Made by a program: the position numbers and the translations under genes. Below the pieces are notes generated by a model. That model searched no databases and had not been told where the DNA came from. It worked only from the letters and a program-made list of their open reading frames with translations. 64,000 bases of DNA from Klebsiella michiganensis (lineage in GTDB: Bacteria; Pseudomonadota; Gammaproteobacteria; Enterobacterales; Enterobacteriaceae): contig NZ_PRDB01000004.1 in NCBI RefSeq assembly GCF_002925905.1, positions 62,001 through 126,000 on the forward strand, read 5' to 3'. Positions 1 to 64,000 of the stretch are shown in pieces (position 1 is the stretch's first letter; the number at the start of each line of letters is the position of its first letter).

Positions 1-351
1 CAGTGAGCCGGCGAGAGGCGGACGGCGGGAGCCGTTGGCGAACGCCTGCAGCGGCAGAATATTGTCGTTGACCACCTCGCGGAGAAAACGCAGGGAGAAG
101 ATTTCGTAGGCCATGCCGACATCGGTGAAAACAAAACCGTAGGTGAGGAACAGAAAGCGGCGCGCGAACTCCACGCACTGCCATTTGTGCCCCATATACT
201 CATTACCGATATAGCTGCGGAACGTGGCGTCATCCGGATAATCTTGCGGATTTAAGCTACTGTAATTAGAAGAATAAATCGCCACGCCGCCCGGTGCGTA
301 GCCTAATAGTGTACCAAACGGGGCGTCACTGCTTGTGGAACCTTTGCTCAT
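1..351 (-). CDS. gss: Glutathionylspermidine synthetase/amidase, N-terminal part (cut by window edge)
   Basis: The first 117 codons of a gene that runs off the left edge. The translation closely matches the start of E. coli Gss/Gsp, the bifunctional enzyme that makes and hydrolyses glutathionylspermidine. Only the N-terminal CHAP-type amidase domain is visible. The sequence GHKWQCVEFARR places the catalytic cysteine at residue 59, the position known for E. coli. The ATG is at 349-351. The gene diverges from the thioredoxin-fold gene at 559 across about 200 bp. The ATP-grasp synthetase half lies outside the window. The identity is secure. Confidence 0.95.
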   Translation of the reverse strand, partial: MSKGSTSSDAPFGTLLGYAPGGVAIYSSNYSSLNPQDYPDDATFRSYIGNEYMGHKWQCVEFARRFLFLTYGFVFTDVGMAYEIFSLRFLREVVNDNILPLQAFANGSRRPPLAGSL

Positions 352-558
352 TTAGCCTGACCTCAAATTAATGCAGCCCGGGCAGTTGGCGAAACAAAAC
401 TCCCTCTTCTTATCCTGCCGCAGGCACTTACCAGACAGAGGTGGAATGATGATACCACTCATTCGATTCGCTAATCGTGCCCTTAAGGAAAATAAGCCTG
501 CGCCCCCGGGCAAAAGTGATATCGTTATTTGAGATAAAAAAACAATCAGGAGTCGACA

Positions 559-1119
559 ATGAGCACACCATCGCATCTGACCGCCCAACCGCTGGTCTGG
601 GGGCATGGCCCCCGCACCTTTGAGGTGTTCCTCGAACCCACCTGTCCTTTCTCCGTGCGGGCATTTAATAAGCTTGATGACCTGCTGGATGAAGTTGGCG
701 CGGATAACGTGACGATCAAAATTCGTCTGCAGTCTCAACCGTGGCATCTGTTTTCCGGCGTCATCGTCCGCTGCATTCTCGCAGCCTCAACCCTGCCGCA
801 CGGCCGCGAGCAGGCGCATAAGGTGCTTAAAGCCGTCGCCGACCACCGTGAAGAGTTTGAGTTTACCGACCACTGCAGCGGGCCGAACATGAACGCCACG
901 CCGCAGCAGATTATCGAGCGTATCGAACGCTATAGCCACGTCTCGCTGGCCGCGGCGTTTGCCCGCCCGGAGCTGCAAAACGAGATCAAATGGCATAGCA
1001 AGTACGCGCGCCAGAACGGCATCCACGTGTCGCCGACCTTTGTGGTTAACGGCCTGGTGCAGGCGGATCTCGGCAGCGGCGACGACGTCAGCGTATGGGC
1101 CGCGCGGATTCTGGCTTAG
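559..1119 (+). CDS. DsbA/thioredoxin-fold protein with a single active-site cysteine
   Basis: A 186-residue protein with a thioredoxin-like fold of the DsbA type. It has a beta-strand followed by EPTCPFS at residues 27-33, and a cis-proline loop HVSPTFVVNG near residue 150. The usual CxxC is reduced to Cys-Pro-Phe-Ser (C29), so it looks monothiol. There is no signal peptide, so it is probably cytoplasmic. Two further cysteines lie near residues 74 and 103. AGGAG precedes the ATG at a normal distance. It sits between gss and yghU, both glutathione-linked, so a glutathione-dependent redox role is likely, but this is inferred from context. E. coli K-12 has no gene here. Confidence 0.8.
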   Translation: MSTPSHLTAQPLVWGHGPRTFEVFLEPTCPFSVRAFNKLDDLLDEVGADNVTIKIRLQSQPWHLFSGVIVRCILAASTLPHGREQAHKVLKAVADHREEFEFTDHCSGPNMNATPQQIIERIERYSHVSLAAAFARPELQNEIKWHSKYARQNGIHVSPTFVVNGLVQADLGSGDDVSVWAARILA

Positions 1120-1191
1120 TACGACTCTCCCGCGCCGGCGCGGTAACGCCAGCGACACGACATCAACACCTCACTAAAAAGGCAGATCAGC

Positions 1192-2058
1192 ATGTCAGAG
1201 AATAACTACCAGCCACCTAAAGTGTGGGAATGGAAGCAAAACAACGGCGGCGCATTCGCCAATATCAACCGTCCCGTCTCCGGCGCAACGCACGATCGGG
1301 AGCTGCCGGTGGGCGCGCATCCGCTTCAGCTCTATTCGCTGGGGACGCCCAACGGCCAGAAAGTGACCATTATGCTGGAAGAGCTGCTGGCGTTAGGCGT
1401 CAGCGGCGCGGAGTACGACGCCTGGCTGATTCGCATCGGCGAAGGCGATCAGTTCTCCAGCGGCTTTGTCGAGGTTAATCCGAACTCAAAAATCCCCGCG
1501 CTCCGCGACCACTCCACCACTCCGCCGACCCGCGTTTTTGAATCCGGCAGCATCCTGCTCTATCTGGCGGAAAAGTTCGGCTTCTTCCTGCCCAAAGATC
1601 CGGCAGGCCGCGCCGAAACCCTCAACTGGCTGTTCTGGCTGCAGGGCTCGGCCCCGTTCCTCGGCGGCGGCTTTGGCCACTTCTTCAGCTATGCGCCGGT
1701 GAAAATCGAATACGCGATCGACCGCTTTACGATGGAAGCCAAGCGCCAGCTTGACGTGCTGGACAAGCAGCTTGCCCGCGGCCGTTTTGTGGCAGGAGAG
1801 GAGTACACCATCGCCGACATGGCCATCTGGCCGTGGTACGGCAACGTGGTGCTGGGGAATGTTTACAACGCCGCCGAGTTCCTGGATGCCGGTAGCTATA
1901 AAAACGTGCTGCGCTGGGCGCAGGATGTGGGTAAGCGCCCCGCCGTTCAGCGCGGGCGGATGGTTAACCGCACCTCAGGCCCGCTCAACGAGCAGCTTCA
2001 CGAGCGCCATGACGCCAGCGACTTCGACACGCAAACCGAAGATAAACGCCAGGCGTAG
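1192..2058 (+). CDS. yghU: Glutathione S-transferase-like disulfide-bond oxidoreductase YghU
   Basis: A 288-residue protein matching E. coli YghU over its whole length. Residues about 45-130 form the N-terminal thioredoxin fold that binds glutathione (LGTPNGQKVTIMLEEL, then NSKIPAL and the ESGSILLYLAEKFG helix). Residues about 140-265 form the all-helical GST domain (FVAGEEYTIADMAIWPWYG). Family members reduce organic disulfides and peroxides with glutathione. It follows the DsbA-like gene by 72 bp on the same strand and may be co-transcribed with it. A strong terminator hairpin lies directly after the stop codon. Confidence 0.95.
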   Translation: MSENNYQPPKVWEWKQNNGGAFANINRPVSGATHDRELPVGAHPLQLYSLGTPNGQKVTIMLEELLALGVSGAEYDAWLIRIGEGDQFSSGFVEVNPNSKIPALRDHSTTPPTRVFESGSILLYLAEKFGFFLPKDPAGRAETLNWLFWLQGSAPFLGGGFGHFFSYAPVKIEYAIDRFTMEAKRQLDVLDKQLARGRFVAGEEYTIADMAIWPWYGNVVLGNVYNAAEFLDAGSYKNVLRWAQDVGKRPAVQRGRMVNRTSGPLNEQLHERHDASDFDTQTEDKRQA

Positions 2059-2070
2059 CGCCCATGCCCG

Positions 2071-2096
2071 CCGGAGGCTTCCGCCTCCGGTTTTTA
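2071..2096 (+). terminator. Terminator after yghU
   Basis: An 8-bp perfect stem, CCGGAGGC/GCCTCCGG, with a 4-nt loop is followed by five Ts. It overlaps the stop codon of convergent yghX, so it ends yghU transcription while reaching into the other gene's 3' end. Confidence 0.85.
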
Positions 2097-2984
2097 GCGC
2101 AAATACTTCTCAAACCACGCCAGCGTGCGTTGCCAGGCCAGGTCAGCCGCGGCCCGGTCATAGCGCGGCGTGGAGTCATTATGAAAGCCGTGGTTAACAC
2201 CCTGATAAATATAGGCCTCGTAGACTTTATTGTGTGCCTTCAGCGCTTTTTCATAGGCGGGCCAGCCTTCATTAATGCCGCTATCGAGTCCGGCATAATG
2301 CAGCAGCAGCGGCGCTTTAATTTTATCGACCTCATTTAGCGGCGGCTGGCGGCCGTAAAACGGCACCGCGCAGGCCAGCTCAGGGATCGCCACCGCCGCC
2401 GCGTTGCTGACGCCGCCGCCGTAGCAGAACCCGGTGATACCGACCTTCCCCGTCGCCTGCGGATGCTTCGCCATAAACGCGACCGCCGCAAAGAAATCAT
2501 TCATCAGCTTCACGGGATCGACTTTCTGCTGTAGCGCGCGGCCTTCATCATCATTACCGGGATAGCCGCCGACGGAACTCAGGCCATCCGGCGCCAGCGC
2601 GATATAGCCCGCTTTCGCCACCCGCCGGGCAACGTCTTCAATATAGGGATTCAGGCCGCGATTCTCATGAACCACCACCACGGCGGGCGCTTTGTCGGCT
2701 ATTTTCACCGGCGTCACCTGATAAGCCCGCACTTCGCCGTGGCCGTCAGGAGAAGGGTAATGAATATACTCCGGACGGATATCCGGGTCGGTAAACGCCA
2801 CCTGCTCCGCCAGAGCATAGTCGGGCTTCAGCAGGTTAAACAGCGCCAGCGCGGTCATCCCGCCGACGGTATACTTCCCCGCCAGCTGGAGAAACTCGCG
2901 TTTGCTGATTTTGCCGTGGGCGTAGTAGTCATAGTATTCGAGCAGCTGCTGCGGAAAATCTTTGGCCGTTAGTCGCGTCATCAC
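2094..2984 (-). CDS. yghX: Dienelactone-hydrolase family alpha/beta hydrolase YghX, intact
   Basis: A 296-residue alpha/beta hydrolase of the dienelactone hydrolase family. The nucleophile elbow is GFCYGGG, with Cys instead of Ser as is normal in this family. The likely acid is in YAGLDSGIN and the histidine in GVNHGFHND. An N-terminal stretch SKREFLQLAGK followed by a hydrophobic segment resembles a Tat signal, but with Lys-Arg instead of Arg-Arg. The open reading frame is complete, whereas the E. coli K-12 copy is described as a pseudogene. The natural substrate is unknown. It follows yqhA on the same strand but lies beyond that gene's terminator. Confidence 0.88.
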   Translation of the reverse strand: MMTRLTAKDFPQQLLEYYDYYAHGKISKREFLQLAGKYTVGGMTALALFNLLKPDYALAEQVAFTDPDIRPEYIHYPSPDGHGEVRAYQVTPVKIADKAPAVVVVHENRGLNPYIEDVARRVAKAGYIALAPDGLSSVGGYPGNDDEGRALQQKVDPVKLMNDFFAAVAFMAKHPQATGKVGITGFCYGGGVSNAAAVAIPELACAVPFYGRQPPLNEVDKIKAPLLLHYAGLDSGINEGWPAYEKALKAHNKVYEAYIYQGVNHGFHNDSTPRYDRAAADLAWQRTLAWFEKYLR

Positions 2985-3063
2985 CCTGCCTCCGTTATTA
3001 AGCGCCCTTTAAGCAAAGCAGAAGCCCGGACATACGCCAGCGGAGAAAAGCAGAAACGGGGAG

Positions 3064-3092
3064 TAAAAAGCCCAGCGGCCAACACCGCCGGG
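3064..3092 (-). terminator. Terminator after yqhA
   Basis: On the minus strand an 8-bp stem (CCCGGCGG/CCGCTGGG, one G-U pair) with a 6-nt loop is followed by CTTTTTA. It begins about ten bases after the yqhA stop codon. Confidence 0.75.
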
Positions 3093-3102
3093 AGAGGAGG
3101 GA

Positions 3103-3597
3103 TCAGTGTTTCACTTTGGTCAGACGATCGAGGTAGCCCATCACAAAGGCCGACAGCACAAAGGTCAGGTGGATGATGACGTACCACATCAGCTTATTGT
3201 CCGGGACGTTTTTCGCATCCATAAACACCCGCAGCAGATGAATGGAAGAGATCGCCACGATGGAGGCGGCAACCTTATTTTTCAGCGAAGTGGCGTCCAT
3301 TTTGCCCAGCCAGCTGAGCTTCTCCTTGCCCTCGTTGATATCCAGCTGGGAAACAAAATTTTCATAGCCGGAGAACATCACCATCACCAGCAGACCGCCC
3401 ACCAGGGTCATATCCACCAGCGACAGCAGGGTCAGAATCATATCCGACTCACTGACGCTGAAAATATGCGGCAGTATGCGGAAGATCTCCTGAAAAAATT
3501 TGATCGTCAGCGCAATCAAACCGAGCGAAAGGCCAAAATAAACCGGCGCCAGCAGCCAGCGCGAGGCGTACATAGCATTTTCCAGAAAGCGTTCCAT
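3103..3597 (-). CDS. yqhA: UPF0114 inner-membrane protein YqhA
   Basis: A 164-residue protein matching E. coli YqhA (UPF0114). Hydrophobic segments lie near residues 15-35, 53-75, 108-125 and 137-155, giving about four membrane spans with a short polar loop ([16 protein letters not shown]) between the second and third. Its function is not established. It is transcribed alone, with the exbBD terminator upstream and its own terminator downstream. Confidence 0.92.
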
Positions 3598-3692
3598 AAG
3601 ATCCTGTCAGTTAACATAAACGGCCGCCATTATACCGCAACAGGGCAACGTTATAGCAACAGGCGTCCAACAAGAGAGCGATTCGAGGAGAT

Positions 3693-3719
3693 AAAAAAGG
3701 CTGGCGCAAGGCCAGCCTG
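3693..3719 (-). terminator. Terminator after exbBD
   Basis: On the minus strand the 8-bp perfect stem AGGCTGGC/GCCAGCCT with a 5-nt loop runs into a T-tract. It begins about 20 bases after the exbD stop. Confidence 0.85.
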
Positions 3720-3739
3720 AGAAGATGGGTGGAGAGAGG

Positions 3740-4165
3740 TTACTTCGCTTTGACGGTTTCTTCGCCCACCAGGCCAATCTTCAGATAGCCCGCCTGGTGC
3801 AGGGTATCCATAACCTTCATCATCGTCTCGTAGTCCACGGTTTTATCCGCGCGGAAGAAGACGGTGGTGTCTTTCTTGCCTTCGGTCAGCGCATCCAGCG
3901 AGGCGATCATGCTCTCGTCGGTAATGGGGTCATTGCCGAGGAACATGGTTTTATCCGCCTTCACCGACAGATAGATCGGCTTTTCCGGACGCGGCTGCGG
4001 CTGGCTGGAGGAAGCAGGCAGATTCACCTTCACGTCGACGGTAGCCAGCGGCGCCGCCACCATAAAGATGATTAACAGCACCAGCATGACGTCGATAAAC
4101 GGCGTCACGTTGATGTCGTGCATTTCGCCGTTATCATCGAGGTTTTCGTTAAAATGCATCGCCAT
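3740..4165 (-). CDS. exbD: TonB-system energizer protein ExbD
   Basis: A 141-residue protein that works with ExbB and TonB to pass the proton-motive force to outer-membrane receptors for siderophores and vitamin B12. It has a short cytoplasmic N-terminus, one transmembrane helix at about residues 22-43 carrying the proton-pathway aspartate D25 (NVTPFIDVMLV), and a periplasmic domain. Length and sequence match E. coli. It follows exbB with a 6-bp gap, so the pair is one operon, controlled by the Fur box at 4967. Confidence 0.97.
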   Translation of the reverse strand: MAMHFNENLDDNGEMHDINVTPFIDVMLVLLIIFMVAAPLATVDVKVNLPASSSQPQPRPEKPIYLSVKADKTMFLGNDPITDESMIASLDALTEGKKDTTVFFRADKTVDYETMMKVMDTLHQAGYLKIGLVGEETVKAK

Positions 4166-4171
4166 AAAGCA

Positions 4172-4903
4172 TTAACCTACGCGTAGTTTCTGGGCGGTAC
4201 GTACCGGCTTAACGCCGCTGGCGCTCAGGTCCAGGTCGCGGCTTTGCAGCAGCAGAACCTGGGCGGCGACATCGCCAAGGGACGCTTTGTAGCTGGCGAT
4301 CATGCGGGCAAAAATGTTGTAGATGACCACCGCCGGAATCGCAGCGAACAGGCCAATTGCCGTGGCCAGCAGCGCTTCCGCGATACCCGGAGCAACCACC
4401 GCCAGGTTAGTGGTCTGGGTCTGGGCAATCCCGATAAAGCTGTTCATGATGCCCCAGACGGTACCAAACAGGCCGACGAACGGGGAAATCGCGCCGATGG
4501 TCGCCAGATAACCGTTGCCGCGTCCCATGTAACGACCCACCGCCGCCACGCGACGCTCCAGTCGGAAACCGGTACGTTCTTTAATGCCTTCGTTATCTTC
4601 AGAACCCGCGGAAAGCTCCAGCTCGTTCTGCGCCTCGTTGATCAAGCGCGAGGTCAGGCTTTTCGCATCGAAACCGTTAGCGATGTCGCTGGCCTGGTCG
4701 AGAGAGCGTGCTTCAGCAACCAGCTGCTGTTCGCGCTTGAGGCGGCGCTTGCTGGCCAGGATCTCTGCGCCTTTGCCGAAAAAGATAGCCCATGTGACTA
4801 CCGACGCCAGAATCAGGCCGATCATCACTACCTTAACGACAATATCGGCATGATGATACATACCCCAAACGGAGAGATCCGCCTGCATCAAATTATTACC
4901 CAC
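4172..4903 (-). CDS. exbB: TonB-system channel protein ExbB
   Basis: A 243-residue MotA/TolQ/ExbB-family inner-membrane protein with three membrane spans: about residues 20-40, then the pair around ATIGAISPFVGLFGTVWGI and LLATAIGLFAAIPAVVIYN. A long cytoplasmic loop separates the first and second spans. It forms the pentameric channel that houses ExbD. First gene of the exbBD operon; a Fur-box-like sequence lies about 65 bp upstream, so repression by iron is expected as in E. coli. Confidence 0.97.
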   Translation of the reverse strand: MGNNLMQADLSVWGMYHHADIVVKVVMIGLILASVVTWAIFFGKGAEILASKRRLKREQQLVAEARSLDQASDIANGFDAKSLTSRLINEAQNELELSAGSEDNEGIKERTGFRLERRVAAVGRYMGRGNGYLATIGAISPFVGLFGTVWGIMNSFIGIAQTQTTNLAVVAPGIAEALLATAIGLFAAIPAVVIYNIFARMIASYKASLGDVAAQVLLLQSRDLDLSASGVKPVRTAQKLRVG

Positions 4904-4966
4904 ACTGTATCTCCAGGACGTAAATCACAAAATCTGCGCACAATAATATCAAAACGACATCGAATT

Positions 4967-4985
4967 GATAGTGGTTCTCATTAGT
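4967..4985 (-). promoter_or_regulatory. Fur box in front of exbB
   Basis: GATAGTGGTTCTCATTAGT matches the 19-bp Fur consensus at 13 positions by eye, with both hexamer cores recognisable. It lies 64 bp upstream of the exbB ATG. Fur control of exbBD is known in E. coli; here it is inferred. Confidence 0.7.
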
Positions 4986-5119
4986 ATTTACACTGTGCAG
5001 CAAATCACGTTTATTTTCCTTGCGCTTACGCAGTAAAAAAGTTGCTGACCCCGCCGTTGATAAAATTTTTACCTGTATCCGCCGCGACCCGGTACATCAA
5101 CGGGCATTCATGTTAGTTT

Positions 5120-6342
<1,223 letters not shown>

Positions 6343-6364
6343 AGTGACAGTCAGTGGCAACAAT

Positions 6365-6396
6365 AGCGGACGTTTTTTAGAAAAACGGCCGCTTTA
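6365..6396 (+). terminator. Possible terminator between metC and yghB
   Basis: An inverted repeat, AGCGGACGTTTTT against AAAAACGGCCGCT (one internal mismatch), forms a stem of about 12 bp followed by a short T-rich run. It lies 23 bp past the metC stop. Confidence 0.5.
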
Positions 6397-6474
6397 GTTG
6401 CGCCCGGGATCAAGGTGCCCGAGCCTCTTCAGGAGTACACTAGACAAAAAACACGGTACCACTTAGGAAAGTCC

Positions 6475-7134
6475 ATGGTTGTCATTCAAGAAATTGTCGC
6501 CGCGCTGTGGCAGCATGATTTTGCCGCGTTGGCAAACCCCCACGTTGTGGGCGTTGTATATCTGGTCATGTTCGCAACCCTGTTTCTGGAAAACGGTCTG
6601 CTGCCCGCCTCATTTTTACCGGGCGATAGCCTGCTGCTGCTCGCCGGGGCGCTCATCGCCAAAGGCGTAATGGACTTTGTACCTACGGTCGCCATTTTAA
6701 CCGCCGCGGCCAGCCTCGGCTGCTGGCTGAGCTATATCCAGGGGCGCTGGCTGGGTAACACCGTTACGGTTAAGCGCTGGCTTGGGCATCTGCCGCATAA
6801 GTACCATCAGCGGGCAACCTGCATGTTTGACAAACACGGCCTGCTGGCGCTGCTGGCCGGGCGTTTCCTGGCGTTTGTTCGCACCCTTCTGCCTACCATG
6901 GCGGGCATTTCCGGGCTGCCAAACCGCCGCTTCCAGTTCTTCAACTGGCTGAGCGCGCTGCTGTGGGTTGGCGTAGTCACCGGTCTGGGCTATGCGCTGA
7001 GCATGATTCCCTTCGTTAAGCGCCATGAAGATCAGGTTATGACCTGCCTGATGATTCTGCCTATCGCGCTGCTGATCGCCGGGCTGCTCGGTACGGTTAT
7101 CGTGGTGATTAAAAAGAAATACTGTAACGCCTGA
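6475..7134 (+). CDS. yghB: DedA-family inner-membrane protein YghB
   Basis: A 219-residue DedA/SNARE-associated family membrane protein almost identical in layout to E. coli YghB. Visible motifs are [14 protein letters not shown] near residues 38-51 and [16 protein letters not shown] near 141-156, including the conserved acidic and arginine residues thought to be essential. YghB and its paralogue YqjA support membrane homeostasis, cell division and Tat export in E. coli. The ATG at 6475 was chosen over an upstream in-frame codon because AGGAAAG precedes it and it matches the E. coli N-terminus. Confidence 0.95.
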
Positions 7135-7144
7135 TCGTTTACCG

Positions 7145-7166
7145 GGGCGGCGCGAATTCGCCGCCC
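7145..7166. terminator. Hairpin between convergent yghB and yqhC
   Basis: An 8-bp perfect stem, GGGCGGCG/CGCCGCCC, with loop CGAATT lies in the 44-bp gap between two convergent genes. There is no clear T-tract on either strand, so it is at best a weak bidirectional terminator. Confidence 0.4.
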
Positions 7167-7178
7167 TTACATCGTTCG

Positions 7179-8078
7179 TCACATCCCCTGAATCGTTCTG
7201 ATACGCGCCGCATCCTCCCCCGGCGTCATGCCGAAATAACGCTTAAACTCGCGGCTGAACTGCGACGCGCTTTCATACCCCACCCGCATCGCCGCCGCGC
7301 TGGCCTTCATACCATCGTGGATCATCAGCATGCGCGCTTTATGCAGGCGATAGGTTTTCAGGTATTGCAGCGGGGAGGTGCTGGTGACCGATTTAAAGTT
7401 ATGGTGGAACGCCGAGACGCTCATATTCGCTTCCGCCGCCAGCTGATCGACGCTGAGGTTCTCTGTGTACTGGCTTTCAATACGCTTCAATACGCGGCTA
7501 ATCAGGCTGAAGTGGGTCTGACGACTGACCAGCGCCAGCAGCGCCCCCCCGCACGGCCCGGTCAGCACGTGATAGAGAATTTCGCGGATAATCTGTTTGC
7601 CAAGAATGCGCGCGTCCAGCGGGCGCTCCATGACATCCAGCAGGCGCTCCGCCGCGCACAATATCTCTTCGGACAGTACCGCAGAGTTGATCCCGCTCGA
7701 CGCCATGGACGGCTGAAACTGCTCATCTTCCCCGATATCCATCAGCAGTTCTTGCAGCTGAAGAATATCGACGTTCAGCCGAATCCCCGCCAGCGGGACT
7801 TCCGGAGTGGCGAAGGTTTCGCATTCAAACGGCAGCGGTACCGTCAGCAGCAGATACTCATTGGTGTCATAGCGAAAGGTACGCTCGTTAATGTAGCCAA
7901 TTTTATGCCCGGAAAAGAGAAAAACGATCCCCGGCTGATACATAACCGGCGTGCGCGTCCCCGGCTGGGTACCGTACAGCAGGCGAATATCCGGCAGCAG
8001 AGCACTAAGAATTTCTTCTTTATCTTTCAGCTGATTAACCTTATGCGTTAATAGCTGGCATATCTCAGCGCGGTTCAT
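7179..8078 (-). CDS. yqhC: AraC-family activator YqhC of yqhD-dkgA
   Basis: A 299-residue AraC/XylS regulator. The N-terminal cupin-like AraC_N domain spans about residues 20-180. The C-terminal double helix-turn-helix spans about 190-290 ([20 protein letters not shown], then [20 protein letters not shown]). In E. coli YqhC senses reactive aldehydes such as glyoxal and methylglyoxal and activates yqhD and dkgA. It is divergent from yqhD across about 195 bp, which must hold the operator. Confidence 0.94.
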
Positions 8079-8274
8079 TTATCGTGCTTCTCCGAACGTT
8101 TTTATACCTTCGCATTGTGCGCACTTCCGGCGAATTTCTCCAGCCCCAAGGAGAAATGGGCAAGACAACGGCAGGAATGTGCATTGAGGGGAACGGCCCG
8201 CGGGAACACAATGTCCGTCATCTGGCAGAGGTATTGTCTCTGTTGGCGGTTTTATCTATTTGAGGGCACCAGCC

Positions 8275-9438
8275 ATGAATAATTTCGACCTACATACCCC
8301 AACCCGCATTCTGTTCGGTAAAGGCGCGATTGAAAATCTGCGCGATCAAATCCCGGCGGATGCACGCGTGCTTGTCACCTACGGCGGCGGTAGCGTGAAG
8401 AAAACCGGCGTGCTTGATCAGGTTCTGAGCGCGCTGAACGGCATTGACGTTCGGGAATTTGGCGGCATCGAGCCAAACCCGTCCTACGAAACGCTGATGA
8501 ACGCGGTGAAAATCGCGCGTGATGAAAAGATCACTTTCCTGTTGGCGGTGGGCGGCGGCTCCGTTCTCGACGGCACCAAATTCATCGCCGCGGCGGCCCA
8601 CTATGCGGCCGATAGCGATCCGTGGGAAATCCTCGAAACCTACGGCAGCAAAGTGGCCAGCGCTATCCCGATGGGCTCCGTGCTGACGCTGCCGGCGACC
8701 GGTTCCGAATCCAATAAAGGCGCGGTGATCTCGCGTAAAACCACCGGCGACAAACGCGCGTTTATGTCCACCCACGTCCAGCCGGTGTTCGCTATTCTGG
8801 ATCCGGTTTACACCTACACCCTGCCGCCGCGCCAGGTGGCTAACGGCGTCGTTGACGCATTTGTCCATACCGTTGAGCAGTACGTTACCTATCCGGTCGA
8901 CGGCAAAATCCAGGACCGCTTTGCCGAAGGTATTCTGCTGACCCTGGTGGAAGACGGCCCGAAAGCGCTGAAAGAGCCGGAAAACTACGACGTTCGCGCC
9001 AATATTATGTGGGCGGCCACCCAGGCGCTGAACGGCCTGATTGGCGCAGGCGTGCCGCAGGACTGGGCGACCCATATGCTCGGCCACGAGCTGACCGCCA
9101 TGCACGGTCTCGATCACGCCCAGACGCTGGCTATCGTTCTGCCGGCCCTGTGGAATGAAAAACGCGATGCTAAACGCGCCAAGCTGCTGCAGTACGGCGC
9201 CCGCGTCTGGAACATCACCGAAGGTTCCGAGGAAGAGCGCATTGACGCCGCCATCGCCGCAACGCGTGATTTCTTCGAACAGATGGGCGTCCCGACGCGC
9301 CTTTCCGCCTACGGTCTGGATGGCAGCTCCATCCCGGCGCTGCTGGCGAAACTGGAAGAGCACGGCATGACCCAGCTCGGTGAAAATCAGGATATTACGC
9401 TGGACGTCAGCCGCCGTATTTACGAGGCTGCGCGCTAA
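8275..9438 (+). CDS. yqhD: NADPH-dependent broad-range aldehyde reductase YqhD
   Basis: A 387-residue iron-type (group III) alcohol dehydrogenase that reduces toxic short aldehydes with NADPH. The cofactor region is TYGGGSVKKTGV near residues 35-46 and GGGSVLDGTKF near 93-103. Metal ligands are D and H in VVDAFVHTVEQ (D194 and H198 by family numbering) and the histidines in HMLGHELTAMHGLDHAQ. The ATG at 8275 matches the E. coli start; an upstream TTG in frame is less likely. Activation by YqhC from the divergent gene is expected. The next gene, dkgA, has a related role. Confidence 0.96.
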   Translation: MNNFDLHTPTRILFGKGAIENLRDQIPADARVLVTYGGGSVKKTGVLDQVLSALNGIDVREFGGIEPNPSYETLMNAVKIARDEKITFLLAVGGGSVLDGTKFIAAAAHYAADSDPWEILETYGSKVASAIPMGSVLTLPATGSESNKGAVISRKTTGDKRAFMSTHVQPVFAILDPVYTYTLPPRQVANGVVDAFVHTVEQYVTYPVDGKIQDRFAEGILLTLVEDGPKALKEPENYDVRANIMWAATQALNGLIGAGVPQDWATHMLGHELTAMHGLDHAQTLAIVLPALWNEKRDAKRAKLLQYGARVWNITEGSEEERIDAAIAATRDFFEQMGVPTRLSAYGLDGSSIPALLAKLEEHGMTQLGENQDITLDVSRRIYEAAR

Positions 9439-9526
9439 TCAACGCCCTCTCCGACGCGTAAACTCGCGCAAAGGAGAGGAGTTTAACTACCGTTTTTAGC
9501 TATTTCGTCCAGACTTAATGCTACCC

Positions 9527-9550
9527 CTCAGCGGAATTTATTCCGCTGAG
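9527..9550 (+). terminator. Hairpin between yqhD and dkgA
   Basis: CTCAGCGGAA/TTCCGCTGAG is a 10-bp perfect stem with a 4-nt TTTA loop, followed by TTCATT. A second, weaker stem (CTCTCC/GGAGAG) lies at 9447-9478. It could attenuate dkgA or protect the yqhD message 3' end. Confidence 0.5.
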
Positions 9551-9570
9551 TTCATTAACAGGAGGAAGGC

Positions 9571-10398
9571 ATGACACATCCAACCGTTATAAAACTACAC
9601 GACGGCAACCTGATGCCGCAGCTGGGGCTCGGCGTGTGGAAAGCAGGCAACGAGGAAGTCGTCTCCGCCATTCATAAGGCGCTGGAAGTCGGTTATCGCT
9701 CGTTTGACACCGCCGCCGTGTACCAGAATGAAACCGGCGTCGGCAATGCGTTAAGCAGCGCAGGCGTCGCCCGCGATGAGCTGTTCGTCACCACGAAACT
9801 GTGGAATGACGATCAAAAACAGCCCAAAGAAGCGCTGCAGGAAAGCCTTAAAAAACTGAAGCTCGACTACGTCGACTTATACCTCATTCACTGGCCGGTT
9901 CCGGCAACTAACCATTACGTCGACGCCTGGAAAAGCTTAATTGAGCTGCAGCAGCAGGGACTGGCAAAAAGCATCGGCGTCTGTAATTTCCAGGTTCATC
10001 ATCTGCAAAAAATCATCGATGAAACCGGCGTCGCTCCGGTGATAAACCAGATTGAACTTCACCCGCTGATGCAGCAGCGCCAGCTTCACGCCTGGAATGC
10101 GACGCATAAGATCCAGACCGAGTCCTGGAGCCCGCTTGCGCAGGGCGGCGAAGGGGTATTCGATCAGAAAATTATTCGTCAACTGGCGGATAAATACGGT
10201 AAAACCCCGGCGCAGATCGTTATCCGCTGGCATCTCGACAGCGGCCTGGTGGTGATCCCGAAATCGGTGACGCCATCGCGCATTGCCGAGAATTTTAACG
10301 TCTGGGACTTCCGTCTTGATAAAGATGAATTGAGTGAAATCACTAAACTGGACCAGAACAAACGCCTGGGACCCGACCCGGATCAGTTCGGCGGTTAA
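9571..10398 (+). CDS. dkgA: 2,5-diketo-D-gluconate / methylglyoxal reductase A
   Basis: A 275-residue NADPH-dependent aldo-keto reductase with a TIM-barrel fold. The catalytic tetrad is visible: Asp in FDTAAVY, Tyr in the same motif, Lys in TTKLWN and His in LIHWPVP. The C-terminal VIPKSVTPSRIAEN binds the NADP phosphate. It reduces 2,5-diketogluconate, beta-keto esters and methylglyoxal. AGGAGG gives an excellent ribosome site. It follows yqhD by 132 bp and belongs to the YqhC regulon in E. coli. Confidence 0.96.
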   Translation: MTHPTVIKLHDGNLMPQLGLGVWKAGNEEVVSAIHKALEVGYRSFDTAAVYQNETGVGNALSSAGVARDELFVTTKLWNDDQKQPKEALQESLKKLKLDYVDLYLIHWPVPATNHYVDAWKSLIELQQQGLAKSIGVCNFQVHHLQKIIDETGVAPVINQIELHPLMQQRQLHAWNATHKIQTESWSPLAQGGEGVFDQKIIRQLADKYGKTPAQIVIRWHLDSGLVVIPKSVTPSRIAENFNVWDFRLDKDELSEITKLDQNKRLGPDPDQFGG

Positions 10399-10496
10399 CC
10401 TTTCCTGCTCCGTCGGCTTCCGGCGGAGCATCGCTTTGCTATCTGGCTAAAACCACGTACATTCAGGGTTTATTGCAATCAAATGGATGCGTGCTG

Positions 10497-10952
10497 ATGA
10501 GCTGTATTTTCTGCCAAATTGTTGAGGGGAAAGCCCCCTGCCATAAGGTGTGGGAAGATGAACACCACCTCGCCTTTCTCTCTATTTTCCCTAATACCGA
10601 CGGTTTTACGGTCGTGATCCCGAAGAAGCACTACCCCAGCTATGCGTTTGATATGCCGCCGCAGGCATTGGCCGATCTGGTGCTGGCTACGCAGAAGGTG
10701 GCGAAGCTTCTGGATAAAGCCTTTGATGACGTGGGCCGTACGGGGATGTTTTTTGAAGGCTATGGCGTTGACCATGTCCACAGCAAACTCAGCCCGATGC
10801 ACGGCACCGGCGATATGACCCAGTGGCGGCCTATCGAGTCGCGTCAGACTAAGTTTTTTGCGCAATATGAAGGCTATCTCTCTTCCAACGATCATGAGCG
10901 GGCGGATGATGAAAAGCTGGCGGCGCTGGCGGCCAGAATCAGAGAGGCATAG
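10497..10952 (+). CDS. HIT-family (histidine triad) hydrolase-like protein
   Basis: A 151-residue HIT-domain protein. It opens with CIFCQIVEGKAPCHKVWED, has the GFTVVIPKKHYPSY segment of the nucleotide-binding strand, and carries DHVHSKLSPMH at residues 92-102. The family motif H-x-H-x-H is changed to H93-V-H95-S-K97. The nucleophilic middle histidine is kept but the third is lysine, reminiscent of the GalT branch (H-x-H-x-Q). The ATG at 10497 was preferred to a TTG 24 bp earlier on protein similarity; neither has a strong Shine-Dalgarno. E. coli has no gene here. The substrate is unknown, probably a nucleotide conjugate. Confidence 0.85.
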   Translation: MSCIFCQIVEGKAPCHKVWEDEHHLAFLSIFPNTDGFTVVIPKKHYPSYAFDMPPQALADLVLATQKVAKLLDKAFDDVGRTGMFFEGYGVDHVHSKLSPMHGTGDMTQWRPIESRQTKFFAQYEGYLSSNDHERADDEKLAALAARIREA

Positions 10953-10986
10953 CCATAGAATTTGCTTTGCCGTTTGGCAAGCGGCT

Positions 10987-11015
10987 GACCGGGCCCGGAA
11001 TTATCAGGCCCGGTC
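10987..11015. terminator. Hairpin between convergent HIT gene and ygiQ
   Basis: GACCGGGCC/GGCCCGGTC is a 9-bp perfect inverted repeat with an 11-nt loop, centred in the gap between the two stop codons. There is no T-tract, so function as a terminator is uncertain. Confidence 0.4.
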
Positions 11016-11046
11016 ATACAGAAGCGCCAGCGGGCAGGCAGCCGAA

Positions 11047-13230
11047 TTAACGACCGACAACCTTACCGCGTTTTACGGGCTTCTTCGCCGTCGCCCCGCC
11101 GTTCGAGCGCTGGTGCACAATCGGCGTATGCTTGGTCAGCGCCGGACGGGTATGGCGGTTCTGGCGACGCGCTTCGCGCATTTCGTCGATCGTCGGCGCC
11201 GGTACCAGGCAATCGCGACGGCTGCCGATCAGGTGCTTTTTACCCATGGTTTCCAGCGCCTGGCGGATCAGCGGCCAGTTGGCCGGATCGTGATAGCGCA
11301 GCAGCGCCTTGTGCAGGCGGCGCTGTTTGTCACCCTTCGGCACCACCACATCCTCACTCTTATAGCCAATCTTACCCAGCGGGTTCTTGCCGGTGTAATA
11401 CATGGTGGTCGAGTTCGCCAGCGGCGACGGATAGAAGTTCTGCACCTGATCCAGGCGGAAACGATGCTGTTTAAGCCACAGCGCCAGATTCACCATATCT
11501 TCATCCCGCGTGCCGGGGTGGGCGGAAATAAAGTATGGGATCAGATACTGCTCTTTACCGGCCTGCTTCGAATAGGTATCAAACAGCTGCTTAAAGCGAT
11601 CGTAGCTGCCCATACCCGGCTTCATCATTTTCGACAGCGGTCCCTCTTCCGTATGCTCCGGGGCAATCTTCAGATAGCCGCCAACGTGGTGGGTAGCCAG
11701 CTCTTTGATATAGCGCGGGTCTTCAACGGCGATGTCGTAACGTACGCCGGAAGCGATGAGGATCTTTTTGATGCCTTTCAGGTCACGGGCGCGGCGATAG
11801 AGATTAATCGTCGGCTCATGGTTAGTGTCCATATGCGGGCAGATATCCGGATAAACGCATGACAGGCGGCGGCAGGTCTGCTCGGCGCGCGGCGACTTGC
11901 AGCGCAGCATATACATGTTGGCCGTTGGGCCGCCAAGATCGGAAATAATGCCGGTAAAACCGGGAACCGTGTCGCGAATCGCTTCGATTTCATTGATGAT
12001 CGAATCTTCGGAACGGCTCTGAATGATACGCCCCTCATGCTCGGTAATTGAGCAGAAGGAACAGCCGCCAAAACAGCCGCGCATAATGTTAATCGAGAAG
12101 CGGATCATCTCGTAGGCCGGAATGCGGGCATCGCCGTATGAGGGATGCGGAACGCGCTTATACGGCAGGGCAAACACGCTATCCATCTCTTCGGTGGAGA
12201 GCGGGATTGCGGGCGGGTTAACCCAGATATAGCGCTCGCCGTGCTTCTGCATCAGCGCGCGGGCGCAGCCGGGGTTGGTTTCATGGTGCAGAATACGCGA
12301 CGCGTGCGCGTAGAGAACCTTGTCGCCTTTCACCTTCTCAAAGGAAGGCAGCAGGACGTAGGTCTTCTCCCACGGCTTCGGACGCGGGGGCTGCACGGTA
12401 ACGCGCTTCGCTTCCTGTTTTGGCGGCGCGACGGTTTTGTTATCCGCGCACGGCAAATCTTCACCGTACGGATGCGGAATCGGGTCGATTTTCCCCGGCG
12501 TATCCAGACGCGTGGAATCCACTCCGCTCCAGCCCGGCAGCGCCTCTTTCACCATGATGGCGGTGTTGCGTACGTCACGAATTTGCCCGATGGGCTCGCC
12601 GGCGGCCAGACGGTGCGCCACTTCCACCAGCGGACGCTCGCCGTTGCCGAACATCAGCATATCGGCTTTGGAGTCCACCAGAACCGAGCGACGCACGGTA
12701 TCAGACCAGTAGTCGTAGTGCGCGGTACGGCGCAGGCTGGCTTCGATACCGCCGAGGATCACCGGGACATCTTTCCAGGCTTCTTTACAGCGCTGGGTAT
12801 AGACCAGCGTGGCGCGATCCGGGCGTTTACCGGCAACGTTACCCGCCGTGTAGGCATCGTCATGACGCAGCTTGCGGTCGGCGGTGTAGCGGTTGATCAT
12901 CGAATCCATGTTGCCGGCGGTGACGCCGAAGAACAGATTCGGTTTACCCAGGCGCATAAAATCGTTTTTATTATTCCAGTCCGGCTGGGAAATAATCCCC
13001 ACGCGAAACCCTTGCGCTTCCAGCATGCGTCCGCAAATCGCCATGCCGAAGCTCGGGTGATCGACATAGGCATCGCCGGTAACCAGAATGATGTCGCAGC
13101 TATCCCAGCCAAGTTGATCCATCTCTTCTCGCGACATCGGCAAGAACGGCGCGGGGCCAAAGCAGGCGGCCCAGTACTGCGGCCAGGAGAAAAGGTCACG
13201 ATCCGGTTGGATCAGGGATATTGCGCTCAT
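11047..13230 (-). CDS. ygiQ: Radical SAM protein YgiQ (UPF0313)
   Basis: A 727-residue radical SAM enzyme matching E. coli YgiQ end to end apart from a shorter, basic C-terminal tail. The N-terminal UPF0313 region spans about residues 1-310. The iron-sulfur motif CFGGCSFC (Cx3Cx2C) lies near residues 385-392, and a DUF3362-type region follows. The cysteine-rich [16 protein letters not shown] near 450 may hold a further metal site. The reaction is unknown. It is transcribed alone, convergent with the HIT gene. The frame is unbroken here, unlike the split copy annotated in some E. coli K-12 records. Confidence 0.94.
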
Positions 13231-13350
13231 ATTGCTTCCGGGGAAATGATAAAAAAATAATCAAAAAGGGCGGCGATTATAAGCCGGAACGATGGAAGAA
13301 ATGAAGGAGGTTTTTCCAATCCCGGCCGCATGGAACCGGGACAGAATAAA

Positions 13351-14763
13351 TTACGGCGCCGGATTCACCAGAATCTGGCCAATGGAGCCCCGGTCGGCAA
13401 GCTCCAGCGTCTGGCTTAAATACTGGAACGGGAAGTGCGGCCAGGAGGGCTGATTGTAATAGACCAACAGTTCAACCTGGCCGTCGATCCAGACGGTATC
13501 CTTCCAGCCGCGATCTTCCGGGAACGGCGCGGAGCCGTTGACGTTACGCACCTGGAACATGACGCCTTCAATATGGAACGACTGCGGCCGATCGGCGCGC
13601 ACAATCCAGCGCTCCCAGGTGCCCTGCTGCGCCGTAATATCGATACGCTGCGGATCCCACAGCTGACCGTTGATCCCCGGATCGTCGCCAAGGGTGATCT
13701 CACGGCTGCGAATCGCCGCGCCGGCCAGAATTTCCGTCGGCAGCAAACGCACGGGCAGACTATCGGTCACCAGCGGCAGCAGGCCCGTCGGGCGCAATGT
13801 CAGAATCAGCGTGGAGATCAGAATGCTCGACGGTTCGAAGAAGCCGCGAATACGATCGACGATGCTTGCCGCTTCCCCGCAGGTGATCGACACTTCATCG
13901 CCGTTGGTCATATCGACCAGAATTTCTCGACGCTCGCCCGGCGCCAGCGACAGCTGCTTCAGCGAAACCGGCGCGGGCAGGAGCCCCTGGTCACCGGAAA
14001 TCACGTGCAGCAATCGGCCATCGCTCATCTGCAGCTGATAGCGACGGGAGTTGGATGCATTCAGCAGGCGCAGGCGCACCCAGCCGCGCGACACCTCAAC
14101 GAAAGGCCCCTGTACGCCGTTCACCAGCAGCGTATCGCCCACGAAACCACCGCTACCGGGCTCGCTGTATTCAGGCGTACCGAAGTTATCCAGACGCTTG
14201 TCCTGAATAATCACCGGAAAATCATCCACGCCGTAGTGATTGGGGATCGGCAGATTCTTACTGACATCATCTTCCACCAGCCACATGCCGGCCAGGCCGT
14301 TATAGACCTGTTTTGCCATATGGTTTGGGGTGTTGGCCTGATACCACAGGGTCGCCGCGCTTTGGCGGATTGGCAGTACCGGCGCCCAGTCGGCGTTAGC
14401 GGACATCATGCGCGCGGCGCCGCCGATCAGCGGACCGGGGACCTGCAGACCACGGATGGTCATCGCCACGTTTTCCGTCAGGCGGTTGCTGTAGATCAGC
14501 TTGACATCGTCGCCGTTCCAGACGCGAATGGTTGGCCCCATATAGCGACCGTTAATCCCCCACACCGAGGCGCGGGTACCGGGCGTAAACGACCAGTGCG
14601 CGCGCTGTAGCGTCAAGAATAGCGGCTGCCCGCGGCGGGACTCCAGCAGAGGGGGGATCGGCAGCGCAGGCTGCTGGCCAGCGGCCTGTGCCTTCAGCGG
14701 CGCGGCGCCCGCGCACAGCGCTACGCCTGAAGCCTTAATGAACTGACGCCGACTGAGTGACAT
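13351..14763 (-). CDS. ftsP: Cell-division protein FtsP (SufI)
   Basis: A 470-residue periplasmic protein built of three cupredoxin domains like a multicopper oxidase but without a recognisable set of copper ligands. It begins with a Tat signal peptide, SRRQFIK at residues 4-10, a hydrophobic stretch and a cleavage site after QAQA near residue 27. In E. coli it stabilises the divisome under stress and is a model Tat substrate. It follows plsC by 84 bp in the same direction, the same pair as in E. coli. Confidence 0.95.
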   Translation of the reverse strand: MSLSRRQFIKASGVALCAGAAPLKAQAAGQQPALPIPPLLESRRGQPLFLTLQRAHWSFTPGTRASVWGINGRYMGPTIRVWNGDDVKLIYSNRLTENVAMTIRGLQVPGPLIGGAARMMSANADWAPVLPIRQSAATLWYQANTPNHMAKQVYNGLAGMWLVEDDVSKNLPIPNHYGVDDFPVIIQDKRLDNFGTPEYSEPGSGGFVGDTLLVNGVQGPFVEVSRGWVRLRLLNASNSRRYQLQMSDGRLLHVISGDQGLLPAPVSLKQLSLAPGERREILVDMTNGDEVSITCGEAASIVDRIRGFFEPSSILISTLILTLRPTGLLPLVTDSLPVRLLPTEILAGAAIRSREITLGDDPGINGQLWDPQRIDITAQQGTWERWIVRADRPQSFHIEGVMFQVRNVNGSAPFPEDRGWKDTVWIDGQVELLVYYNQPSWPHFPFQYLSQTLELADRGSIGQILVNPAP

Positions 14764-14847
14764 ATTAACTCCATGAAATACTGACTAATTAATAAGGGAA
14801 TTCGTTTCCCGCCAGCAATCCGCGCGCTGTTTGCGGCGTTTCCTGTG

Positions 14848-15585
14848 TTATTTCTTTGCGGCCGCTTCGCGTTCGGCAACTTCTTTATCCAGCTCAGCGA
14901 TTTTCGCGGACATCAGCTCGCGGCAGTGCGTCGCCAGCGCGCGAACGCCCTCTTTTCCATACTGGCTGGTATCTACCGGCGGCAGCATTTCTACAATCAC
15001 CAGACCGTTATTCAGGCGATTGAGATTAATTTTATTCGATGTATTAGACACGCACACCGGAATAATTGGCACGCCAGCCGCGACAGCGGCATGAAAAGCG
15101 CCGGTTTTAAAAGGCAGCAAACCGCGGCCGCGGCTGCGGGTCCCTTCCGGAAACATCCAAAAAGAGATATTGCGCTTTTTAAATGCGTTCACGACTTCGG
15201 CAATAGTGCCATGCGCCTTTGCCCGGTTATTGCGATCGATCAGCAGGTTCCCCGTGAGCCAGTAGAGCTGGCCGAAAAAGGGGATCCACGCCAGGCTCTT
15301 TTTACCCACGGTCACGGTCGGCGGCTGCACGATATTTGATGCCGTCACCATATCATAGTTATTCTGGTGGTTAGCGATATAGATAGCGTTGCCGTAGCTT
15401 TCCGCGTCGGCTGGCTTGCGCAGCTCGACTTTCAGGCCGAAGACCGGCGACAGTTTGCCAAACAGGTGGCCGAAGGTGGCGACGTGCTTAGGGTTACGCG
15501 GGCTGAACAGACAATAAATACAGCCGAAGATGCAGACCAGAATACAATAGATGACAACGATAATTAGTCGAAAAATAAATAGCAT
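14848..15585 (-). CDS. plsC: 1-acyl-sn-glycerol-3-phosphate acyltransferase
   Basis: A 245-residue inner-membrane enzyme that makes phosphatidic acid from lysophosphatidic acid, the second acylation in phospholipid synthesis. The catalytic HX4D motif is NHQNNYD near residues 72-78, and the substrate-binding motif is FPEGTRSRGRG near 144-154. A hydrophobic N-terminal segment anchors it. It lies between parC upstream and ftsP downstream, as in E. coli. Confidence 0.96.
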   Translation of the reverse strand: MLFIFRLIIVVIYCILVCIFGCIYCLFSPRNPKHVATFGHLFGKLSPVFGLKVELRKPADAESYGNAIYIANHQNNYDMVTASNIVQPPTVTVGKKSLAWIPFFGQLYWLTGNLLIDRNNRAKAHGTIAEVVNAFKKRNISFWMFPEGTRSRGRGLLPFKTGAFHAAVAAGVPIIPVCVSNTSNKINLNRLNNGLVIVEMLPPVDTSQYGKEGVRALATHCRELMSAKIAELDKEVAEREAAAKK

Positions 15586-15744
15586 AGCTACCTCTGAAAC
15601 CCAAACCGCTTAGAATTATACTCGCTGTTTCGCAGATTGCAGGCATCGGGCATCATTGCAAAGCGCGTTGCGCATCTCGAATGACGCTGGCGGATATTGT
15701 TCATCGCAATGCCTGAATAAACAACGATTTTGCGGTAAATATTA

Positions 15745-15772
15745 ACCTCCCCCGCCGAACCGCGGGGGAGGA
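15745..15772 (-). terminator. Terminator after parC
   Basis: A 10-bp GC-rich stem (CCTCCCCCGC/GCGGGGGAGG) with a 6-nt loop lies just past the parC stop codon. On the minus strand it is followed by TTAATATTT, an imperfect T-tract. Confidence 0.65.
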
Positions 15773-15777
15773 TGCTC

Positions 15778-18036
15778 CTACTCTTCGCTATCGCCCGCGG
15801 AGGCGCGACGCGGTGAATCAATCTCCACCCGGTCAATTTTCTGTAATCCGCGCATCAGAGAGCCGCGGCGGCCGCGCTCGCCGGTGACTTTTTGCAGCTC
15901 TTCCGGACGTAGTTTGATTTTCCGTTTGCCGACGTGAATCGTCAGCGTACTTTGCGGCGGCAGAACGAACAGGTGCGCCAGGCCATCCTGGCCCGCAGCC
16001 GCTTCCGCCGACGGAATACTGATGATCTTGTTGCCTTTGCCTTTCGACAGCTGCGGCAGGTCGCTCACCGGGAACATCAGCATGCGGCCGGCTGCGGTAA
16101 TGGCCAGCAGCATATCGGACTCATCCTCAATCACCAGCGGCGGCATTACGTGCGCGTTATCCGGAAGGCTAATCAACGTCTTACCGGCACGATTGCGCGC
16201 GACCAAATCGTTGAAAGTACAAATAAACCCGTAGCCTGCGTCGGAAGCCAGCAGCAGTTTTTGGTCATCGGCCTCCATCAGCATATGTTCTACCGTCGCC
16301 CCCGGCGGCAGCGTCAGCTTACCGGTGAGCGGCTCGCCCTGTCCGCGTGCGGACGGCAGGGTGATTGGGTCAATCGCGTAGCTACGCCCGGTGGTGTCAA
16401 TAAAGACCACCGGCTGATTGCTCTTCCCTTTCACTGCGGCTTTAAAACTGTCGCCCGCTTTATAGTTCAGCCCCGGCGCGTCGATATCGTGGCCTTTGGC
16501 GCTGCGCACCCAGCCGCTCTGCGACAGAACGATGGTGACCGGCTCGGACGGCAGCATATCGTGCTCGCTCATCGCTTTCGCTTCTTCACGCTCGCGCAGC
16601 GGCGAACGGCGATCGTCGCCAAAGGCGTCGGCGTCGGCCTGCAGCTCTTTCTTCAGCAGGTTATTCATTTTGCGTTCAGACGCCAGAATGGCCTGCAGAT
16701 GGTCGCGCTCTTTTTCCAGCTCATTCTGCTCACCGCGAATCTTCATCTCTTCCAGCCGGGCGAGATGGCGCAGTTTTAACTCCAGAATCGCTTCCGCCTG
16801 AGTTTCGCTGATGCCAAAGCGCGACATCAGGGCCGGCTTCGGCTCATCTTCGTGACGGATAATTTCGATAACTTCATCGATATTCAGAAACGCCACCAGC
16901 AAACCTTCCAGGATATGCAGGCGCTTAAGGACTTTTTCCAGACGGTAGCTGAGACGACGGCGCACGGTATCGCGGCGGAAAGTCAGCCATTCCGAGAGGA
17001 TTTCCAGCAGATTTTTTACCGCCGGACGGTTATCGAGCCCGATCATATTCAGGTTGATACGATAGCTCTTTTCCAGATCGGTCGTCGCGAACAGGTGGTT
17101 CATCACCTGCTCCATATCCACGCGGTTAGAGCGCGGGACGATCACCAGGCGAGTCGGGTTTTCGTGATCCGATTCGTCGCGCAGGTCATCCACCATCGGC
17201 AGCTTTTTGTTGCGCATCTGGGCGGCGATCTGCTCGAGCACGCGGGCGCCGGAAACCTGATGCGGCAGCGCGCTGATCACCACCGCGCCGTCTTCTTTCG
17301 TCCACACCGCGCGCATCCGCACCGAACCGCGGCCGTTCTGGTAGATTTTGCGGATCTCGGCGCGGGGGGTGATGATTTCCGCTTCGGTCGGGTAATCCGG
17401 CCCCTGTACGATATCCAGCAGATCGTCCAGCGAGGTCTGCGGTTTTTCAATCAGGGTAATGGCCGCCTGAGCGACTTCACGCAGGTTGTGCGGCGGAATA
17501 TCCGTCGCCATGCCGACGGCAATGCCGGTAGTGCCGTTGAGCAGAATATTAGGCAAGCGCGCAGGCAGCATCTTCGGCTCCTGCAAAGTGCCGTCGAAGT
17601 TCGGTACCCAGTCAACGGTGCCCTGCCCCAGTTCGCTCAGCAGCAGTTCAGCATACTTCGACAAACGGGATTCGGTATAACGCATCGCGGCGAAGGATTT
17701 AGGATCGTCCGGTGCCCCCCAGTTCCCTTGACCATCAACCAGCGGATAGCGGTAAGAGAAGGGTTGCGCCATCAGCACCATGGCTTCATAGCAGGCGCTA
17801 TCGCCGTGCGGATGGTATTTACCCAGCACGTCGCCGACGGTGCGGGCGGACTTTTTGAACTTGGCGCTGGCGTTGAGACCCAGCTCAGACATCGCATAGA
17901 CGATGCGACGCTGGACCGGCTTCAGGCCATCGCCAATAAACGGCAGCGCCCTGTCCATGATGACGTACATGGAGTAGTTCAGGTAGGCGTTTTCCGTAAA
18001 TTCATGCAGCGCAAGGCGCTCTGCCATATCGCTCAT
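15778..18036 (-). CDS. parC: DNA topoisomerase IV subunit A
   Basis: A 752-residue topoisomerase IV breakage-reunion subunit that decatenates daughter chromosomes with ParE. The active-site tyrosine is Y120 ([13 protein letters not shown]). The quinolone-resistance region reads [12 protein letters not shown] with Ser80 and Glu84, the wild-type residues, so no ParC-type fluoroquinolone resistance is encoded here. The C-terminal beta-pinwheel spans about residues 495-740. The length equals that of E. coli. In E. coli ygiS and mqsRA lie next to parC; here the ygiV-type gene follows directly. Confidence 0.97.
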
Positions 18037-18106
18037 TAATCGTGAATCCTCAATCTGCGTACCGGCCGTTCGGACGGCAAAACTACCGGCGATAATACCC
18101 TATCTG

Positions 18107-18127
18107 ACGCCCTGAGTCACAGGGCGT
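18107..18127 (-). terminator. Hairpin after the ygiV-type gene
   Basis: ACGCCCTG/CAGGGCGT is an 8-bp perfect stem with a 5-nt loop, 32 bp beyond the stop codon on the minus strand. The T-tract is poor. It would separate this gene from parC. Confidence 0.5.
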
Positions 18128-18158
18128 TAGGCCGGTTGAGGAATTCAGTGGACATCCT

Positions 18159-19028
18159 TCATTTCAGCGGAAGATAAACGTCCGTCTGCAGCTCATGCTC
18201 ACCGACTTCATGCACGAAAGTGAGGTAGCGAAAGAAAACAGGGAAATCGCGCAGCGACTCTCCCGATGCGGGCAGCCAGTCGCGATAAAGAAACCAGATG
18301 CTCTGCGCGAGCGTGTCCAGAGATCCGTGATGACGCACCACTGCGCAACGTCCGCCGGGGATCTCGCCATTCACCACGCCGAAGCTGTTTTCCGGCACCG
18401 GCTGGCTGACCGTACCGCCAATATCGAAACGAAAATCGTCAGCCGGCGTGGCCGCGGGGTCGTCCCAGGAGATTCCCCAGGTTGCGCAGCTGGCGACCGG
18501 GGACAGACCGCTCACCTTGCGCCAGGCGATAAACTTCGCGGCGGTCTCATTGACTAAATCAGGGTTGCCGCGATGCCGCAGCCTCGCGATCTGAGTGGTA
18601 GGTAGCTGGATTATTTTAACATCCATCGGGTGTTGCTCCTGTAGCGTATGTTTCGGCACGCGTCGATGCCATTCCAGCCAGTCCGGCTGTTGACGGAACT
18701 GGCTGGGGCTTTGCGCGAAAGCGCTGCGGAAGGCACGGCTGAACGACTCAGGATTCTGGAACCCCGCATCAAGGGCAATATCGATAATCTTTTCCTGTGG
18801 ATTAAACGCCAGTCGCCAACAGGCGCGACGCAGACGTAGCCACTGGATATAGCGATAGAGCGGTACCCCGCTATAGGCGCTGAATTGCCGGTGAAAATGA
18901 TACGGCGAGCTGTGGGCTATCGCACTAAGCGTCTCCAGCGACAGCGGCGTGTCCAGATGGCGTTCAATGTACAAGCACACTTGCTGAAAACGCCCGGCAA
19001 AGGCCGGGCTTACCTGAGTATCGTTCAT
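18159..19028 (-). CDS. ygiV: AraC-type regulator fused to a GyrI-like effector domain (full-length YgiV)
   Basis: A 289-residue protein. Residues about 8-110 form an AraC/Rob-type double helix-turn-helix (LSLETLSAIAHSSPYHFHRQ, then IIDIALDAGFQNPESFSRAF). Residues about 135-289 form a GyrI-like small-molecule-binding domain (AAKFIAWRKVSGLSPV, FRFDIGGTV, YLPLK). The GyrI part aligns well with E. coli YgiV, a 160-residue protein at the same locus described as a repressor, which lacks the DNA-binding half. The architecture equals that of Rob and of drug-sensing AraC regulators. Ligand and targets are unknown. It lies between ygiW and parC, all leftward. Confidence 0.88.
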   Translation of the reverse strand: MNDTQVSPAFAGRFQQVCLYIERHLDTPLSLETLSAIAHSSPYHFHRQFSAYSGVPLYRYIQWLRLRRACWRLAFNPQEKIIDIALDAGFQNPESFSRAFRSAFAQSPSQFRQQPDWLEWHRRVPKHTLQEQHPMDVKIIQLPTTQIARLRHRGNPDLVNETAAKFIAWRKVSGLSPVASCATWGISWDDPAATPADDFRFDIGGTVSQPVPENSFGVVNGEIPGGRCAVVRHHGSLDTLAQSIWFLYRDWLPASGESLRDFPVFFRYLTFVHEVGEHELQTDVYLPLK

Positions 19029-19105
19029 CGCATCCTCCCGGAAACATACTCTGACAGAGCGAGGAGTGCGGTTCCTGACCGATCTTGCTTAAGATGATAA
19101 GAAAA

Positions 19106-19513
19106 TTATGGCGTGATTTTACGAATCTGCTTTACGTCGATTTCCACTGAGTTCCAGTCTTTATCCACTTCACCCTGAATCTCTACCGTATCCTGCGGGG
19201 TCACGGTCACGCCGTTCCAGCGCTTGTGATCGATATCGACGTTCACGGTGCCGGAGCTGTCCTGGAATTTATACAGGTCGTCGGAAATACGCTCCACGAT
19301 TTTACCGCGCAGGGTCACCCAGGTATCGTCACGCAGGCTTTTCGCATTCGCAACCGTCGTTACGCTCCCGTTCGGGCCAATGAACCCGCCGTTTTGCGTG
19401 GTCGTCTGGCTGGTTTGCGTCGAGCCGGGTCCGGAAAATCCGCCCTGCCCGGCGGCCAGTACCGGCATGGAAACTAAGGCGATGATAGCGGTCATTGCGG
19501 CGATTTTCTTCAT
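19106..19513 (-). CDS. ygiW: Periplasmic BOF/OB-fold stress protein YgiW (VisP)
   Basis: A 135-residue secreted protein. It has a signal peptide cleaved after VLA at about residue 20, a low-complexity Gly/Thr/Gln linker (residues about 22-50), and an OB-fold domain of the BOF family from about 55 to 135. In E. coli and Salmonella YgiW/VisP is induced by peroxide, cadmium and acid and binds peptidoglycan. It diverges from qseB, and the shared region holds a QseB/PmrA-like direct repeat. Confidence 0.93.
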   Translation of the reverse strand: MKKIAAMTAIIALVSMPVLAAGQGGFSGPGSTQTSQTTTQNGGFIGPNGSVTTVANAKSLRDDTWVTLRGKIVERISDDLYKFQDSSGTVNVDIDHKRWNGVTVTPQDTVEIQGEVDKDWNSVEIDVKQIRKITP

Positions 19514-19562
19514 GATGTGTTCTCCCTTTGTGTTTATATCGTCACTATTACACCGGGCAAAA

Positions 19563-19579
19563 CTTAACGACTTCTTAAG
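19563..19579. promoter_or_regulatory. QseB/PmrA-like direct repeat in the ygiW-qseB gap
   Basis: CTTAAC-GACTT-CTTAAG is a pair of hexamers 11 bp apart, close to the CTTAAT-N5-CTTAAT pattern of PmrA-type response regulators. QseB is of the same OmpR/PmrA subfamily, and the ygiW-qseBC region is a known PreB (QseB)/PmrA target in Salmonella. The site could serve both divergent genes. Confidence 0.6.
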
Positions 19580-19663
19580 CGGAAAAAATAAATTTTATTC
19601 CTGTACAGCGCGCGCCGCAACGCGCTTTACTGCGGGAATATCCGAGGGACACAGGAGCAGAAA

Positions 19664-20323
19664 ATGCGCATTTTACTGGTGGAAGACGACAAACTGATCG
19701 GCGACGGCCTTAAAACCGGACTGACCAAGCTGGGCTTCAGCGTCGACTGGTTTACCCGCGGCGAAGAGGGCAAAGCCGCGCTGTACCACGCCCCTTACGA
19801 CGCCATTATTCTGGACCTGACCCTGCCCGGCATCGATGGGCTGGATATTCTGCGCGAATGGCGCGACAAAGGCCGCCACGAACCGGTACTGATCCTCACC
19901 GCCCGCGACGCGCTCAGCCAGCGCGTTGAAGGGTTACGTCTCGGCGCCGATGACTACCTCTGCAAACCTTTCGCGCTGGTTGAAGTCGCCGCGCGTCTGG
20001 AAGCGCTGATGCGTCGCGCCCACGGCCACAGCAGCAGCGAGCTGCGGCACGGCAATGTTGTTCTCGATCCAGGCCGACTCACGACCACGCTAAACGGCGA
20101 GAGCCTGCCGCTCAAGCCAAAGGAGTTTGCTCTGCTGGAACTCCTGATGCGCAACGCCGGACGCGTGCTGCCGCGTAAGCTGATTGAGGAAAAGCTCTAT
20201 AGCTGGGATGACGATGTCTCCAGTAACGCGGTAGAAGTGCACGTCCATCATCTGCGCCGTAAGCTTGGCAGCGGCTTCATTCGCACCGTGCACGGCATCG
20301 GCTATACCCTGGGGGATGCATGA
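19664..20323 (+). CDS. qseB: Response regulator QseB
   Basis: A 219-residue OmpR-family response regulator. The receiver domain occupies residues 1-115, with the acidic pocket E7/D8/D9, phospho-acceptor D51 ([10 protein letters not shown]), T79 and K101. The winged-helix DNA-binding domain follows from about 125 to 219. It controls flagella, motility and virulence functions in E. coli with QseC and cross-talks with PmrB. The stop codon overlaps the qseC start (ATGA), so the two are translationally coupled. Confidence 0.96.
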
Positions 20324-21669
20324 AACGACTGGGTAGACTGAGCCTGCGCGTCCGCCTGACGCTGCTTTTTCTGCTGCTGACCAGCGCCGCCTGGGGCATT
20401 GCCAGCCTTGTGGCCTGGCAACAAACCGCCGACAAACTGGATAAACTGTTCGATACCCAGCAGCTGCTGTTCGCCCGCCGCCTGAGCGCGATGAATGTTG
20501 ACGAACTCCATACCCTCGCTCCGCAGGTACGGGAGCAGAAAAAGGTCAAACATGGCCATCTCGATGACGATGCGCTGGCTTTCGCTATCTTTACCGCCGA
20601 TGGCAAAATGGTGCTTAACGATGGCGAAAATGGCCAGGATATCCAGTGGGGTAACCATCGGGAGGGGTTCAGCGATGGCTACCTGCGCGGCGACGATGAC
20701 GAGTGGCGCTTCCTGTGGCTTACCACCCGCGACGGTCGCCATCGTATCGCCGTCGGTCAGGAGTGGGATTACCGCCGCGAGATGGCGCTGGATATTGTCA
20801 CCTCCCAGCTTACTCCCTGGCTGGTTGCGCTGCCGCTGATGTTTTTGCTGCTCATCGTGCTGTTGAGCCGGGAGCTGGCGCCGCTGAAAAAGCTGGCCAC
20901 CACGCTGCGCGCCCGGGCGCCGGACTCCGCCGAAACGCTAAATAGCGAGAACGTGCCCAGCGAAGTTCGCCCGCTGGTCGACGCGCTAAATCAGCTCTTT
21001 ACCCGGACGCATGACACCATGATCCGCGAGCGTCGCTTCACGTCCGATGCCGCCCACGAGCTGCGCAGCCCGCTGGCGGCGCTGAAGGTGCAGACCGAAG
21101 TGGCTCAGCTCTCAACGGACGATCCGCAAGGGCTGGATAAAGCGCTGGCGCAGCTTCACCAGGGGATCGATCGCGCCACTCGCCTGGTCGACCAGCTGCT
21201 CACCCTGTCGCGTCTGGATTCGCTGGCGCAGCTGGACGATCTCCAGACTATCGCCCTTGATGAACTGCTGCAGTCGGCGGTCATGGAGATGTACCACCCC
21301 GCGCAGCAGGCCGGCGTTGAGCTACGCCTGCACCTGAACGCGAAAAACATCACGCGCACCGGCCAGCCGCTGCTGCTGAGCCTGCTGGTGCGCAATCTTC
21401 TGGATAACGCCGTGCGCTATAGCGCCGCCGGACGCCAGGTCGACATCATCCTTGATGCGGGTGAATTTCGCGTACGCGATAACGGCCCGGGCATCAGCGC
21501 CGAGGCCCTGACGCGCATCGGCGAGCGCTTTTATCGCCCTCCCGGCCAGGAACAACCCGGCAGCGGCCTTGGGCTCTCCATCGTCAAACGCATCGCCGCG
21601 CTGCACGGGATGACGGCCAGCTTCGACAACGCCCGGGACGGCGGATTCGAGGCGCGCATTCGCTGGTAG
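20320..21669 (+). CDS. qseC: Sensor histidine kinase QseC
   Basis: A 449-residue inner-membrane sensor kinase. Transmembrane helices lie near residues 12-34 and 165-184 and frame a periplasmic sensor of about 130 residues. A HAMP-like segment follows, then the phospho-acceptor H246 in [15 protein letters not shown], and the ATPase domain with N ([13 protein letters not shown]), G1 (VRDNGPGIS) and G2 ([12 protein letters not shown]) boxes. QseC is reported to respond to adrenaline, noradrenaline and AI-3 in enteric pathogens. E. coli ygiZ, which follows qseC there, is absent. Confidence 0.96.
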
Positions 21670-21775
21670 CGGCATTATTGCTAAAAAAGCAAAAGACTTT
21701 GCACATTTTGCTCATTTTACCGCTTTGCCCTGCGGGGTAAAATTAGCCTCAAAATTGAAAAGTTGAGGATAAAAA

Positions 21776-22357
21776 ATGAGCAACATCCTGATTATTAACG
21801 GTGCGAAAAAATTCGCCCACTCTAACGGCCAGCTGAACGACACCCTGACCGAGGTCGCGGATGGTTATCTGCGCGACGCCGGGCATGATGTTAAGGTCGT
21901 CCGCGCCGAGAGCGACTACGACATCAAAGAAGAAGTGCAGAATTTTCTCTGGGCAGACGTGGTTATCTGGCAGATGCCGGGCTGGTGGATGGGCGCACCG
22001 TGGACGGTGAAAAAGTACATTGATGATGTCTTTACCGAAGGTCACGGCGCGCTGTATGCCAGCGATGGCCGCACCCGCTCCGACGCCAGTAAGAAATATG
22101 GTTCCGGCGGCCTGATTCAGGGGAAAAAATATATGCTGTCCCTGACCTGGAACGCGCCGATGGAAGCGTTCACCGAGAAAGATCAGTTCTTCCACGGCGT
22201 TGGCGTCGACGGGGTGTACCTGCCATTCCATAAGGCCAACCAGTTCCTTGGGATGAGCGCCCTGCCCACCTTCATCGCCAACGATGTGATCAAAATGCCC
22301 GATGTTCCGCGTTATACGGCAGAATATCGCAAGCATCTGGCGGAAATTTTTGGTTAA
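21776..22357 (+). CDS. mdaB: NADPH:quinone oxidoreductase MdaB
   Basis: A 193-residue flavodoxin-fold enzyme (NQO family) that reduces quinones by two electrons and so avoids radical formation. Motifs are LIINGAKKFAHSNGQLN at the N-terminus for FAD binding and WQMPGWWMGAPWTVKKYID in the middle. The length equals that of E. coli MdaB. TTGAGGA gives a good ribosome site. It precedes ygiN, whose product acts on quinols, so the two probably form a quinone redox pair. A TTTTACC/GGTAAAA inverted repeat (21715-21742) lies between qseC and mdaB and could be an operator or hairpin. Confidence 0.96.
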   Translation: MSNILIINGAKKFAHSNGQLNDTLTEVADGYLRDAGHDVKVVRAESDYDIKEEVQNFLWADVVIWQMPGWWMGAPWTVKKYIDDVFTEGHGALYASDGRTRSDASKKYGSGGLIQGKKYMLSLTWNAPMEAFTEKDQFFHGVGVDGVYLPFHKANQFLGMSALPTFIANDVIKMPDVPRYTAEYRKHLAEIFG

Positions 22358-22448
22358 CTGTAGTGAGTTATGAAAAGACGACAAGCGCGGCTCATTTTAG
22401 CGGCGGCTTGAAGTATGATGAGAATATACAGAAGGAGTTGAGTTAACC

Positions 22449-22763
22449 ATGTTGACAGTGATCGCTGAAATTCGCACTCGTCCGGGCCAACACCATCGTC
22501 AGGCGGTGCTGGATCAGTTCGCAAAAATTACCCCGACCGTTCTCCAGGAAGAAGGCTGCCACGGCTATGCGCCGCTGGTGGATCACGCCGCTGGCGTCAG
22601 TTTTCAGACTACTTCACCGGATTCCATCGTGATGGTCGAGCAGTGGGAAAGCGTCGCGCATCTTGAAGCGCACCTGCAGACGCCGCACATGAAAGCCTAC
22701 GGCGAAGCCGTGAAAGGCGACGTACTGGAAATGAATATTCGTATTCTTGAAGCGGGTATTTAA
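22449..22763 (+). CDS. ygiN: Quinol monooxygenase YgiN
   Basis: A 104-residue ABM-domain protein (antibiotic-biosynthesis monooxygenase fold), a small dimeric ferredoxin-like barrel. In E. coli YgiN oxidises menadiol to menadione and is thought to cycle with MdaB. Typical family features are the N-terminal strand LTVIAEIRTRPGQ and the MVEQWESVAHLEAHLQTPHM motif near residues 65-82. It lies 91 bp after mdaB on the same strand, with AGGAG before the start. A strong terminator follows. Confidence 0.95.
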   Translation: MLTVIAEIRTRPGQHHRQAVLDQFAKITPTVLQEEGCHGYAPLVDHAAGVSFQTTSPDSIVMVEQWESVAHLEAHLQTPHMKAYGEAVKGDVLEMNIRILEAGI

Positions 22764-22776
22764 GCAAGCAAACGAC

Positions 22777-22805
22777 ATCGGCCGGTTTCCCGGCCGATTT
22801 TTTAT
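22777..22805. terminator. Bidirectional terminator between ygiN and parE
   Basis: ATCGGCCGG/CCGGCCGAT is a 9-bp perfect stem with a TTTC loop and a T-tract on the plus strand that reaches the parE stop codon. It serves ygiN, and possibly parE from the other side. Confidence 0.9.
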
Positions 22806-24700
22806 TATCCGTCCAGCTCCGCCAGATCGCCCTTCTCCTGCAGCCAGTTACGCCGATCTTCAGAACGCTTCTTCGCTAACAGCATATCCATCATGGCGGT
22901 CGTCTGCTGCTCGTCTTCATCGTTGATAATCAGCTGTACCAGACGGCGGGTATTCGGATCCAGCGTGGTCTCGCGCAGCTGCATCGGGTTCATCTCACCC
23001 AGCCCTTTAAAGCGCTGCACGTTCGGCTTGCCTTTCTTGCGCTTAAGCTGCTCCAGCACGCCGGTTTTCTCTTCTTCTGTAAGCGCGTAATACACCTCTT
23101 TGCCGAGGTCGATACGGTACAGGGGCGGCAGCGCCACGTAGACGTGACCCTGCTTAACCAGCGTGCGGAAGTGCCTGACAAACAGCGCGCACAGCAGCGT
23201 CGCGATGTGCAGGCCGTCGGAGTCGGCATCCGCCAGAATACAAATCTTGCCGTAGCGCAGCTGGCTCAGGTCGTCGCTATCCGGATCGATACCGATGGCG
23301 ACGGAAATATCATGCACTTCCTGGGAAGCCAGCACCTCATCGGAAGAGACTTCCCAGGTGTTCAGGATTTTACCTTTCAGCGGCATGATCGCCTGATACT
23401 CGCGATCGCGCGCCTGCTTGGCCGATCCGCCCGCCGAATCCCCTTCCACAAGGAACAGTTCGGTTCGGTTCAAATCCTGGGCGGTACAGTCCGCCAGCTT
23501 ACCGGGCAGCGCCGGACCGCTGGTCAGCTTTTTACGCACCACTTTCTTCGCCGCGCGCAGGCGACGCTGGGCGCTGGAAATCGCCATTTCCGCCAGCAGC
23601 TCTGCCGACTGAACGTTCTGGTTCAGCCACAGGCTGAAGGCGTCTTTGACCACCCCTGAAACAAACGCGGCGCACTGACGTGAAGAGAGGCGCTCTTTCG
23701 TTTGCCCGGCAAACTGCGGGTCCTGCATCTTCACGGACAGGACGTAGGCGCAGCGCTCCCAGATATCTTCCGCCGACAGCTTCACGCCGCGCGGCAGAAT
23801 ATTGCGGTATTCGCAGAACTCGCGCATGGCGTCCAGCAGCCCCTGGCGCAGGCCGTTAACGTGGGTACCGCCCTGCATCGTCGGGATCAGGTTGACGTAG
23901 CTTTCGGTCAGCAGTTCACCGCCTTCCGGCAGCCACAGCAGCGCCCAGTCAACCGCTTCGGTATCGCCGGAGAAGGTGCCGACGAACGGTTTTTCCGGCA
24001 GCAGCGGCAGGCCGTTAACCGCTTCGCTAAGATAGTCGGTCAGACCATCGGCGTAGCACCAGCGCTGTTCGCTGTCGTTAACCAGATCGCGGAAAACAAT
24101 CTCTACGCCCGGGCAGAGAACGGCCTTGGCCTTTAATAAATGAGAAAGGCGCGAGACGGAAAAACGCGGGCTATCGAAAAAGCTTTCGTCCGGCCAGAAG
24201 TGCACGCTGGTACCGGTATTGCGCTTACCGCAGGTACCGGTCACGTGGAGATCTTCTACTTTATCGCCGTTTTCAAACGCGATGCTGTAGACCTGGCCGT
24301 CGCGGCGCACGTTCACCTCAACGCGTTTCGATAAGGCGTTGACCACCGAAATCCCTACGCCGTGCAGGCCGCCGGAGAACTGGTAGTTCTTATTGGAGAA
24401 CTTCCCCCCGGCGTGCAGGCGGCAAAGAATCAGTTCAACTGCCGGAACCCCCTCTTCAGGGTGGATATCCACCGGCATTCCGCGTCCATCGTCGATGACT
24501 TCCAGCGACTGATCGGCGTGGAGAATCACCTCCACGCGTTTCGCGTGACCGGCCAGGGCCTCATCCACGCTGTTATCAATAACTTCCTGACCAAGATGGT
24601 TTGGACGTGTGGTATCAGTGTACATTCCCGGACGGCGGCGAACCGGCTCTAGCCCGGTGAGTACCTCAATGGCATCAGCGTTATATGAAGATTGCGTCAT
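22805..24700 (-). CDS. parE: DNA topoisomerase IV subunit B
   Basis: A 631-residue ATPase subunit of topoisomerase IV. The GHKL ATP-binding domain (residues about 1-220) shows VIDNSVDEALAG, DDGRGMPV and GLHGVGISVVNALS. A transducer domain follows, then the TOPRIM domain with VEGDSAGGSAKQ and DADSDGLHI. The resistance-associated stretch PLKGKILNTWEV looks wild type. It is last in the leftward operon nudF-yqiB-cpdA-yqiA-parE, 30 bp after yqiA, as in E. coli. Confidence 0.97.
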   Translation of the reverse strand: MTQSSYNADAIEVLTGLEPVRRRPGMYTDTTRPNHLGQEVIDNSVDEALAGHAKRVEVILHADQSLEVIDDGRGMPVDIHPEEGVPAVELILCRLHAGGKFSNKNYQFSGGLHGVGISVVNALSKRVEVNVRRDGQVYSIAFENGDKVEDLHVTGTCGKRNTGTSVHFWPDESFFDSPRFSVSRLSHLLKAKAVLCPGVEIVFRDLVNDSEQRWCYADGLTDYLSEAVNGLPLLPEKPFVGTFSGDTEAVDWALLWLPEGGELLTESYVNLIPTMQGGTHVNGLRQGLLDAMREFCEYRNILPRGVKLSAEDIWERCAYVLSVKMQDPQFAGQTKERLSSRQCAAFVSGVVKDAFSLWLNQNVQSAELLAEMAISSAQRRLRAAKKVVRKKLTSGPALPGKLADCTAQDLNRTELFLVEGDSAGGSAKQARDREYQAIMPLKGKILNTWEVSSDEVLASQEVHDISVAIGIDPDSDDLSQLRYGKICILADADSDGLHIATLLCALFVRHFRTLVKQGHVYVALPPLYRIDLGKEVYYALTEEEKTGVLEQLKRKKGKPNVQRFKGLGEMNPMQLRETTLDPNTRRLVQLIINDEDEQQTTAMMDMLLAKKRSEDRRNWLQEKGDLAELDG

Positions 24701-24730
24701 GGTGTGTATTCGTAGGTCGTTCCGAACCGC

Positions 24731-25306
24731 TCAGCGCAGGCCCAGAAAATCGATAATCTGAGTGAAATGATCTTCAAAGCCAACAAATGCGTGATTACCG
24801 CCCTCCTCTACCGTTTGTCGGCAGGAGGCGAAATAATCCACGGCCTGGCGGTAATCAAGCACTTCATCACCCGTTTGCTGCAATAACCAGATTAAATCCG
24901 GCGCTTCCAGCGGGTCAATTTGCATGACCTTGAGATCGTAAATATGGCGAGACTCTAGCACATATTGCTGCCCCGTGTATGGATTCTCATTGGGGCCAAG
25001 GAAATTGTTCAACAGCTCAAACGGGCGCACCGCGGGGTTCACTACCACGGCGGGCAGCATAAAGCACTGCGATAGCCAGGTCGCGTAATATCCCCCCAGC
25101 GACGACCCGACAACGCCCAGCGGTTCACCGCCATGCTCCAGCACGATAGACTCCAGATGCTCAGCCGCCTGCGCGGGATAAACCGGGAGCTCCGGTATCA
25201 CCATCGAGATGTCAGGATAGGTCTGCGCCAGCCACGCTTTCAGCGCAGTCGCTTTTGCCGACCGAGGCGAGCTGTTAAAACCATGCAGATAGAGAAGCGT
25301 AGACAT
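24731..25306 (-). CDS. yqiA: Esterase YqiA
   Basis: A 191-residue alpha/beta hydrolase of the UPF0227 family. The nucleophile serine is in [12 protein letters not shown], the histidine in [13 protein letters not shown] near the C-terminus, and the acid probably in [11 protein letters not shown]. coli YqiA hydrolyses short-chain acyl esters such as palmitoyl-CoA and p-nitrophenyl butyrate. The ATG at 25306 overlaps the cpdA stop codon in TGATG, which shows translational coupling, so the longer upstream reading frame is not the start. Confidence 0.94.
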
Positions 25307-26133
25307 CAGTATCCTTCTGAAGCGATATCCGGGTGAAATTTCACGCCTTCGAGGCGGCAAACTTCAGTGGTCAATGTGCCGTCAGGATGCAGTTCCAGCC
25401 AGCGCCAGCCTGGGGAGACGGTATCGAGCGTGAAGTTCGCGCAGTGCGGTTTAAACTGCACGCAGGTGGATGGCGTGGCCATCATGCGCCGTCCGTTCCA
25501 GTCAAGGTCCAGCTCCTGGTGAATATGGCCGCAGAGCAGATGCTTAACGCGAGGAAAAGCGGCCAGCGCGCAATCAAGCGCCCCGGCATTGCGCAGGCTA
25601 TGCTGATCCAGCCAGCTACAGCCTGACGGCATGGGATGATGGTGCAACAGCAGCAGCGTATACCGCTGCGGAACTTCGGTCAGCTTCTGCTCAAGCCATT
25701 CCAGCTGGAAATCGCTCAGCTCGCCGTGCGGCACGCCGAACACCTGGCTATCCATCAGCAATACTTGCCAGTGGTCGCCCAGCAATACGCGTTTAGCGGG
25801 AGAGATGCCGGATTCCTGCAGCGTGCTGTACATTGCCGGTTGAAAATCATGATTACCCGGTAGCCAGACGCAGGGTGCAGTAAAACTCGCGATGCCTTCA
25901 GCAAAATGCTGGTAGGCCGCGGCAGAGTGATCTTGCGCCAAATCGCCTGTAGCAACGATCAGGTCGCACTCTCGCTGTGAGGCGTGGATCGCATCCAGTA
26001 CGGCCTGATAGCTTTCCCAGGTATTGATACCTAACAGCGTTTCATGTTTTTCAGCAAACAGGTGAGTATCGGTAATTTGTAATATCCTGACTCTGGCCTC
26101 ACCAGCCAAAGGTAGGTTTAACAGGCTTTCCAA
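25306..26133 (-). CDS. cpdA: 3',5'-cyclic-AMP phosphodiesterase
   Basis: A 275-residue calcineurin-like metallophosphoesterase that hydrolyses cAMP and so tempers CRP signalling. The binuclear metal motifs are in order: DTH (D22, H24), GD in [14 protein letters not shown] in [10 protein letters not shown], then LLHHHPMP and GHIH in [10 protein letters not shown]. The length matches E. coli CpdA. It is in the nudF operon, 24 bp after yqiB and overlapping yqiA. Confidence 0.96.
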
Positions 26134-26157
26134 ATGGTGTCCTTAGGTTTCACGACG

Positions 26158-26580
26158 CTAACAAACCGGAATCGCCATCGCTCCATGTGCAAAACAGTAT
26201 CGCAGCCAATCGGCCAGAAACTGATTAATTTGATGCTTTTCGTCGCGTTGATGCAACTTTTTATTAGGATAATCATACCGCGCTTTAAAGCGAAAGATCT
26301 GCTGACTTGAACACACTTCAGCGACCATTGCATCGTGATAGAGCCGTACCGTCATTGACGGCAGACTCCAGTAGCTCACCGACGGCGCCGTCTGTTCAAT
26401 CGCCACTAACGTAGTGTAGCGGGTCGATTCGACGATGGTTAATCGGTATTGCGCGTTGCCCACCTGGTAACTCACCTTTTCTCCCGCTGCATCCGTTCGC
26501 GGCAACAGGCGGCGCAGCTGGGCAAAGTTGGTTTCACACAGGCGCATCATTTCAGGAAAGTCAGGCGTATAACGCTTCAT
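26158..26580 (-). CDS. yqiB: DUF1249 protein YqiB
   Basis: A 140-residue protein nearly identical to E. coli YqiB (DUF1249). It is basic and has no membrane segment or recognised catalytic motif. Conserved stretches are [16 protein letters not shown] at the start and [13 protein letters not shown] near the end. Its ATG overlaps the nudF stop codon (ATGA), which fixes the start and shows coupling. The function is unknown; the operon context (ADP-ribose and cAMP hydrolases) does not settle it. Confidence 0.94.
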
Positions 26581-27209
26581 TTTGTCCACTCGTTTCGTAA
26601 ATTGTGATAATGCAGTTGCAGCCATTGCAGCGCGATGACAGAGGCTGCGTTGTCGATTTTCCCCTCTTCCACCCATCTGTAAGCCTGTTCCCGGCTCACC
26701 ACATGAACGCGAATATCCTCGTTTTCGTCGGCCAGTCCATGAATTCCTTTTGCCGTCGTTGCATCGACTTCACCCACCATAATAGACAGCCTTTCGCTGG
26801 TGCCGCCGGGGCTGGCCAGGTAGCTGAGGACCGGTTTAACCCGGCCAACAATAAGCCCGGCCTCTTCCACCGCTTCACGACGGGCGACATCTTCAGGAGA
26901 CTCGCCTTCTTCTATCATACCGGCGACCATTTCGAGCAGCCACGGGCTCGCGCTGGTATCATACGCCGCAATACGGATCTGCTCGACGAGCACAACTTCA
27001 TCGCGTACCGGGTCAAAGGGTAGCAAGACTGCGGCGTGGCCGCGCTCAAAAATTTCGCGGGTCACTTCGCCGCTCATCCCACCGTTGAACAGGCGATGGC
27101 GAAAACGATATAAATCGAGCGAAAAAAAACCGCGATAAAGCGTTTCGCGTGCAATAATTTCTACATCGTTTTTAGAGAAGGTAATCCCCTGCTGATTGAC
27201 GTCGCTCAT
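26577..27209 (-). CDS. nudF: ADP-ribose diphosphatase
   Basis: A 210-residue Nudix hydrolase that splits ADP-ribose to AMP and ribose 5-phosphate. The Nudix box GX5EX7REUXEEXGU is present as [20 protein letters not shown] followed by AGL, near residues 95-118. In E. coli NudF also limits glycogen synthesis by consuming ADP-glucose. It is the first gene of the operon that ends with parE and is divergent from tolC. Confidence 0.96.
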
Positions 27210-27303
27210 TTCGATATCCTGTAGAACATGAAGTTATGAATTTATAGGCGGTGTGGCTACCGTTTTACGGCTCGTATGCTAGATTGGTGCAAATTACCGC
27301 CCC

Positions 27304-27322
27304 ATGGCACATAACGCCAACT
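27304..27322 (+). promoter_or_regulatory. marbox for MarA/SoxS/Rob in front of tolC
   Basis: ATGGCACATAACGCCAACT fits the 19-bp marbox consensus AYNGCACNNWNNRYYAAAY at every defined position but one. It lies about 80 bp before the tolC start, and the same element is found upstream of E. coli tolC. It implies induction with the mar/sox/rob multidrug response. Confidence 0.85.
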
Positions 27323-27404
27323 TTTTACGGTAACAGACTCTATACAATCAGTGATTATTTTTAGAATTTGAGTAGCGCTAAATGCTTCACAACAAGGAAT
27401 GCAA

Positions 27405-28853
27405 ATGAAGAAACTCTTTCCCATCCTTATCGGCCTGGGCCTGACTGGCTTCAGCGCCATGAGCCAGGCTGAAAACCTGCTGCAGGTTTATCAGCAGGCG
27501 CGTGTCAGCAACCCTGATCTGCGTAAATCAGCAGCCGATCGTGATGCCGCATTCGAGAAGATCAACGAAGCGCGTAGCCCGTTATTGCCACAGCTCGGTC
27601 TGGGTGCAGATTATACCTATACCAGCGGCTTCCGTGATGCTAAAGACCAGAATTCCGACGTCACCAGCGGGTCGCTGCAGCTCACGCAGGTTCTGTTTGA
27701 TATGTCGAAATGGCGTGCGCTGACGCTGCAGGAAAAGAACGCCGGCATTCAGGACGTCACCTATCAGACGGATCAGCAAACGCTGATTCTGAACACCGCG
27801 ACGGCCTATTTTAAAGTGCTGGCCGCGATCGATACGCTCTCCTATACCGAAGCGCAGAAACAGGCTATTTACCGCCAGTTAGATCAGACCACCCAGCGCT
27901 TTAACGTTGGCCTGGTGGCGATTACTGACGTACAGAACGCCCGTTCGCAGTACGATGCCGTGCTGGCGAATGAAGTCACCGCGCGCAACGACCTCGATAA
28001 CGCCGTAGAAGGGCTGCGTCAGGTGACCGGCAACTACTATCCGGAGCTGGCCTCGCTGAACGTTGATGGTTTTAAAACCACTAAACCATCGGCGGTGAAC
28101 GCGCTGTTGAAAGAAGCGGAAAACCGCAACCTGTCGCTGCTGCAGGCCCGACTCAGCCAGGACCTGGCGCGCGAGCAAATTCGCCAGGCGCAGGATGGGC
28201 ATCTGCCGACCCTGAATTTAAACGCGTCCAGTAGCGTATCTAATAACAGCTACAGTGGTTCTAAAAACACCACGCAGGACAGAGATATCGGGCAGAACCA
28301 AATCGGCCTGAACTTCTCCCTGCCGCTGTATCAGGGCGGGATGGTGAACTCCCAGGTTAAACAGGCGCAGTACAACTTTGTCGGCGCCAGCGAGCAGCTG
28401 GAAAGCGCGCATCGTAGCGTGGTGCAGACCGTTCGTTCCTCTTTTAACAACGTGAACGCGTCCATCAGCAGCATCAATGCCTACAAACAGGCCGTGGTGT
28501 CTGCCCAAAGTTCACTGGATGCCATGGAAGCCGGTTATTCAGTGGGTACGCGTACCATCGTCGATGTCCTGGACGCGACCACCACGCTGTATAACGCAAA
28601 ACAGCAGCTGTCCAACGCGCGTTATAACTACCTGATTAACGAGCTGAACATCAAGTCCGCGCTCGGTACGCTGAACGAGCAGGACCTGGTTGCGCTGAAC
28701 AACACGCTGGGTAAAGCGATTCCGACCTCGCCTGACAGCGTCGCGCCGGAAAATCCGCAGCAGGATGCCAGCGCTGACGGCTACAGCAACACCGCCGCGG
28801 CAAAACCGGCGTCCGCACGCAGCACCAGCGGCAGCAATCCGTTCCGCCAGTAA
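27405..28853 (+). CDS. tolC: Outer-membrane efflux channel TolC
   Basis: A 482-residue outer-membrane channel protein that forms the exit duct of AcrAB, EmrAB, MacAB and type I secretion systems. It has a signal peptide cleaved in AMSQA-ENLLQVY and two repeats of the OEP family, each contributing helices and two beta strands. The C-terminal tail is Ala/Ser/Pro-rich. The start at 27405 has AAGGA six bases upstream; the ATG at 27399 directly abuts that motif and is less likely. Compared with E. coli TolC there is a shortened surface-exposed segment after SYSGSK near residue 285. Confidence 0.96.
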   Translation: MKKLFPILIGLGLTGFSAMSQAENLLQVYQQARVSNPDLRKSAADRDAAFEKINEARSPLLPQLGLGADYTYTSGFRDAKDQNSDVTSGSLQLTQVLFDMSKWRALTLQEKNAGIQDVTYQTDQQTLILNTATAYFKVLAAIDTLSYTEAQKQAIYRQLDQTTQRFNVGLVAITDVQNARSQYDAVLANEVTARNDLDNAVEGLRQVTGNYYPELASLNVDGFKTTKPSAVNALLKEAENRNLSLLQARLSQDLAREQIRQAQDGHLPTLNLNASSSVSNNSYSGSKNTTQDRDIGQNQIGLNFSLPLYQGGMVNSQVKQAQYNFVGASEQLESAHRSVVQTVRSSFNNVNASISSINAYKQAVVSAQSSLDAMEAGYSVGTRTIVDVLDATTTLYNAKQQLSNARYNYLINELNIKSALGTLNEQDLVALNNTLGKAIPTSPDSVAPENPQQDASADGYSNTAAAKPASARSTSGSNPFRQ

Positions 28854-28870
28854 TTAAGCTTGCGCACTCC

Positions 28871-28903
28871 ACGCTTCGCTTACCCCGCGGGTAAGCGAAG
28901 CGT
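28871..28903 (+). terminator. Long hairpin after tolC
   Basis: A 15-bp perfect stem (ACGCTTCGCTTACCC and its complement) with a 3-nt loop begins 18 bp after the tolC stop. No T-tract follows, so it may stabilise or process the tolC message while allowing read-through into ygiBC. Confidence 0.65.
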
Positions 28904-29022
28904 TAAACGTAAGGCAACGTAAAGATCCCCCGCTTTCCGCCCCTATTCGCTTCATTTTCCACCACTCATCCTCTATCCTGAGCGTTAACAAAACGCATAC
29001 CACTGGGTCCAGGAAGACAAAC

Positions 29023-29691
29023 ATGAAACGGACAAAAAATATTAAACACGCCTCCTTCCGCAAAAGCTGGAGCGCTCGTCATTTAACTCCCGTTGCGCTC
29101 GCCGTGACGGCGGTATTTATGCTCGCCGGCTGTGAACAAAGCGATGAAACGGTTTCTCTGTATCAAAACGCCGATGACTGCTCTGCCGCTAACCCGAGCA
29201 AATCCGCAGAGTGCACCACCGCTTACAACAACGCACTCAAAGAAGCAGAACGTACCGCGCCAAAATACGCCTCTCGTGAAGATTGCGTCGCCGAATTCGG
29301 TGAAGGTCAGTGCCAGCAGGCGCCGGCTCAGGCAGGCATGGCTCCGGAAAACCAGGCCCAGGCGCAAAGCAGCGGCAGCTTCTGGATGCCGCTGATGGCT
29401 GGCTACATGATGGGCCGGATGATGGGCGGCGGAATGGGCGCTCAGCAGCCGCTGTTCAGCTCAAAAAACCCGGCCAGCCCGGCCTATGGTAAATACACCG
29501 ACGCGGGCGGTAAGAGCTACGGAGCAGCGCAGCCGGGCCGTACCATGACCGTGCCGAAAACTGCGATGGCGCCAAAACCAGCCACCACCAGCACCGTAAC
29601 GCGCGGCGGGTTTGGCGACTCGGTCGCTAAGCAATCAACCATGCAGCGTAGCTCAGCAAGCTCCTCTTCTTCACGCTCGATGGGCGGCTAA
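29023..29691 (+). CDS. ygiB: Lipoprotein YgiB (UPF0441)
   Basis: A 222-residue protein with a lipoprotein signal peptide: basic start, hydrophobic stretch and lipobox LAGC with Cys37 as the acylated residue. The mature part has four cysteines in the first 80 residues, a glycine/methionine-rich central hairpin ([13 protein letters not shown]), and a serine-rich tail. It matches E. coli YgiB. It is followed by ygiC with a 5-bp gap, and by analogy with E. coli belongs to the tolC-ygiBC unit under mar/sox/rob control. The function is unresolved. Confidence 0.93.
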
Positions 29692-29696
29692 GCGAC

Positions 29697-30857
29697 ATGG
29701 AAAGAATCAGCATTACCGAGCGCCCGGACTGGCGCGAAAAGGCGACAGAATATGGCTTTAACTTTCACACCATGTACGGCGAGCCGTACTGGAGCGAAGA
29801 AGCCTATTACAAACTGACGCTGGCGCAGGTTGAAAAGCTTGAAGAGGTCACCGCAGAGCTGCATCAGATGTGTCTGCAGGCGGTGGAAAAAGTCATCGCC
29901 AGCGATGAGTTAATGGCCAAATTTCGCATCCCCAAACACACCTGGGGCTTCGTACGCCAGTCGTGGAAAACCCATCAGCCCTCGCTGTATTCGCGTCTCG
30001 ATCTCGCGTGGGACGGCGTGGGTGAGCCGAAGCTGCTGGAGAACAACGCCGATACGCCGACGTCTCTCTATGAAGCGGCATTCTTCCAGTGGATCTGGAT
30101 GGAAGATCAGCTGAACGCCGGTCAGCTGCCGGCAGGCAGCGATCAGTTCAACAGCCTGCAGGAGAAGCTGATCGATCGCTTTGGCGAGCTGCGCGAGCAG
30201 TTCGGCTTCCAGCTGCTGCATATGGCCTGCTGTCGCGATACCGTTGAAGACCGCGGTACCGTGCAATATTTACAGGACTGCGCCGCAGAAGCGGGCGTGG
30301 CGACCGAGTTCCTCTACATCGAAGATATTGGTCTCGGCGAAAAAGGCCAGTTTACCGACCTGCAGGATCAGGTGATTGGTAATCTGTTCAAGCTCTATCC
30401 ATGGGAGTACATGCTGCGCGAGGTGTTCTCCACCAAGCTGGAAGATGCAGGCGTGCGCTGGCTGGAGCCGGCGTGGAAGAGCATTATCTCCAACAAAGCG
30501 CTGCTGCCGCTGCTGTGGGAGATGTTCCCCAACCATCCGAACCTGCTGGCCGCTTATTTCAGCGAAGATGCGCATCCGGAGCTGGAGAAGTACGTTATCA
30601 AACCGATCTTCTCCCGCGAAGGCGCTAACGTCTCTATCGTGGAGAATGGCAAAGTGCTGGAGGCGGTAGAAGGGCCGTACGGTGAAGAGGGCACCATCGT
30701 CCAGGCGTTCTATCCGTTGCCGAAGTTTGGCGACAGCTACACGCTCATCGGCAGCTGGCTGATTAACGACCAGCCTGCCGGAATTGGCATTCGCGAAGAC
30801 CGGGCGCTGATCACTCAGGATCTGTCGCGCTTTTATCCGCACATTTTCGTCGAGTAA
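29697..30857 (+). CDS. ygiC: ATP-grasp glutathionylspermidine-synthase-like protein YgiC
   Basis: A 386-residue protein related to the synthetase half of glutathionylspermidine synthetase (pre-ATP-grasp plus ATP-grasp). Conserved stretches include [16 protein letters not shown] near residues 110-125, [16 protein letters not shown] near 300-315 and [16 protein letters not shown] near the C-terminus. It lacks the amidase domain seen in gss at the start of this window, so it should ligate without hydrolysing. The substrate is not known. It is coupled to ygiB and ends at a strong terminator. Confidence 0.93.
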
Positions 30858-30861
30858 CAGC

Positions 30862-30895
30862 AAACCCCGGCGGCATTGTTTACTGCCGGGGTTTT
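30862..30895. terminator. Bidirectional terminator between ygiC and ygiD
   Basis: AAACCCCGGC/GCCGGGGTTT is a 10-bp perfect stem with a 13-nt loop that contains a further G-C rich part. T-runs follow on the plus strand and A-runs precede it, so both convergent genes can use it. Confidence 0.85.
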
Positions 30896-30903
30896 ATCTA
30901 TTT

Positions 30904-31695
30904 TCAGGCGCCAATGACCACCGACAGCATGCTCAGGGAGCCCATTTCCATTCCTTCAACCGGAATCGTAATCGGCTCTTCACCGTCCCAGGCGCCCAGC
31001 ACATACAACAGCGGCAGAAAGTGATCGGCCGTCGGGTTCGATAACGATCCGCCTTCATGCGCCAGGTAATTCACCAGCGGATGTTCCGCTACGGGACCTT
31101 TCCAGTCCAGGTTCGCCTTCACGTAGTCATTAAATGACGCCGCCCAGGGATAAGGTGTATTTTCGCCGTGCCAGCGTGCGGTACGCAGGTTATGCACCAC
31201 GTTGCCGCTTGCCACCAGCATAATGCCCTCATCGCGCAGCTGAGCCAGCTTACGCCCCATTTCGAAATGCCATGCCGCGGGCTTCGTACTATCAATACTC
31301 AGCTGTACCATCGGAATATCGGCATCGGGATACATTTTAATCAACACGCCCCAGGAACCATGGTCAAAGCCCCAGGCTTCTTTATCCAGCGTCACCGGCA
31401 CCGGCGCCAGCAGCTCGACCAGACGCTGGGCCAGCTCAGGCGAACCCGGCGCCGGATAATGCGTATCGTAGAGCGCCTGAGGGAAACCGCCAAAATCATG
31501 AATCGTTTTCGGCGCCTCCATCGCGGTCACTCCTGTACCGCGAGTGAACCAGTGCGCGGAGATCACCACAATGGCTTTAGGCCGCGCCAGCGTCTCGCCC
31601 AGATGCCGCCAGGCGCGAGTATAGATGTTATCTTCCAGCACGTTCATCGGGCTACCGTGACCTAAAAACAGCGCGGGCATGCGGGTACGGGACAT
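30904..31695 (-). CDS. ygiD: LigB-type extradiol (4,5-DOPA) dioxygenase YgiD
   Basis: A 263-residue enzyme of the class III extradiol dioxygenase family. The N-terminal LFLGHGSPMNVLEDN puts a metal ligand at H13, and VISAHWFTRG puts another at H48. These equal H22 and H57 of the slightly longer E. coli YgiD, which opens the ring of L-DOPA in vitro. A later histidine is in SGNVVHNLR near residue 168. The physiological substrate is unknown. The gene is convergent with ygiC and divergent from zupT. Confidence 0.94.
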   Translation of the reverse strand: MSRTRMPALFLGHGSPMNVLEDNIYTRAWRHLGETLARPKAIVVISAHWFTRGTGVTAMEAPKTIHDFGGFPQALYDTHYPAPGSPELAQRLVELLAPVPVTLDKEAWGFDHGSWGVLIKMYPDADIPMVQLSIDSTKPAAWHFEMGRKLAQLRDEGIMLVASGNVVHNLRTARWHGENTPYPWAASFNDYVKANLDWKGPVAEHPLVNYLAHEGGSLSNPTADHFLPLLYVLGAWDGEEPITIPVEGMEMGSLSMLSVVIGA

Positions 31696-31854
31696 AGTGA
31701 TATCCTTTATTAAGAAAGTTGATGTATTTACATTACGCTCTTTCTATGGAGGATAAACTCAGATAAGCATGATGATGATCGTCAGAAAATTTGAATGTAA
31801 GCGGCGGTAAAGAGTGAATCCGCGCGCTCGCGATCGTCAATGGATCACGATACT

Positions 31855-31873
31855 CTTAATAAGAATCATTTTC
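31855..31873 (+). promoter_or_regulatory. Fur-box-like sequence in the zupT leader
   Basis: CTTAATAAGAATCATTTTC agrees with the 19-bp Fur consensus at 14 positions by eye. It ends 12 bp before the zupT start codon and runs up to the Shine-Dalgarno AAGGAGGT. It would block initiation or elongation if bound. Inference from sequence only. Confidence 0.55.
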
Positions 31874-31885
31874 ATAAGGAGGTGA

Positions 31886-32659
31886 ATGTTGTCCTCACCC
31901 GTCATTTTGACCCTGCTGGCAGGGAGCGCTACCTTTATTGGCGCCATTTTCGGCGTTATCGGGCAGAAACCCTCGAATCGCTTACTGGGATTCTCACTGG
32001 GATTCGCCGCCGGGATCATGCTGTTGATTTCGTTGATGGAGATGCTGCCCGCCGCGCTGGCTACCGAAGGCATGTCCCCCCTGCTCGGCTACGGCATGTT
32101 TATTATCGGCCTTCTGGGCTACTTTGCGCTTGACCGCATGCTGCCTCACGCCCACCCGCAGGATCTGATGTCTCCCGGCATTTCCCGCCCGCGCAACCTG
32201 CGCCGTACGGCGATTTTGCTGACCTTAGGCATCAGCCTGCATAACTTCCCCGAGGGCATTGCGACCTTCGTGACGGCCAGCAATAATCTCGAGCTGGGCA
32301 TGGGGGTCGCGTTAGCCGTTGCACTACACAACATCCCGGAAGGACTGGCGGTAGCCGGACCGGTATATGCCGCCACGGGCTCCAGAAGTAAAGCGGTGTT
32401 CTGGGCGGGTCTTTCCGGCATGGCGGAAATCTTCGGCGGCGTGCTGGCCTGGCTGGTGCTGGGCAGCGCGATATCCCCGGTGATGATGGGCGCCGTTATG
32501 GCCGCGGTTGCCGGTATCATGATTGCGCTGTCGGTTGATGAGCTTATGCCGCTGGCGAAAGAGCTCGATCCACAAAGCAACCCGAGCTATGGCGTGCTGT
32601 GCGGGATGTCAGTGATGGGATTAAGCCTGGTGGTTTTGCAAACGGTGGGCATTGGCTGA
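31886..32659 (+). CDS. zupT: ZIP-family divalent metal importer ZupT
   Basis: A 257-residue inner-membrane importer of zinc, iron, manganese and cobalt. Eight membrane helices are evident. The metal path lies in helices 4 and 5 with [14 protein letters not shown] and [13 protein letters not shown] His-rich loop (PHAHPQDL) follows helix 3. The start has a near-perfect Shine-Dalgarno AAGGAGGTGA directly upstream. E. coli zupT is described as weakly and constitutively expressed; here a Fur-like site overlaps the leader. The stop codon lies inside a terminator stem. Confidence 0.96.
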
Positions 32660-32678
32660 GTCAATGCCCCCATTATTT
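32647..32678 (+). terminator. Terminator overlapping the zupT stop codon
   Basis: GGGCATTG/CAATGCCC is an 8-bp perfect stem with a 7-nt loop that includes the TGA stop, followed by CCATTATTT. It ends transcription before the fimbrial leader region. Confidence 0.65.
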
Positions 32679-32700
32679 CACTTGTCAATTCATTACATGA

Positions 32701-32720
32701 ATTCATCATTAATGATGAAT
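32701..32720. repeat. 20-bp perfect palindrome ahead of the fimbrial operon (distal)
   Basis: ATTCATCATTAATGATGAAT is self-complementary over its full length. Its position, just after the zupT terminator, suggests a dimeric-regulator operator rather than a terminator; the binding protein is unknown. Confidence 0.7.
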
Positions 32721-33012
32721 TGAGAACAGGTATTAAATTTAACCTTTAGTCAATTAAGACCATGCGTAAATAGCCTTTTCACAGCATTCGCCCTCATTGC
32801 TTTGGCATTAATTTGACGTTAATTCTGCGGGTATCAAACGAAATTTATTCACATCAACAATCAATACAGGTAAAGCCACCGTCAAAAGAGATATTACATT
32901 GCGAAATATCCTAAAAAAAGCGCACTAAAATGCATACATTAAGGAAAACTGCGAGTTACCTTTAATTACAATTAACATGCGTAACAGTGAGCAGCATGAT
33001 AGTTTTTACGCG

Positions 33013-33032
33013 TTGAATTAATATTAATTCAA
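33013..33032. repeat. 20-bp perfect palindrome ahead of the fimbrial operon (proximal)
   Basis: TTGAATTAATATTAATTCAA is self-complementary over its full length and ends about 70 bp before the ygiL start codon, a position where it could overlap a promoter or the 5' untranslated region. Confidence 0.7.
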
Positions 33033-33104
33033 GCAAACCCAATCCCATACCAGTTGTCGTAAACCTCATATTTAATATTGATCATCTATAAAGGACTATA
33101 TTCC

Positions 33105-33677
33105 ATGTTTAAAAAAACGCTGCTCGCTGTTGTCACTACCGCTGTTTTTTCTGCGACTGCTTTTAATGCCAGCGCTGAAGATCAGGGCCACGGTATTGTC
33201 ACCTTCTCCGGTACCGTTATTACCGCCCCTTGCTCTGTGACACCGGAAAGCTCTCAGATTGATGTCGATCTCGGCCAGGTTGCCGATAGCGTACTGAACG
33301 GCGGCCAGTACTCTCAGCCTGCAGATTTCTCTATCAAACTGCGCGACTGTATTCTGAGCACAACGGATGATAAAGGCGTGAAAACGACAACGGATAAAGT
33401 GAACGTGACCTTCACTTCTGCCAACGTCGACAGCAATGACGCCAGCCTGATGGTAAATACCAAAGAAAGCAACTACGGCGGCGCTACCGGCGTTGGCGTA
33501 CGTATTATGGACGCAGGTTACAACACCGTAACCCTGGGATCCGCAGTGCCGGTAGTGTTTACCGATACCAACCCGACTCAGAACCTGGACTTCCACGCCC
33601 GCATGGAATCTAAAGGTAAAAATGCAACCGAGGGTGATGTTTACGCTCAGGCAAACTACGTCCTGGCTTATAAATAA
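33105..33677 (+). CDS. ygiL: Major fimbrial subunit (YgiL-like pilin)
   Basis: A 190-residue type 1-like pilin. The signal peptide ends in NASA at about residue 23. The mature protein has the two pilin cysteines (APCSV and LRDCIL) and ends in a beta-zipper tail with penultimate tyrosine (NYVLAYK). Similarity to E. coli YgiL runs through GHGIVTF, GGATGVGVRI and YAQANY. The ATG at 33105 has AAGGA upstream; an earlier in-frame TTG is not used. It is the first gene of a chaperone-usher operon; the hairpin at 33709 probably keeps pilin message in excess. Confidence 0.92.
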   Translation: MFKKTLLAVVTTAVFSATAFNASAEDQGHGIVTFSGTVITAPCSVTPESSQIDVDLGQVADSVLNGGQYSQPADFSIKLRDCILSTTDDKGVKTTTDKVNVTFTSANVDSNDASLMVNTKESNYGGATGVGVRIMDAGYNTVTLGSAVPVVFTDTNPTQNLDFHARMESKGKNATEGDVYAQANYVLAYK

Positions 33678-33708
33678 TTATCGCTTTCGCTTAATTTTTA
33701 TCGATTCA

Positions 33709-33734
33709 AGCCGGTGATGGATTCACCGGCTTTC
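33709..33734 (+). terminator. Attenuating hairpin between pilin and usher genes
   Basis: AGCCGGTGA/TCACCGGCT is a 9-bp perfect stem with a 5-nt loop, followed by TT and a pyrimidine-rich run. Partial terminators in this position are typical of fimbrial operons and raise the pilin-to-usher ratio. Confidence 0.7.
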
Positions 33735-33765
33735 CTGGTCTATTTTATTAAAAGAAACGGATTTT

Positions 33766-36294
33766 ATGCGCACTATTATTCATAGCGGTTTAATGCCAGG
33801 AAAGTTATTCCTTTTAATAAAGCATACCCTTTGCTCAGTATGTTTTACCGCATCACTATCAATGCCGCTTTATGCAATAGAATTCAATACCGATATGATT
33901 GATGCTGAGGACAGGAAAAACATCGATCTCTCGCAATTTGAAAAAAAAGGCTATATTCCTGTCGGCACCTATGTAGCACGCGTACAGATCAACAAAAATA
34001 CCTTACCAAAAGCCTATCACCTGGAGTGGATAAAAGCTGATAACGAAAGCGGATCTCAGCTTTGCCTCACTAAAGAGCGCCTGGCAGAGTTCGGCTTTGC
34101 CGATGCGTTTATTGAACCGCTACAAATGTGGAATCAAAAAGGCTGTCTCGATCTCAGCCATCAGCCAGAGCTGATTATTCGTCTGGATAAAGCGAACATG
34201 GTACTGACGTTAACCGTACCCCAGGCATGGATGAAATATCAGGCTAAAAACTGGACGCCGCCGGAGTACTGGGACGACGGTATCGCGGGGCTTATGCTTG
34301 ATTATAACCTTTACGCCAGCCAGTACACGCCGAGCCACGGCGACAGCAACCAGAGCGTCAACTCATATGGCACACTGGGTTTCAACCTCGGTGCATGGCG
34401 CTTACGTAGCGATTATCAGTACGATCAATCGTTTACTGAGCGCAAATCAACGGGTACCAGCAGCAGCCTGCCGCGTACCTATTTATTCCGCCCGATTCCG
34501 TCCCTGGCGTCAAAATTCACGATGGGCCAGTACGACCTGAGCTCAGGCCTCTACGATACTTTTCACTTTACCGGCGCCTCTCTGGAAAGTGATGAACAAA
34601 TGCTGCCGCCGGATTTACGCGGCTATGCGCCGCAAATAAGCGGCATCGCGCAGACCAACGCTAAAGTCACCGTTACGCAAAACAGCCGCACGCTCTATCA
34701 AACGACCGTCTCCCCCGGGCCATTCACCATCGCCGATCTGGGCACAACCTTGCAGGGGCAGCTGGATGTAACGATCGAGGAAGAAGACGGACGCAAAAGT
34801 ACGTTCCAGGTTGGTTCCGCCTCTATCCCTTACCTGACGCGTAAAGGGCAGGTACGTTATAAAAGTTCAGTGGGTAAACCCACATCAACGACCCACAATG
34901 ATGTGAATAACCCCCTTTTCTGGACCGGGGAGGCTTCCTGGGGCTGGTTGAGTGATGTTTCTCTCTACGGCGGCGCTATCGTCACCGCCGATGACTATCA
35001 GGCGGCAACCGGTGGGGTTGGCTTTAACCTTAACCGTTTTGGCTCATTCTCCCTTGATATTACCCGCGCCGAGGCTAATCTACGTAATGACGATCAAGGT
35101 AAACAGCGCGGCTTCAGCTATCGCGCTAACTATGCCAAACGTTTTGAAGAAACAAACAGTCAGGTAACCTTCGCGGGTTACCGGTTCTCAGATAAAGAGT
35201 ACGTCACGATGAGCGAATATATCAGCTCGCGCGATGGCTCCGACTCCAGCTCCAATGAGAAAGAGAGCTATGTGCTCTCCTTTAATCAGTTCGTTGCGCC
35301 GCTGGAGCTAAATACCTATCTGAGTGTCACACGTAATACCTACTGGAACAGTGAAACCAATACGAACTACTCGTTTTCTCTGAGCCGGAGCTTTGATATT
35401 GGTGCGTTTAAAAATATTTCAGCTTCATTGGCGATGAGCCGCGTGCGCTGGAATGATGATGAAGAGAATCAATATTACTTTTCACTCACCCTGCCGCTGG
35501 AAAATAATCGCAATATTATGTACAGCCTGCAGCGCTATGGCGACGACGCAACGACGCAAACGGCAACCTGGTACGATGGTTCAGATCGTAATAACCCGTG
35601 GAATATGTCCGTTTCAGGCACAGATAAAGAGTTTGGCGATGGCGAAGCGGCCATGCGCGGATACTATCAGCACTATTCACCCTATGGCCGGTTGAATGTA
35701 AACGGTAGCGTGAAGCCAAGCAGCTATCGCTCGCTCAGCGCTGGCTGGAACGGCTCGTTCACGGCAACCCGTTACGGTGCGGCATTACATGATTACAACT
35801 CTGGCAACAGTTCTCGCGTCATGGTGGATGCGGATGGAATAGCCGGTGTTGAGGTAAACAATCATCGTAGTATGACCAATATGTTTGGTATTTCCGTGGT
35901 TCCGTCAGTGGGTAACTACACAACGGCGATGGTGATGGTGAACAACAACAACCTGCCGGATGGCGTGGATGTAACCAACTCGGTAATCCGCACCACGCTG
36001 ACCGAAGGCGCTATTGGCTATATGCCCCTGAGCGCGACCAAAGGCTATCAGATCATCGGCGTCATCCGCCTGGAAGACGGACGCTATCCACCGCTGGGCG
36101 TGACCGTAACCGACAAAGCAACAGGTCGCGATATAGGTTTAGTCGCTGATGACGGCTTTGTATACCTGAGCGGAATACAGGAAAACAGCATCCTGACGCT
36201 AAAATGGAACGACAACGTGTGTGATTTGACACCGCCTAACCATAGCAATCTCGATGGTCAGGCCATTATTTTACCGTGTAAGCCCGCACATTAA
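33766..36294 (+). CDS. yqiG: Fimbrial outer-membrane usher (YqiG-like)
   Basis: An 842-residue usher. A signal peptide ends near residue 37 (SMPLYA-IEF). The PapC N-terminal chaperone-binding domain follows (about 38-180), then the 24-strand pore with its plug domain, and the C-terminal domains with the final cysteine pair (NDNVCDLTPPNHS and ILPCKPAH). It secretes and orders pilin subunits delivered by the chaperone. The frame is complete, unlike E. coli K-12 yqiG, which is interrupted by an IS2. It is followed by the chaperone gene after 10 bp. Confidence 0.93.
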   Translation: MRTIIHSGLMPGKLFLLIKHTLCSVCFTASLSMPLYAIEFNTDMIDAEDRKNIDLSQFEKKGYIPVGTYVARVQINKNTLPKAYHLEWIKADNESGSQLCLTKERLAEFGFADAFIEPLQMWNQKGCLDLSHQPELIIRLDKANMVLTLTVPQAWMKYQAKNWTPPEYWDDGIAGLMLDYNLYASQYTPSHGDSNQSVNSYGTLGFNLGAWRLRSDYQYDQSFTERKSTGTSSSLPRTYLFRPIPSLASKFTMGQYDLSSGLYDTFHFTGASLESDEQMLPPDLRGYAPQISGIAQTNAKVTVTQNSRTLYQTTVSPGPFTIADLGTTLQGQLDVTIEEEDGRKSTFQVGSASIPYLTRKGQVRYKSSVGKPTSTTHNDVNNPLFWTGEASWGWLSDVSLYGGAIVTADDYQAATGGVGFNLNRFGSFSLDITRAEANLRNDDQGKQRGFSYRANYAKRFEETNSQVTFAGYRFSDKEYVTMSEYISSRDGSDSSSNEKESYVLSFNQFVAPLELNTYLSVTRNTYWNSETNTNYSFSLSRSFDIGAFKNISASLAMSRVRWNDDEENQYYFSLTLPLENNRNIMYSLQRYGDDATTQTATWYDGSDRNNPWNMSVSGTDKEFGDGEAAMRGYYQHYSPYGRLNVNGSVKPSSYRSLSAGWNGSFTATRYGAALHDYNSGNSSRVMVDADGIAGVEVNNHRSMTNMFGISVVPSVGNYTTAMVMVNNNNLPDGVDVTNSVIRTTLTEGAIGYMPLSATKGYQIIGVIRLEDGRYPPLGVTVTDKATGRDIGLVADDGFVYLSGIQENSILTLKWNDNVCDLTPPNHSNLDGQAIILPCKPAH

Positions 36295-36304
36295 TTCAGG
36301 ATGA

Positions 36305-37045
36305 ATGATGATGAAAATTAAGACATTTGCGAAAGGACTATTCTGTCTGTTGAGTACCAGCTTTGCGGTAAATGCCGCCGTGTCGCCCGACAGAACCCGC
36401 ATTATTCTTAACCAGTCGGATAAGAGCGTCTCCGTGCGCTTGACCAACCAGAGCACAACGGCCCCTTTCCTTGCCCAATCATGGATTGAGGATAAGGATA
36501 ATAAAAAATCCCGAAACTATATTACTGCTGTTCCGCCAATGGTGCGCCTCGAGGCGGGTGAGCAAGTACAGGTTCGCCTGATTCCTCAGCCAACGTTGAC
36601 GCAGCTTCCGGCAGACAGGGAATCGCTGTTTTATTTCAACGTGCGCGAAATTCCGCCGCGCTCGGAACAGAAAAACGTCATGCAAATTGCCATGCAGAGC
36701 CGCATTAAAATTTTCTGGCGACCAAAGGCAGTCGAAGTGAAGAACGGGCAGGTGAATCTGACCGGTAAATTCGATATTAGCCGAACGGCCAGCGGGTTAA
36801 CGTTAAAGAACAACTCCCCCTACTTTATCACCGTGGGTTATATTGGCACGAATGGCAAAACGCTGCTGCCAAAAACATCCAGCATGATGGCTGAACCGTT
36901 TGGCCTGGCGTCGCAGGAGATTAAAGACCTGCCGGCTAATTTCCAGGTAGGCTTTATTGGCGATTACGGCGGCCTGAATATGTTTAAAGTCAGCTGTAAT
37001 TCTGTACAAGTGGTCTGTCAGTCTGAACCGGTGAAAAAGGGATAA
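36305..37045 (+). CDS. yqiH: Periplasmic fimbrial chaperone (YqiH-like)
   Basis: A 246-residue PapD-family chaperone with two immunoglobulin-like domains. A signal peptide ends after AVNA near residue 25. The mature start (AVSPDRTRIILNQSDKSVSV) carries the conserved arginine, and the second subunit-anchoring residue is the lysine in QSRIKIFWRP. LFYFNVREIPP is the family signature before the subunit-binding strand. Three tandem ATGs (36305, 36308, 36311) fit the frame; the Shine-Dalgarno AGG at 36298 suits the first or second. Two C-terminal cysteines may form a disulfide. The adhesin gene follows after 2 bp. Confidence 0.92.
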   Translation: MMMKIKTFAKGLFCLLSTSFAVNAAVSPDRTRIILNQSDKSVSVRLTNQSTTAPFLAQSWIEDKDNKKSRNYITAVPPMVRLEAGEQVQVRLIPQPTLTQLPADRESLFYFNVREIPPRSEQKNVMQIAMQSRIKIFWRPKAVEVKNGQVNLTGKFDISRTASGLTLKNNSPYFITVGYIGTNGKTLLPKTSSMMAEPFGLASQEIKDLPANFQVGFIGDYGGLNMFKVSCNSVQVVCQSEPVKKG

Positions 37046-37047
37046 TA

Positions 37048-38100
37048 ATGAAAAGACTACTAAGTTTTTTAACGTTATTAATCAGCCTGTTTTCTGTGCC
37101 ATCATGGGCAGTAAATTGCTATCAAAATAACGAAGGAGGAGCGCTTTCTTACATTGCTACACTTCCTTCCTTTACCATTCCTAACGACATTACGCCTGGC
37201 AAGAAAATTTGGGAAAGTTCCGACATTAATATTACCGTGTACTGCGATAAAGCCTCCCACTGGAGTCGCGCTGCCCCAACGGAAGAGCTTTATGCCTGGA
37301 TAAAACTCTCGGCGTTTAATAGCAGTGAGGTACTCAATAATCCTTATTTTACTTTTGGCGTAACATACGATGGTGTCGATTACGAAGGCATTAATCAAGG
37401 CATCAAGACAGGCGCCTGTCTGGATAGAATAGATCAGAAACCGCTGCCAAATATCTATCATGACCCGGTATGTAATGGTTCGGTACTGCAAAAAAATGTA
37501 TCCTTTAACGCCCGCTTCCGCCTGTATATTAAAGTTAAAGCGATTCCTCCCGATAGCTCAACAGTCTATAATTTTGGTGACATTAATGTACTGCAATTTG
37601 ATGGCGAAGGGGGAGCAAACCTGCTCAGTGATGCCAAAAATTTACGTTATTATATTACTGGATTAGATAACGTGCGGTTTTTGACCTGTACAGCTTCCGT
37701 TAAGCTTTTCCCTGAAAGTCAGACAGTGGATTTTGGCGTCATTCATGCTTATAAAACCGACATGCCAGCGCTGAAAAAAACGTTCAGCCTCTCCACCATC
37801 CGGGATCAGGCGGCAGGCTGTACTGAACAATTCGATATCACGACCAGCTTCTATACTAATGATACCCTATACGATATTACTCATTTGGATATGAATAATG
37901 GCTTTCTATTGAATATCTATGATAGCACGGCTAGTACTAACGTTATATTCAACCAATATATGCCATTCGCTACCTATATTCCGGGACGACCATCAACCGT
38001 CACGCATAACTATATTGCTGAGCTGACCCAAAATCCCTCCGTCTCAGTCAAGGATGGCCCTTTTAGCAAAGATGTGATTATAAAGATTAACTATCAGTAG
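37048..38100 (+). CDS. yqiI: Two-domain fimbrial tip adhesin (YqiI-like)
   Basis: A 350-residue protein, long compared with pilins, as expected for a tip adhesin. A signal peptide ends in SWA near residue 21. The N-terminal lectin-like part (about 22-205) has several cysteines. The C-terminal pilin domain begins near TCTASVKLFPESQTVDFG and ends with VIIKINYQ, with penultimate tyrosine. It matches the position and size of E. coli YqiI. The ligand is unknown. The gene is more AT-rich than its right-hand neighbours, which fits acquired or fast-changing DNA. Confidence 0.88.
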   Translation: MKRLLSFLTLLISLFSVPSWAVNCYQNNEGGALSYIATLPSFTIPNDITPGKKIWESSDINITVYCDKASHWSRAAPTEELYAWIKLSAFNSSEVLNNPYFTFGVTYDGVDYEGINQGIKTGACLDRIDQKPLPNIYHDPVCNGSVLQKNVSFNARFRLYIKVKAIPPDSSTVYNFGDINVLQFDGEGGANLLSDAKNLRYYITGLDNVRFLTCTASVKLFPESQTVDFGVIHAYKTDMPALKKTFSLSTIRDQAAGCTEQFDITTSFYTNDTLYDITHLDMNNGFLLNIYDSTASTNVIFNQYMPFATYIPGRPSTVTHNYIAELTQNPSVSVKDGPFSKDVIIKINYQ

Positions 38101-38125
38101 CTTTCTTTTGGAGCTATTCAACAAT

Positions 38126-38157
38126 AAAGCCGGGATATCCCGGCTTTCTCATTTTTT
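38126..38157. terminator. Bidirectional terminator between fimbrial operon and ribB
   Basis: AAAGCCGGGA/TCCCGGCTTT is a 10-bp perfect stem with a 2-nt gap at its centre, followed by CTCATTTTTT on the plus strand. It closes the fimbrial operon. Confidence 0.9.
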
Positions 38158-38185
38158 AGCGCAACTTTTAGCGCAACGACTGCAA

Positions 38186-38839
38186 TCAGCTGGCTTTACG
38201 CTCGTGTTCGCGACGGTAGGCCACTAAATCTTCAATCGTGACCACTTCCATATTGTGCTGCTGAGCAAACTCGATGCACTGCGGCGCACGCGCCATAGAG
38301 CCGTCGTCGTTGGTCAGTTCACACAGTACGCCCGCCGGTTTGAGGCCAGCCAGCGTGACCAGATCGATGGTTGCTTCAGTATGGCCGCCTCGGGTCAGAA
38401 CCCCGCCAGGCTGCGCGCGCAGCGGGAAAACGTGTCCAGGGCGGTTCAGGTCGGACGGCTTCGCGCCATCGGCAATTGCCGCGCGCACGGTGGTCACGCG
38501 GTCAGCGGCGGAAACGCCGGTGGTCACGCCTTCAGCGGCTTCGATGGTCACGGTAAAACCGGTACCGTAGGCGCTGGTGTTGTTCTCAACCATCATTGGC
38601 AGGTCGAGCTGTTTACGGCGATCTTCCGTCAGGCACAGGCAGACAATGCCGCTGCCATGGCGAATGGTCAGCGCCATCTGCTCAACGGTCATGGTTTCAG
38701 CGGCGAAAATCATATCGCCTTCGTTTTCACGGTCTTCATCGTCAAGCACCATCACACCGCGGCCTTCGCGCAGTGCATCCAGAGCACGTTCTACACGTTC
38801 AAAAGCGGTACCAAAAGAGGAAAGTAGCGTCTGATTCAT
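38186..38839 (-). CDS. ribB: 3,4-dihydroxy-2-butanone-4-phosphate synthase
   Basis: A 217-residue enzyme that turns ribulose 5-phosphate into dihydroxybutanone phosphate and formate in riboflavin synthesis. Catalytic motifs are [10 protein letters not shown] near residues 33-42, the RHGSGIVC stretch, and GHTEATIDL near 150. It is a stand-alone RibB without the GTP cyclohydrolase II domain. A long leader with an FMN riboswitch precedes it. Confidence 0.97.
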
Positions 38840-38942
38840 GGTAAAAAAAACCTCATTAATTGTATGGTTACCAGAATCAGGGCAGTCTTAGGAGCGCCGG
38901 TTTAGCGGCAAAAGTCAACGCAAGCGGGTACAAACCCGGCTG

Positions 38943-39090
38943 AGCCGTTACTCTCTCCCATCCGGACTCTAACCGTCGGCCCCGGAATTACACCGGATCT
39001 GCTGACCTTTCTGCATTCGCAGAAAGCGCTCGCGGGCTTTCAACGCTATGGTTGATTTACCGCCGGTGGGGAATTTCGCCCCGCCCTGAG
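38943..39090 (-). promoter_or_regulatory. FMN riboswitch (RFN element) of ribB
   Basis: Read on the minus strand, the conserved RFN blocks appear in order: CAGGGCGGGGCGAAATTCCC, CCACCGGCGGTAAA, AGCCCGCGAGCGC, CAGATCCGGTGTAATTCCGG, and GGCCGACGGTTAGAGTCCGG followed by ATGGGAGAGAGTAACG. The element ends about 100 bp before the ribB ATG, leaving room for an expression platform with a GCCGGGTTT/ACCCGC-type hairpin. FMN should lower ribB expression, as in E. coli. Confidence 0.95.
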
Positions 39091-39217
39091 AATAAGCAAA
39101 GCAACTATAACGCTATTGACTATCGTCGGCAATGCATAAGCTTCAAACATTTATGGTTTATAGGCGCCGACGATCGCACTACAATGAGCGGATAACCGAC
39201 CAGAGCAGGAAACCACC

Positions 39218-39499
39218 ATGATTGACCCGAAAAAAATTGAACAAATCGCCCGTCAGGTTCATGAATCAATGCCGAAGGGGCTCCGCGATCTGGGGGAAGA
39301 CGTGGAGAAAAAAATCCGTCAGGTGCTCCAGTCGCAGTTAACTCGCCTGGACCTGGTAAGCCGCGAAGAGTTCGACGTGCAGACGCAGGTGCTGTTGCGC
39401 ACGCGTGAAAAGCTGGCGCTTCTGGAGCAGCGTCTTAACGATCTGGAAAACCGTTCGCCGAGCGCGCCGGCAGCGCCGGACGTCGAAGAGAAGCCGTAA
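39218..39499 (+). CDS. ubiK: Ubiquinone-biosynthesis accessory factor UbiK
   Basis: A 93-residue BMFP-family protein (formerly YqiC). It is mostly helical, with a coiled coil over about residues 45-80 ([20 protein letters not shown] and onward) that trimerises and binds membranes. In E. coli and Salmonella it helps assemble ubiquinone under aerobic conditions by contacting UbiJ. In E. coli the fimbrial genes follow here; in this window glgS follows directly. Confidence 0.93.
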
Positions 39500-39505
39500 A
39501 ACAAG

Positions 39506-39530
39506 CAACGGGCCGTCAGGCCCGTTGTCG
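39506..39530. terminator. Hairpin between convergent ubiK and glgS
   Basis: CAACGGGCC/GGCCCGTTG is a 9-bp perfect stem with a GTCA loop, six bases after the ubiK stop. The T-tract is poor on both strands. Confidence 0.65.
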
Positions 39531-39552
39531 TATCTGTACTGCGGTAAGTAGA

Positions 39553-39762
39553 TTAGTGCTCCAGCTCCGCTTCTGGCGTCATGGTTTTATTCGCCTGGCG
39601 GCAGTAAAGTTCATAGCGTTGACAAAACCATTCGCGATGCGCTTCATCCATATTACCAACAATGGCCTGAAGATCGACGGGCTGACCTTGTGCGTTCATT
39701 CTGGCGAAGCTCTGGGCCAGAAAATCAAAATTCTTCATTAAATACATATCGTTTTTCTTCAT
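39553..39762 (-). CDS. glgS: Surface composition regulator GlgS (ScoR)
   Basis: A 69-residue protein recognisable as GlgS by [39 protein letters not shown] and the terminal ELEH. In E. coli it stimulates glycogen accumulation and represses flagella and type 1 fimbriae, under RpoS and cAMP-CRP control. The ATG at 39762 has AAGGAG seven bases upstream; the ATG at 39768 is too close to that motif. A regulator of surface structures close to a fimbrial operon is notable but also found in E. coli. Confidence 0.88.
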
Positions 39763-39910
39763 ACGCATACTCCTTCAGCCGTTGGTGTTCTGATTGGTCA
39801 TATGCTTTTTACTGACTTCAGTATTTATCCTTACCTTAGCTTTTTTTGTACGAAAAATGCGCCTCAAATGGCGATTTGTTGAGCCAAATCATTTATGCCG
39901 TCATTAAATA

Positions 39911-39948
39911 AAAAGAGGCCCGCGATTAGGCGATCGCGGGCCTCTTTT
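39911..39948. terminator. Strong bidirectional terminator after hldE
   Basis: A 16-bp perfect stem (AAAAGAGGCCCGCGAT and its complement) with a 6-nt loop, flanked by A/T runs on both sides. It lies about 90 bp after the hldE stop on the minus strand and probably ends the ygiF-glnE-hldE transcript. Confidence 0.9.
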
Positions 39949-40035
39949 GTCCTGTTTTGCAGCGTTATCGCCGGTTACGCCTCGGTTAGCGCGGTAATTC
40001 CGGACATACCGCCGCTACGGTGCGAAGAGAAAACA

Positions 40036-41469
40036 TTACTGTTTGTTATCTTTCTGGATCTTCTTGATGATGTTGGTCGTCGAGCAGCCATCTTCAAAGT
40101 TGAGCACCAGCACCTCGCCGCCGTTTGCCCAGACTTCTTCGCTACCGGCGATCTGTTCCGGCTTATAGTCGCCGCCTTTTACCAGCAGATCCGGCAGAAT
40201 TCCGGCAATCAGCCGCTGCGGGGTATCCTCTTCAAAAGAGACCACCCAATCGACGGCTTCCAGCGCGCCCAGCACGATCATCCGCTGATCCAGCGGGTTG
40301 ACCGGGCGAGAGTCGCCTTTCAGACGCCGGGTTGACGCGTCGCTGTTCACCGCAACGATCAGCCGATCGCCCAGCTTGCGCGCGTTAGCCAGGTAGGAAA
40401 CATGGCCCGCGTGTAAAATGTCGAACACGCCGTTGGTCATCACCACTTTCTCGCCGCGCTTGCGCGCCGCGGCAACCGCCAGCTTCAGCTCTTCTTCGCT
40501 CATCACGCCAAAACCGGTCTCGGAGCGCCCGCGCACCGCGTTCTCCAGTTCGATAGGCGAAACGGTAGAGGTACCGAGTTTACCGACCACGACGCCCGCC
40601 GCCGCGTTGGCAAAGTAGCAGGCCTCTTCCAGAGTATTGCCGGAGGCCAGCGTCGCCGCCAGCACGCCGATGACCGTATCACCCGCACCGGTAACATCAT
40701 AGACTTCCTGGGCCTGAGTGGGCATATGCAGCGGCGGTCGCCCCGGCTGCAGCAGCGTCATCCCCTGCTCGGAACGGGTCACCAGCAGCGCCGAGAGGTC
40801 AAAATCGGCGATGATTTTCATCCCACGCTCAACGATCTCTTCTTCATCCTTACATTTACCCGCGACCGCCTCAAACTCTGAGAGATTAGGCGTCAGCAGG
40901 GTGGCGCCGCGATAGCGTTCAAAATCCGTGCCCTTCGGGTCGATAAGCACCGGAACGCCCGCGTCGCGAGCCAGCTTAATCATGGTCTGGACGCTGGTCA
41001 GCGCGCCTTTGGCGTAATCAGACAGTACCAGCGCGCCAATGGAGCTCAGCGCCTGCTGAATACGCTCGTGCATCGGCTGCGGATCGACGCCGGAGAAACC
41101 CTCTTCAAAATCGAGACGAATCAGTTGCTGGTTGCGCGACAGCACGCGCAGTTTGGTAATCGTCGGATGGGTCGGGACGGACACAAAGTCGCACTTCACG
41201 TTGACGTCCACCAGCGCCTTGCTTAACGCGCGGGCGGCATCGTCAATCCCGGTCAGGCCAACCAGACGAGAGGTCGCGCCGAGCGACGCAATGTTCATCG
41301 CCACGTTTGCCGCGCCGCCAGGACGTTCTTCGATATTTTCCACCTTCACCACCGGCACCGGCGCTTCCGGCGAAATACGGCTGGTGGGACCATACCAGTA
41401 GCGGTCCAGCATCACATCGCCAACCACCAACACTCCTGCACGTTCAAACTCTGGCAGCGTTACTTTCAT
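40036..41469 (-). CDS. hldE: Bifunctional heptose 7-phosphate kinase / heptose 1-phosphate adenylyltransferase
   Basis: A 477-residue fusion enzyme making ADP-heptose for the lipopolysaccharide inner core. Residues about 1-318 are a ribokinase-type kinase ([17 protein letters not shown], then [15 protein letters not shown] with the catalytic Asp). Residues about 344-477 are a nucleotidyltransferase with the HxGH motif in [15 protein letters not shown]. It follows glnE by 58 bp in the same direction. The E. coli yqiJK and sib genes that lie next to hldE there are absent. Confidence 0.97.
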
Positions 41470-41527
41470 TCCTCTCTCCTGCGAGACGCAAACTTTGCGC
41501 GCGATAATAGCACACCCGGTTTTTTAG

Positions 41528-44362
41528 TTAAGCCATCAACCACTTCTGCCAGCTGGCGCTGACCTGTTCACGCTCCTGGCTAAACGCTTCTGGCGCCACG
41601 TTCCCCGGCTGCTCCTGCAGCGCCAGGTGATGGAGCGCATCGCGCAGCGTGGTGTAAGCGTGAGTTAACGCCCTCGCCTCTGCCTCGTCCATAATGTCGT
41701 TCTGCGCCAGCAGTTCCAGAATACGGACGTTATCGGACCAGCGCGTGAGCTTCGGTTTATCACTGGCATAGCGTAGGACCAGATACTGGGTAATAAATTC
41801 AATATCCGTGATACCCCCGGCATCGGCTTTAATATCAAAGCGATCGTGATGCTTATTCCCCAGGTGAGCGCGCATTTTTTCGCGCATTTCCCGCACTTCG
41901 GTCTGCAGTTTTTCGCCTTCTCGCGGGGTAGTAAGAATATCCCGACGAATGGCGTCAAAGCGCGCCTGTAGCTCAGGATCGCCATACACTACGCGGGCGC
42001 GAACCAGCGCCTGATGCTCCCAGGTCCATGCCTCATTTTGTTGATAATCAGCAAAGGCATCGGCGGTGGTCACCAGCATGCCCGCCGCACCAGAAGGACG
42101 TAAGCGAGCGTCCACTTCGTACAGAATGCCCGACGAGGTGCGAGTGCTGAAAAGATGCATGATGCGCTGCGCCAGCCGTAGATAAAACTGACGACCGTCG
42201 ATTTCGCGCTCGCCGTCGGTCATCACCTCCATCGGACAATCGTGGAGGAACACCAGATCGAGATCGGAACTGTAGCCCAGCTCCCAGCCCCCCAGCTTAC
42301 CGTAGCCAACCACCGCAAAACCGCGCCCCTGGCGATCGTGCAGGTGCGTCGGCTGCCCGTAGCGGGCCACCATCTGCAGCCAGGCCTGCTGGACCACCGC
42401 GTCAATCATCGCCTCCGCCAGCCAGGTTAAGTGATCGCTCACTTTCATCACCGGCAGGGTTCCGGCGATATCGGCCGCGGCGATATGCAGCAGTTGCGCC
42501 TGCTTAAACTGGCGCAGCGCCTCCAGCTGCTGCTCTTCATCATCTTCCGGTACGCGCAGCAGATACTGGCGCAGTTCATCGCGATAGGCATCGGTGGCCG
42601 TTGGCTGATAAAGCGTATTCGGGTCCAGCAGCTCGTCCAGCAGCAGCGGATGGCGAGCCAGCTGGCTGGCGACCATCGGCGATGCCGCGCACAGGCTAAT
42701 CAGGTGCTTTAGCGCGCCGGGGAATTCGCTCAGCAGCTCCAGATAGGTTGTGCGGGTGACAATCCCGGTGAGCAGCGGCGTAATGCGCGCCAGCGGCACC
42801 GGGGCATCCGCGCGCGAGCAGATTTCGCTGAGCAGATGCGGCATGAGCTGGTCGAGTACCTGACGGCCGCGCGGGCCAATCGTGCGCCGGTCCAGCTCTT
42901 TACGAAAATCGGCGATCAGCGCCAGCACGCTGCGCCGATCGCTGTCGGCGAGATGCGCCAGCGCCGGGCTGGTATCATCCTCCTGCAGCGCGTCCTGCCA
43001 CAGTTCGCGCCAGTACTCTTCAAGCTGTTCATCCGGCGACTGGGTTTCATCGTCGCCGATCAATTCATTAAACACGCGCCGCACGTTGGCCATCTGCTCC
43101 GCCAGCCGCGCGCTGAGCGTATCCCAGTCGGCAGCCCCCATCCCCCAGGCCAGCCGTGCGCGATTAAGTTCATCCTGCGGCAGGGTTTGCGTCTGCTCGT
43201 CGTTGATGCTTTGCAGCAGGTTTTCCAGGCGACGCAAAAACAGATAGGCTTCGCGCAGCCTCTGCGCATCCCCTTCCGGCAGCAGGTGCAGCTCTTCGAT
43301 GGCGGCCAGCGTCGGCAGCAAAGCCCGCTGTTGCAGCATCGGTTCGCGTCCGCCGCGAATCAGCTGGAAGACCTGGACGATAAACTCCACTTCGCGGATG
43401 CCGCCCGCGCCGAGCTTGATATTGTCCTTCAGTCCCCGACGGCGCACCTCACGGGCGATCATTCCCTTCATGTTACGCAGAGACTGAATCACGCTGAAAT
43501 CAATATAGCGGCGGAAGACAAACGGCCGCAGCATGGCGCGCAGCTCGCTGGCGTAAACGCCATCGTTATCGCCCATGATTCGCGCTTTCACCATCGCGTA
43601 GCGCTCCCAGTCGCGCCCCTGCTCCTGGTAATAATCCTCCAGCGCGGCAAAGCTCAGCACCAGCGGGCCGCTGTCGCCAAACGGGCGCAGGCGCATATCA
43701 ACGCGGTAGACAAAGCCATCCTGGGTGGGCTGATCCAGCACCTTAATCAGGCGCTGCCCGAGGCGGGTAAAAAACTGGGCGTTGTCCAGCTCGCGACGGC
43801 CGCCGCGCGTGGCGCCATGCTCCGGCCAGGCGAAAATCAGATCGATGTCGGAGGAGAAATTCAGCTCGCCGCCGCCGAGCTTGCCCATCCCGAGGATCAG
43901 CAGCGGCTGCGGCGTACCTTCAGCATTACACGGAGTGCCCCATTCACGGCAGCAGGCGGCGTATAGCCAGTCGCGCGCGGCGACGATTAAGGTCTCCGCC
44001 AGCGCGCTTAGCTGCTGCAGGCTGCTCTCTTCGCTGACCAGCGATAGCGCCTGGGCCCAGGCGATACGCACCATGATCCGACGGCGAAACTGGCGCAGCT
44101 CGCGCATCAGCGCGGCTTCATCATTGACCTCGGCCAGGCGAACCTGCAGCCAGTCGGCATAGTGATGCCACTCCTGCGCCTCGGGGGGCGCACTTTCAAG
44201 CTCTGCCAGCCACTGCGGCTGCGCGATCAGACTCTGTTCGACGAAATCGCTAAAGGCCATGACCGATTGCGCCCGATCGCTCAACGTCGATACGGGAAAA
44301 TCCGCTGGTAGCCGGTCTGCGACCGTCTGCCAGTGCTGCTGTAATTGCGAAGAAAGCGGCAT
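41528..44362 (-). CDS. glnE: Glutamine synthetase adenylyltransferase/deadenylase
   Basis: A 944-residue bifunctional enzyme that adds or removes AMP on glutamine synthetase in response to PII, setting its activity to nitrogen supply. The two halves each carry a nucleotidyltransferase signature: [20 protein letters not shown] near residues 150-175 (deadenylase) and [20 protein letters not shown] near 695-715 (adenylylase). It lies 24 bp after ygiF and before hldE. Confidence 0.97.
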
Positions 44363-44386
44363 CTTAGGGGCTCCCTGGCCTGAAAA

Positions 44387-45685
44387 TTATCGTTTTCCAC
44401 TATGCAGCCAGAACGGCTCCGCGGCCAGCGCCTGGCGACGAAAATATTCGATGACGCTGCTGTCGTTATGCGCAATCGCCCGGCGGGTTTCTTGCCAGTT
44501 TTCCAGCCACGGCGCGGCAGCGTCGATATAAGCTCCGGATAGCAGCTGAACGGTGTCAATTTCACGGGTCAGGCGCGGAAGCTGATCGACATAACCGTCA
44601 GCGGACGGCTGGCGGAAGGCGTTTTTCAGCTCCGCCGCCGCTCTGGAGAGCTGAATATCCGCGAAGCGTTTAAACGAACCGGCAATTTTCTGCTCTCCGG
44701 CTGCGTTCAGGAAGGGACGCCAGCCGCGGTTTATCAGCAGATCGGTGAGCGTCAGCTTGGCTCTGACGGTCGCCACGCTGAAAAGCGCCGCCTGGGCGGT
44801 TTCGGCCTCCGCCAGCGCCGCCTCAGCTTCGCTCAGACGCTCACGCAGCAGCGTGGTGGCCTTGCGCGGGACAATACCGCCAAACAGCACCAGCGCGTGC
44901 CGCACGCGGGCGATAGCGTGCAAAATCTCCGCTTTCGCTTTTGCATTGCCGCGATTGAGGAGTTCATCATGATACAGCCAGTGCGCCAGCGCGCTTTCCA
45001 GCGCCGCTTCCAGACCCTGCTCGACGCTGGCCTTCGGCGCGACGCGAAGGATCGTTAACGCGGTCAGCGGACGTTCTTCATTGCCCTGCGCCAGATGATA
45101 ACCGCGCGCCGCCTTGCTCAGGCTGCCCTGACGCAGTACGCCGGTATCCAGCAGGCGACGGGCAAGGGTCAGAATGTCCTGCGTAGTACCGGACAGCAGT
45201 TCCAGCTCCAGTTCACAAATCGGTTCCTGATGCTCGCCGGCTTTAACTTCGCCGCGGTCAAGCGCGATTTCAATTTCGCTGTCGCCTTCTTTGACCACCC
45301 ATCTTTCACGCTCAAAATCAGTGCTGAAAAGCGGCTGTACGTTCTGTGCGAGCGCCGCCGGCAGTTCCCCCTGCGGCCAGACCTCAGCCGGCAGTTTCTC
45401 CAGCGCCAGCTCCGGCGTGTCCAGCGGAATGTTGTATTCCGGACGCTGATGCAGGCCGCCGACGACGCGCCCGGCGATTTTCAGCGTCATTTCATAGCGC
45501 CCCTGGTCGCCGCGAATGCGCAGCCCCATGTCGTGGCGGCGCAGCCAGTTATCCGCCGTTTCATAGTAAATATTCAGCAATTGACCCGCTGGCGTATGCT
45601 TTGCCTCCAGCGCGTTGAGGTGCTGAAGCAGCGCGTCAACGCCATCCTGAGCGACGATAAACTTTAATTCGATTTCTTGAGCCAT
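44387..45685 (-). CDS. ygiF: Inorganic triphosphatase (CYTH-CHAD protein YgiF)
   Basis: A 432-residue protein. The N-terminal CYTH domain (about 1-200) opens with MAQEIELKF, containing the ExExK metal/phosphate motif, and hydrolyses tripolyphosphate in E. coli. The C-terminal CHAD domain (about 215-430) is helical with conserved histidines that bind polyphosphate (IARVRHALVLFGG). The ATG at 45685 is the E. coli start; the longer upstream frame runs across the divergent promoter region of ygiM and is not coding. First gene of the leftward ygiF-glnE-hldE unit. Confidence 0.94.
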   Translation of the reverse strand: MAQEIELKFIVAQDGVDALLQHLNALEAKHTPAGQLLNIYYETADNWLRRHDMGLRIRGDQGRYEMTLKIAGRVVGGLHQRPEYNIPLDTPELALEKLPAEVWPQGELPAALAQNVQPLFSTDFERERWVVKEGDSEIEIALDRGEVKAGEHQEPICELELELLSGTTQDILTLARRLLDTGVLRQGSLSKAARGYHLAQGNEERPLTALTILRVAPKASVEQGLEAALESALAHWLYHDELLNRGNAKAKAEILHAIARVRHALVLFGGIVPRKATTLLRERLSEAEAALAEAETAQAALFSVATVRAKLTLTDLLINRGWRPFLNAAGEQKIAGSFKRFADIQLSRAAAELKNAFRQPSADGYVDQLPRLTREIDTVQLLSGAYIDAAAPWLENWQETRRAIAHNDSSVIEYFRRQALAAEPFWLHSGKR

Positions 45686-45899
45686 GACTGAATTCTTCCG
45701 CTTATATGCTGTGCCGGGAAATTGCGGCGAACTAACAACGATATTTCTTGTCAGTAAATAGTATTTTGCGGCGAATCGCCATGCAATGCGCATTTTGCCG
45801 GGCCACCTCCTGGATGATTCCGATTGTGGCGGAAAACTTTGCGTCGCTTCGGCGATGCCACTACTATCGTTCAACTTTTTATGACCAAACGATGACCTG

Positions 45900-46520
45900 A
45901 TGCCAAAATTACGCCTTATTACATTGACTTTGCTGGCGCTGAGCGCCGCCACGGCGGTCCACGCGGAAGAAAAACGTTACGTTTCAGATGAACTGAATAC
46001 CTGGGTGCGCAGCGGTCCGGGCGATAACTATCGTCTCGTGGGCACCATCAACGCCGGTGAAGAAGTCGCGGTGCTGCAAACCAACGACAGCACGAACTAT
46101 GCTCAGGTACGCGACAACAGCGGCCGTACCGCCTGGATCCCCTTAAAAGAGCTGAGCAACGAGCCCAGCCTGCGCACCCGCGTGCCGGATCTGGAAAACC
46201 AGGTCAAAACCCTGACCGACAAACTCAACAACATCGACACCACCTGGAATCAGCGCACGGCGGACATGCAGAAGAAAGTCGCCGGTAGCGACGCCGTGAT
46301 AAACGGTCTGAAAGAAGAGAACCAAAAGCTGAAAAATGAGCTGGTTGTCGCGCAGAAAAAGGTAAACGCCGCAAATCTGCAGCTTGATGACAAACAGCGC
46401 ACCATTATCATGCAGTGGTTTATGTACGGCGGCGGCGTGCTGGGCGTCGGCCTGATCCTCGGACTGGTGTTGCCGCACCTGGTACCGAGCCGCAAACGCA
46501 AAGACCGCTGGATGAACTAA
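45900..46520 (+). CDS. ygiM: SH3-domain membrane protein YgiM
   Basis: A 206-residue protein. A signal peptide ends after VHA near residue 21. A bacterial SH3 domain follows (about 25-90: LNTWVRSGPGDNYRLVGTIN), then a coiled coil (about 95-165), then a C-terminal transmembrane helix (WFMYGGGVLGVGLILGLVLP) and a short basic tail. It should face the periplasm while anchored in the inner membrane. SH3 domains of this type bind cell-wall peptides. It precedes cca, as in E. coli. Confidence 0.95.
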   Translation: MPKLRLITLTLLALSAATAVHAEEKRYVSDELNTWVRSGPGDNYRLVGTINAGEEVAVLQTNDSTNYAQVRDNSGRTAWIPLKELSNEPSLRTRVPDLENQVKTLTDKLNNIDTTWNQRTADMQKKVAGSDAVINGLKEENQKLKNELVVAQKKVNAANLQLDDKQRTIIMQWFMYGGGVLGVGLILGLVLPHLVPSRKRKDRWMN

Positions 46521-46580
46521 TTCGTCTTCTCTGCCAGACTTACGTATCATCGTAAGAAAATAAAGACGGGAGAGTGAGGC

Positions 46581-47822
46581 GTGAAGGTTTATCTGGTCGG
46601 TGGTGCAGTACGAGATGCGTTATTAAGGCTACCGGTTAAAGACAAAGATTGGGTCGTGGTTGGCGCCACGCCTCAGCAACTTCTCGATGCGGGCTACCAG
46701 CAGGTAGGCCGTGATTTTCCCGTGTTCCTGCATCCGCAAAGCCGCGAAGAGTATGCGCTGGCGCGCACCGAGCGCAAGTCCGGCTCCGGCTACACCGGCT
46801 TTACCTGCTATGCCGCCGCTGACGTCACCCTTGAGCAAGACCTGCTGCGCCGCGATCTGACGATCAACGCGCTGGCCCAGGACGCCGACGGCCAGATTAT
46901 CGATCCCTACGGCGGCCAGGCTGATTTACGCCAGCGCCTGCTGCGCCACGTCTCGCCCGCCTTTAGCGAGGACCCGCTACGCGTCCTGCGCGTGGCGCGT
47001 TTTGCCGCCCGCTACGCGCATCTGGGGTTCCGTATCGCCGATGAAACCATGGCGCTGATGCGGGCGATGGCCGATGCTGGCGAGCTGGCGCACCTCACGC
47101 CCGAGCGGGTGTGGAAAGAGACGGAAAGCGCCCTATCTACCCGCAATCCGCAGGTCTTCTTCCAGACATTACGCGACTGCCGCGCGCTCAAGGTGCTGTT
47201 CCCGGAAGTCGACGCTCTTTATGGCGTACCGGCCCCGGCTAAATGGCACCCGGAAATCGACACTGGCCTGCACACGCTGATGACCGTCACCATGGCGGCG
47301 ATGCTCTCGCCCGAAGTGGATGTCCGTTTTGCCACCCTATGCCACGACCTCGGGAAAGGGCTGACGCCGAAAGCGCTCTGGCCGCGCCATCATGGTCACG
47401 GTCCGGCTGGCGTTAAGCTGGTCGAGCAGCTCTGCGCCCGTTTGCGGGTGCCAAACGAGCTGCGCGACCTGGCAAAACTGGTCGCCGAATTTCACGATCT
47501 GATTCATACCCTGCCCATCCTGCAGCCGAAAACGCTGGTCAAGCTGTTCGATAATATCGACGCCTGGCGCAAGCCGCATCGTGTCAGGCAAATCGCGTTA
47601 ACCAGCGAGGCCGACGTGCGCGGGCGCACCGGCTTTGAAGCCTGCGATTATCCGCAGGGTCGCCTGCTGCTGGAAGCCTGGGACGTTGCCCGGTCGGTTT
47701 CAACTAAAGAGGTGGTGGCGGAAGGTTTTCAGGGCGTTGAAATTCGTGAAGAGCTGACGCGTCGGCGGATTCAGGCCGTCGCTCGCTGGAAAGAAAAGCG
47801 TTGCCCTCAGCCGCGGGACTGA
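46581..47822 (+). CDS. cca: Multifunctional CCA-adding tRNA nucleotidyltransferase
   Basis: A 413-residue enzyme that builds or repairs the CCA end of tRNAs. The nucleotidyltransferase head reads [20 protein letters not shown], with the metal-binding [16 protein letters not shown] and the base-selecting [15 protein letters not shown] (ExDxxR-type) follow. A C-terminal HD domain ([15 protein letters not shown]) supplies the phosphatase and phosphodiesterase activities. The start is GTG. It is convergent with uppP; only 10 bp separate the stop codons. Confidence 0.97.
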
Positions 47823-47832
47823 GGGCGGGCGC

Positions 47833-48654
47833 TTAGAAGAAGACCACGTAGACCGCTGCCGCAACGATAAAACGGTAGATGGCGAACGGGATAAACGAAA
47901 TACGTTTAATCAGCTGCAGGAAGGTTTTAATCGCAATCAGCGCGACGATAAATGCCGTGATAAAACCGACGGCAAACATCGGAATATCGCCGGCGTTCAG
48001 AAAGCCAATGCTCTTGTACATATCCAGTACGGTTGCGCCCATCATCATCGGCACCGCCAGCAGGAACGAGAACTCAGAGGCCGCATAGCGGCTGACGCCC
48101 ATCAGCATCCCGCCGGAAATCGTCGCCCCGGAACGCGAGAAGCCCGGCCACAGCGCCAGACACTGGAAGCAGCCGATGACGAACGCCTGACGATAGGTCA
48201 TATCATCAATGCCCACCGCGCGCGGCTGTTTCGGCTTCAGCACCTCCGCCGCGATCAGCAGCACGCCGCCCACAATCAGCGCATACATCACGTTTATCGG
48301 GTTAAACAGCGACTTGATGGTATCGTGGAAAATCAGCCCCAGCACCACCGCCGGGATCATCCCCAAAAGAATATGGATAAGCGACAGGCGACCGCTGCCC
48401 TGGCCTTCATGCTCGGGCTTTTTGCCAAAATGAATGCCGATAAGACCAAACAGGCGGCGCCAGAACATCACCACAACGGCCAGAATGGAACCAAGCTGAA
48501 TGACGACTTCAAACGTATTCGCGGTATCGCCTTCAAAACCCAGCAGATGACCGACAATAATCATATGACCAGTACTGGAGACAGGTAAAAATTCTGTCAA
48601 ACCCTCAACCACACCCAATATTGCCGCTATCAGCAGCGAGTGTATATCGCTCAT
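47833..48654 (-). CDS. uppP: Undecaprenyl-diphosphatase (bacitracin resistance protein)
   Basis: A 273-residue integral membrane enzyme that removes phosphate from undecaprenyl pyrophosphate so the lipid carrier can be reused in wall and polysaccharide synthesis. Active-site motifs are [15 protein letters not shown] near residues 17-31 and [13 protein letters not shown] near 170-182. Hydrophobic stretches fit the usual multi-span topology. Upstream lies a strongly structured palindromic region (48709-48822). Confidence 0.97.
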
Positions 48655-48708
48655 CCAATTAAACCCTTTAAAAAGTAAAATGAAAAAAACCAGGAACGAA
48701 GAACCGAG

Positions 48709-48822
48709 CTATCAGGCGTGCTTATTTGGCCACAGACAGCGCGCAGAAAAGTGAGCGTACAGGTTGTACGCAAGGATTTCGAGCGCTGTCACAGGGCAAA
48801 ACGGCAAAGAAAATAGCCTGAT
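48709..48822. repeat. Nested palindromic element upstream of uppP
   Basis: Three nested inverted repeats share one centre: outer ATCAGGC/GCCTGAT, middle GACAGCGC/GCGCTGTC and inner GCGTAC-AGGTT-GTACGC. The element lies 55 to 168 bp before the uppP start on the minus strand. It has no reading frame. It could be a dispersed palindromic repeat or a structured uppP leader RNA. No other copy was noticed in this window. Confidence 0.6.
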
Positions 48823-48857
48823 GGCCGGATTCTATGACCGGTATAAACGCAATTTGT

Positions 48858-49241
48858 TTAACGAGTATGACCTGAAAAGTTTTGTTTCAGATTAAGGCCA
48901 CGTTCAATAATGACGCCGACGTTAGCCGCCCGGGCTACCGCCCCAGGTTTGCTGACTTTAATACGTACCCATGGAGATTGAAACTTTTCCAGCAGCAGGT
49001 CGGCAATTTCTTCCGCCACGCGTTCCACCAGCGCAAAACGCCCGCCTTCGACGTGGCTGATTACCAGCTCGCTGATATCAGCATAGCTGAGACAATCGCT
49101 GACATCATCGCTGGCCGCCGCTTTGCGGTTATCCCACGCCATTTCGATATCGAACACCAGCTTCTGTTCGATGGTCTGTTCCCAGTCGTAAACACCAATT
49201 GTGGTGATTACCGAAAGTTGCTCTATAAATACAATATCCAT
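48858..49241 (-). CDS. folB: Dihydroneopterin aldolase/epimerase
   Basis: A 127-residue folate-pathway enzyme that converts dihydroneopterin to 6-hydroxymethyl-dihydropterin. Features are MDIVFIEQLSVITTIGVYDWE with the catalytic Tyr and Glu region, LSYADISELV, and KLSKPGA-type strand VRIKVSKPGAVARAANVGV near residue 100. It carries a few extra C-terminal residues compared with E. coli. The ATG at 49241 matches E. coli FolB; a GTG one codon earlier is an alternative. Confidence 0.96.
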   Translation of the reverse strand: MDIVFIEQLSVITTIGVYDWEQTIEQKLVFDIEMAWDNRKAAASDDVSDCLSYADISELVISHVEGGRFALVERVAEEIADLLLEKFQSPWVRIKVSKPGAVARAANVGVIIERGLNLKQNFSGHTR

Positions 49242-49317
49242 CACGACCTGCCTGCTTTTTGGCTAAACCGGATACCACTTCCGGCCAATTATGCGTATTA
49301 TCCACAGATGCAAAGAC

Positions 49318-49433
49318 ATCCCCTAAATAATTTGCGTTGCAGGAAGACAGCGACGCGGCAAGGCTCCAGGAGCATAGCATCGCTATGGGTCCCGGAGAGC
49401 CCATGCGCGGACAACGCGCAGTGCGCAGGGGAT
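49318..49433. repeat. Divergent ERIC-like hairpin element between folB and plsY
   Basis: Outer arms ATCCCCT/AGGGGAT enclose GGCTCC/GGAGAGCC and a central CATAGC-ATC-GCTATG hairpin, about 116 bp in all. The left end shares CCCTAAATAATT with the ERIC copy at 50172, so it looks like a diverged relative. It ends 29 bp before the plsY start and so lies in the plsY leader. Confidence 0.55.
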
Positions 49434-49462
49434 AAAACGACACTTTCAAAATGGAACAGCTG

Positions 49463-50083
49463 ATGAGTGCAATCGCGCCTGGACTGGTTATCCTCGCCTA
49501 CCTCTGCGGCTCAATCTCCAGCGCCATTCTCGTTTGCCGCCTCGCTGGTCTTCCCGATCCTCGCGACAGCGGCTCCGGCAATCCAGGGGCGACGAACGTC
49601 CTGCGAATTGGCGGCAAGGGCGCAGCCGTAGCGGTGCTTATTTTTGACGTACTGAAAGGCATGCTGCCGGTCTGGGGCGCGTGGGCGTTAGGCCTGACGC
49701 CGTTCTGGCTCGGCCTGGTGGCGATCGCCGCCTGCGTGGGCCATATCTGGCCGGTATTTTTTAACTTTCGCGGCGGTAAAGGCGTGGCCACCGCTTTCGG
49801 CGCCATTGCTCCTATCGGCTGGGATCTCACCGGCGTGATGGCCGGAACCTGGCTGCTGACGATTCTGCTCAGCGGCTACTCCTCGCTGGGGGCTATCGTG
49901 AGCGCGCTGATTGCTCCGTTCTATGTCTGGTGGTTCAAACCGCAGTACACTTTCCCGGTTTCGATGCTGTCATGCCTGATTCTGCTGCGCCATCACGACA
50001 ACATACAGCGTCTGTGGCGTCGTCAGGAAACCCGCATCTGGACCCGGCTCAAAAAGAAGAAAAAAACGCCGGAGCAGAAATAA
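49463..50083 (+). CDS. plsY: Glycerol-3-phosphate acyltransferase PlsY
   Basis: A 206-residue membrane enzyme that acylates glycerol 3-phosphate from acyl phosphate, the first step of phospholipid synthesis. Three conserved loops are visible: [32 protein letters not shown] and [13 protein letters not shown]. Five membrane spans are expected, and the tail is basic ([10 protein letters not shown]). The ATG at 49463 matches the E. coli N-terminus (MSAIAPG); an ATG 12 bp earlier is possible. In E. coli ttdR and ttdABT follow; here the urease island begins. Confidence 0.95.
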
Positions 50084-50088
50084 ACTTT

Positions 50089-50163
50089 GCTGCGCCGCAA
50101 CTTCGCGGCAAGTAAGCCCCAGGTGATTAAAGTAAACCAACGCGGCTGCGGCTCGAAGCATGA
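50089..50163. repeat. Truncated ERIC-like remnant after plsY
   Basis: The right part carries CCAACGCGGCTGCGGCTCGA (50137-50156, within a 22-nt block), repeated exactly at 50338. The left part, with GCGGCAAGTAAGCCCCAGGTG, is a shortened version of the ERIC body. It looks like a deleted ERIC copy next to the full one. Confidence 0.55.
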
Positions 50164-50171
50164 CAATTCTA

Positions 50172-50370
50172 TGCCCTAAATAATTCGAGTTGCGGCAAGG
50201 CGGCAAGTGAGTGAGTCCCGATGAGCTTACTCCAGTAAGTGATTCGGGCGAACGACAAATCTGCCGGGAGCAGATTTGAACGTCGCTTGCGACGGTCCGC
50301 CAGGGCGAGGCCCATGGATGGGCCGAGTAGCCCGTAGCCAACGCGGCTGCGGCTCGAAGTATGACGGGCA
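50172..50370. repeat. Long ERIC element (with internal insertion) upstream of ureD
   Basis: Terminal arms TGCCC/GGGCA frame a body with the ERIC core GTGAGTCCCGATGAGCTTAC and AGTAAGTGATTCGGGCGAAC. The element is about 200 bp against the usual 127 bp because roughly 70 bp of hairpin-forming sequence (AATCTGC/GCAGATT, CGTCGC/GCGACG and GGCCCAT/ATGGGCC) lies between the core and the right end. It fills most of the 371-bp gap between plsY and ureD. Confidence 0.8.
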
Positions 50371-50384
50371 TAAGCTTTTCATAT
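50370..50384 (+). promoter_or_regulatory. NAC-type binding site of the urease promoter
   Basis: ATA-AGCTTTTCA-TAT fits the NAC pattern ATA-N9-TAT. Its centre lies about 46 bp upstream of the start site predicted from the -10-like TACTCT at 50411, close to the placement I recall for the K. aerogenes ureD promoter. It begins at the last base of the ERIC element. Confidence 0.7.
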
Positions 50385-50410
50385 GACCGGGATGATTGGC
50401 CCCCGATCAA

Positions 50411-50416
50411 TACTCT
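50411..50416 (+). promoter_or_regulatory. Candidate -10 element of the ureD promoter
   Basis: TACTCT is the best -10-like hexamer downstream of the NAC site. No good -35 lies 17 bp upstream, which fits an activator-dependent sigma-70 promoter. The start site near 50423 is a prediction. Confidence 0.4.
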
Positions 50417-50454
50417 TCGCTGCTGTTTTATCTTGATTTTGCAGGGGCGCGACA

Positions 50455-51279
50455 TTGCACGGCACCGTGTTACCACAGAATAAAAAAGGCTGGCAGGCCT
50501 CGCTGGACCTCCAGTTTCAATTTCTCGGCGGGAAAACCACGCTCGCCTCCCGTCGTCATGTCGGTCCCCTCACCGTTCAGCGCCCGTTTTATCCCGAAGA
50601 AGAGACCTGTCACCTCTATCTGCTTCATCCGCCCGGCGGTATCGTCGGCGGCGATGAGCTCACCATTAGCGCGACGATGGATCCCGGGTGCCACACGCTG
50701 ATCACCATGCCCGGCGCCAGCAAGTTCTATCGCAGCAGCGGCGCGCAGGCGCGTCTTCAGCAAACCCTGACGCTGGCCGAAAACTCAACGCTCGAGTGGC
50801 TGCCGCAGGACGCGATCTTCTTTCCCGGCGCCAACGCCGCTTTGTCTACCGCCTTTCATCTCGCCGCGTCCAGCACGCTGCTGGCGTGGGACCTGCTGTG
50901 CCTTGGCCGGCCGGTCATCGGCGAAGCCTTTAGCCACGGCGCGCTCGCCAATCGCCTGGAGGTGTGGGTCGACGGCTCTCCGCTGCTGATTGAGCGCCTG
51001 AGCCTGGCCGATGGACAGCTGGCCTGCGTCGCGCAGCAGCCGTGGGTGGGAACGATGCTGTTCTACCCGGCGAACGAAACGCTGCTCGAAGGCGTACGCG
51101 AAAAACTTACGCCGCTGGCAAACTACGCCGGCGCGACGCTCACCGACGGCCTGCTGACGGTACGCTTTCTAAGTGACGATAATCTGCTTTGCCAGCGGGC
51201 GATGCGCGATATCTGGCAATTTATGCGCCCGCACCTGACCGGCAAATCTCCGGTACTCCCCCGAATCTGGCTGACTTAA
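50455..51279 (+). CDS. ureD: Urease accessory protein UreD
   Basis: A protein of up to 274 residues that binds apo-urease first and recruits UreF and UreG for nickel insertion. It matches Klebsiella UreD through HVGPLTVQRPFYPEEETCHL, PPGGIVGGDEL and SKFYRSSG. Two starts compete. TTG at 50455 has AGGGG seven bases upstream. GTG at 50467 gives the N-terminus MLPQNKKGW that aligns with K. aerogenes UreD. Either is a weak codon, which fits the low UreD levels reported. First gene of ureDABCEFG. Confidence 0.93.
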   Translation: MHGTVLPQNKKGWQASLDLQFQFLGGKTTLASRRHVGPLTVQRPFYPEEETCHLYLLHPPGGIVGGDELTISATMDPGCHTLITMPGASKFYRSSGAQARLQQTLTLAENSTLEWLPQDAIFFPGANAALSTAFHLAASSTLLAWDLLCLGRPVIGEAFSHGALANRLEVWVDGSPLLIERLSLADGQLACVAQQPWVGTMLFYPANETLLEGVREKLTPLANYAGATLTDGLLTVRFLSDDNLLCQRAMRDIWQFMRPHLTGKSPVLPRIWLT

Positions 51280-51288
51280 GAGAACGCT

Positions 51289-51591
51289 ATGGAACTGACA
51301 CCCAGAGAAAAAGACAAGCTGTTGCTGTTTACCGCCGCGCTGGTGGCTGAGCGTCGCCTGGCCCGCGGTCTGAAGCTCAACTATCCCGAATCCGTGGCCC
51401 TGATTAGCGCCTTTATTATGGAGGGCGCGCGCGATGGCAGAAGCGTCGCGGCGCTGATGGAAGAAGGACGCCACGTCCTGAGCCGCGACCAGGTCATGGA
51501 AGGCGTGCCGGAAATGATCCCCGATATCCAGGTCGAAGCCACCTTCCCGGACGGCTCGAAGCTGGTTACCGTCCATAACCCGATAATCTGA
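51289..51591 (+). CDS. ureA: Urease gamma subunit
   Basis: A 100-residue structural subunit of the (UreABC)3 urease. It has the family start [20 protein letters not shown] and the [19 protein letters not shown] helix. It is a separate polypeptide, as in Klebsiella, not fused to UreB as in Helicobacter. It starts 9 bp after ureD and ends 9 bp before ureB, within one transcript. Confidence 0.97.
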
Positions 51592-51600
51592 GGTAGCGCG

Positions 51601-51921
51601 ATGATCCCAGGAGAATATCAGGTAAAACCCGGCCAGATAGCGATTAACGTCGGCCGCGCCACCTGCTGCATTATCGTTGAAAATCACGGCGATCGGCCGA
51701 TTCAGGTCGGCTCGCATTACCACTTCGCCGAGGTCAACCCGGCGCTGAAGTTCGATCGCCAGCAGGCGACCGGCTATCGCCTGAATATCGCCGCCGGCAC
51801 CGCAGTGCGCTTCGAACCTGGCCAAAAGCGCGAGGTGGAGCTGGTGGCGCTGGCCGGAACCCGCGCGGTGTACGGTTTCCGCGGAGACGTTATGGGCGCG
51901 CTGGAGGCAAACGATGAGTGA
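51601..51921 (+). CDS. ureB: Urease beta subunit
   Basis: A 106-residue subunit beginning [19 protein letters not shown]. Conserved [20 protein letters not shown] and [17 protein letters not shown] are present. It helps hold the active site flap against UreC. Its last 8 bp overlap the start of ureC, which shows tight translational coupling of the two subunits. Confidence 0.97.
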
Positions 51922-53617
51922 CATTTCACGTCAGGCCTATGCCGACATGTTCGGCCCCACCACCGGCGATAAAGTTCGCCTGGCGGACACCGAGCTGTGG
52001 ATCGAGGTCGAAGATGATTTGACCACCTACGGCGAAGAGGTCAAATTCGGCGGTGGCAAAGTGATCCGCGACGGTATGGGCCAGGGACAGATGCTTTCCG
52101 CCGGGTGTGTGGATCTGGTGCTGACAAATGCCCTGATCGTCGATTACTGGGGGATCGTCAAAGCCGATATCGGCGTCAAAGACGGGCGGATCTTCGCGAT
52201 CGGCAAAGCCGGCAACCCGGATATTCAGCCCAACGTCACGATCCCGATCGGCGCGGCCACGGAAATTATTGCGGCGGAAGGCAAGATCGTCACCGCCGGC
52301 GGCGTCGATACGCATATTCACTGGATCTGTCCGCAGCAGGCGGAAGAGGCGCTGGTCTCCGGCGTCACCACCATGATCGGCGGCGGGACCGGCCCGGCGG
52401 CGGGCACCAACGCCACGACCTGCACGCCCGGGCCGTGGTACATCTCGCGGATGCTGCAGGCCGCGGACAGCCTGCCGGTCAATATTGGCCTGCTGGGTAA
52501 AGGCAATGGTTCGAATCCGGATGCGCTGCGTGAGCAGGTCGCGGCCGGGGTTATCGGCCTGAAGATTCACGAAGACTGGGGCGCGACCCCGGCGGCAATC
52601 GACTGCGCGCTGACGGTGGCCGACGAAATGGACGTGCAGGTCGCGCTGCACAGCGACACCCTCAATGAGTCCGGATTCGTTGAGGATACCCTGGCGGCCA
52701 TCGGCGGGCGCACTATCCATACTTTCCATACCGAAGGGGCGGGCGGCGGCCATGCGCCGGATATTATTACCGCCTGCGCGCACCCCAATATTCTGCCCTC
52801 GTCAACCAACCCGACGCTGCCCTATACCGTCAACACCATTGACGAACATCTGGATATGCTGATGGTTTGCCATCATCTCGACCCGGATATCGCCGAGGAC
52901 GTGGCGTTTGCCGAATCGCGCATTCGGCGGGAAACCATTGCCGCGGAAGACGTCCTGCACGATCTGGGCGCCTTCTCCCTCACCTCGTCTGATTCACAGG
53001 CGATGGGCCGCGTCGGCGAAGTGGTGTTGCGCACCTGGCAGGTAGCGCACCGGATGAAGGTCCAGCGCGGCCCGCTGGCGGAAGAGAGCGGCGATAACGA
53101 CAACTTCCGCGTGAAGCGCTATATCGCCAAGTACACCATTAATCCGGCGTTAACCCACGGTATCGCCCATGAAGTCGGTTCGATTGAAGTGGGTAAACTG
53201 GCGGATCTGGTGCTGTGGTCCCCGGCGTTCTTCGGCGTGAAGCCGGCGACGATCGTCAAAGGCGGCATGATCGCGATGGCGCCGATGGGCGACATCAACG
53301 CCTCTATCCCGACGCCGCAGCCGGTGCACTATCGCCCGATGTTCGGCGCGCTGGGCAGCGCTCGCCACCGCTGCCGTTTGACCTTTCTGTCGCAGGCGGC
53401 GGCGGAAAACGGCGTCGCTGAACGGCTGAACCTGCACAGCGCGACGGCGGTGGTTAAAGGCTGCCGCACGGTACAAAAAGGCGATATGCACCACAACGGC
53501 CTGCTGCCCACTATTACCGTGGATTCGCAAACCTACGAGGTGCGCATCGACGGCGAACTGATAACCAGCGAACCGGCGGACGTGTTACCGATGGCGCAAC
53601 GTTATTTCCTGTTTTAA
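51914..53617 (+). CDS. ureC: Urease alpha subunit (nickel catalytic subunit)
   Basis: A 567-residue amidohydrolase that splits urea into ammonia and carbamate. All active-site residues fall at the Klebsiella numbers by direct count: nickel ligands H134, H136, H246, H272 and D360, the carbamylated lysine K217, and H219 and H320 for substrate binding. The flap cysteine is in the [13 protein letters not shown] stretch near residue 319. Length and motifs point to a functional enzyme. Confidence 0.98.
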
Positions 53618-53626
53618 GGAGCGCAA

Positions 53627-54100
53627 ATGCTTTATTTGACCCAACGGGTGGAGACCCCTGCGCAGGCCACGGCCAGCGTTACCCTGCCGATTGACGTGCG
53701 GGTAAAAAGCCGCATTAAAGTCACGCTTAACGATGGCCGTCAGGCGGGCCTGCTGCTGCCGCGCGGTCTGCTGCTGCGCGGCGGCGACATTCTCAGTAAC
53801 GAAAACGGTAGGGAATTCATTGAAGTGATCGCCGCTGATGAAGCCGTTTCGGTCGTACGCTGCGATGACCCCTTTATGCTGGCGAAGGCCTGCTATCACC
53901 TTGGCAATCGCCACGTGCCGCTACAGATTATGCCCGGCGAGCTGCGCTATCATCACGATCACGTCCTGGACGATATGCTGCGCCAGTTTGGCCTGGCCGT
54001 GGATTTCGCGCATCTGCCGTTTGAACCGGAAGCCGGCGCCTACGCCAGCGAATCGCACGGCCATCACCACCACCATCACGATCGTGAGCACAGCCACTAA
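53627..54100 (+). CDS. ureE: Urease nickel metallochaperone UreE
   Basis: A 157-residue protein that delivers nickel to the UreDFG-urease complex. The N-terminal peptide-binding domain and the C-terminal metal-binding domain (with the interfacial histidine in RHVPLQIMPGELRYHHDHVL) are both seen. It ends in a histidine-rich tail, about residues 143-157, containing HGHHHHHHDREHSH, as in K. aerogenes UreE. The stop codon is directly followed by the ureF ATG. Confidence 0.96.
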   Translation: MLYLTQRVETPAQATASVTLPIDVRVKSRIKVTLNDGRQAGLLLPRGLLLRGGDILSNENGREFIEVIAADEAVSVVRCDDPFMLAKACYHLGNRHVPLQIMPGELRYHHDHVLDDMLRQFGLAVDFAHLPFEPEAGAYASESHGHHHHHHDREHSH

Positions 54101-54775
54101 ATGCCGACGCCGGAAAAACGTCTGCGCTTGATGCAGCTTGCCAGCAGCAGCCTCCCGGTTGGCGGCTACAGCTGGTCCCAGGGGCTGGAGTGGGCGGTGG
54201 AAGCGGGCTGGGTAGCGGATACCGCCGCCTTTGAGCGCTGGCAGCTGCGCCAAATGGAGCAGAGCTTTTTTACCGTCGACCTGCCGCTGTTTGCCCGCCT
54301 CTACCGGGCCTGCGAAGCGGGCGATCTGGCCTGCGCCCGGCGCTGGACCGCTTATCTGCTCGCCTGCCGGGAAACCCGCGAGCTGCGCGATGAAGAGCGC
54401 AACCGCGGCGCGGCCTTCACCCGGCTGCTGGCCGACTGGCAGCCGGACTGCCCGCCCGAGTGGCGCAAGCTGTGCCAGCAAAGTCAGCTAACCGGCATGG
54501 CGTGGCTCGGCGTACGCTGGCAAATCGCCATTCCTGACCTGGCCCTGAGCCTTGGCTATAGCTGGATTGAAAGCGCGGTGATGGCGGGCGTCAAGCTGGT
54601 GCCCTTTGGCCAGCAGGCGGCCCAGCAGTTGATTCTTCGCCTGTGCGACCGCTACGCGGCGGACATGGACAGCGCCCTGGCGACCCCGGACGACGCCATC
54701 GGTTCGGCGACGCCGCTTGCGGCTATCGCTTCCGCCCGGCACGAAACCCAGTATTCCCGATTATTCCGTTCTTAG
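54101..54775 (+). CDS. ureF: Urease accessory protein UreF
   Basis: A 224-residue all-helical protein that, with UreD and UreG, forms the activation complex and gates UreG GTPase activity. Family signatures are [19 protein letters not shown] near the start, [17 protein letters not shown] near residue 90, and the conserved C-terminal [14 protein letters not shown]. It begins on the base after the ureE stop codon, so translation is coupled. Confidence 0.96.
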
Positions 54776-54783
54776 GAGAAGGT

Positions 54784-55401
54784 ATGAACATGATTAAGCA
54801 ACCGCTGCGCGTCGGCGTCGGCGGCCCGGTCGGCTCCGGAAAAACCGCGCTGCTGGAAGCCCTCTGCAAAGCCATGCGCGACACCTGGCAGCTGGCGGTG
54901 GTGACCAACGATATCTACACCAAAGAAGATCAGCGCATTCTCACCGAGGCTGGCGCCCTGGAGCCTGAACGAATTGTCGGCGTCGAAACCGGCGGCTGCC
55001 CGCATACCGCTATTCGGGAAGATGCGTCGATGAACCTTGCCGCAGTGGAAGCGCTGAGCGAGAAATTCGGCAATCTCGATCTCATCTTTGTAGAAAGCGG
55101 CGGCGATAATCTGAGCGCCACCTTCAGCCCGGAGCTGGCGGATCTCACCATCTACGTCATCGACGTGGCGGAAGGGGAAAAAATCCCGCGCAAAGGCGGA
55201 CCGGGGATCACCAAATCCGACTTCCTGGTGATCAACAAAACCGATCTTGCACCGTACGTGGGCGCGTCTCTGGAAGTGATGGAGCGCGATACCCTGCGCA
55301 TGCGCGGCGAACGCCCGTGGAGCTTCACCAACCTGAAAAGCAGCGACGGCCTGCAAAATATCATCGCCTTTATCGAAGACAAAGGCATGCTCGGCAAGTA
55401 A
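54784..55401 (+). CDS. ureG: Urease accessory GTPase UreG
   Basis: A 205-residue SIMIBI-class GTPase that powers nickel and CO2 delivery to urease. Motifs in order are the P-loop [17 protein letters not shown], the nickel-binding CPH in [14 protein letters not shown], and [13 protein letters not shown] for guanine recognition. The ATG at 54784 gives a length equal to K. aerogenes UreG; the much longer upstream frame only overlaps ureF. Last gene of the urease operon. Confidence 0.97.
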
Positions 55402-55405
55402 CCCC

Positions 55406-55422
55406 TGCACCATCCCGGCGCA
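55406..55422 (+). promoter_or_regulatory. NtrC-type enhancer site upstream of the permease gene
   Basis: TGCACC-ATCCC-GGCGCA differs from the NtrC dyad TGCACC-N5-GGTGCA at one base. Its centre is about 115 bp upstream of the start predicted from the sigma-54 promoter at 55503, a normal enhancer distance. A second half-site, GGTGCA, lies at 55436-55441. The same bases also form a 12-bp stem (TGCACCATCCCG with CGGGATGGTGCA), so a hairpin role after ureG is an alternative or added function. Confidence 0.65.
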
Positions 55423-55502
55423 GAGGTGTCGGGATGGTGCATACCCTGCCCTCTCTTTAACCATCCCCTTCATGAAGCCCTGATAGCGCCTGCCCTGCGA
55501 TG

Positions 55503-55518
55503 TGGCATAAGGTTTGCT
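55503..55518 (+). promoter_or_regulatory. Sigma-54 (-24/-12) promoter of the permease gene
   Basis: TGGCATAAGGTTTGCT has the invariant GG at 55504 and GC at 55516 with exactly ten bases between. It agrees with TGGCAC-N5-TTGCT except for one base. The expected start is near 55529, giving a leader of about 23 nt before the preferred ATG at 55553. Confidence 0.75.
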
Positions 55519-55552
55519 AATTCCAGTCATGCCTAACCATTAAGGAATGACT

Positions 55553-57160
55553 ATGTCATCACTGGATATAAAAACTGATTTACCTGCGCAAACCAGTGCC
55601 TCCGGCTCCAAAGAAACGCTGGAAGATTATACCCTTCGCTATGCTCCGCTGAGCTTTCGCCGCTGGGGACCGGGGGTTGTCGCGGTGACCGCATTGGGCG
55701 GCATCGCCTATCTGGCTGACTTTTCTATCGGCGCCAGCATCGGCATGGCCTGGGGCACCACCAATGCGATTTACGCGATCCTGCTGGCGGCGCTGGTTAT
55801 TTTTCTTACCGGTATTCCGCTGGCGATTACCGCCGCGCGCTATAACATCGACCTCGACCTGATCACCCGCAGCGCCGGTTTCGGCTACTTTGGTTCGGTG
55901 ATCACCAGCATTATCTTCGCCGGATTTACCTTTATCTTCTTCGCGCTTGAAGGCTCGATCATGGCGCAGGGGCTGCTGGTGGGCCTGGGGATCCCGCTGT
56001 GGATGGGCTACCTCATCGCCACGCTGATGGTCTTGCCGCTGGTGGTCTACGGCATGAAGGCGCTGACTCGCCTTCAGGTCTGGACGACACCGCTGTGGCT
56101 GGTCCTGATGGTGGTTCCGGTGGCGTGGCTTATCGCCAAAGATCCGGATCTGGTGGACGGCTTTATGAACTTCGCCGGTAAAAACAACGCCTCAACGGTA
56201 GATTTAACCGCCATTATGCTCGGCGCGGGGGTCTGCCTGTCGCTGATCATGCAGATTGGCGAGCAGATCGACTATCTGCGCTTTATGCCGCCGAAGACCG
56301 CGGAAAACAGCAAAAGCTGGTGGCTGGCGGTGTTCTCCGCCGGCCCGGGCTGGGTCGTATTAGGCGCGATTAAACAGATTATCGGCGCTTTCCTCGGCTT
56401 CTATCTGCTGACCCGCTTCCCGGCGGTGCACAACACCGAACCGGTGCAACAGTTCGTCAGCGTCTTCGATAACCTGGTCCCCGGCTGGCTGGCGCTCACC
56501 CTCGCGGTGGTGCTGGTGGTTATCTCGCAGATTAAAATTAACGTCACCAACGCCTATTCCGGCTCTCTGGCGTGGACCAGCGCCTGGACGCGCACCACCA
56601 AACGTTATCCGGGGCGGATTATTTTCGTCATCGTCAACCTGACGATTGCCCTTGCCCTGATGGAAGGCGACATGTTTAGCGCTCTGGCGTGGATCCTCGG
56701 CTTCTATTCTAACTTTGCCATCGCCTGGGTGGTGGTGGTCGCCACCGACATCACCGTCAACAAAGGGGTGCTGAAGCTGGCGCCGGCGCAGCCGGAGTAT
56801 CGCCGCGGGATGATCTACAACGTCAACCCGGTAGGCGTGGTCTCTTTTGCCCTCGCGGCAGGCCTTTCGATTAGCGCCTTCTTCGGCCTGCTGGGCGAAA
56901 CGCTGGCGCCGTTCTCGCCGCTGATTGCGCTGGCGGTGGCTTTCGTGATGACGCCGGTCATGGGGATCGCCACCCGCGGGCGCTATTACATTAAACAGCA
57001 CGATGATGGTATCGCCGAGCCGCGCTACGATGCGCAGGGTAACGCGTCGATCACCGTTTACCGCTGCCTGAGCTGCCGGGAAGAGTACGAACGTCCTGAC
57101 GTGATGCATTCGCACAAGCACCAGGGGGCGATTTGCTCGCTGTGTAAGAGTATGGAATAA
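55553..57160 (+). CDS. NCS1/CodB-type permease with a C-terminal zinc-ribbon-like tail
   Basis: A 535-residue inner-membrane transporter of the nucleobase-cation-symport-1 (purine/cytosine/allantoin permease) type, with about twelve hydrophobic spans. Typical is the N-terminal RYAPLSFRRWGPGVVAVTAL and the SQIKINVTNAYSGSLAWTSA helix. After the last span there is a cytoplasmic tail with YRCLSCREEYE and GAICSLCKSME, two CxxC pairs that could bind zinc; CodB has no such tail. AAGGA lies six bases before the ATG at 55553, and an ATG at 55547 abuts it. It follows ureG but has its own sigma-54/NtrC-type control, so a nitrogen-source substrate is likely. The exact substrate cannot be read from the sequence. 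Confidence 0.82.
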   Translation: MSSLDIKTDLPAQTSASGSKETLEDYTLRYAPLSFRRWGPGVVAVTALGGIAYLADFSIGASIGMAWGTTNAIYAILLAALVIFLTGIPLAITAARYNIDLDLITRSAGFGYFGSVITSIIFAGFTFIFFALEGSIMAQGLLVGLGIPLWMGYLIATLMVLPLVVYGMKALTRLQVWTTPLWLVLMVVPVAWLIAKDPDLVDGFMNFAGKNNASTVDLTAIMLGAGVCLSLIMQIGEQIDYLRFMPPKTAENSKSWWLAVFSAGPGWVVLGAIKQIIGAFLGFYLLTRFPAVHNTEPVQQFVSVFDNLVPGWLALTLAVVLVVISQIKINVTNAYSGSLAWTSAWTRTTKRYPGRIIFVIVNLTIALALMEGDMFSALAWILGFYSNFAIAWVVVVATDITVNKGVLKLAPAQPEYRRGMIYNVNPVGVVSFALAAGLSISAFFGLLGETLAPFSPLIALAVAFVMTPVMGIATRGRYYIKQHDDGIAEPRYDAQGNASITVYRCLSCREEYERPDVMHSHKHQGAICSLCKSME

Positions 57161-57172
57161 GTCGCGAAGGCA

Positions 57173-57191
57173 GGCCGACAGGACGTCGGCC
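57173..57191. terminator. Hairpin between convergent permease gene and tsaD
   Basis: GGCCGAC/GTCGGCC is a 7-bp perfect stem with a 5-nt loop between the two stop codons. There is no T-tract on either strand, so it is a weak candidate. Confidence 0.4.
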
Positions 57192-57207
57192 AGTGAAATA
57201 TCAGACG

Positions 57208-58221
57208 TTATGCCGCCGGAAGCTCGGCCAGCGGCCAGCGCGGACGAACGGTGACGCCGAGCTCCGCTTTAGCGCCGGAGCGCAGACGGACCATCCCCGC
57301 ATAGGCAATCATCGCGCCGTTATCGGTACAGAATTCAGGACGAGCGTAGAAGACTTCACCACCGCGCTTTTTCATCATTTCCGCCAGCTTTGCGCGCAGC
57401 GTACGGTTCGCGCTGACGCCCCCCGCCATCACCAGCCGTTTAAAGCCGGTTTGATCCAGCGCGCGGCGGCACTTAATCATCAGCGTATCCACGACCGCAT
57501 CTTCGAAAGCGCGGGCGATATCGGCGCGGGTTTGATCGTCATCGCCGTTGCTGCGAATGGTGTTCGCGGCAAAGGTCTTGAGGCCAGAAAAGCTGAAATC
57601 CAGCCCGGGGCGGTCGGTCATCGGGCGCGGGAAGACAAAGCGCCCTTCGGTGCCCTGGGAGGCCATCTTCGACAGCATCGGGCCGCCGGGATAATCCAGC
57701 CTCAGCAGTTTCGCTGTCTTATCGAAGGCTTCGCCCGCCGCGTCGTCAATCGATTCGCCCAGCAGTTCATACTGGCCAATGCCGGTGACGCTGATCAGCT
57801 GGGTATGGCCGCCGGAAACCAGCAGGGCGACAAAAGGATACTGCGGCGGATTATCTTCCAGCATCGGCGCCAGCAGATGCCCTTCCATATGGTGTACCGG
57901 GATCGCCGGCACGTTCCAGGCGAACGCCAGCGAACGGCCAACCGTTGCGCCGACCAGCAGCGCGCCCACCAGGCCGGGGCCCGCCGTATACGCAACGGCA
58001 TCGATATCCTTTGCCGTCAGCCCGGCTTCCTTGAGCGCCGCCTGAATCAGGGGGACGGTTTTACGTACGTGGTCGCGCGAGGCCAGCTCGGGCACCACGC
58101 CGCCGTAGTCAGCGTGTAATTTCACCTGACTATACAGCTGGTTGGCTAACAGACCTTTTTCGTCGTCATAAATGGCGATGCCGGTTTCATCGCAGGATGT
58201 TTCAATTCCCAGTACACGCAT
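57208..58221 (-). CDS. tsaD: tRNA N6-threonylcarbamoyladenosine transferase TsaD
   Basis: A 337-residue ASKHA-fold protein that transfers the threonylcarbamoyl group to A37 of ANN-decoding tRNAs together with TsaB, TsaE and TsaC. It begins [14 protein letters not shown], and the metal ligands are H111 and H115 in [21 protein letters not shown] and a nucleotide-binding [13 protein letters not shown] follow. Essential gene in E. coli. It is divergent from rpsU across 362 bp that carry an ERIC element and the rpsU promoters. Confidence 0.97.
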
Positions 58222-58276
58222 GGCTAGTTTTACCTCGTTTCAATACCGCGCAGTGTAGGACCAATGCGGGTTGATG

Positions 58277-58403
58277 TATACCCTAAGAATTTCAGGTCGC
58301 GGGAAGGCGGCGACGCAGCGCATCCCCCGAGCGTACGGAAAGTACGTGACTGGGGTAAGCGAGAAAAGCCAACGCTCCTGCGGGCTGAAAGACGACGGGT
58401 ATA
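58277..58403. repeat. ERIC element between tsaD and rpsU
   Basis: A full-length 127-bp copy with terminal inverted repeats TATACCC/GGGTATA. Its core includes AAAGTACGTGACTGGGGTAA, close to the standard ERIC2 sequence. The right end lies just upstream of the first rpsU promoter and the left end about 55 bp from the tsaD start. Confidence 0.9.
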
Positions 58404-58435
58404 AAACTTTCCTCACCCCTGGCGTTCACTTCGTG

Positions 58436-58441
58436 TATACT
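58436..58441 (+). promoter_or_regulatory. Candidate upstream rpsU promoter (-10)
   Basis: TATACT with a preceding TG-containing stretch (GTGTATACT) is a good sigma-70 -10. The -35 region (near 58413) is poor. It would be the distal of two promoters of the rpsU-dnaG-rpoD operon. Confidence 0.45.
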
Positions 58442-58483
58442 CCCTGTCCTTATAAAAGTCCCTTTCAAAAATCGCGTCGGTGC

Positions 58484-58513
58484 TTTACAAAGCAGCAGCA
58501 ATTGCAGTAAAAT
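58484..58513 (+). promoter_or_regulatory. Main rpsU-dnaG-rpoD promoter
   Basis: TTTACA (58484) and TAAAAT (58508) are separated by 18 bp, a good sigma-70 promoter. It lies about 70 bp before the rpsU start and matches the layout of the E. coli operon promoter as I recall it. Confidence 0.7.
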
Positions 58514-58544
58514 TCCGCACCATTTTGAAATAAGCTGGCGCTGA

Positions 58545-58799
<255 letters not shown>

Positions 58800-58843
58800 T
58801 CTGTTGGGAGCCACGCTCTCAATTCAGACCGAGTTGTAGTTGT

Positions 58844-58881
58844 AAGGCCGTGCTTCCGAAAGGAATGCGCGGCTTATTTTC
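58844..58881 (+). terminator. Internal terminator T1 between rpsU and dnaG
   Basis: An imperfect stem, GGCCGTGCTTCC against GGAATGCGCGGC, with a GAAA loop is followed by TTATTTTCGTTT. It is placed like the T1 attenuator known from E. coli, which lowers dnaG relative to rpsU. Confidence 0.8.
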
Positions 58882-58896
58882 GTTTATGCATTAGCA

Positions 58897-59021
58897 TATA
58901 CACTCAATCATTCAAGATGCATCAAGGCGGCAAGGGAGTGAGTCCCCGGAGCTTACCGAAGTAAGTGACAGGGTGAACGAGCGAAGCCAACGCAGAGGCA
59001 GCTTGAAGGGTAACGTGTATA
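58897..59021. repeat. ERIC element between rpsU and dnaG
   Basis: A 125-bp copy with terminal repeats TATACAC/GTGTATA, inner arms ATTCAAGATGC/GCAGCTTGAA, and the core GTGAGTCCCCGGAGCTTACC. It lies between terminator T1 and the dnaG ribosome site; its right end is 11 bp before the dnaG ATG. Its right part is open in frame with dnaG from 58973. Confidence 0.9.
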
Positions 59022-59032
59022 AAACGGGGCAT

Positions 59033-60778
59033 ATGGCTGGACGAATTCCACGAGTATTTATCAATGACCTGCTGGCGCGCACCGATATCGTCGATCTGAT
59101 CGATGCCCGGGTAAAGCTGAAAAAGCAGGGCAAAAATTTTCACGCGTGCTGTCCGTTCCATAACGAAAAAACCCCCTCTTTCACCGTCAACGGTGAAAAA
59201 CAGTTTTACCACTGCTTCGGCTGCGGTGCGCACGGCAACGCTATCGACTTCCTGATGAACTACGACAAGCTCGAGTTCGTGGAAACCGTCGAAGAGCTGG
59301 CTGCCATGCATAATTTAGACGTGCCGTATGAAGCAGGTAGCGGACCCAGCCAGATTGAGCGCCATCAGCGGCAAAATCTCTATCAGCTGATGGATGGTCT
59401 GAACACGTTTTATCAACAGTCTCTGATGCAACCCGCCGCCGGCCCCGCGCGCCAGTATCTGGAAAAACGCGGCTTAAGCAGCGAGGTGATTACGCGCTTC
59501 GCGATTGGCTACGCCCCTCCCGGTTGGGACAACGTTTTAAAACGTTTTGGCGGTAATCAAGAAAACCGCCAGTCGCTGATTGATGCGGGCATGCTGGTCA
59601 CTAACGATCAGGGACGCAGTTACGACCGCTTCCGCGAACGGGTGATGTTCCCCATCCGCGATAAGCGAGGCCGGGTGATTGGTTTTGGTGGTCGCGTGCT
59701 GGGTGACGCCATGCCGAAGTATCTGAACTCCCCGGAGACCGATATTTTCCATAAAGGCCGCCAGCTGTACGGTCTTTATGAAGCGCAGCAGGATAACGCT
59801 GAACCGCCCCGCCTGCTGGTGGTCGAAGGTTATATGGACGTGGTGGCCCTGGCGCAGTTCGGCATTAACTATGCCGTTGCATCGCTGGGAACGTCGACGA
59901 CCGCTGACCATATTCAGCTGTTGTTCCGGGTCACCAATCAGGTGGTTTGCTGCTACGACGGCGACCGGGCCGGCCGCGATGCCGCCTGGCGCGCGCTGGA
60001 AACGGCGCTGCCGTATATGACCGACGGGCGCCAGCTGCGCTTTATGTTTCTGCCGGATGGCGAAGACCCGGATACGCTGGTGCGCAAAGAAGGGAAAGCC
60101 GCATTTGAAGCGCGGATGGAGCAGGCTCAACCGCTCTCCACGTTTTTGTTCAACAGCCTGCTACCGCAGGTGGATTTGAGCACCCCGGACGGCCGCGCGC
60201 AGCTGAGTACCTTAGCGCTGCCGCTGATAACGCAGGTGCCGGGTGAAACGCTGCGCATTTACCTGCGCCAGGAGTTAGGCAATAAGCTGGGGATTTTAGA
60301 TGATGCGCAGCTTGAACGTTTAATGCCAAAACAGTCTGAAAATGGCATCCAGCGCCCTGCTCCGCAGCTAAAACGCACGACCATGCGTATACTGATAGGG
60401 TTACTGGTACAAAACCCGGATCTGGCGCCGCTGGTACCGCCCCTGGAAGGGCTGGACCCGCGTAAAATGCCGGGGCTTGGGTTGTTCAACGAACTGGTTA
60501 AAACCTGTTTGGCACAGCCGGGCCTGACCACCGGGCTGCTGTTAGAGCAGTATCGCGGCACAAATGAGGCCGCAACCCTTGAAAAACTGTCGATGTGGGA
60601 CGATATAGCAGATAAGGATATTGCTGAAAAAACCTTCACCGACTCGCTCAACCATATGTTTGATTCACTGCTGGAGCTGCGGCAAGAAGAGTTGATAGCT
60701 CGCGACCGCACGCACGGCTTAAGCAGTGAAGAGCGCCGGGAACTCTGGACCATCAGCCAGGAACTGGCCAAAAAATAA
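59033..60778 (+). CDS. dnaG: DNA primase
   Basis: A 581-residue primase that makes RNA primers for replication. The zinc-binding domain has C40, H43, C61 and C64 (CCPFHNEKTPSF, HCFGCGAHGNA). The TOPRIM core has VVEGYMDVVALAQFG and CYDGDRAGRDAAW. The C-terminal domain binds DnaB helicase. The ATG at 59033 matches E. coli, with GGGG just upstream; an in-frame extension 20 codons further upstream lies wholly inside the ERIC element and is not a credible start. Confidence 0.97.
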   Translation: MAGRIPRVFINDLLARTDIVDLIDARVKLKKQGKNFHACCPFHNEKTPSFTVNGEKQFYHCFGCGAHGNAIDFLMNYDKLEFVETVEELAAMHNLDVPYEAGSGPSQIERHQRQNLYQLMDGLNTFYQQSLMQPAAGPARQYLEKRGLSSEVITRFAIGYAPPGWDNVLKRFGGNQENRQSLIDAGMLVTNDQGRSYDRFRERVMFPIRDKRGRVIGFGGRVLGDAMPKYLNSPETDIFHKGRQLYGLYEAQQDNAEPPRLLVVEGYMDVVALAQFGINYAVASLGTSTTADHIQLLFRVTNQVVCCYDGDRAGRDAAWRALETALPYMTDGRQLRFMFLPDGEDPDTLVRKEGKAAFEARMEQAQPLSTFLFNSLLPQVDLSTPDGRAQLSTLALPLITQVPGETLRIYLRQELGNKLGILDDAQLERLMPKQSENGIQRPAPQLKRTTMRILIGLLVQNPDLAPLVPPLEGLDPRKMPGLGLFNELVKTCLAQPGLTTGLLLEQYRGTNEAATLEKLSMWDDIADKDIAEKTFTDSLNHMFDSLLELRQEELIARDRTHGLSSEERRELWTISQELAKK

Positions 60779-60789
60779 ACGAAAGACAA

Positions 60790-60900
60790 ACTCATTCAAG
60801 TTGTATCAAGGCAGCAAGAGAACGAATCCCCGGGAGTGCGCACAAGCACATGACCAGGATGAGAGAACGTAGCTAACGCAGAGACAACTTGAAAGATAAC
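60790..60900. repeat. Degenerate ERIC element between dnaG and rpoD
   Basis: Arms ATTCAAGTTGTATC/GAGACAACTTGAA enclose a decayed core (CGAATCCCCGGGAGTGCGCA, ACATGACCAGGATGAGAGAA). It begins about a dozen bases after the dnaG stop codon. The remaining 150 bp up to rpoD hold no gene; GGAAGACCCCGACAGCCGC and flanks may include a processing site. Confidence 0.75.
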
Positions 60901-61051
60901 GCATTGAACGGCTTAAGTGCCGAATATCGTTCGGGAAGACCCCGACAGCCGCTCGAGGCGCAGCGGCAATAATATAAGTACGCCCTCGCTTTAAATGTTG
61001 GCAGTTCGCCTGCTTACACCAATCAAACGAATTAAGTGTGGATACCGTCTT

Positions 61052-62896
61052 ATGGAGCAAAACCCGCAGTCACAGCTGAAGCTTCTTGTCCAACGTGGTA
61101 AGGAGCAAGGCTATCTGACCTATGCCGAGGTCAATGACCATCTGCCGGAAGATATCGTCGACTCCGACCAGATCGAAGACATCATCCAAATGATCAACGA
61201 CATGGGCATTCAGGTGATGGAAGAAGCACCGGATGCCGATGATCTTTTGCTTGCTGAAACGAACAACAATACTGACGAAGATGCGGAAGAAGCTGCGGCG
61301 CAGGTTCTCTCCAGCGTTGAGTCTGAAATCGGACGCACAACCGACCCGGTGCGCATGTACATGCGTGAAATGGGTACCGTCGAACTGCTGACGCGCGAAG
61401 GCGAAATCGACATCGCTAAACGTATCGAAGACGGCATTAACCAGGTTCAGTGCTCGGTGGCTGAATACCCTGAAGCGATCACCTATCTGCTGGAGCAGTA
61501 CGATCGCGTTGAAGCGGAAGAAGCGCGTCTGTCCGATCTGATCACCGGTTTTGTCGACCCGAACGCCGAAGAAGATATGGCGCCAACGGCGACGCACGTC
61601 GGTTCTGAACTCTCTCAGGAAGAGATGGATGACGACGAAGACGAAGATGAAGAAGAAGACGACGACAGCAGCGATGACGACAACAGCATCGACCCCGAGC
61701 TGGCGCGCGAGAAATTCGCCGAGCTGCGTACGCAGTACGAACTGACCCGCGACACCATCAAAGCGAAAGGTCGTAGCCACGCCGCAGCGCAGGAAGAGAT
61801 CCTCAAGCTGTCCGAAGTGTTCAAACAGTTCCGTCTGGTACCGAAGCAGTTCGATTACCTGGTTAACAGCATGCGTATCATGATGGATCGCGTTCGTACT
61901 CAAGAACGTATCATCATGAAGCTGTGCGTTGAGCAGTGCAAAATGCCGAAGAAAAACTTCATCACTCTGTTCACCGGCAACGAAACCAGCGAAACCTGGT
62001 TCAATGCGGCCATCGCCATGAACAAGCCGTGGTCAGAGAAGCTGCTTGACGTGAAAGAAGACGTTCAGCGCGGCCTGATGAAACTGCAGCAGATTGAACA
62101 AGAGACCGGCCTGACCATCGAGCAGGTAAAAGATATCAACCGTCGTATGTCCATCGGTGAAGCGAAAGCGCGCCGTGCGAAGAAAGAGATGGTTGAAGCG
62201 AACCTGCGTCTGGTTATCTCGATCGCCAAGAAATACACCAACCGCGGTCTGCAGTTCCTCGATCTGATCCAGGAAGGCAACATCGGTCTGATGAAGGCGG
62301 TTGATAAGTTTGAATACCGCCGCGGCTACAAGTTCTCCACCTACGCAACCTGGTGGATCCGTCAGGCGATCACCCGCTCTATCGCAGACCAGGCGCGCAC
62401 CATCCGTATTCCGGTGCATATGATTGAGACTATCAACAAGCTCAACCGTATTTCCCGCCAGATGCTGCAGGAAATGGGCCGCGAGCCGACGCCGGAAGAG
62501 CTGGCAGAACGCATGCTGATGCCGGAAGACAAAATTCGTAAGGTGCTGAAAATCGCCAAAGAGCCTATCTCCATGGAAACGCCGATTGGCGACGATGAAG
62601 ATTCGCATCTGGGAGATTTTATCGAGGATAACACCCTCGAGCTGCCGCTGGACTCTGCCACCACCGAGAGCCTGCGCGCCGCCACCCACGACGTTCTGGC
62701 TGGCCTGACCGCCCGTGAAGCGAAAGTCCTGCGTATGCGCTTTGGTATCGACATGAATACCGATCACACGCTGGAAGAAGTGGGTAAACAGTTTGACGTA
62801 ACCCGCGAACGTATTCGTCAGATCGAAGCGAAGGCGCTGCGTAAACTGCGCCATCCGAGCCGTTCTGAAGTGCTGCGTAGCTTCCTCGACGATTAA
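61052..62896 (+). CDS. rpoD: RNA polymerase sigma-70 factor
   Basis: The 614-residue primary sigma factor. Region 1.1 covers about residues 1-80, region 1.2 starts near [20 protein letters not shown], and an acidic run follows at residues 190-210. Region 2 has [17 protein letters not shown] for -10 recognition, and region 4 has [18 protein letters not shown] for -35 recognition. The ATG at 61052 matches E. coli; the longer upstream frame is not used. Heat-shock promoters for rpoD lie inside dnaG in E. coli. A strong terminator follows. Confidence 0.98.
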
Positions 62897-62914
62897 TTAT
62901 CGCCGCGTCCCCTG

Positions 62915-62946
62915 AAAAGCCAGTCACATGACTGGCTTTTTTTATG
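62915..62946 (+). terminator. Terminator after rpoD
   Basis: AAAGCCAGTCA/TGACTGGCTTT is an 11-bp perfect stem with a 2-nt CA centre and a run of seven to eight Ts. It ends the rpsU-dnaG-rpoD operon. Confidence 0.92.
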
Positions 62947-63140
62947 TCTAAGCAGAAACCATTTATTTAATAAATATTAAAACCCCAATATAAAACCCAT
63001 CAATATATATCCAGGTCTTATTCTTATTATTTATTTATGTGCCATTAAACCGCTGGACTCATAGTTTTACGATTGTACTATTGGCTGGTTGATGGGGCGT
63101 ATTTACGCCTAAAACCGCAGGCAAATCATAGGGAAATGAA

Positions 63141-63803
63141 ATGAATAGCAAGCGTAAAATTCAGCTAGCTGATTTTAATAGAACGGTTATTTTAACCACC
63201 GCTAATACATTATTTCTAAGCCGTGGAATAGAAAGTACCACCATGGATGAGATCGCACATGAAGCCGGTTTTAGTAAAACCACGCTTTATACCTATTTCG
63301 ACAATAAAAAGGATATTCTGGATCATCTTATCCTGGAGGTAATGGCGCGTTTCTATCAGGAGCTCATACCAATCGCTAATCGGCAAAATTCATTTCGCGA
63401 ATTTTATCGCGAGCTGTGCCATGCGCTGATGGCTCTCCACGAAACAAGCCTTGCCTACTTTTCCGCGATAGCCGGGAAGATCGCCTGTTCTGAAAAAATC
63501 ACTAAAAACAATAAGGCGTTGAAAAATATCGCTATGACTGGAGAACAGATCCACCAGATTATCGCAAAGCGAATCACAGACGCCGCCGAAAAAAAAGAGA
63601 TTGGATTAAATGCTCCCGTCGCGGACGTCATGATGCTGTTCTGGCTCTGCCTGACCGGGCTAGTGGAAAAGTCCTCATACAGAGAAGAATGTCTTTTACG
63701 TCACCTTGAGAAAGACCGTAAAACCTTTCTCGACTTCGCTTTTGACGCCCTCTTATTCATGATAGAAAAAGGGAATATTAGCGATTGCGAAAAAGCTGAC
63801 TAA
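63141..63803 (+). CDS. TetR/AcrR-family transcriptional regulator
   Basis: A 220-residue TetR-type regulator. The N-terminal helix-turn-helix is textbook: residues about 15-60 with ANTLFLSRGIESTTMDEIAH and AGFSKTTLYTYFDNKKDIL. The C-terminal ligand domain is helical and not assignable. The gene is more AT-rich than its neighbours and sits alone between rpoD and mug, which are adjacent in E. coli, so it looks acquired. No divergent target gene is adjacent. AGGG precedes the ATG. Ligand and targets are unknown. Confidence 0.9.
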   Translation: MNSKRKIQLADFNRTVILTTANTLFLSRGIESTTMDEIAHEAGFSKTTLYTYFDNKKDILDHLILEVMARFYQELIPIANRQNSFREFYRELCHALMALHETSLAYFSAIAGKIACSEKITKNNKALKNIAMTGEQIHQIIAKRITDAAEKKEIGLNAPVADVMMLFWLCLTGLVEKSSYREECLLRHLEKDRKTFLDFAFDALLFMIEKGNISDCEKAD

Positions 63804-63825
63804 AGCCTCAGGCTTAAGCCAGCCG

Positions 63826-63865
63826 CCGACGACCGGGCTGAAAGCCGTAACCCTTTTGTCGTCGG
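63826..63865. terminator. Inverted repeat between TetR gene and mug
   Basis: CCGACGAC/GTCGTCGG form an 8-bp perfect stem with a 24-nt loop in the gap between two convergent genes. It is a weak terminator candidate. Confidence 0.35.
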
Positions 63866-63872
63866 AAATGCA

Positions 63873-64000
63873 TTAAAGCCCTCGCGTGGCCAGCGCCTCG
63901 TCAAGCTCCCGGTAGGCCTCCACCAGTTTATCCAGCGTCGCCCGGTTGAGGCCGCTGGGATTCGGCAGCACCCAAACTTCCGTCGCCCCAATGGTCACCT
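63873..64000 (-). CDS. mug: G/U mismatch-specific DNA glycosylase, C-terminal end (cut by window edge)
   Basis: The last 42 codons of a gene that continues beyond the right edge. The visible sequence [20 protein letters not shown] and the following [15 protein letters not shown] match the C-terminus of E. coli Mug, which excises uracil and ethenocytosine opposite guanine. [11 protein letters not shown] includes the conserved segment that inserts into the DNA helix. Its position after rpoD agrees with E. coli. Confidence 0.92.

Follow-up and report, generated by a model that had tools for sequence, protein, structure and literature searches.

Which signal switches on the permease gene behind the urease cluster of Klebsiella michiganensis, and what does the protein import? 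We analysed a stretch of 64,000 nucleotides (the window, to which all positions refer) from a genome of 6.19 Mb. The urease genes read from their translations as ureDABCEFG, and the last of them, ureG (54784-55401, plus strand, from the list of open reading frames), stops at 55401. The permease gene follows on the same strand (55547-57160), and downstream of it, on the opposite strand, lies a gene that reads as tsaD. The protein has 537 amino acids counted from the first ATG (55547) and 535 counted from the second (55553). The ribosome binding site AAGGA (55542-55546, plus strand) abuts the first ATG and is best spaced for the second, therefore ATG 55553 is probably the true start codon.

The initial annotation of this region described a sigma-54 element with GG-N10-GC spacing 44 bp before the first ATG and a near-perfect NtrC dyad about 115 bp upstream of the predicted start; both were borne out. 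The -24/-12 element TGGCATAAGGTTTGCT is located at 55503-55518 (plus strand), with GG at 55504-55505 and, ten bases further, GC at 55516-55517, and thus shows the fixed spacing in a consensus context. Alignment of the 16 same-genus loci carrying the permease showed that the 16-mer is unchanged in all of them. In sigma-54 promoters the start of transcription is placed 12 nt downstream of the GC, which would be near 55529 (plus strand). The genome has 38 matches to the pattern TGGCAN6TTGCW and 15 to its reversed control, thus a single match is weak proof of a promoter.

The NtrC-like site TGCACC-N5-GGCGCA (55406-55422) deviates at one position from TGCACY-N5-RGTGCA. Its centre is at 55414, some 115 bp from the putative start of transcription; a GCACY-N5-RGTGC-like dyad is found roughly 100 bp upstream of the promoter, as in an NtrC enhancer. 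A weaker second site, GGTGTCGGGATGGTGCA (55425-55441), is possible from reading the sequence, with a fit in the right half only. With up to one mismatch the NtrC pattern is found at 31 places in the genome, compared to 20 for the control. Only as a pair do the two elements go beyond chance: an NtrC-like site was sought 50-220 bp upstream of the 38 strict sigma-54 matches, and five of the 38 have one, centred 73-125 bp upstream. Random placement gave a mean of 0.03 pairs and produced at least two in 12 of 20,000 runs; a downstream control over an equal distance range gave no pairs. The five genes are glnK-amtB (amtB was identified by reading its translation), nac, codB, a gene for an UrtE-like ATPase and the permease in the window. 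glnK-amtB and nac are known NtrC targets, and the distance between dyad and sigma-54 element at the permease falls into the range spanned by the other four.

Thirteen stretches from other genera were scanned. Sigma-54 sites with a 12/12 fit to the consensus are located before the allophanate hydrolase genes of loci L072, L073 and L081 and before the Acinetobacter permease of L082; a further 12/12 site, in L078, is directed towards the neighbouring kinase gene. The match in L080 is 11/12 and the remaining stretches reach 9/12 or have none (no match of at least 9/12 in the scanned stretches of L033, L074 and L077). At 100-102 bp before the element an NtrC-like site begins in L072 (two mismatches), L073 and L081 (three each); before the elements of L080 and L082 none was found at up to three mismatches. 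Since shuffled sequence yields an NtrC-like site with up to three mismatches in 7-22% of trials, the sites in L073 and L081 count for their common position only. The claim that NtrC and sigma-54 directly activate a nitrogen-source importer is well supported by the pairing with known targets in the same genome, the 16/16 conservation and the 12/12 sites in other genera, and direct control of the permease by NtrC and sigma-54 is very likely.

A 36-bp inverted repeat with NtrC-like half-sites, a feature absent from the initial annotation, spans 55406-55441, and the dyad forms its left part. The repeat begins 4 nt past the ureG stop and can fold as an RNA hairpin with 16 pairs and a 4-nt loop; a stretch of 165 nt folds with a z of -3.15. 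The repeat pattern that we tried has no second match in the genome when up to three mismatches are allowed. According to a different explanation the repeat is merely the 3' hairpin of the ure transcript, a terminator or mRNA stabiliser; its likeness to an NtrC site would be accidental and sigma-54 control would act via another activator or site. The position behind ureG and the strong fold agree with this, as do the pair counts, which were made on 12 distinct sequences from the alignment of the 16 loci: 95.8% of the cells pair, and 7 cells, all in two pairs, have both sides changed, a count that none of 500 shuffles reached. Eight of 500 shuffles matched the covariation score, but 82 had as many covarying pairs and 443 as many pair types, so the covariation is modest. 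Nine of the 16 pairs are invariant, and these include the outer six inside TGCACCA/TGGTGCA, which argues against a mere hairpin. All 16 loci share the left arm TGCACCA; L006 and L007 deviate at the last base of TGGTGCA. An intrinsic terminator would have a GC-rich stem followed by a T-run: the stem is present, but no T-run follows it, and the terminator scan has no entry there. In the two genomes with ureG and no permease (G006 and G007) the repeat is absent after ureG and another palindrome is found instead, which separates the repeat from ureG, though in one lineage only. Together with the spacing to the sigma-54 element, which fits the other four pairs, these observations make a mere hairpin very unlikely, and a function as terminator only is not favoured. 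The repeat would be NtrC-binding DNA that may double as the 3' hairpin of the ure transcript.

Upon nitrogen shortage, phosphorylated NtrC would thus bind the site in the inverted repeat and activate sigma-54 RNA polymerase at the downstream element, so that the permease would be switched on directly by NtrC and separately from the ure operon. For the ure operon of K. pneumoniae, one of two promoters is described as NAC-dependent (Liu and Bender, 2007, as cited in PMC3415461).

The protein matches PF02133 with 38.1 bits (cut-off 23.5). None of the NCBIfam models matches it, though cytosine and allantoin permease models exist there. Comparison of the predicted model with known folds (Foldseek, top 1000 chains) placed CodB (7QOA) and Mhp1 (2JLN, 4D1A, 2X79) above all other folds. 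By sequence and predicted model it is a highly divergent member of the NCS1 permeases: it shares the fold of CodB and Mhp1 but is only 16-17% identical to them, differs at two residues in TM3, has an additional CxxC tail and is encoded in urea-linked gene neighbourhoods. A sequence search of the PDB gave no match, and a profile search gave only a LolA chain (E 0.7). The urea transporter DUR3 (9VIM, SSS family) reached a Z tied with many transporters of other substrates and thus shows no special kinship to the permease. One of the two TM3 positions is Glu135, found in 42/42 aligned relatives, where Mhp1 has Gln. The other is the Trp of Mhp1, a ring-stacking residue, which is Phe or Tyr in 42/42 relatives. 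The zinc-ribbon-like tail (CxxC...CxxC, residues 507-533; 57065-57145, plus strand) has all four Cys in 34/42 relatives and is incomplete in 8/42, including rows from Nocardia, Gordonia and Mycobacterium; it is retained in the aligned relatives that are fused to a kinase. Three of the 42 rows (L152, L153 and L154, each marked plain) are fused proteins; they duplicate fused rows of the tree, and the four label changes counted there are therefore an artefact.

The window permease is not CodB. The codB gene of this genome is separate and reaches 590.9 bits against the NCBIfam cytosine permease cut-off of 326, while the window protein does not match that model. Like the window permease, codBA encodes an NCS1 permease and has upstream NtrC-like and sigma-54-like sites. 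In its locus (L189:1705-5620, G000:C31) codB is followed by a gene for a PucR-like regulator and a codA-like gene, both read from their translations. The database names of the listed relatives of the window protein are mostly purine-cytosine, cytosine or allantoin permease; these labels rest on the Pfam family.

The gene neighbourhoods, which carry most weight in the question of what is imported, point to another substrate. Among 20 same-genus genomes, including this one, ureG matches at 93% identity or more were found in 18, and the permease is present in 16 of these 18 and in neither of the other two. A near-identity search in E. coli genomes gave no match. Across 295 genomes of the family, six had a permease match at 1e-50: two in the same genus, two in other genera (72% identical) and two in frames of kinase length. 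In the two other genera (G140 and G195) the permease, about 72% identical, lies directly behind genes for allophanate hydrolase, urea carboxylase and a GntR protein; in L072, both enzymes are above their NCBIfam cut-offs. Orthologues that are 72-75% identical have as neighbours either urease or the genes of an unrelated pathway, urea carboxylase/allophanate hydrolase. The compound shared by these two systems is urea, which suggests urea as the substrate. Some urea-carboxylase-like enzymes use guanidine, and guanidine may be the substrate in urea-carboxylase operons.

For a wider survey we took the best 80 of 501 relatives from named loci with flanks of up to 10 kb; several loci are truncated where their contig stops, and related Streptomyces and Nocardia contribute many of them. 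The nearest one found is Klebsiella oxytoca NBRC 105695, with a 99% identical permease. With class thresholds of our own choice, and with the UrtB and UrtE queries left out of the classes, 15 of the 80 have urease genes, five have urea carboxylase/allophanate hydrolase and eight have FmdA, together 27 loci, as one is counted in two classes. Five further loci have a kinase match only and 48 of the 80 are without any marker gene, which counts against the urea reading. A genomic link to urea breakdown is present via two unrelated systems beside orthologues. Rough gene calls around the actinobacterial relatives revealed no general pattern. None of 20 control NCS1 loci has urea or FmdA markers; this set covers few NCS1 types, with 18 loci from the same genus, 19 from the PF02133 search and one (L211) from another search, and L196 and L210 shorter than the others. 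In the tree the window protein belongs to a fully supported clade of seven, which includes rows from Rosenbergiella and from a six-genome Acinetobacter set, reduced to five. Its members are neighbours of urease (window, L080), urea carboxylase/allophanate hydrolase (L081, L082) or a permease-kinase (L077, L078, L079).

The initial guess for the substrate was a pyrimidine, a hydantoin or an allantoin-like compound whose breakdown gives urea. This reading has on its side the Pfam family, the closest solved folds, CodB and Mhp1, and the names of relatives; it is quite unlikely, since the names derive from the family, codB is a separate gene, relatives adjoin urea- or formamide-degrading genes and the ring-stacking residue of Mhp1 is replaced throughout. 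These neighbours suggest urea itself rather than a urea precursor. A somewhat stronger contender keeps the control by NtrC and sigma-54 and takes formamide, acetamide or another short amide as the main substrate; the adjacency to urease would then reflect a shared nitrogen regulon only. It agrees with the FmdA genes in eight of the 80 loci and with AmiF-type formamidase genes beside relatives in L135 and in the urt clusters of L033, L074 and L075. In M. smegmatis, msmeg_3402, a possible member of this branch labelled 'cytosine permease', is induced 7.8-fold upon nitrogen starvation together with the formamidase gene msmeg_3403 (9.3-fold), according to PMC4222082, and a SIMBAL study cautions that amides may be the cargo of urea-like ABC transporters next to formamidases (PMC3098086). 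That this genome already encodes UrtA of a urea transporter (see below) also fits this reading. The clade of seven is marked by urease and by urea carboxylase/allophanate hydrolase and has no formamidase, which speaks against a main substrate of this kind and makes it unlikely. Urea is probably the main substrate. On the whole we lean towards a secondary importer of the NCS1 fold, switched by NtrC and sigma-54, that would supply the adjacent urease with urea and perhaps with small amides such as formamide.

UrtA of a urea ABC transporter is encoded elsewhere in this genome (591.8 bits); of the 20 same-genus genomes, 17 exceed the cut-off (this genome and 16 of the 19 others). Thus, another urea importer exists, which speaks against the urea reading; the permease would as a rule be an additional path for urea, and a role as the sole urea importer of this genome was rejected. 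One genome, G012, has the permease and ureG and no UrtA above the cut-off. UrtABCDE shares the proposed substrate and nitrogen control with the permease but is an ABC transporter of unrelated proteins. Energy-dependent urea uptake in Klebsiella was reportedly described by Jahns and others in 1988, and Urt could account for uptake of this type. Nitrogen stress raises UreABC and UrtABCDE in K. oxytoca M5a1, and control by NtrC and sigma-54 was suggested on the basis of data not shown (PMC8381380). The main text of that study does not contain the words permease, cytosine or urease and therefore neither supports nor contradicts a role of the window gene. A search of largely open-access literature showed no NCS1 urea carrier among the results examined.

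Searches for other urea channels in 21 genomes gave no match to AmiS/UreI (PF02293), and for UT (PF03253) this genome gave only a fragment of 74 amino acids with internal stops. The fragment (G000:C15:423193-423516) contains two TAG and one TAA and is perhaps a decayed urea channel or a chance match. The UrtE-like gene of the pairing test is a lone ABC ATPase gene on the minus strand (L187:4776-5498, G000:C8), between bioD- and uvrB-like genes and 45 bp behind the sigma-54 match. It reaches 206.9 bits with TIGR03410, below the cut-off of 285.8, and no other urt genes were found in the 7 kb read around it; it is perhaps a remnant of a urea transporter operon.

In 14 loci the relative is an open frame of 1,089-1,239 amino acids, consisting of the permease domain and further sequence that is kinase-like in 13; all 14 fall into one clade of the tree. 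The H-box pattern is not matched in four of them (L033, L074, L075, L153): L033 matches kinase models, its kinase part has matches at 76% in L074 and L075, and the only link of L153 to the kinases is length-wide BLAST clustering. The fused frames are divergent from urtA in L030-L033, L074 and L075. The L033 gene (L033:5393-8773, G015) is located beside urtABCDE and the formamidase gene, and at 99% identity or more its kinase gene is found in 352 of 72,556 plasmid records, of which 337 are from Klebsiella and 285 are predicted to be conjugative. The eight plasmid rows viewed label it 'ATP-binding protein'. A plasmid UrtABC/AmiF cluster is known in K. pneumoniae ST307 (PMC5506382, PMC13060141), and the term histidine kinase is absent from the main text of PMC5506382. 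The fusions of the L030 and L033 type resemble the transceptor kinases of the CbrA type (SLC5-STAC; PMC13022988) in having a transporter domain fused to a kinase; the CbrA type has an SLC5 domain, whereas these fusions have a domain of the NCS1 branch with the CxxC tail. The window permease, in contrast to the CbrA type, has no kinase part.

We see about even chances that this NCS1 branch, labelled cytosine or allantoin permease, is a widespread family of urea and short-amide transporters, and that in one lineage the domain was turned into the sensory part of hybrid histidine kinases; such urea transceptors would adjoin the genes of urea ABC transporters and also be found on many Klebsiella plasmids. 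If this is true, the label of a large protein group would be corrected (4,811 proteins at E <=1e-20 among 7,998 candidates scored), urease-bearing enterics and Acinetobacter would have a second way to import urea, directly controlled by nitrogen, and a ligand would be named for a class of transporter-like sensor kinases. A urea-type NCS1 branch would surprise transport specialists. In four Acinetobacter loci (L077, L078, L079 and L123) a plain permease adjoins a permease-kinase with a LuxR-type regulator, a predicted transporter and a predicted sensor of one branch side by side.
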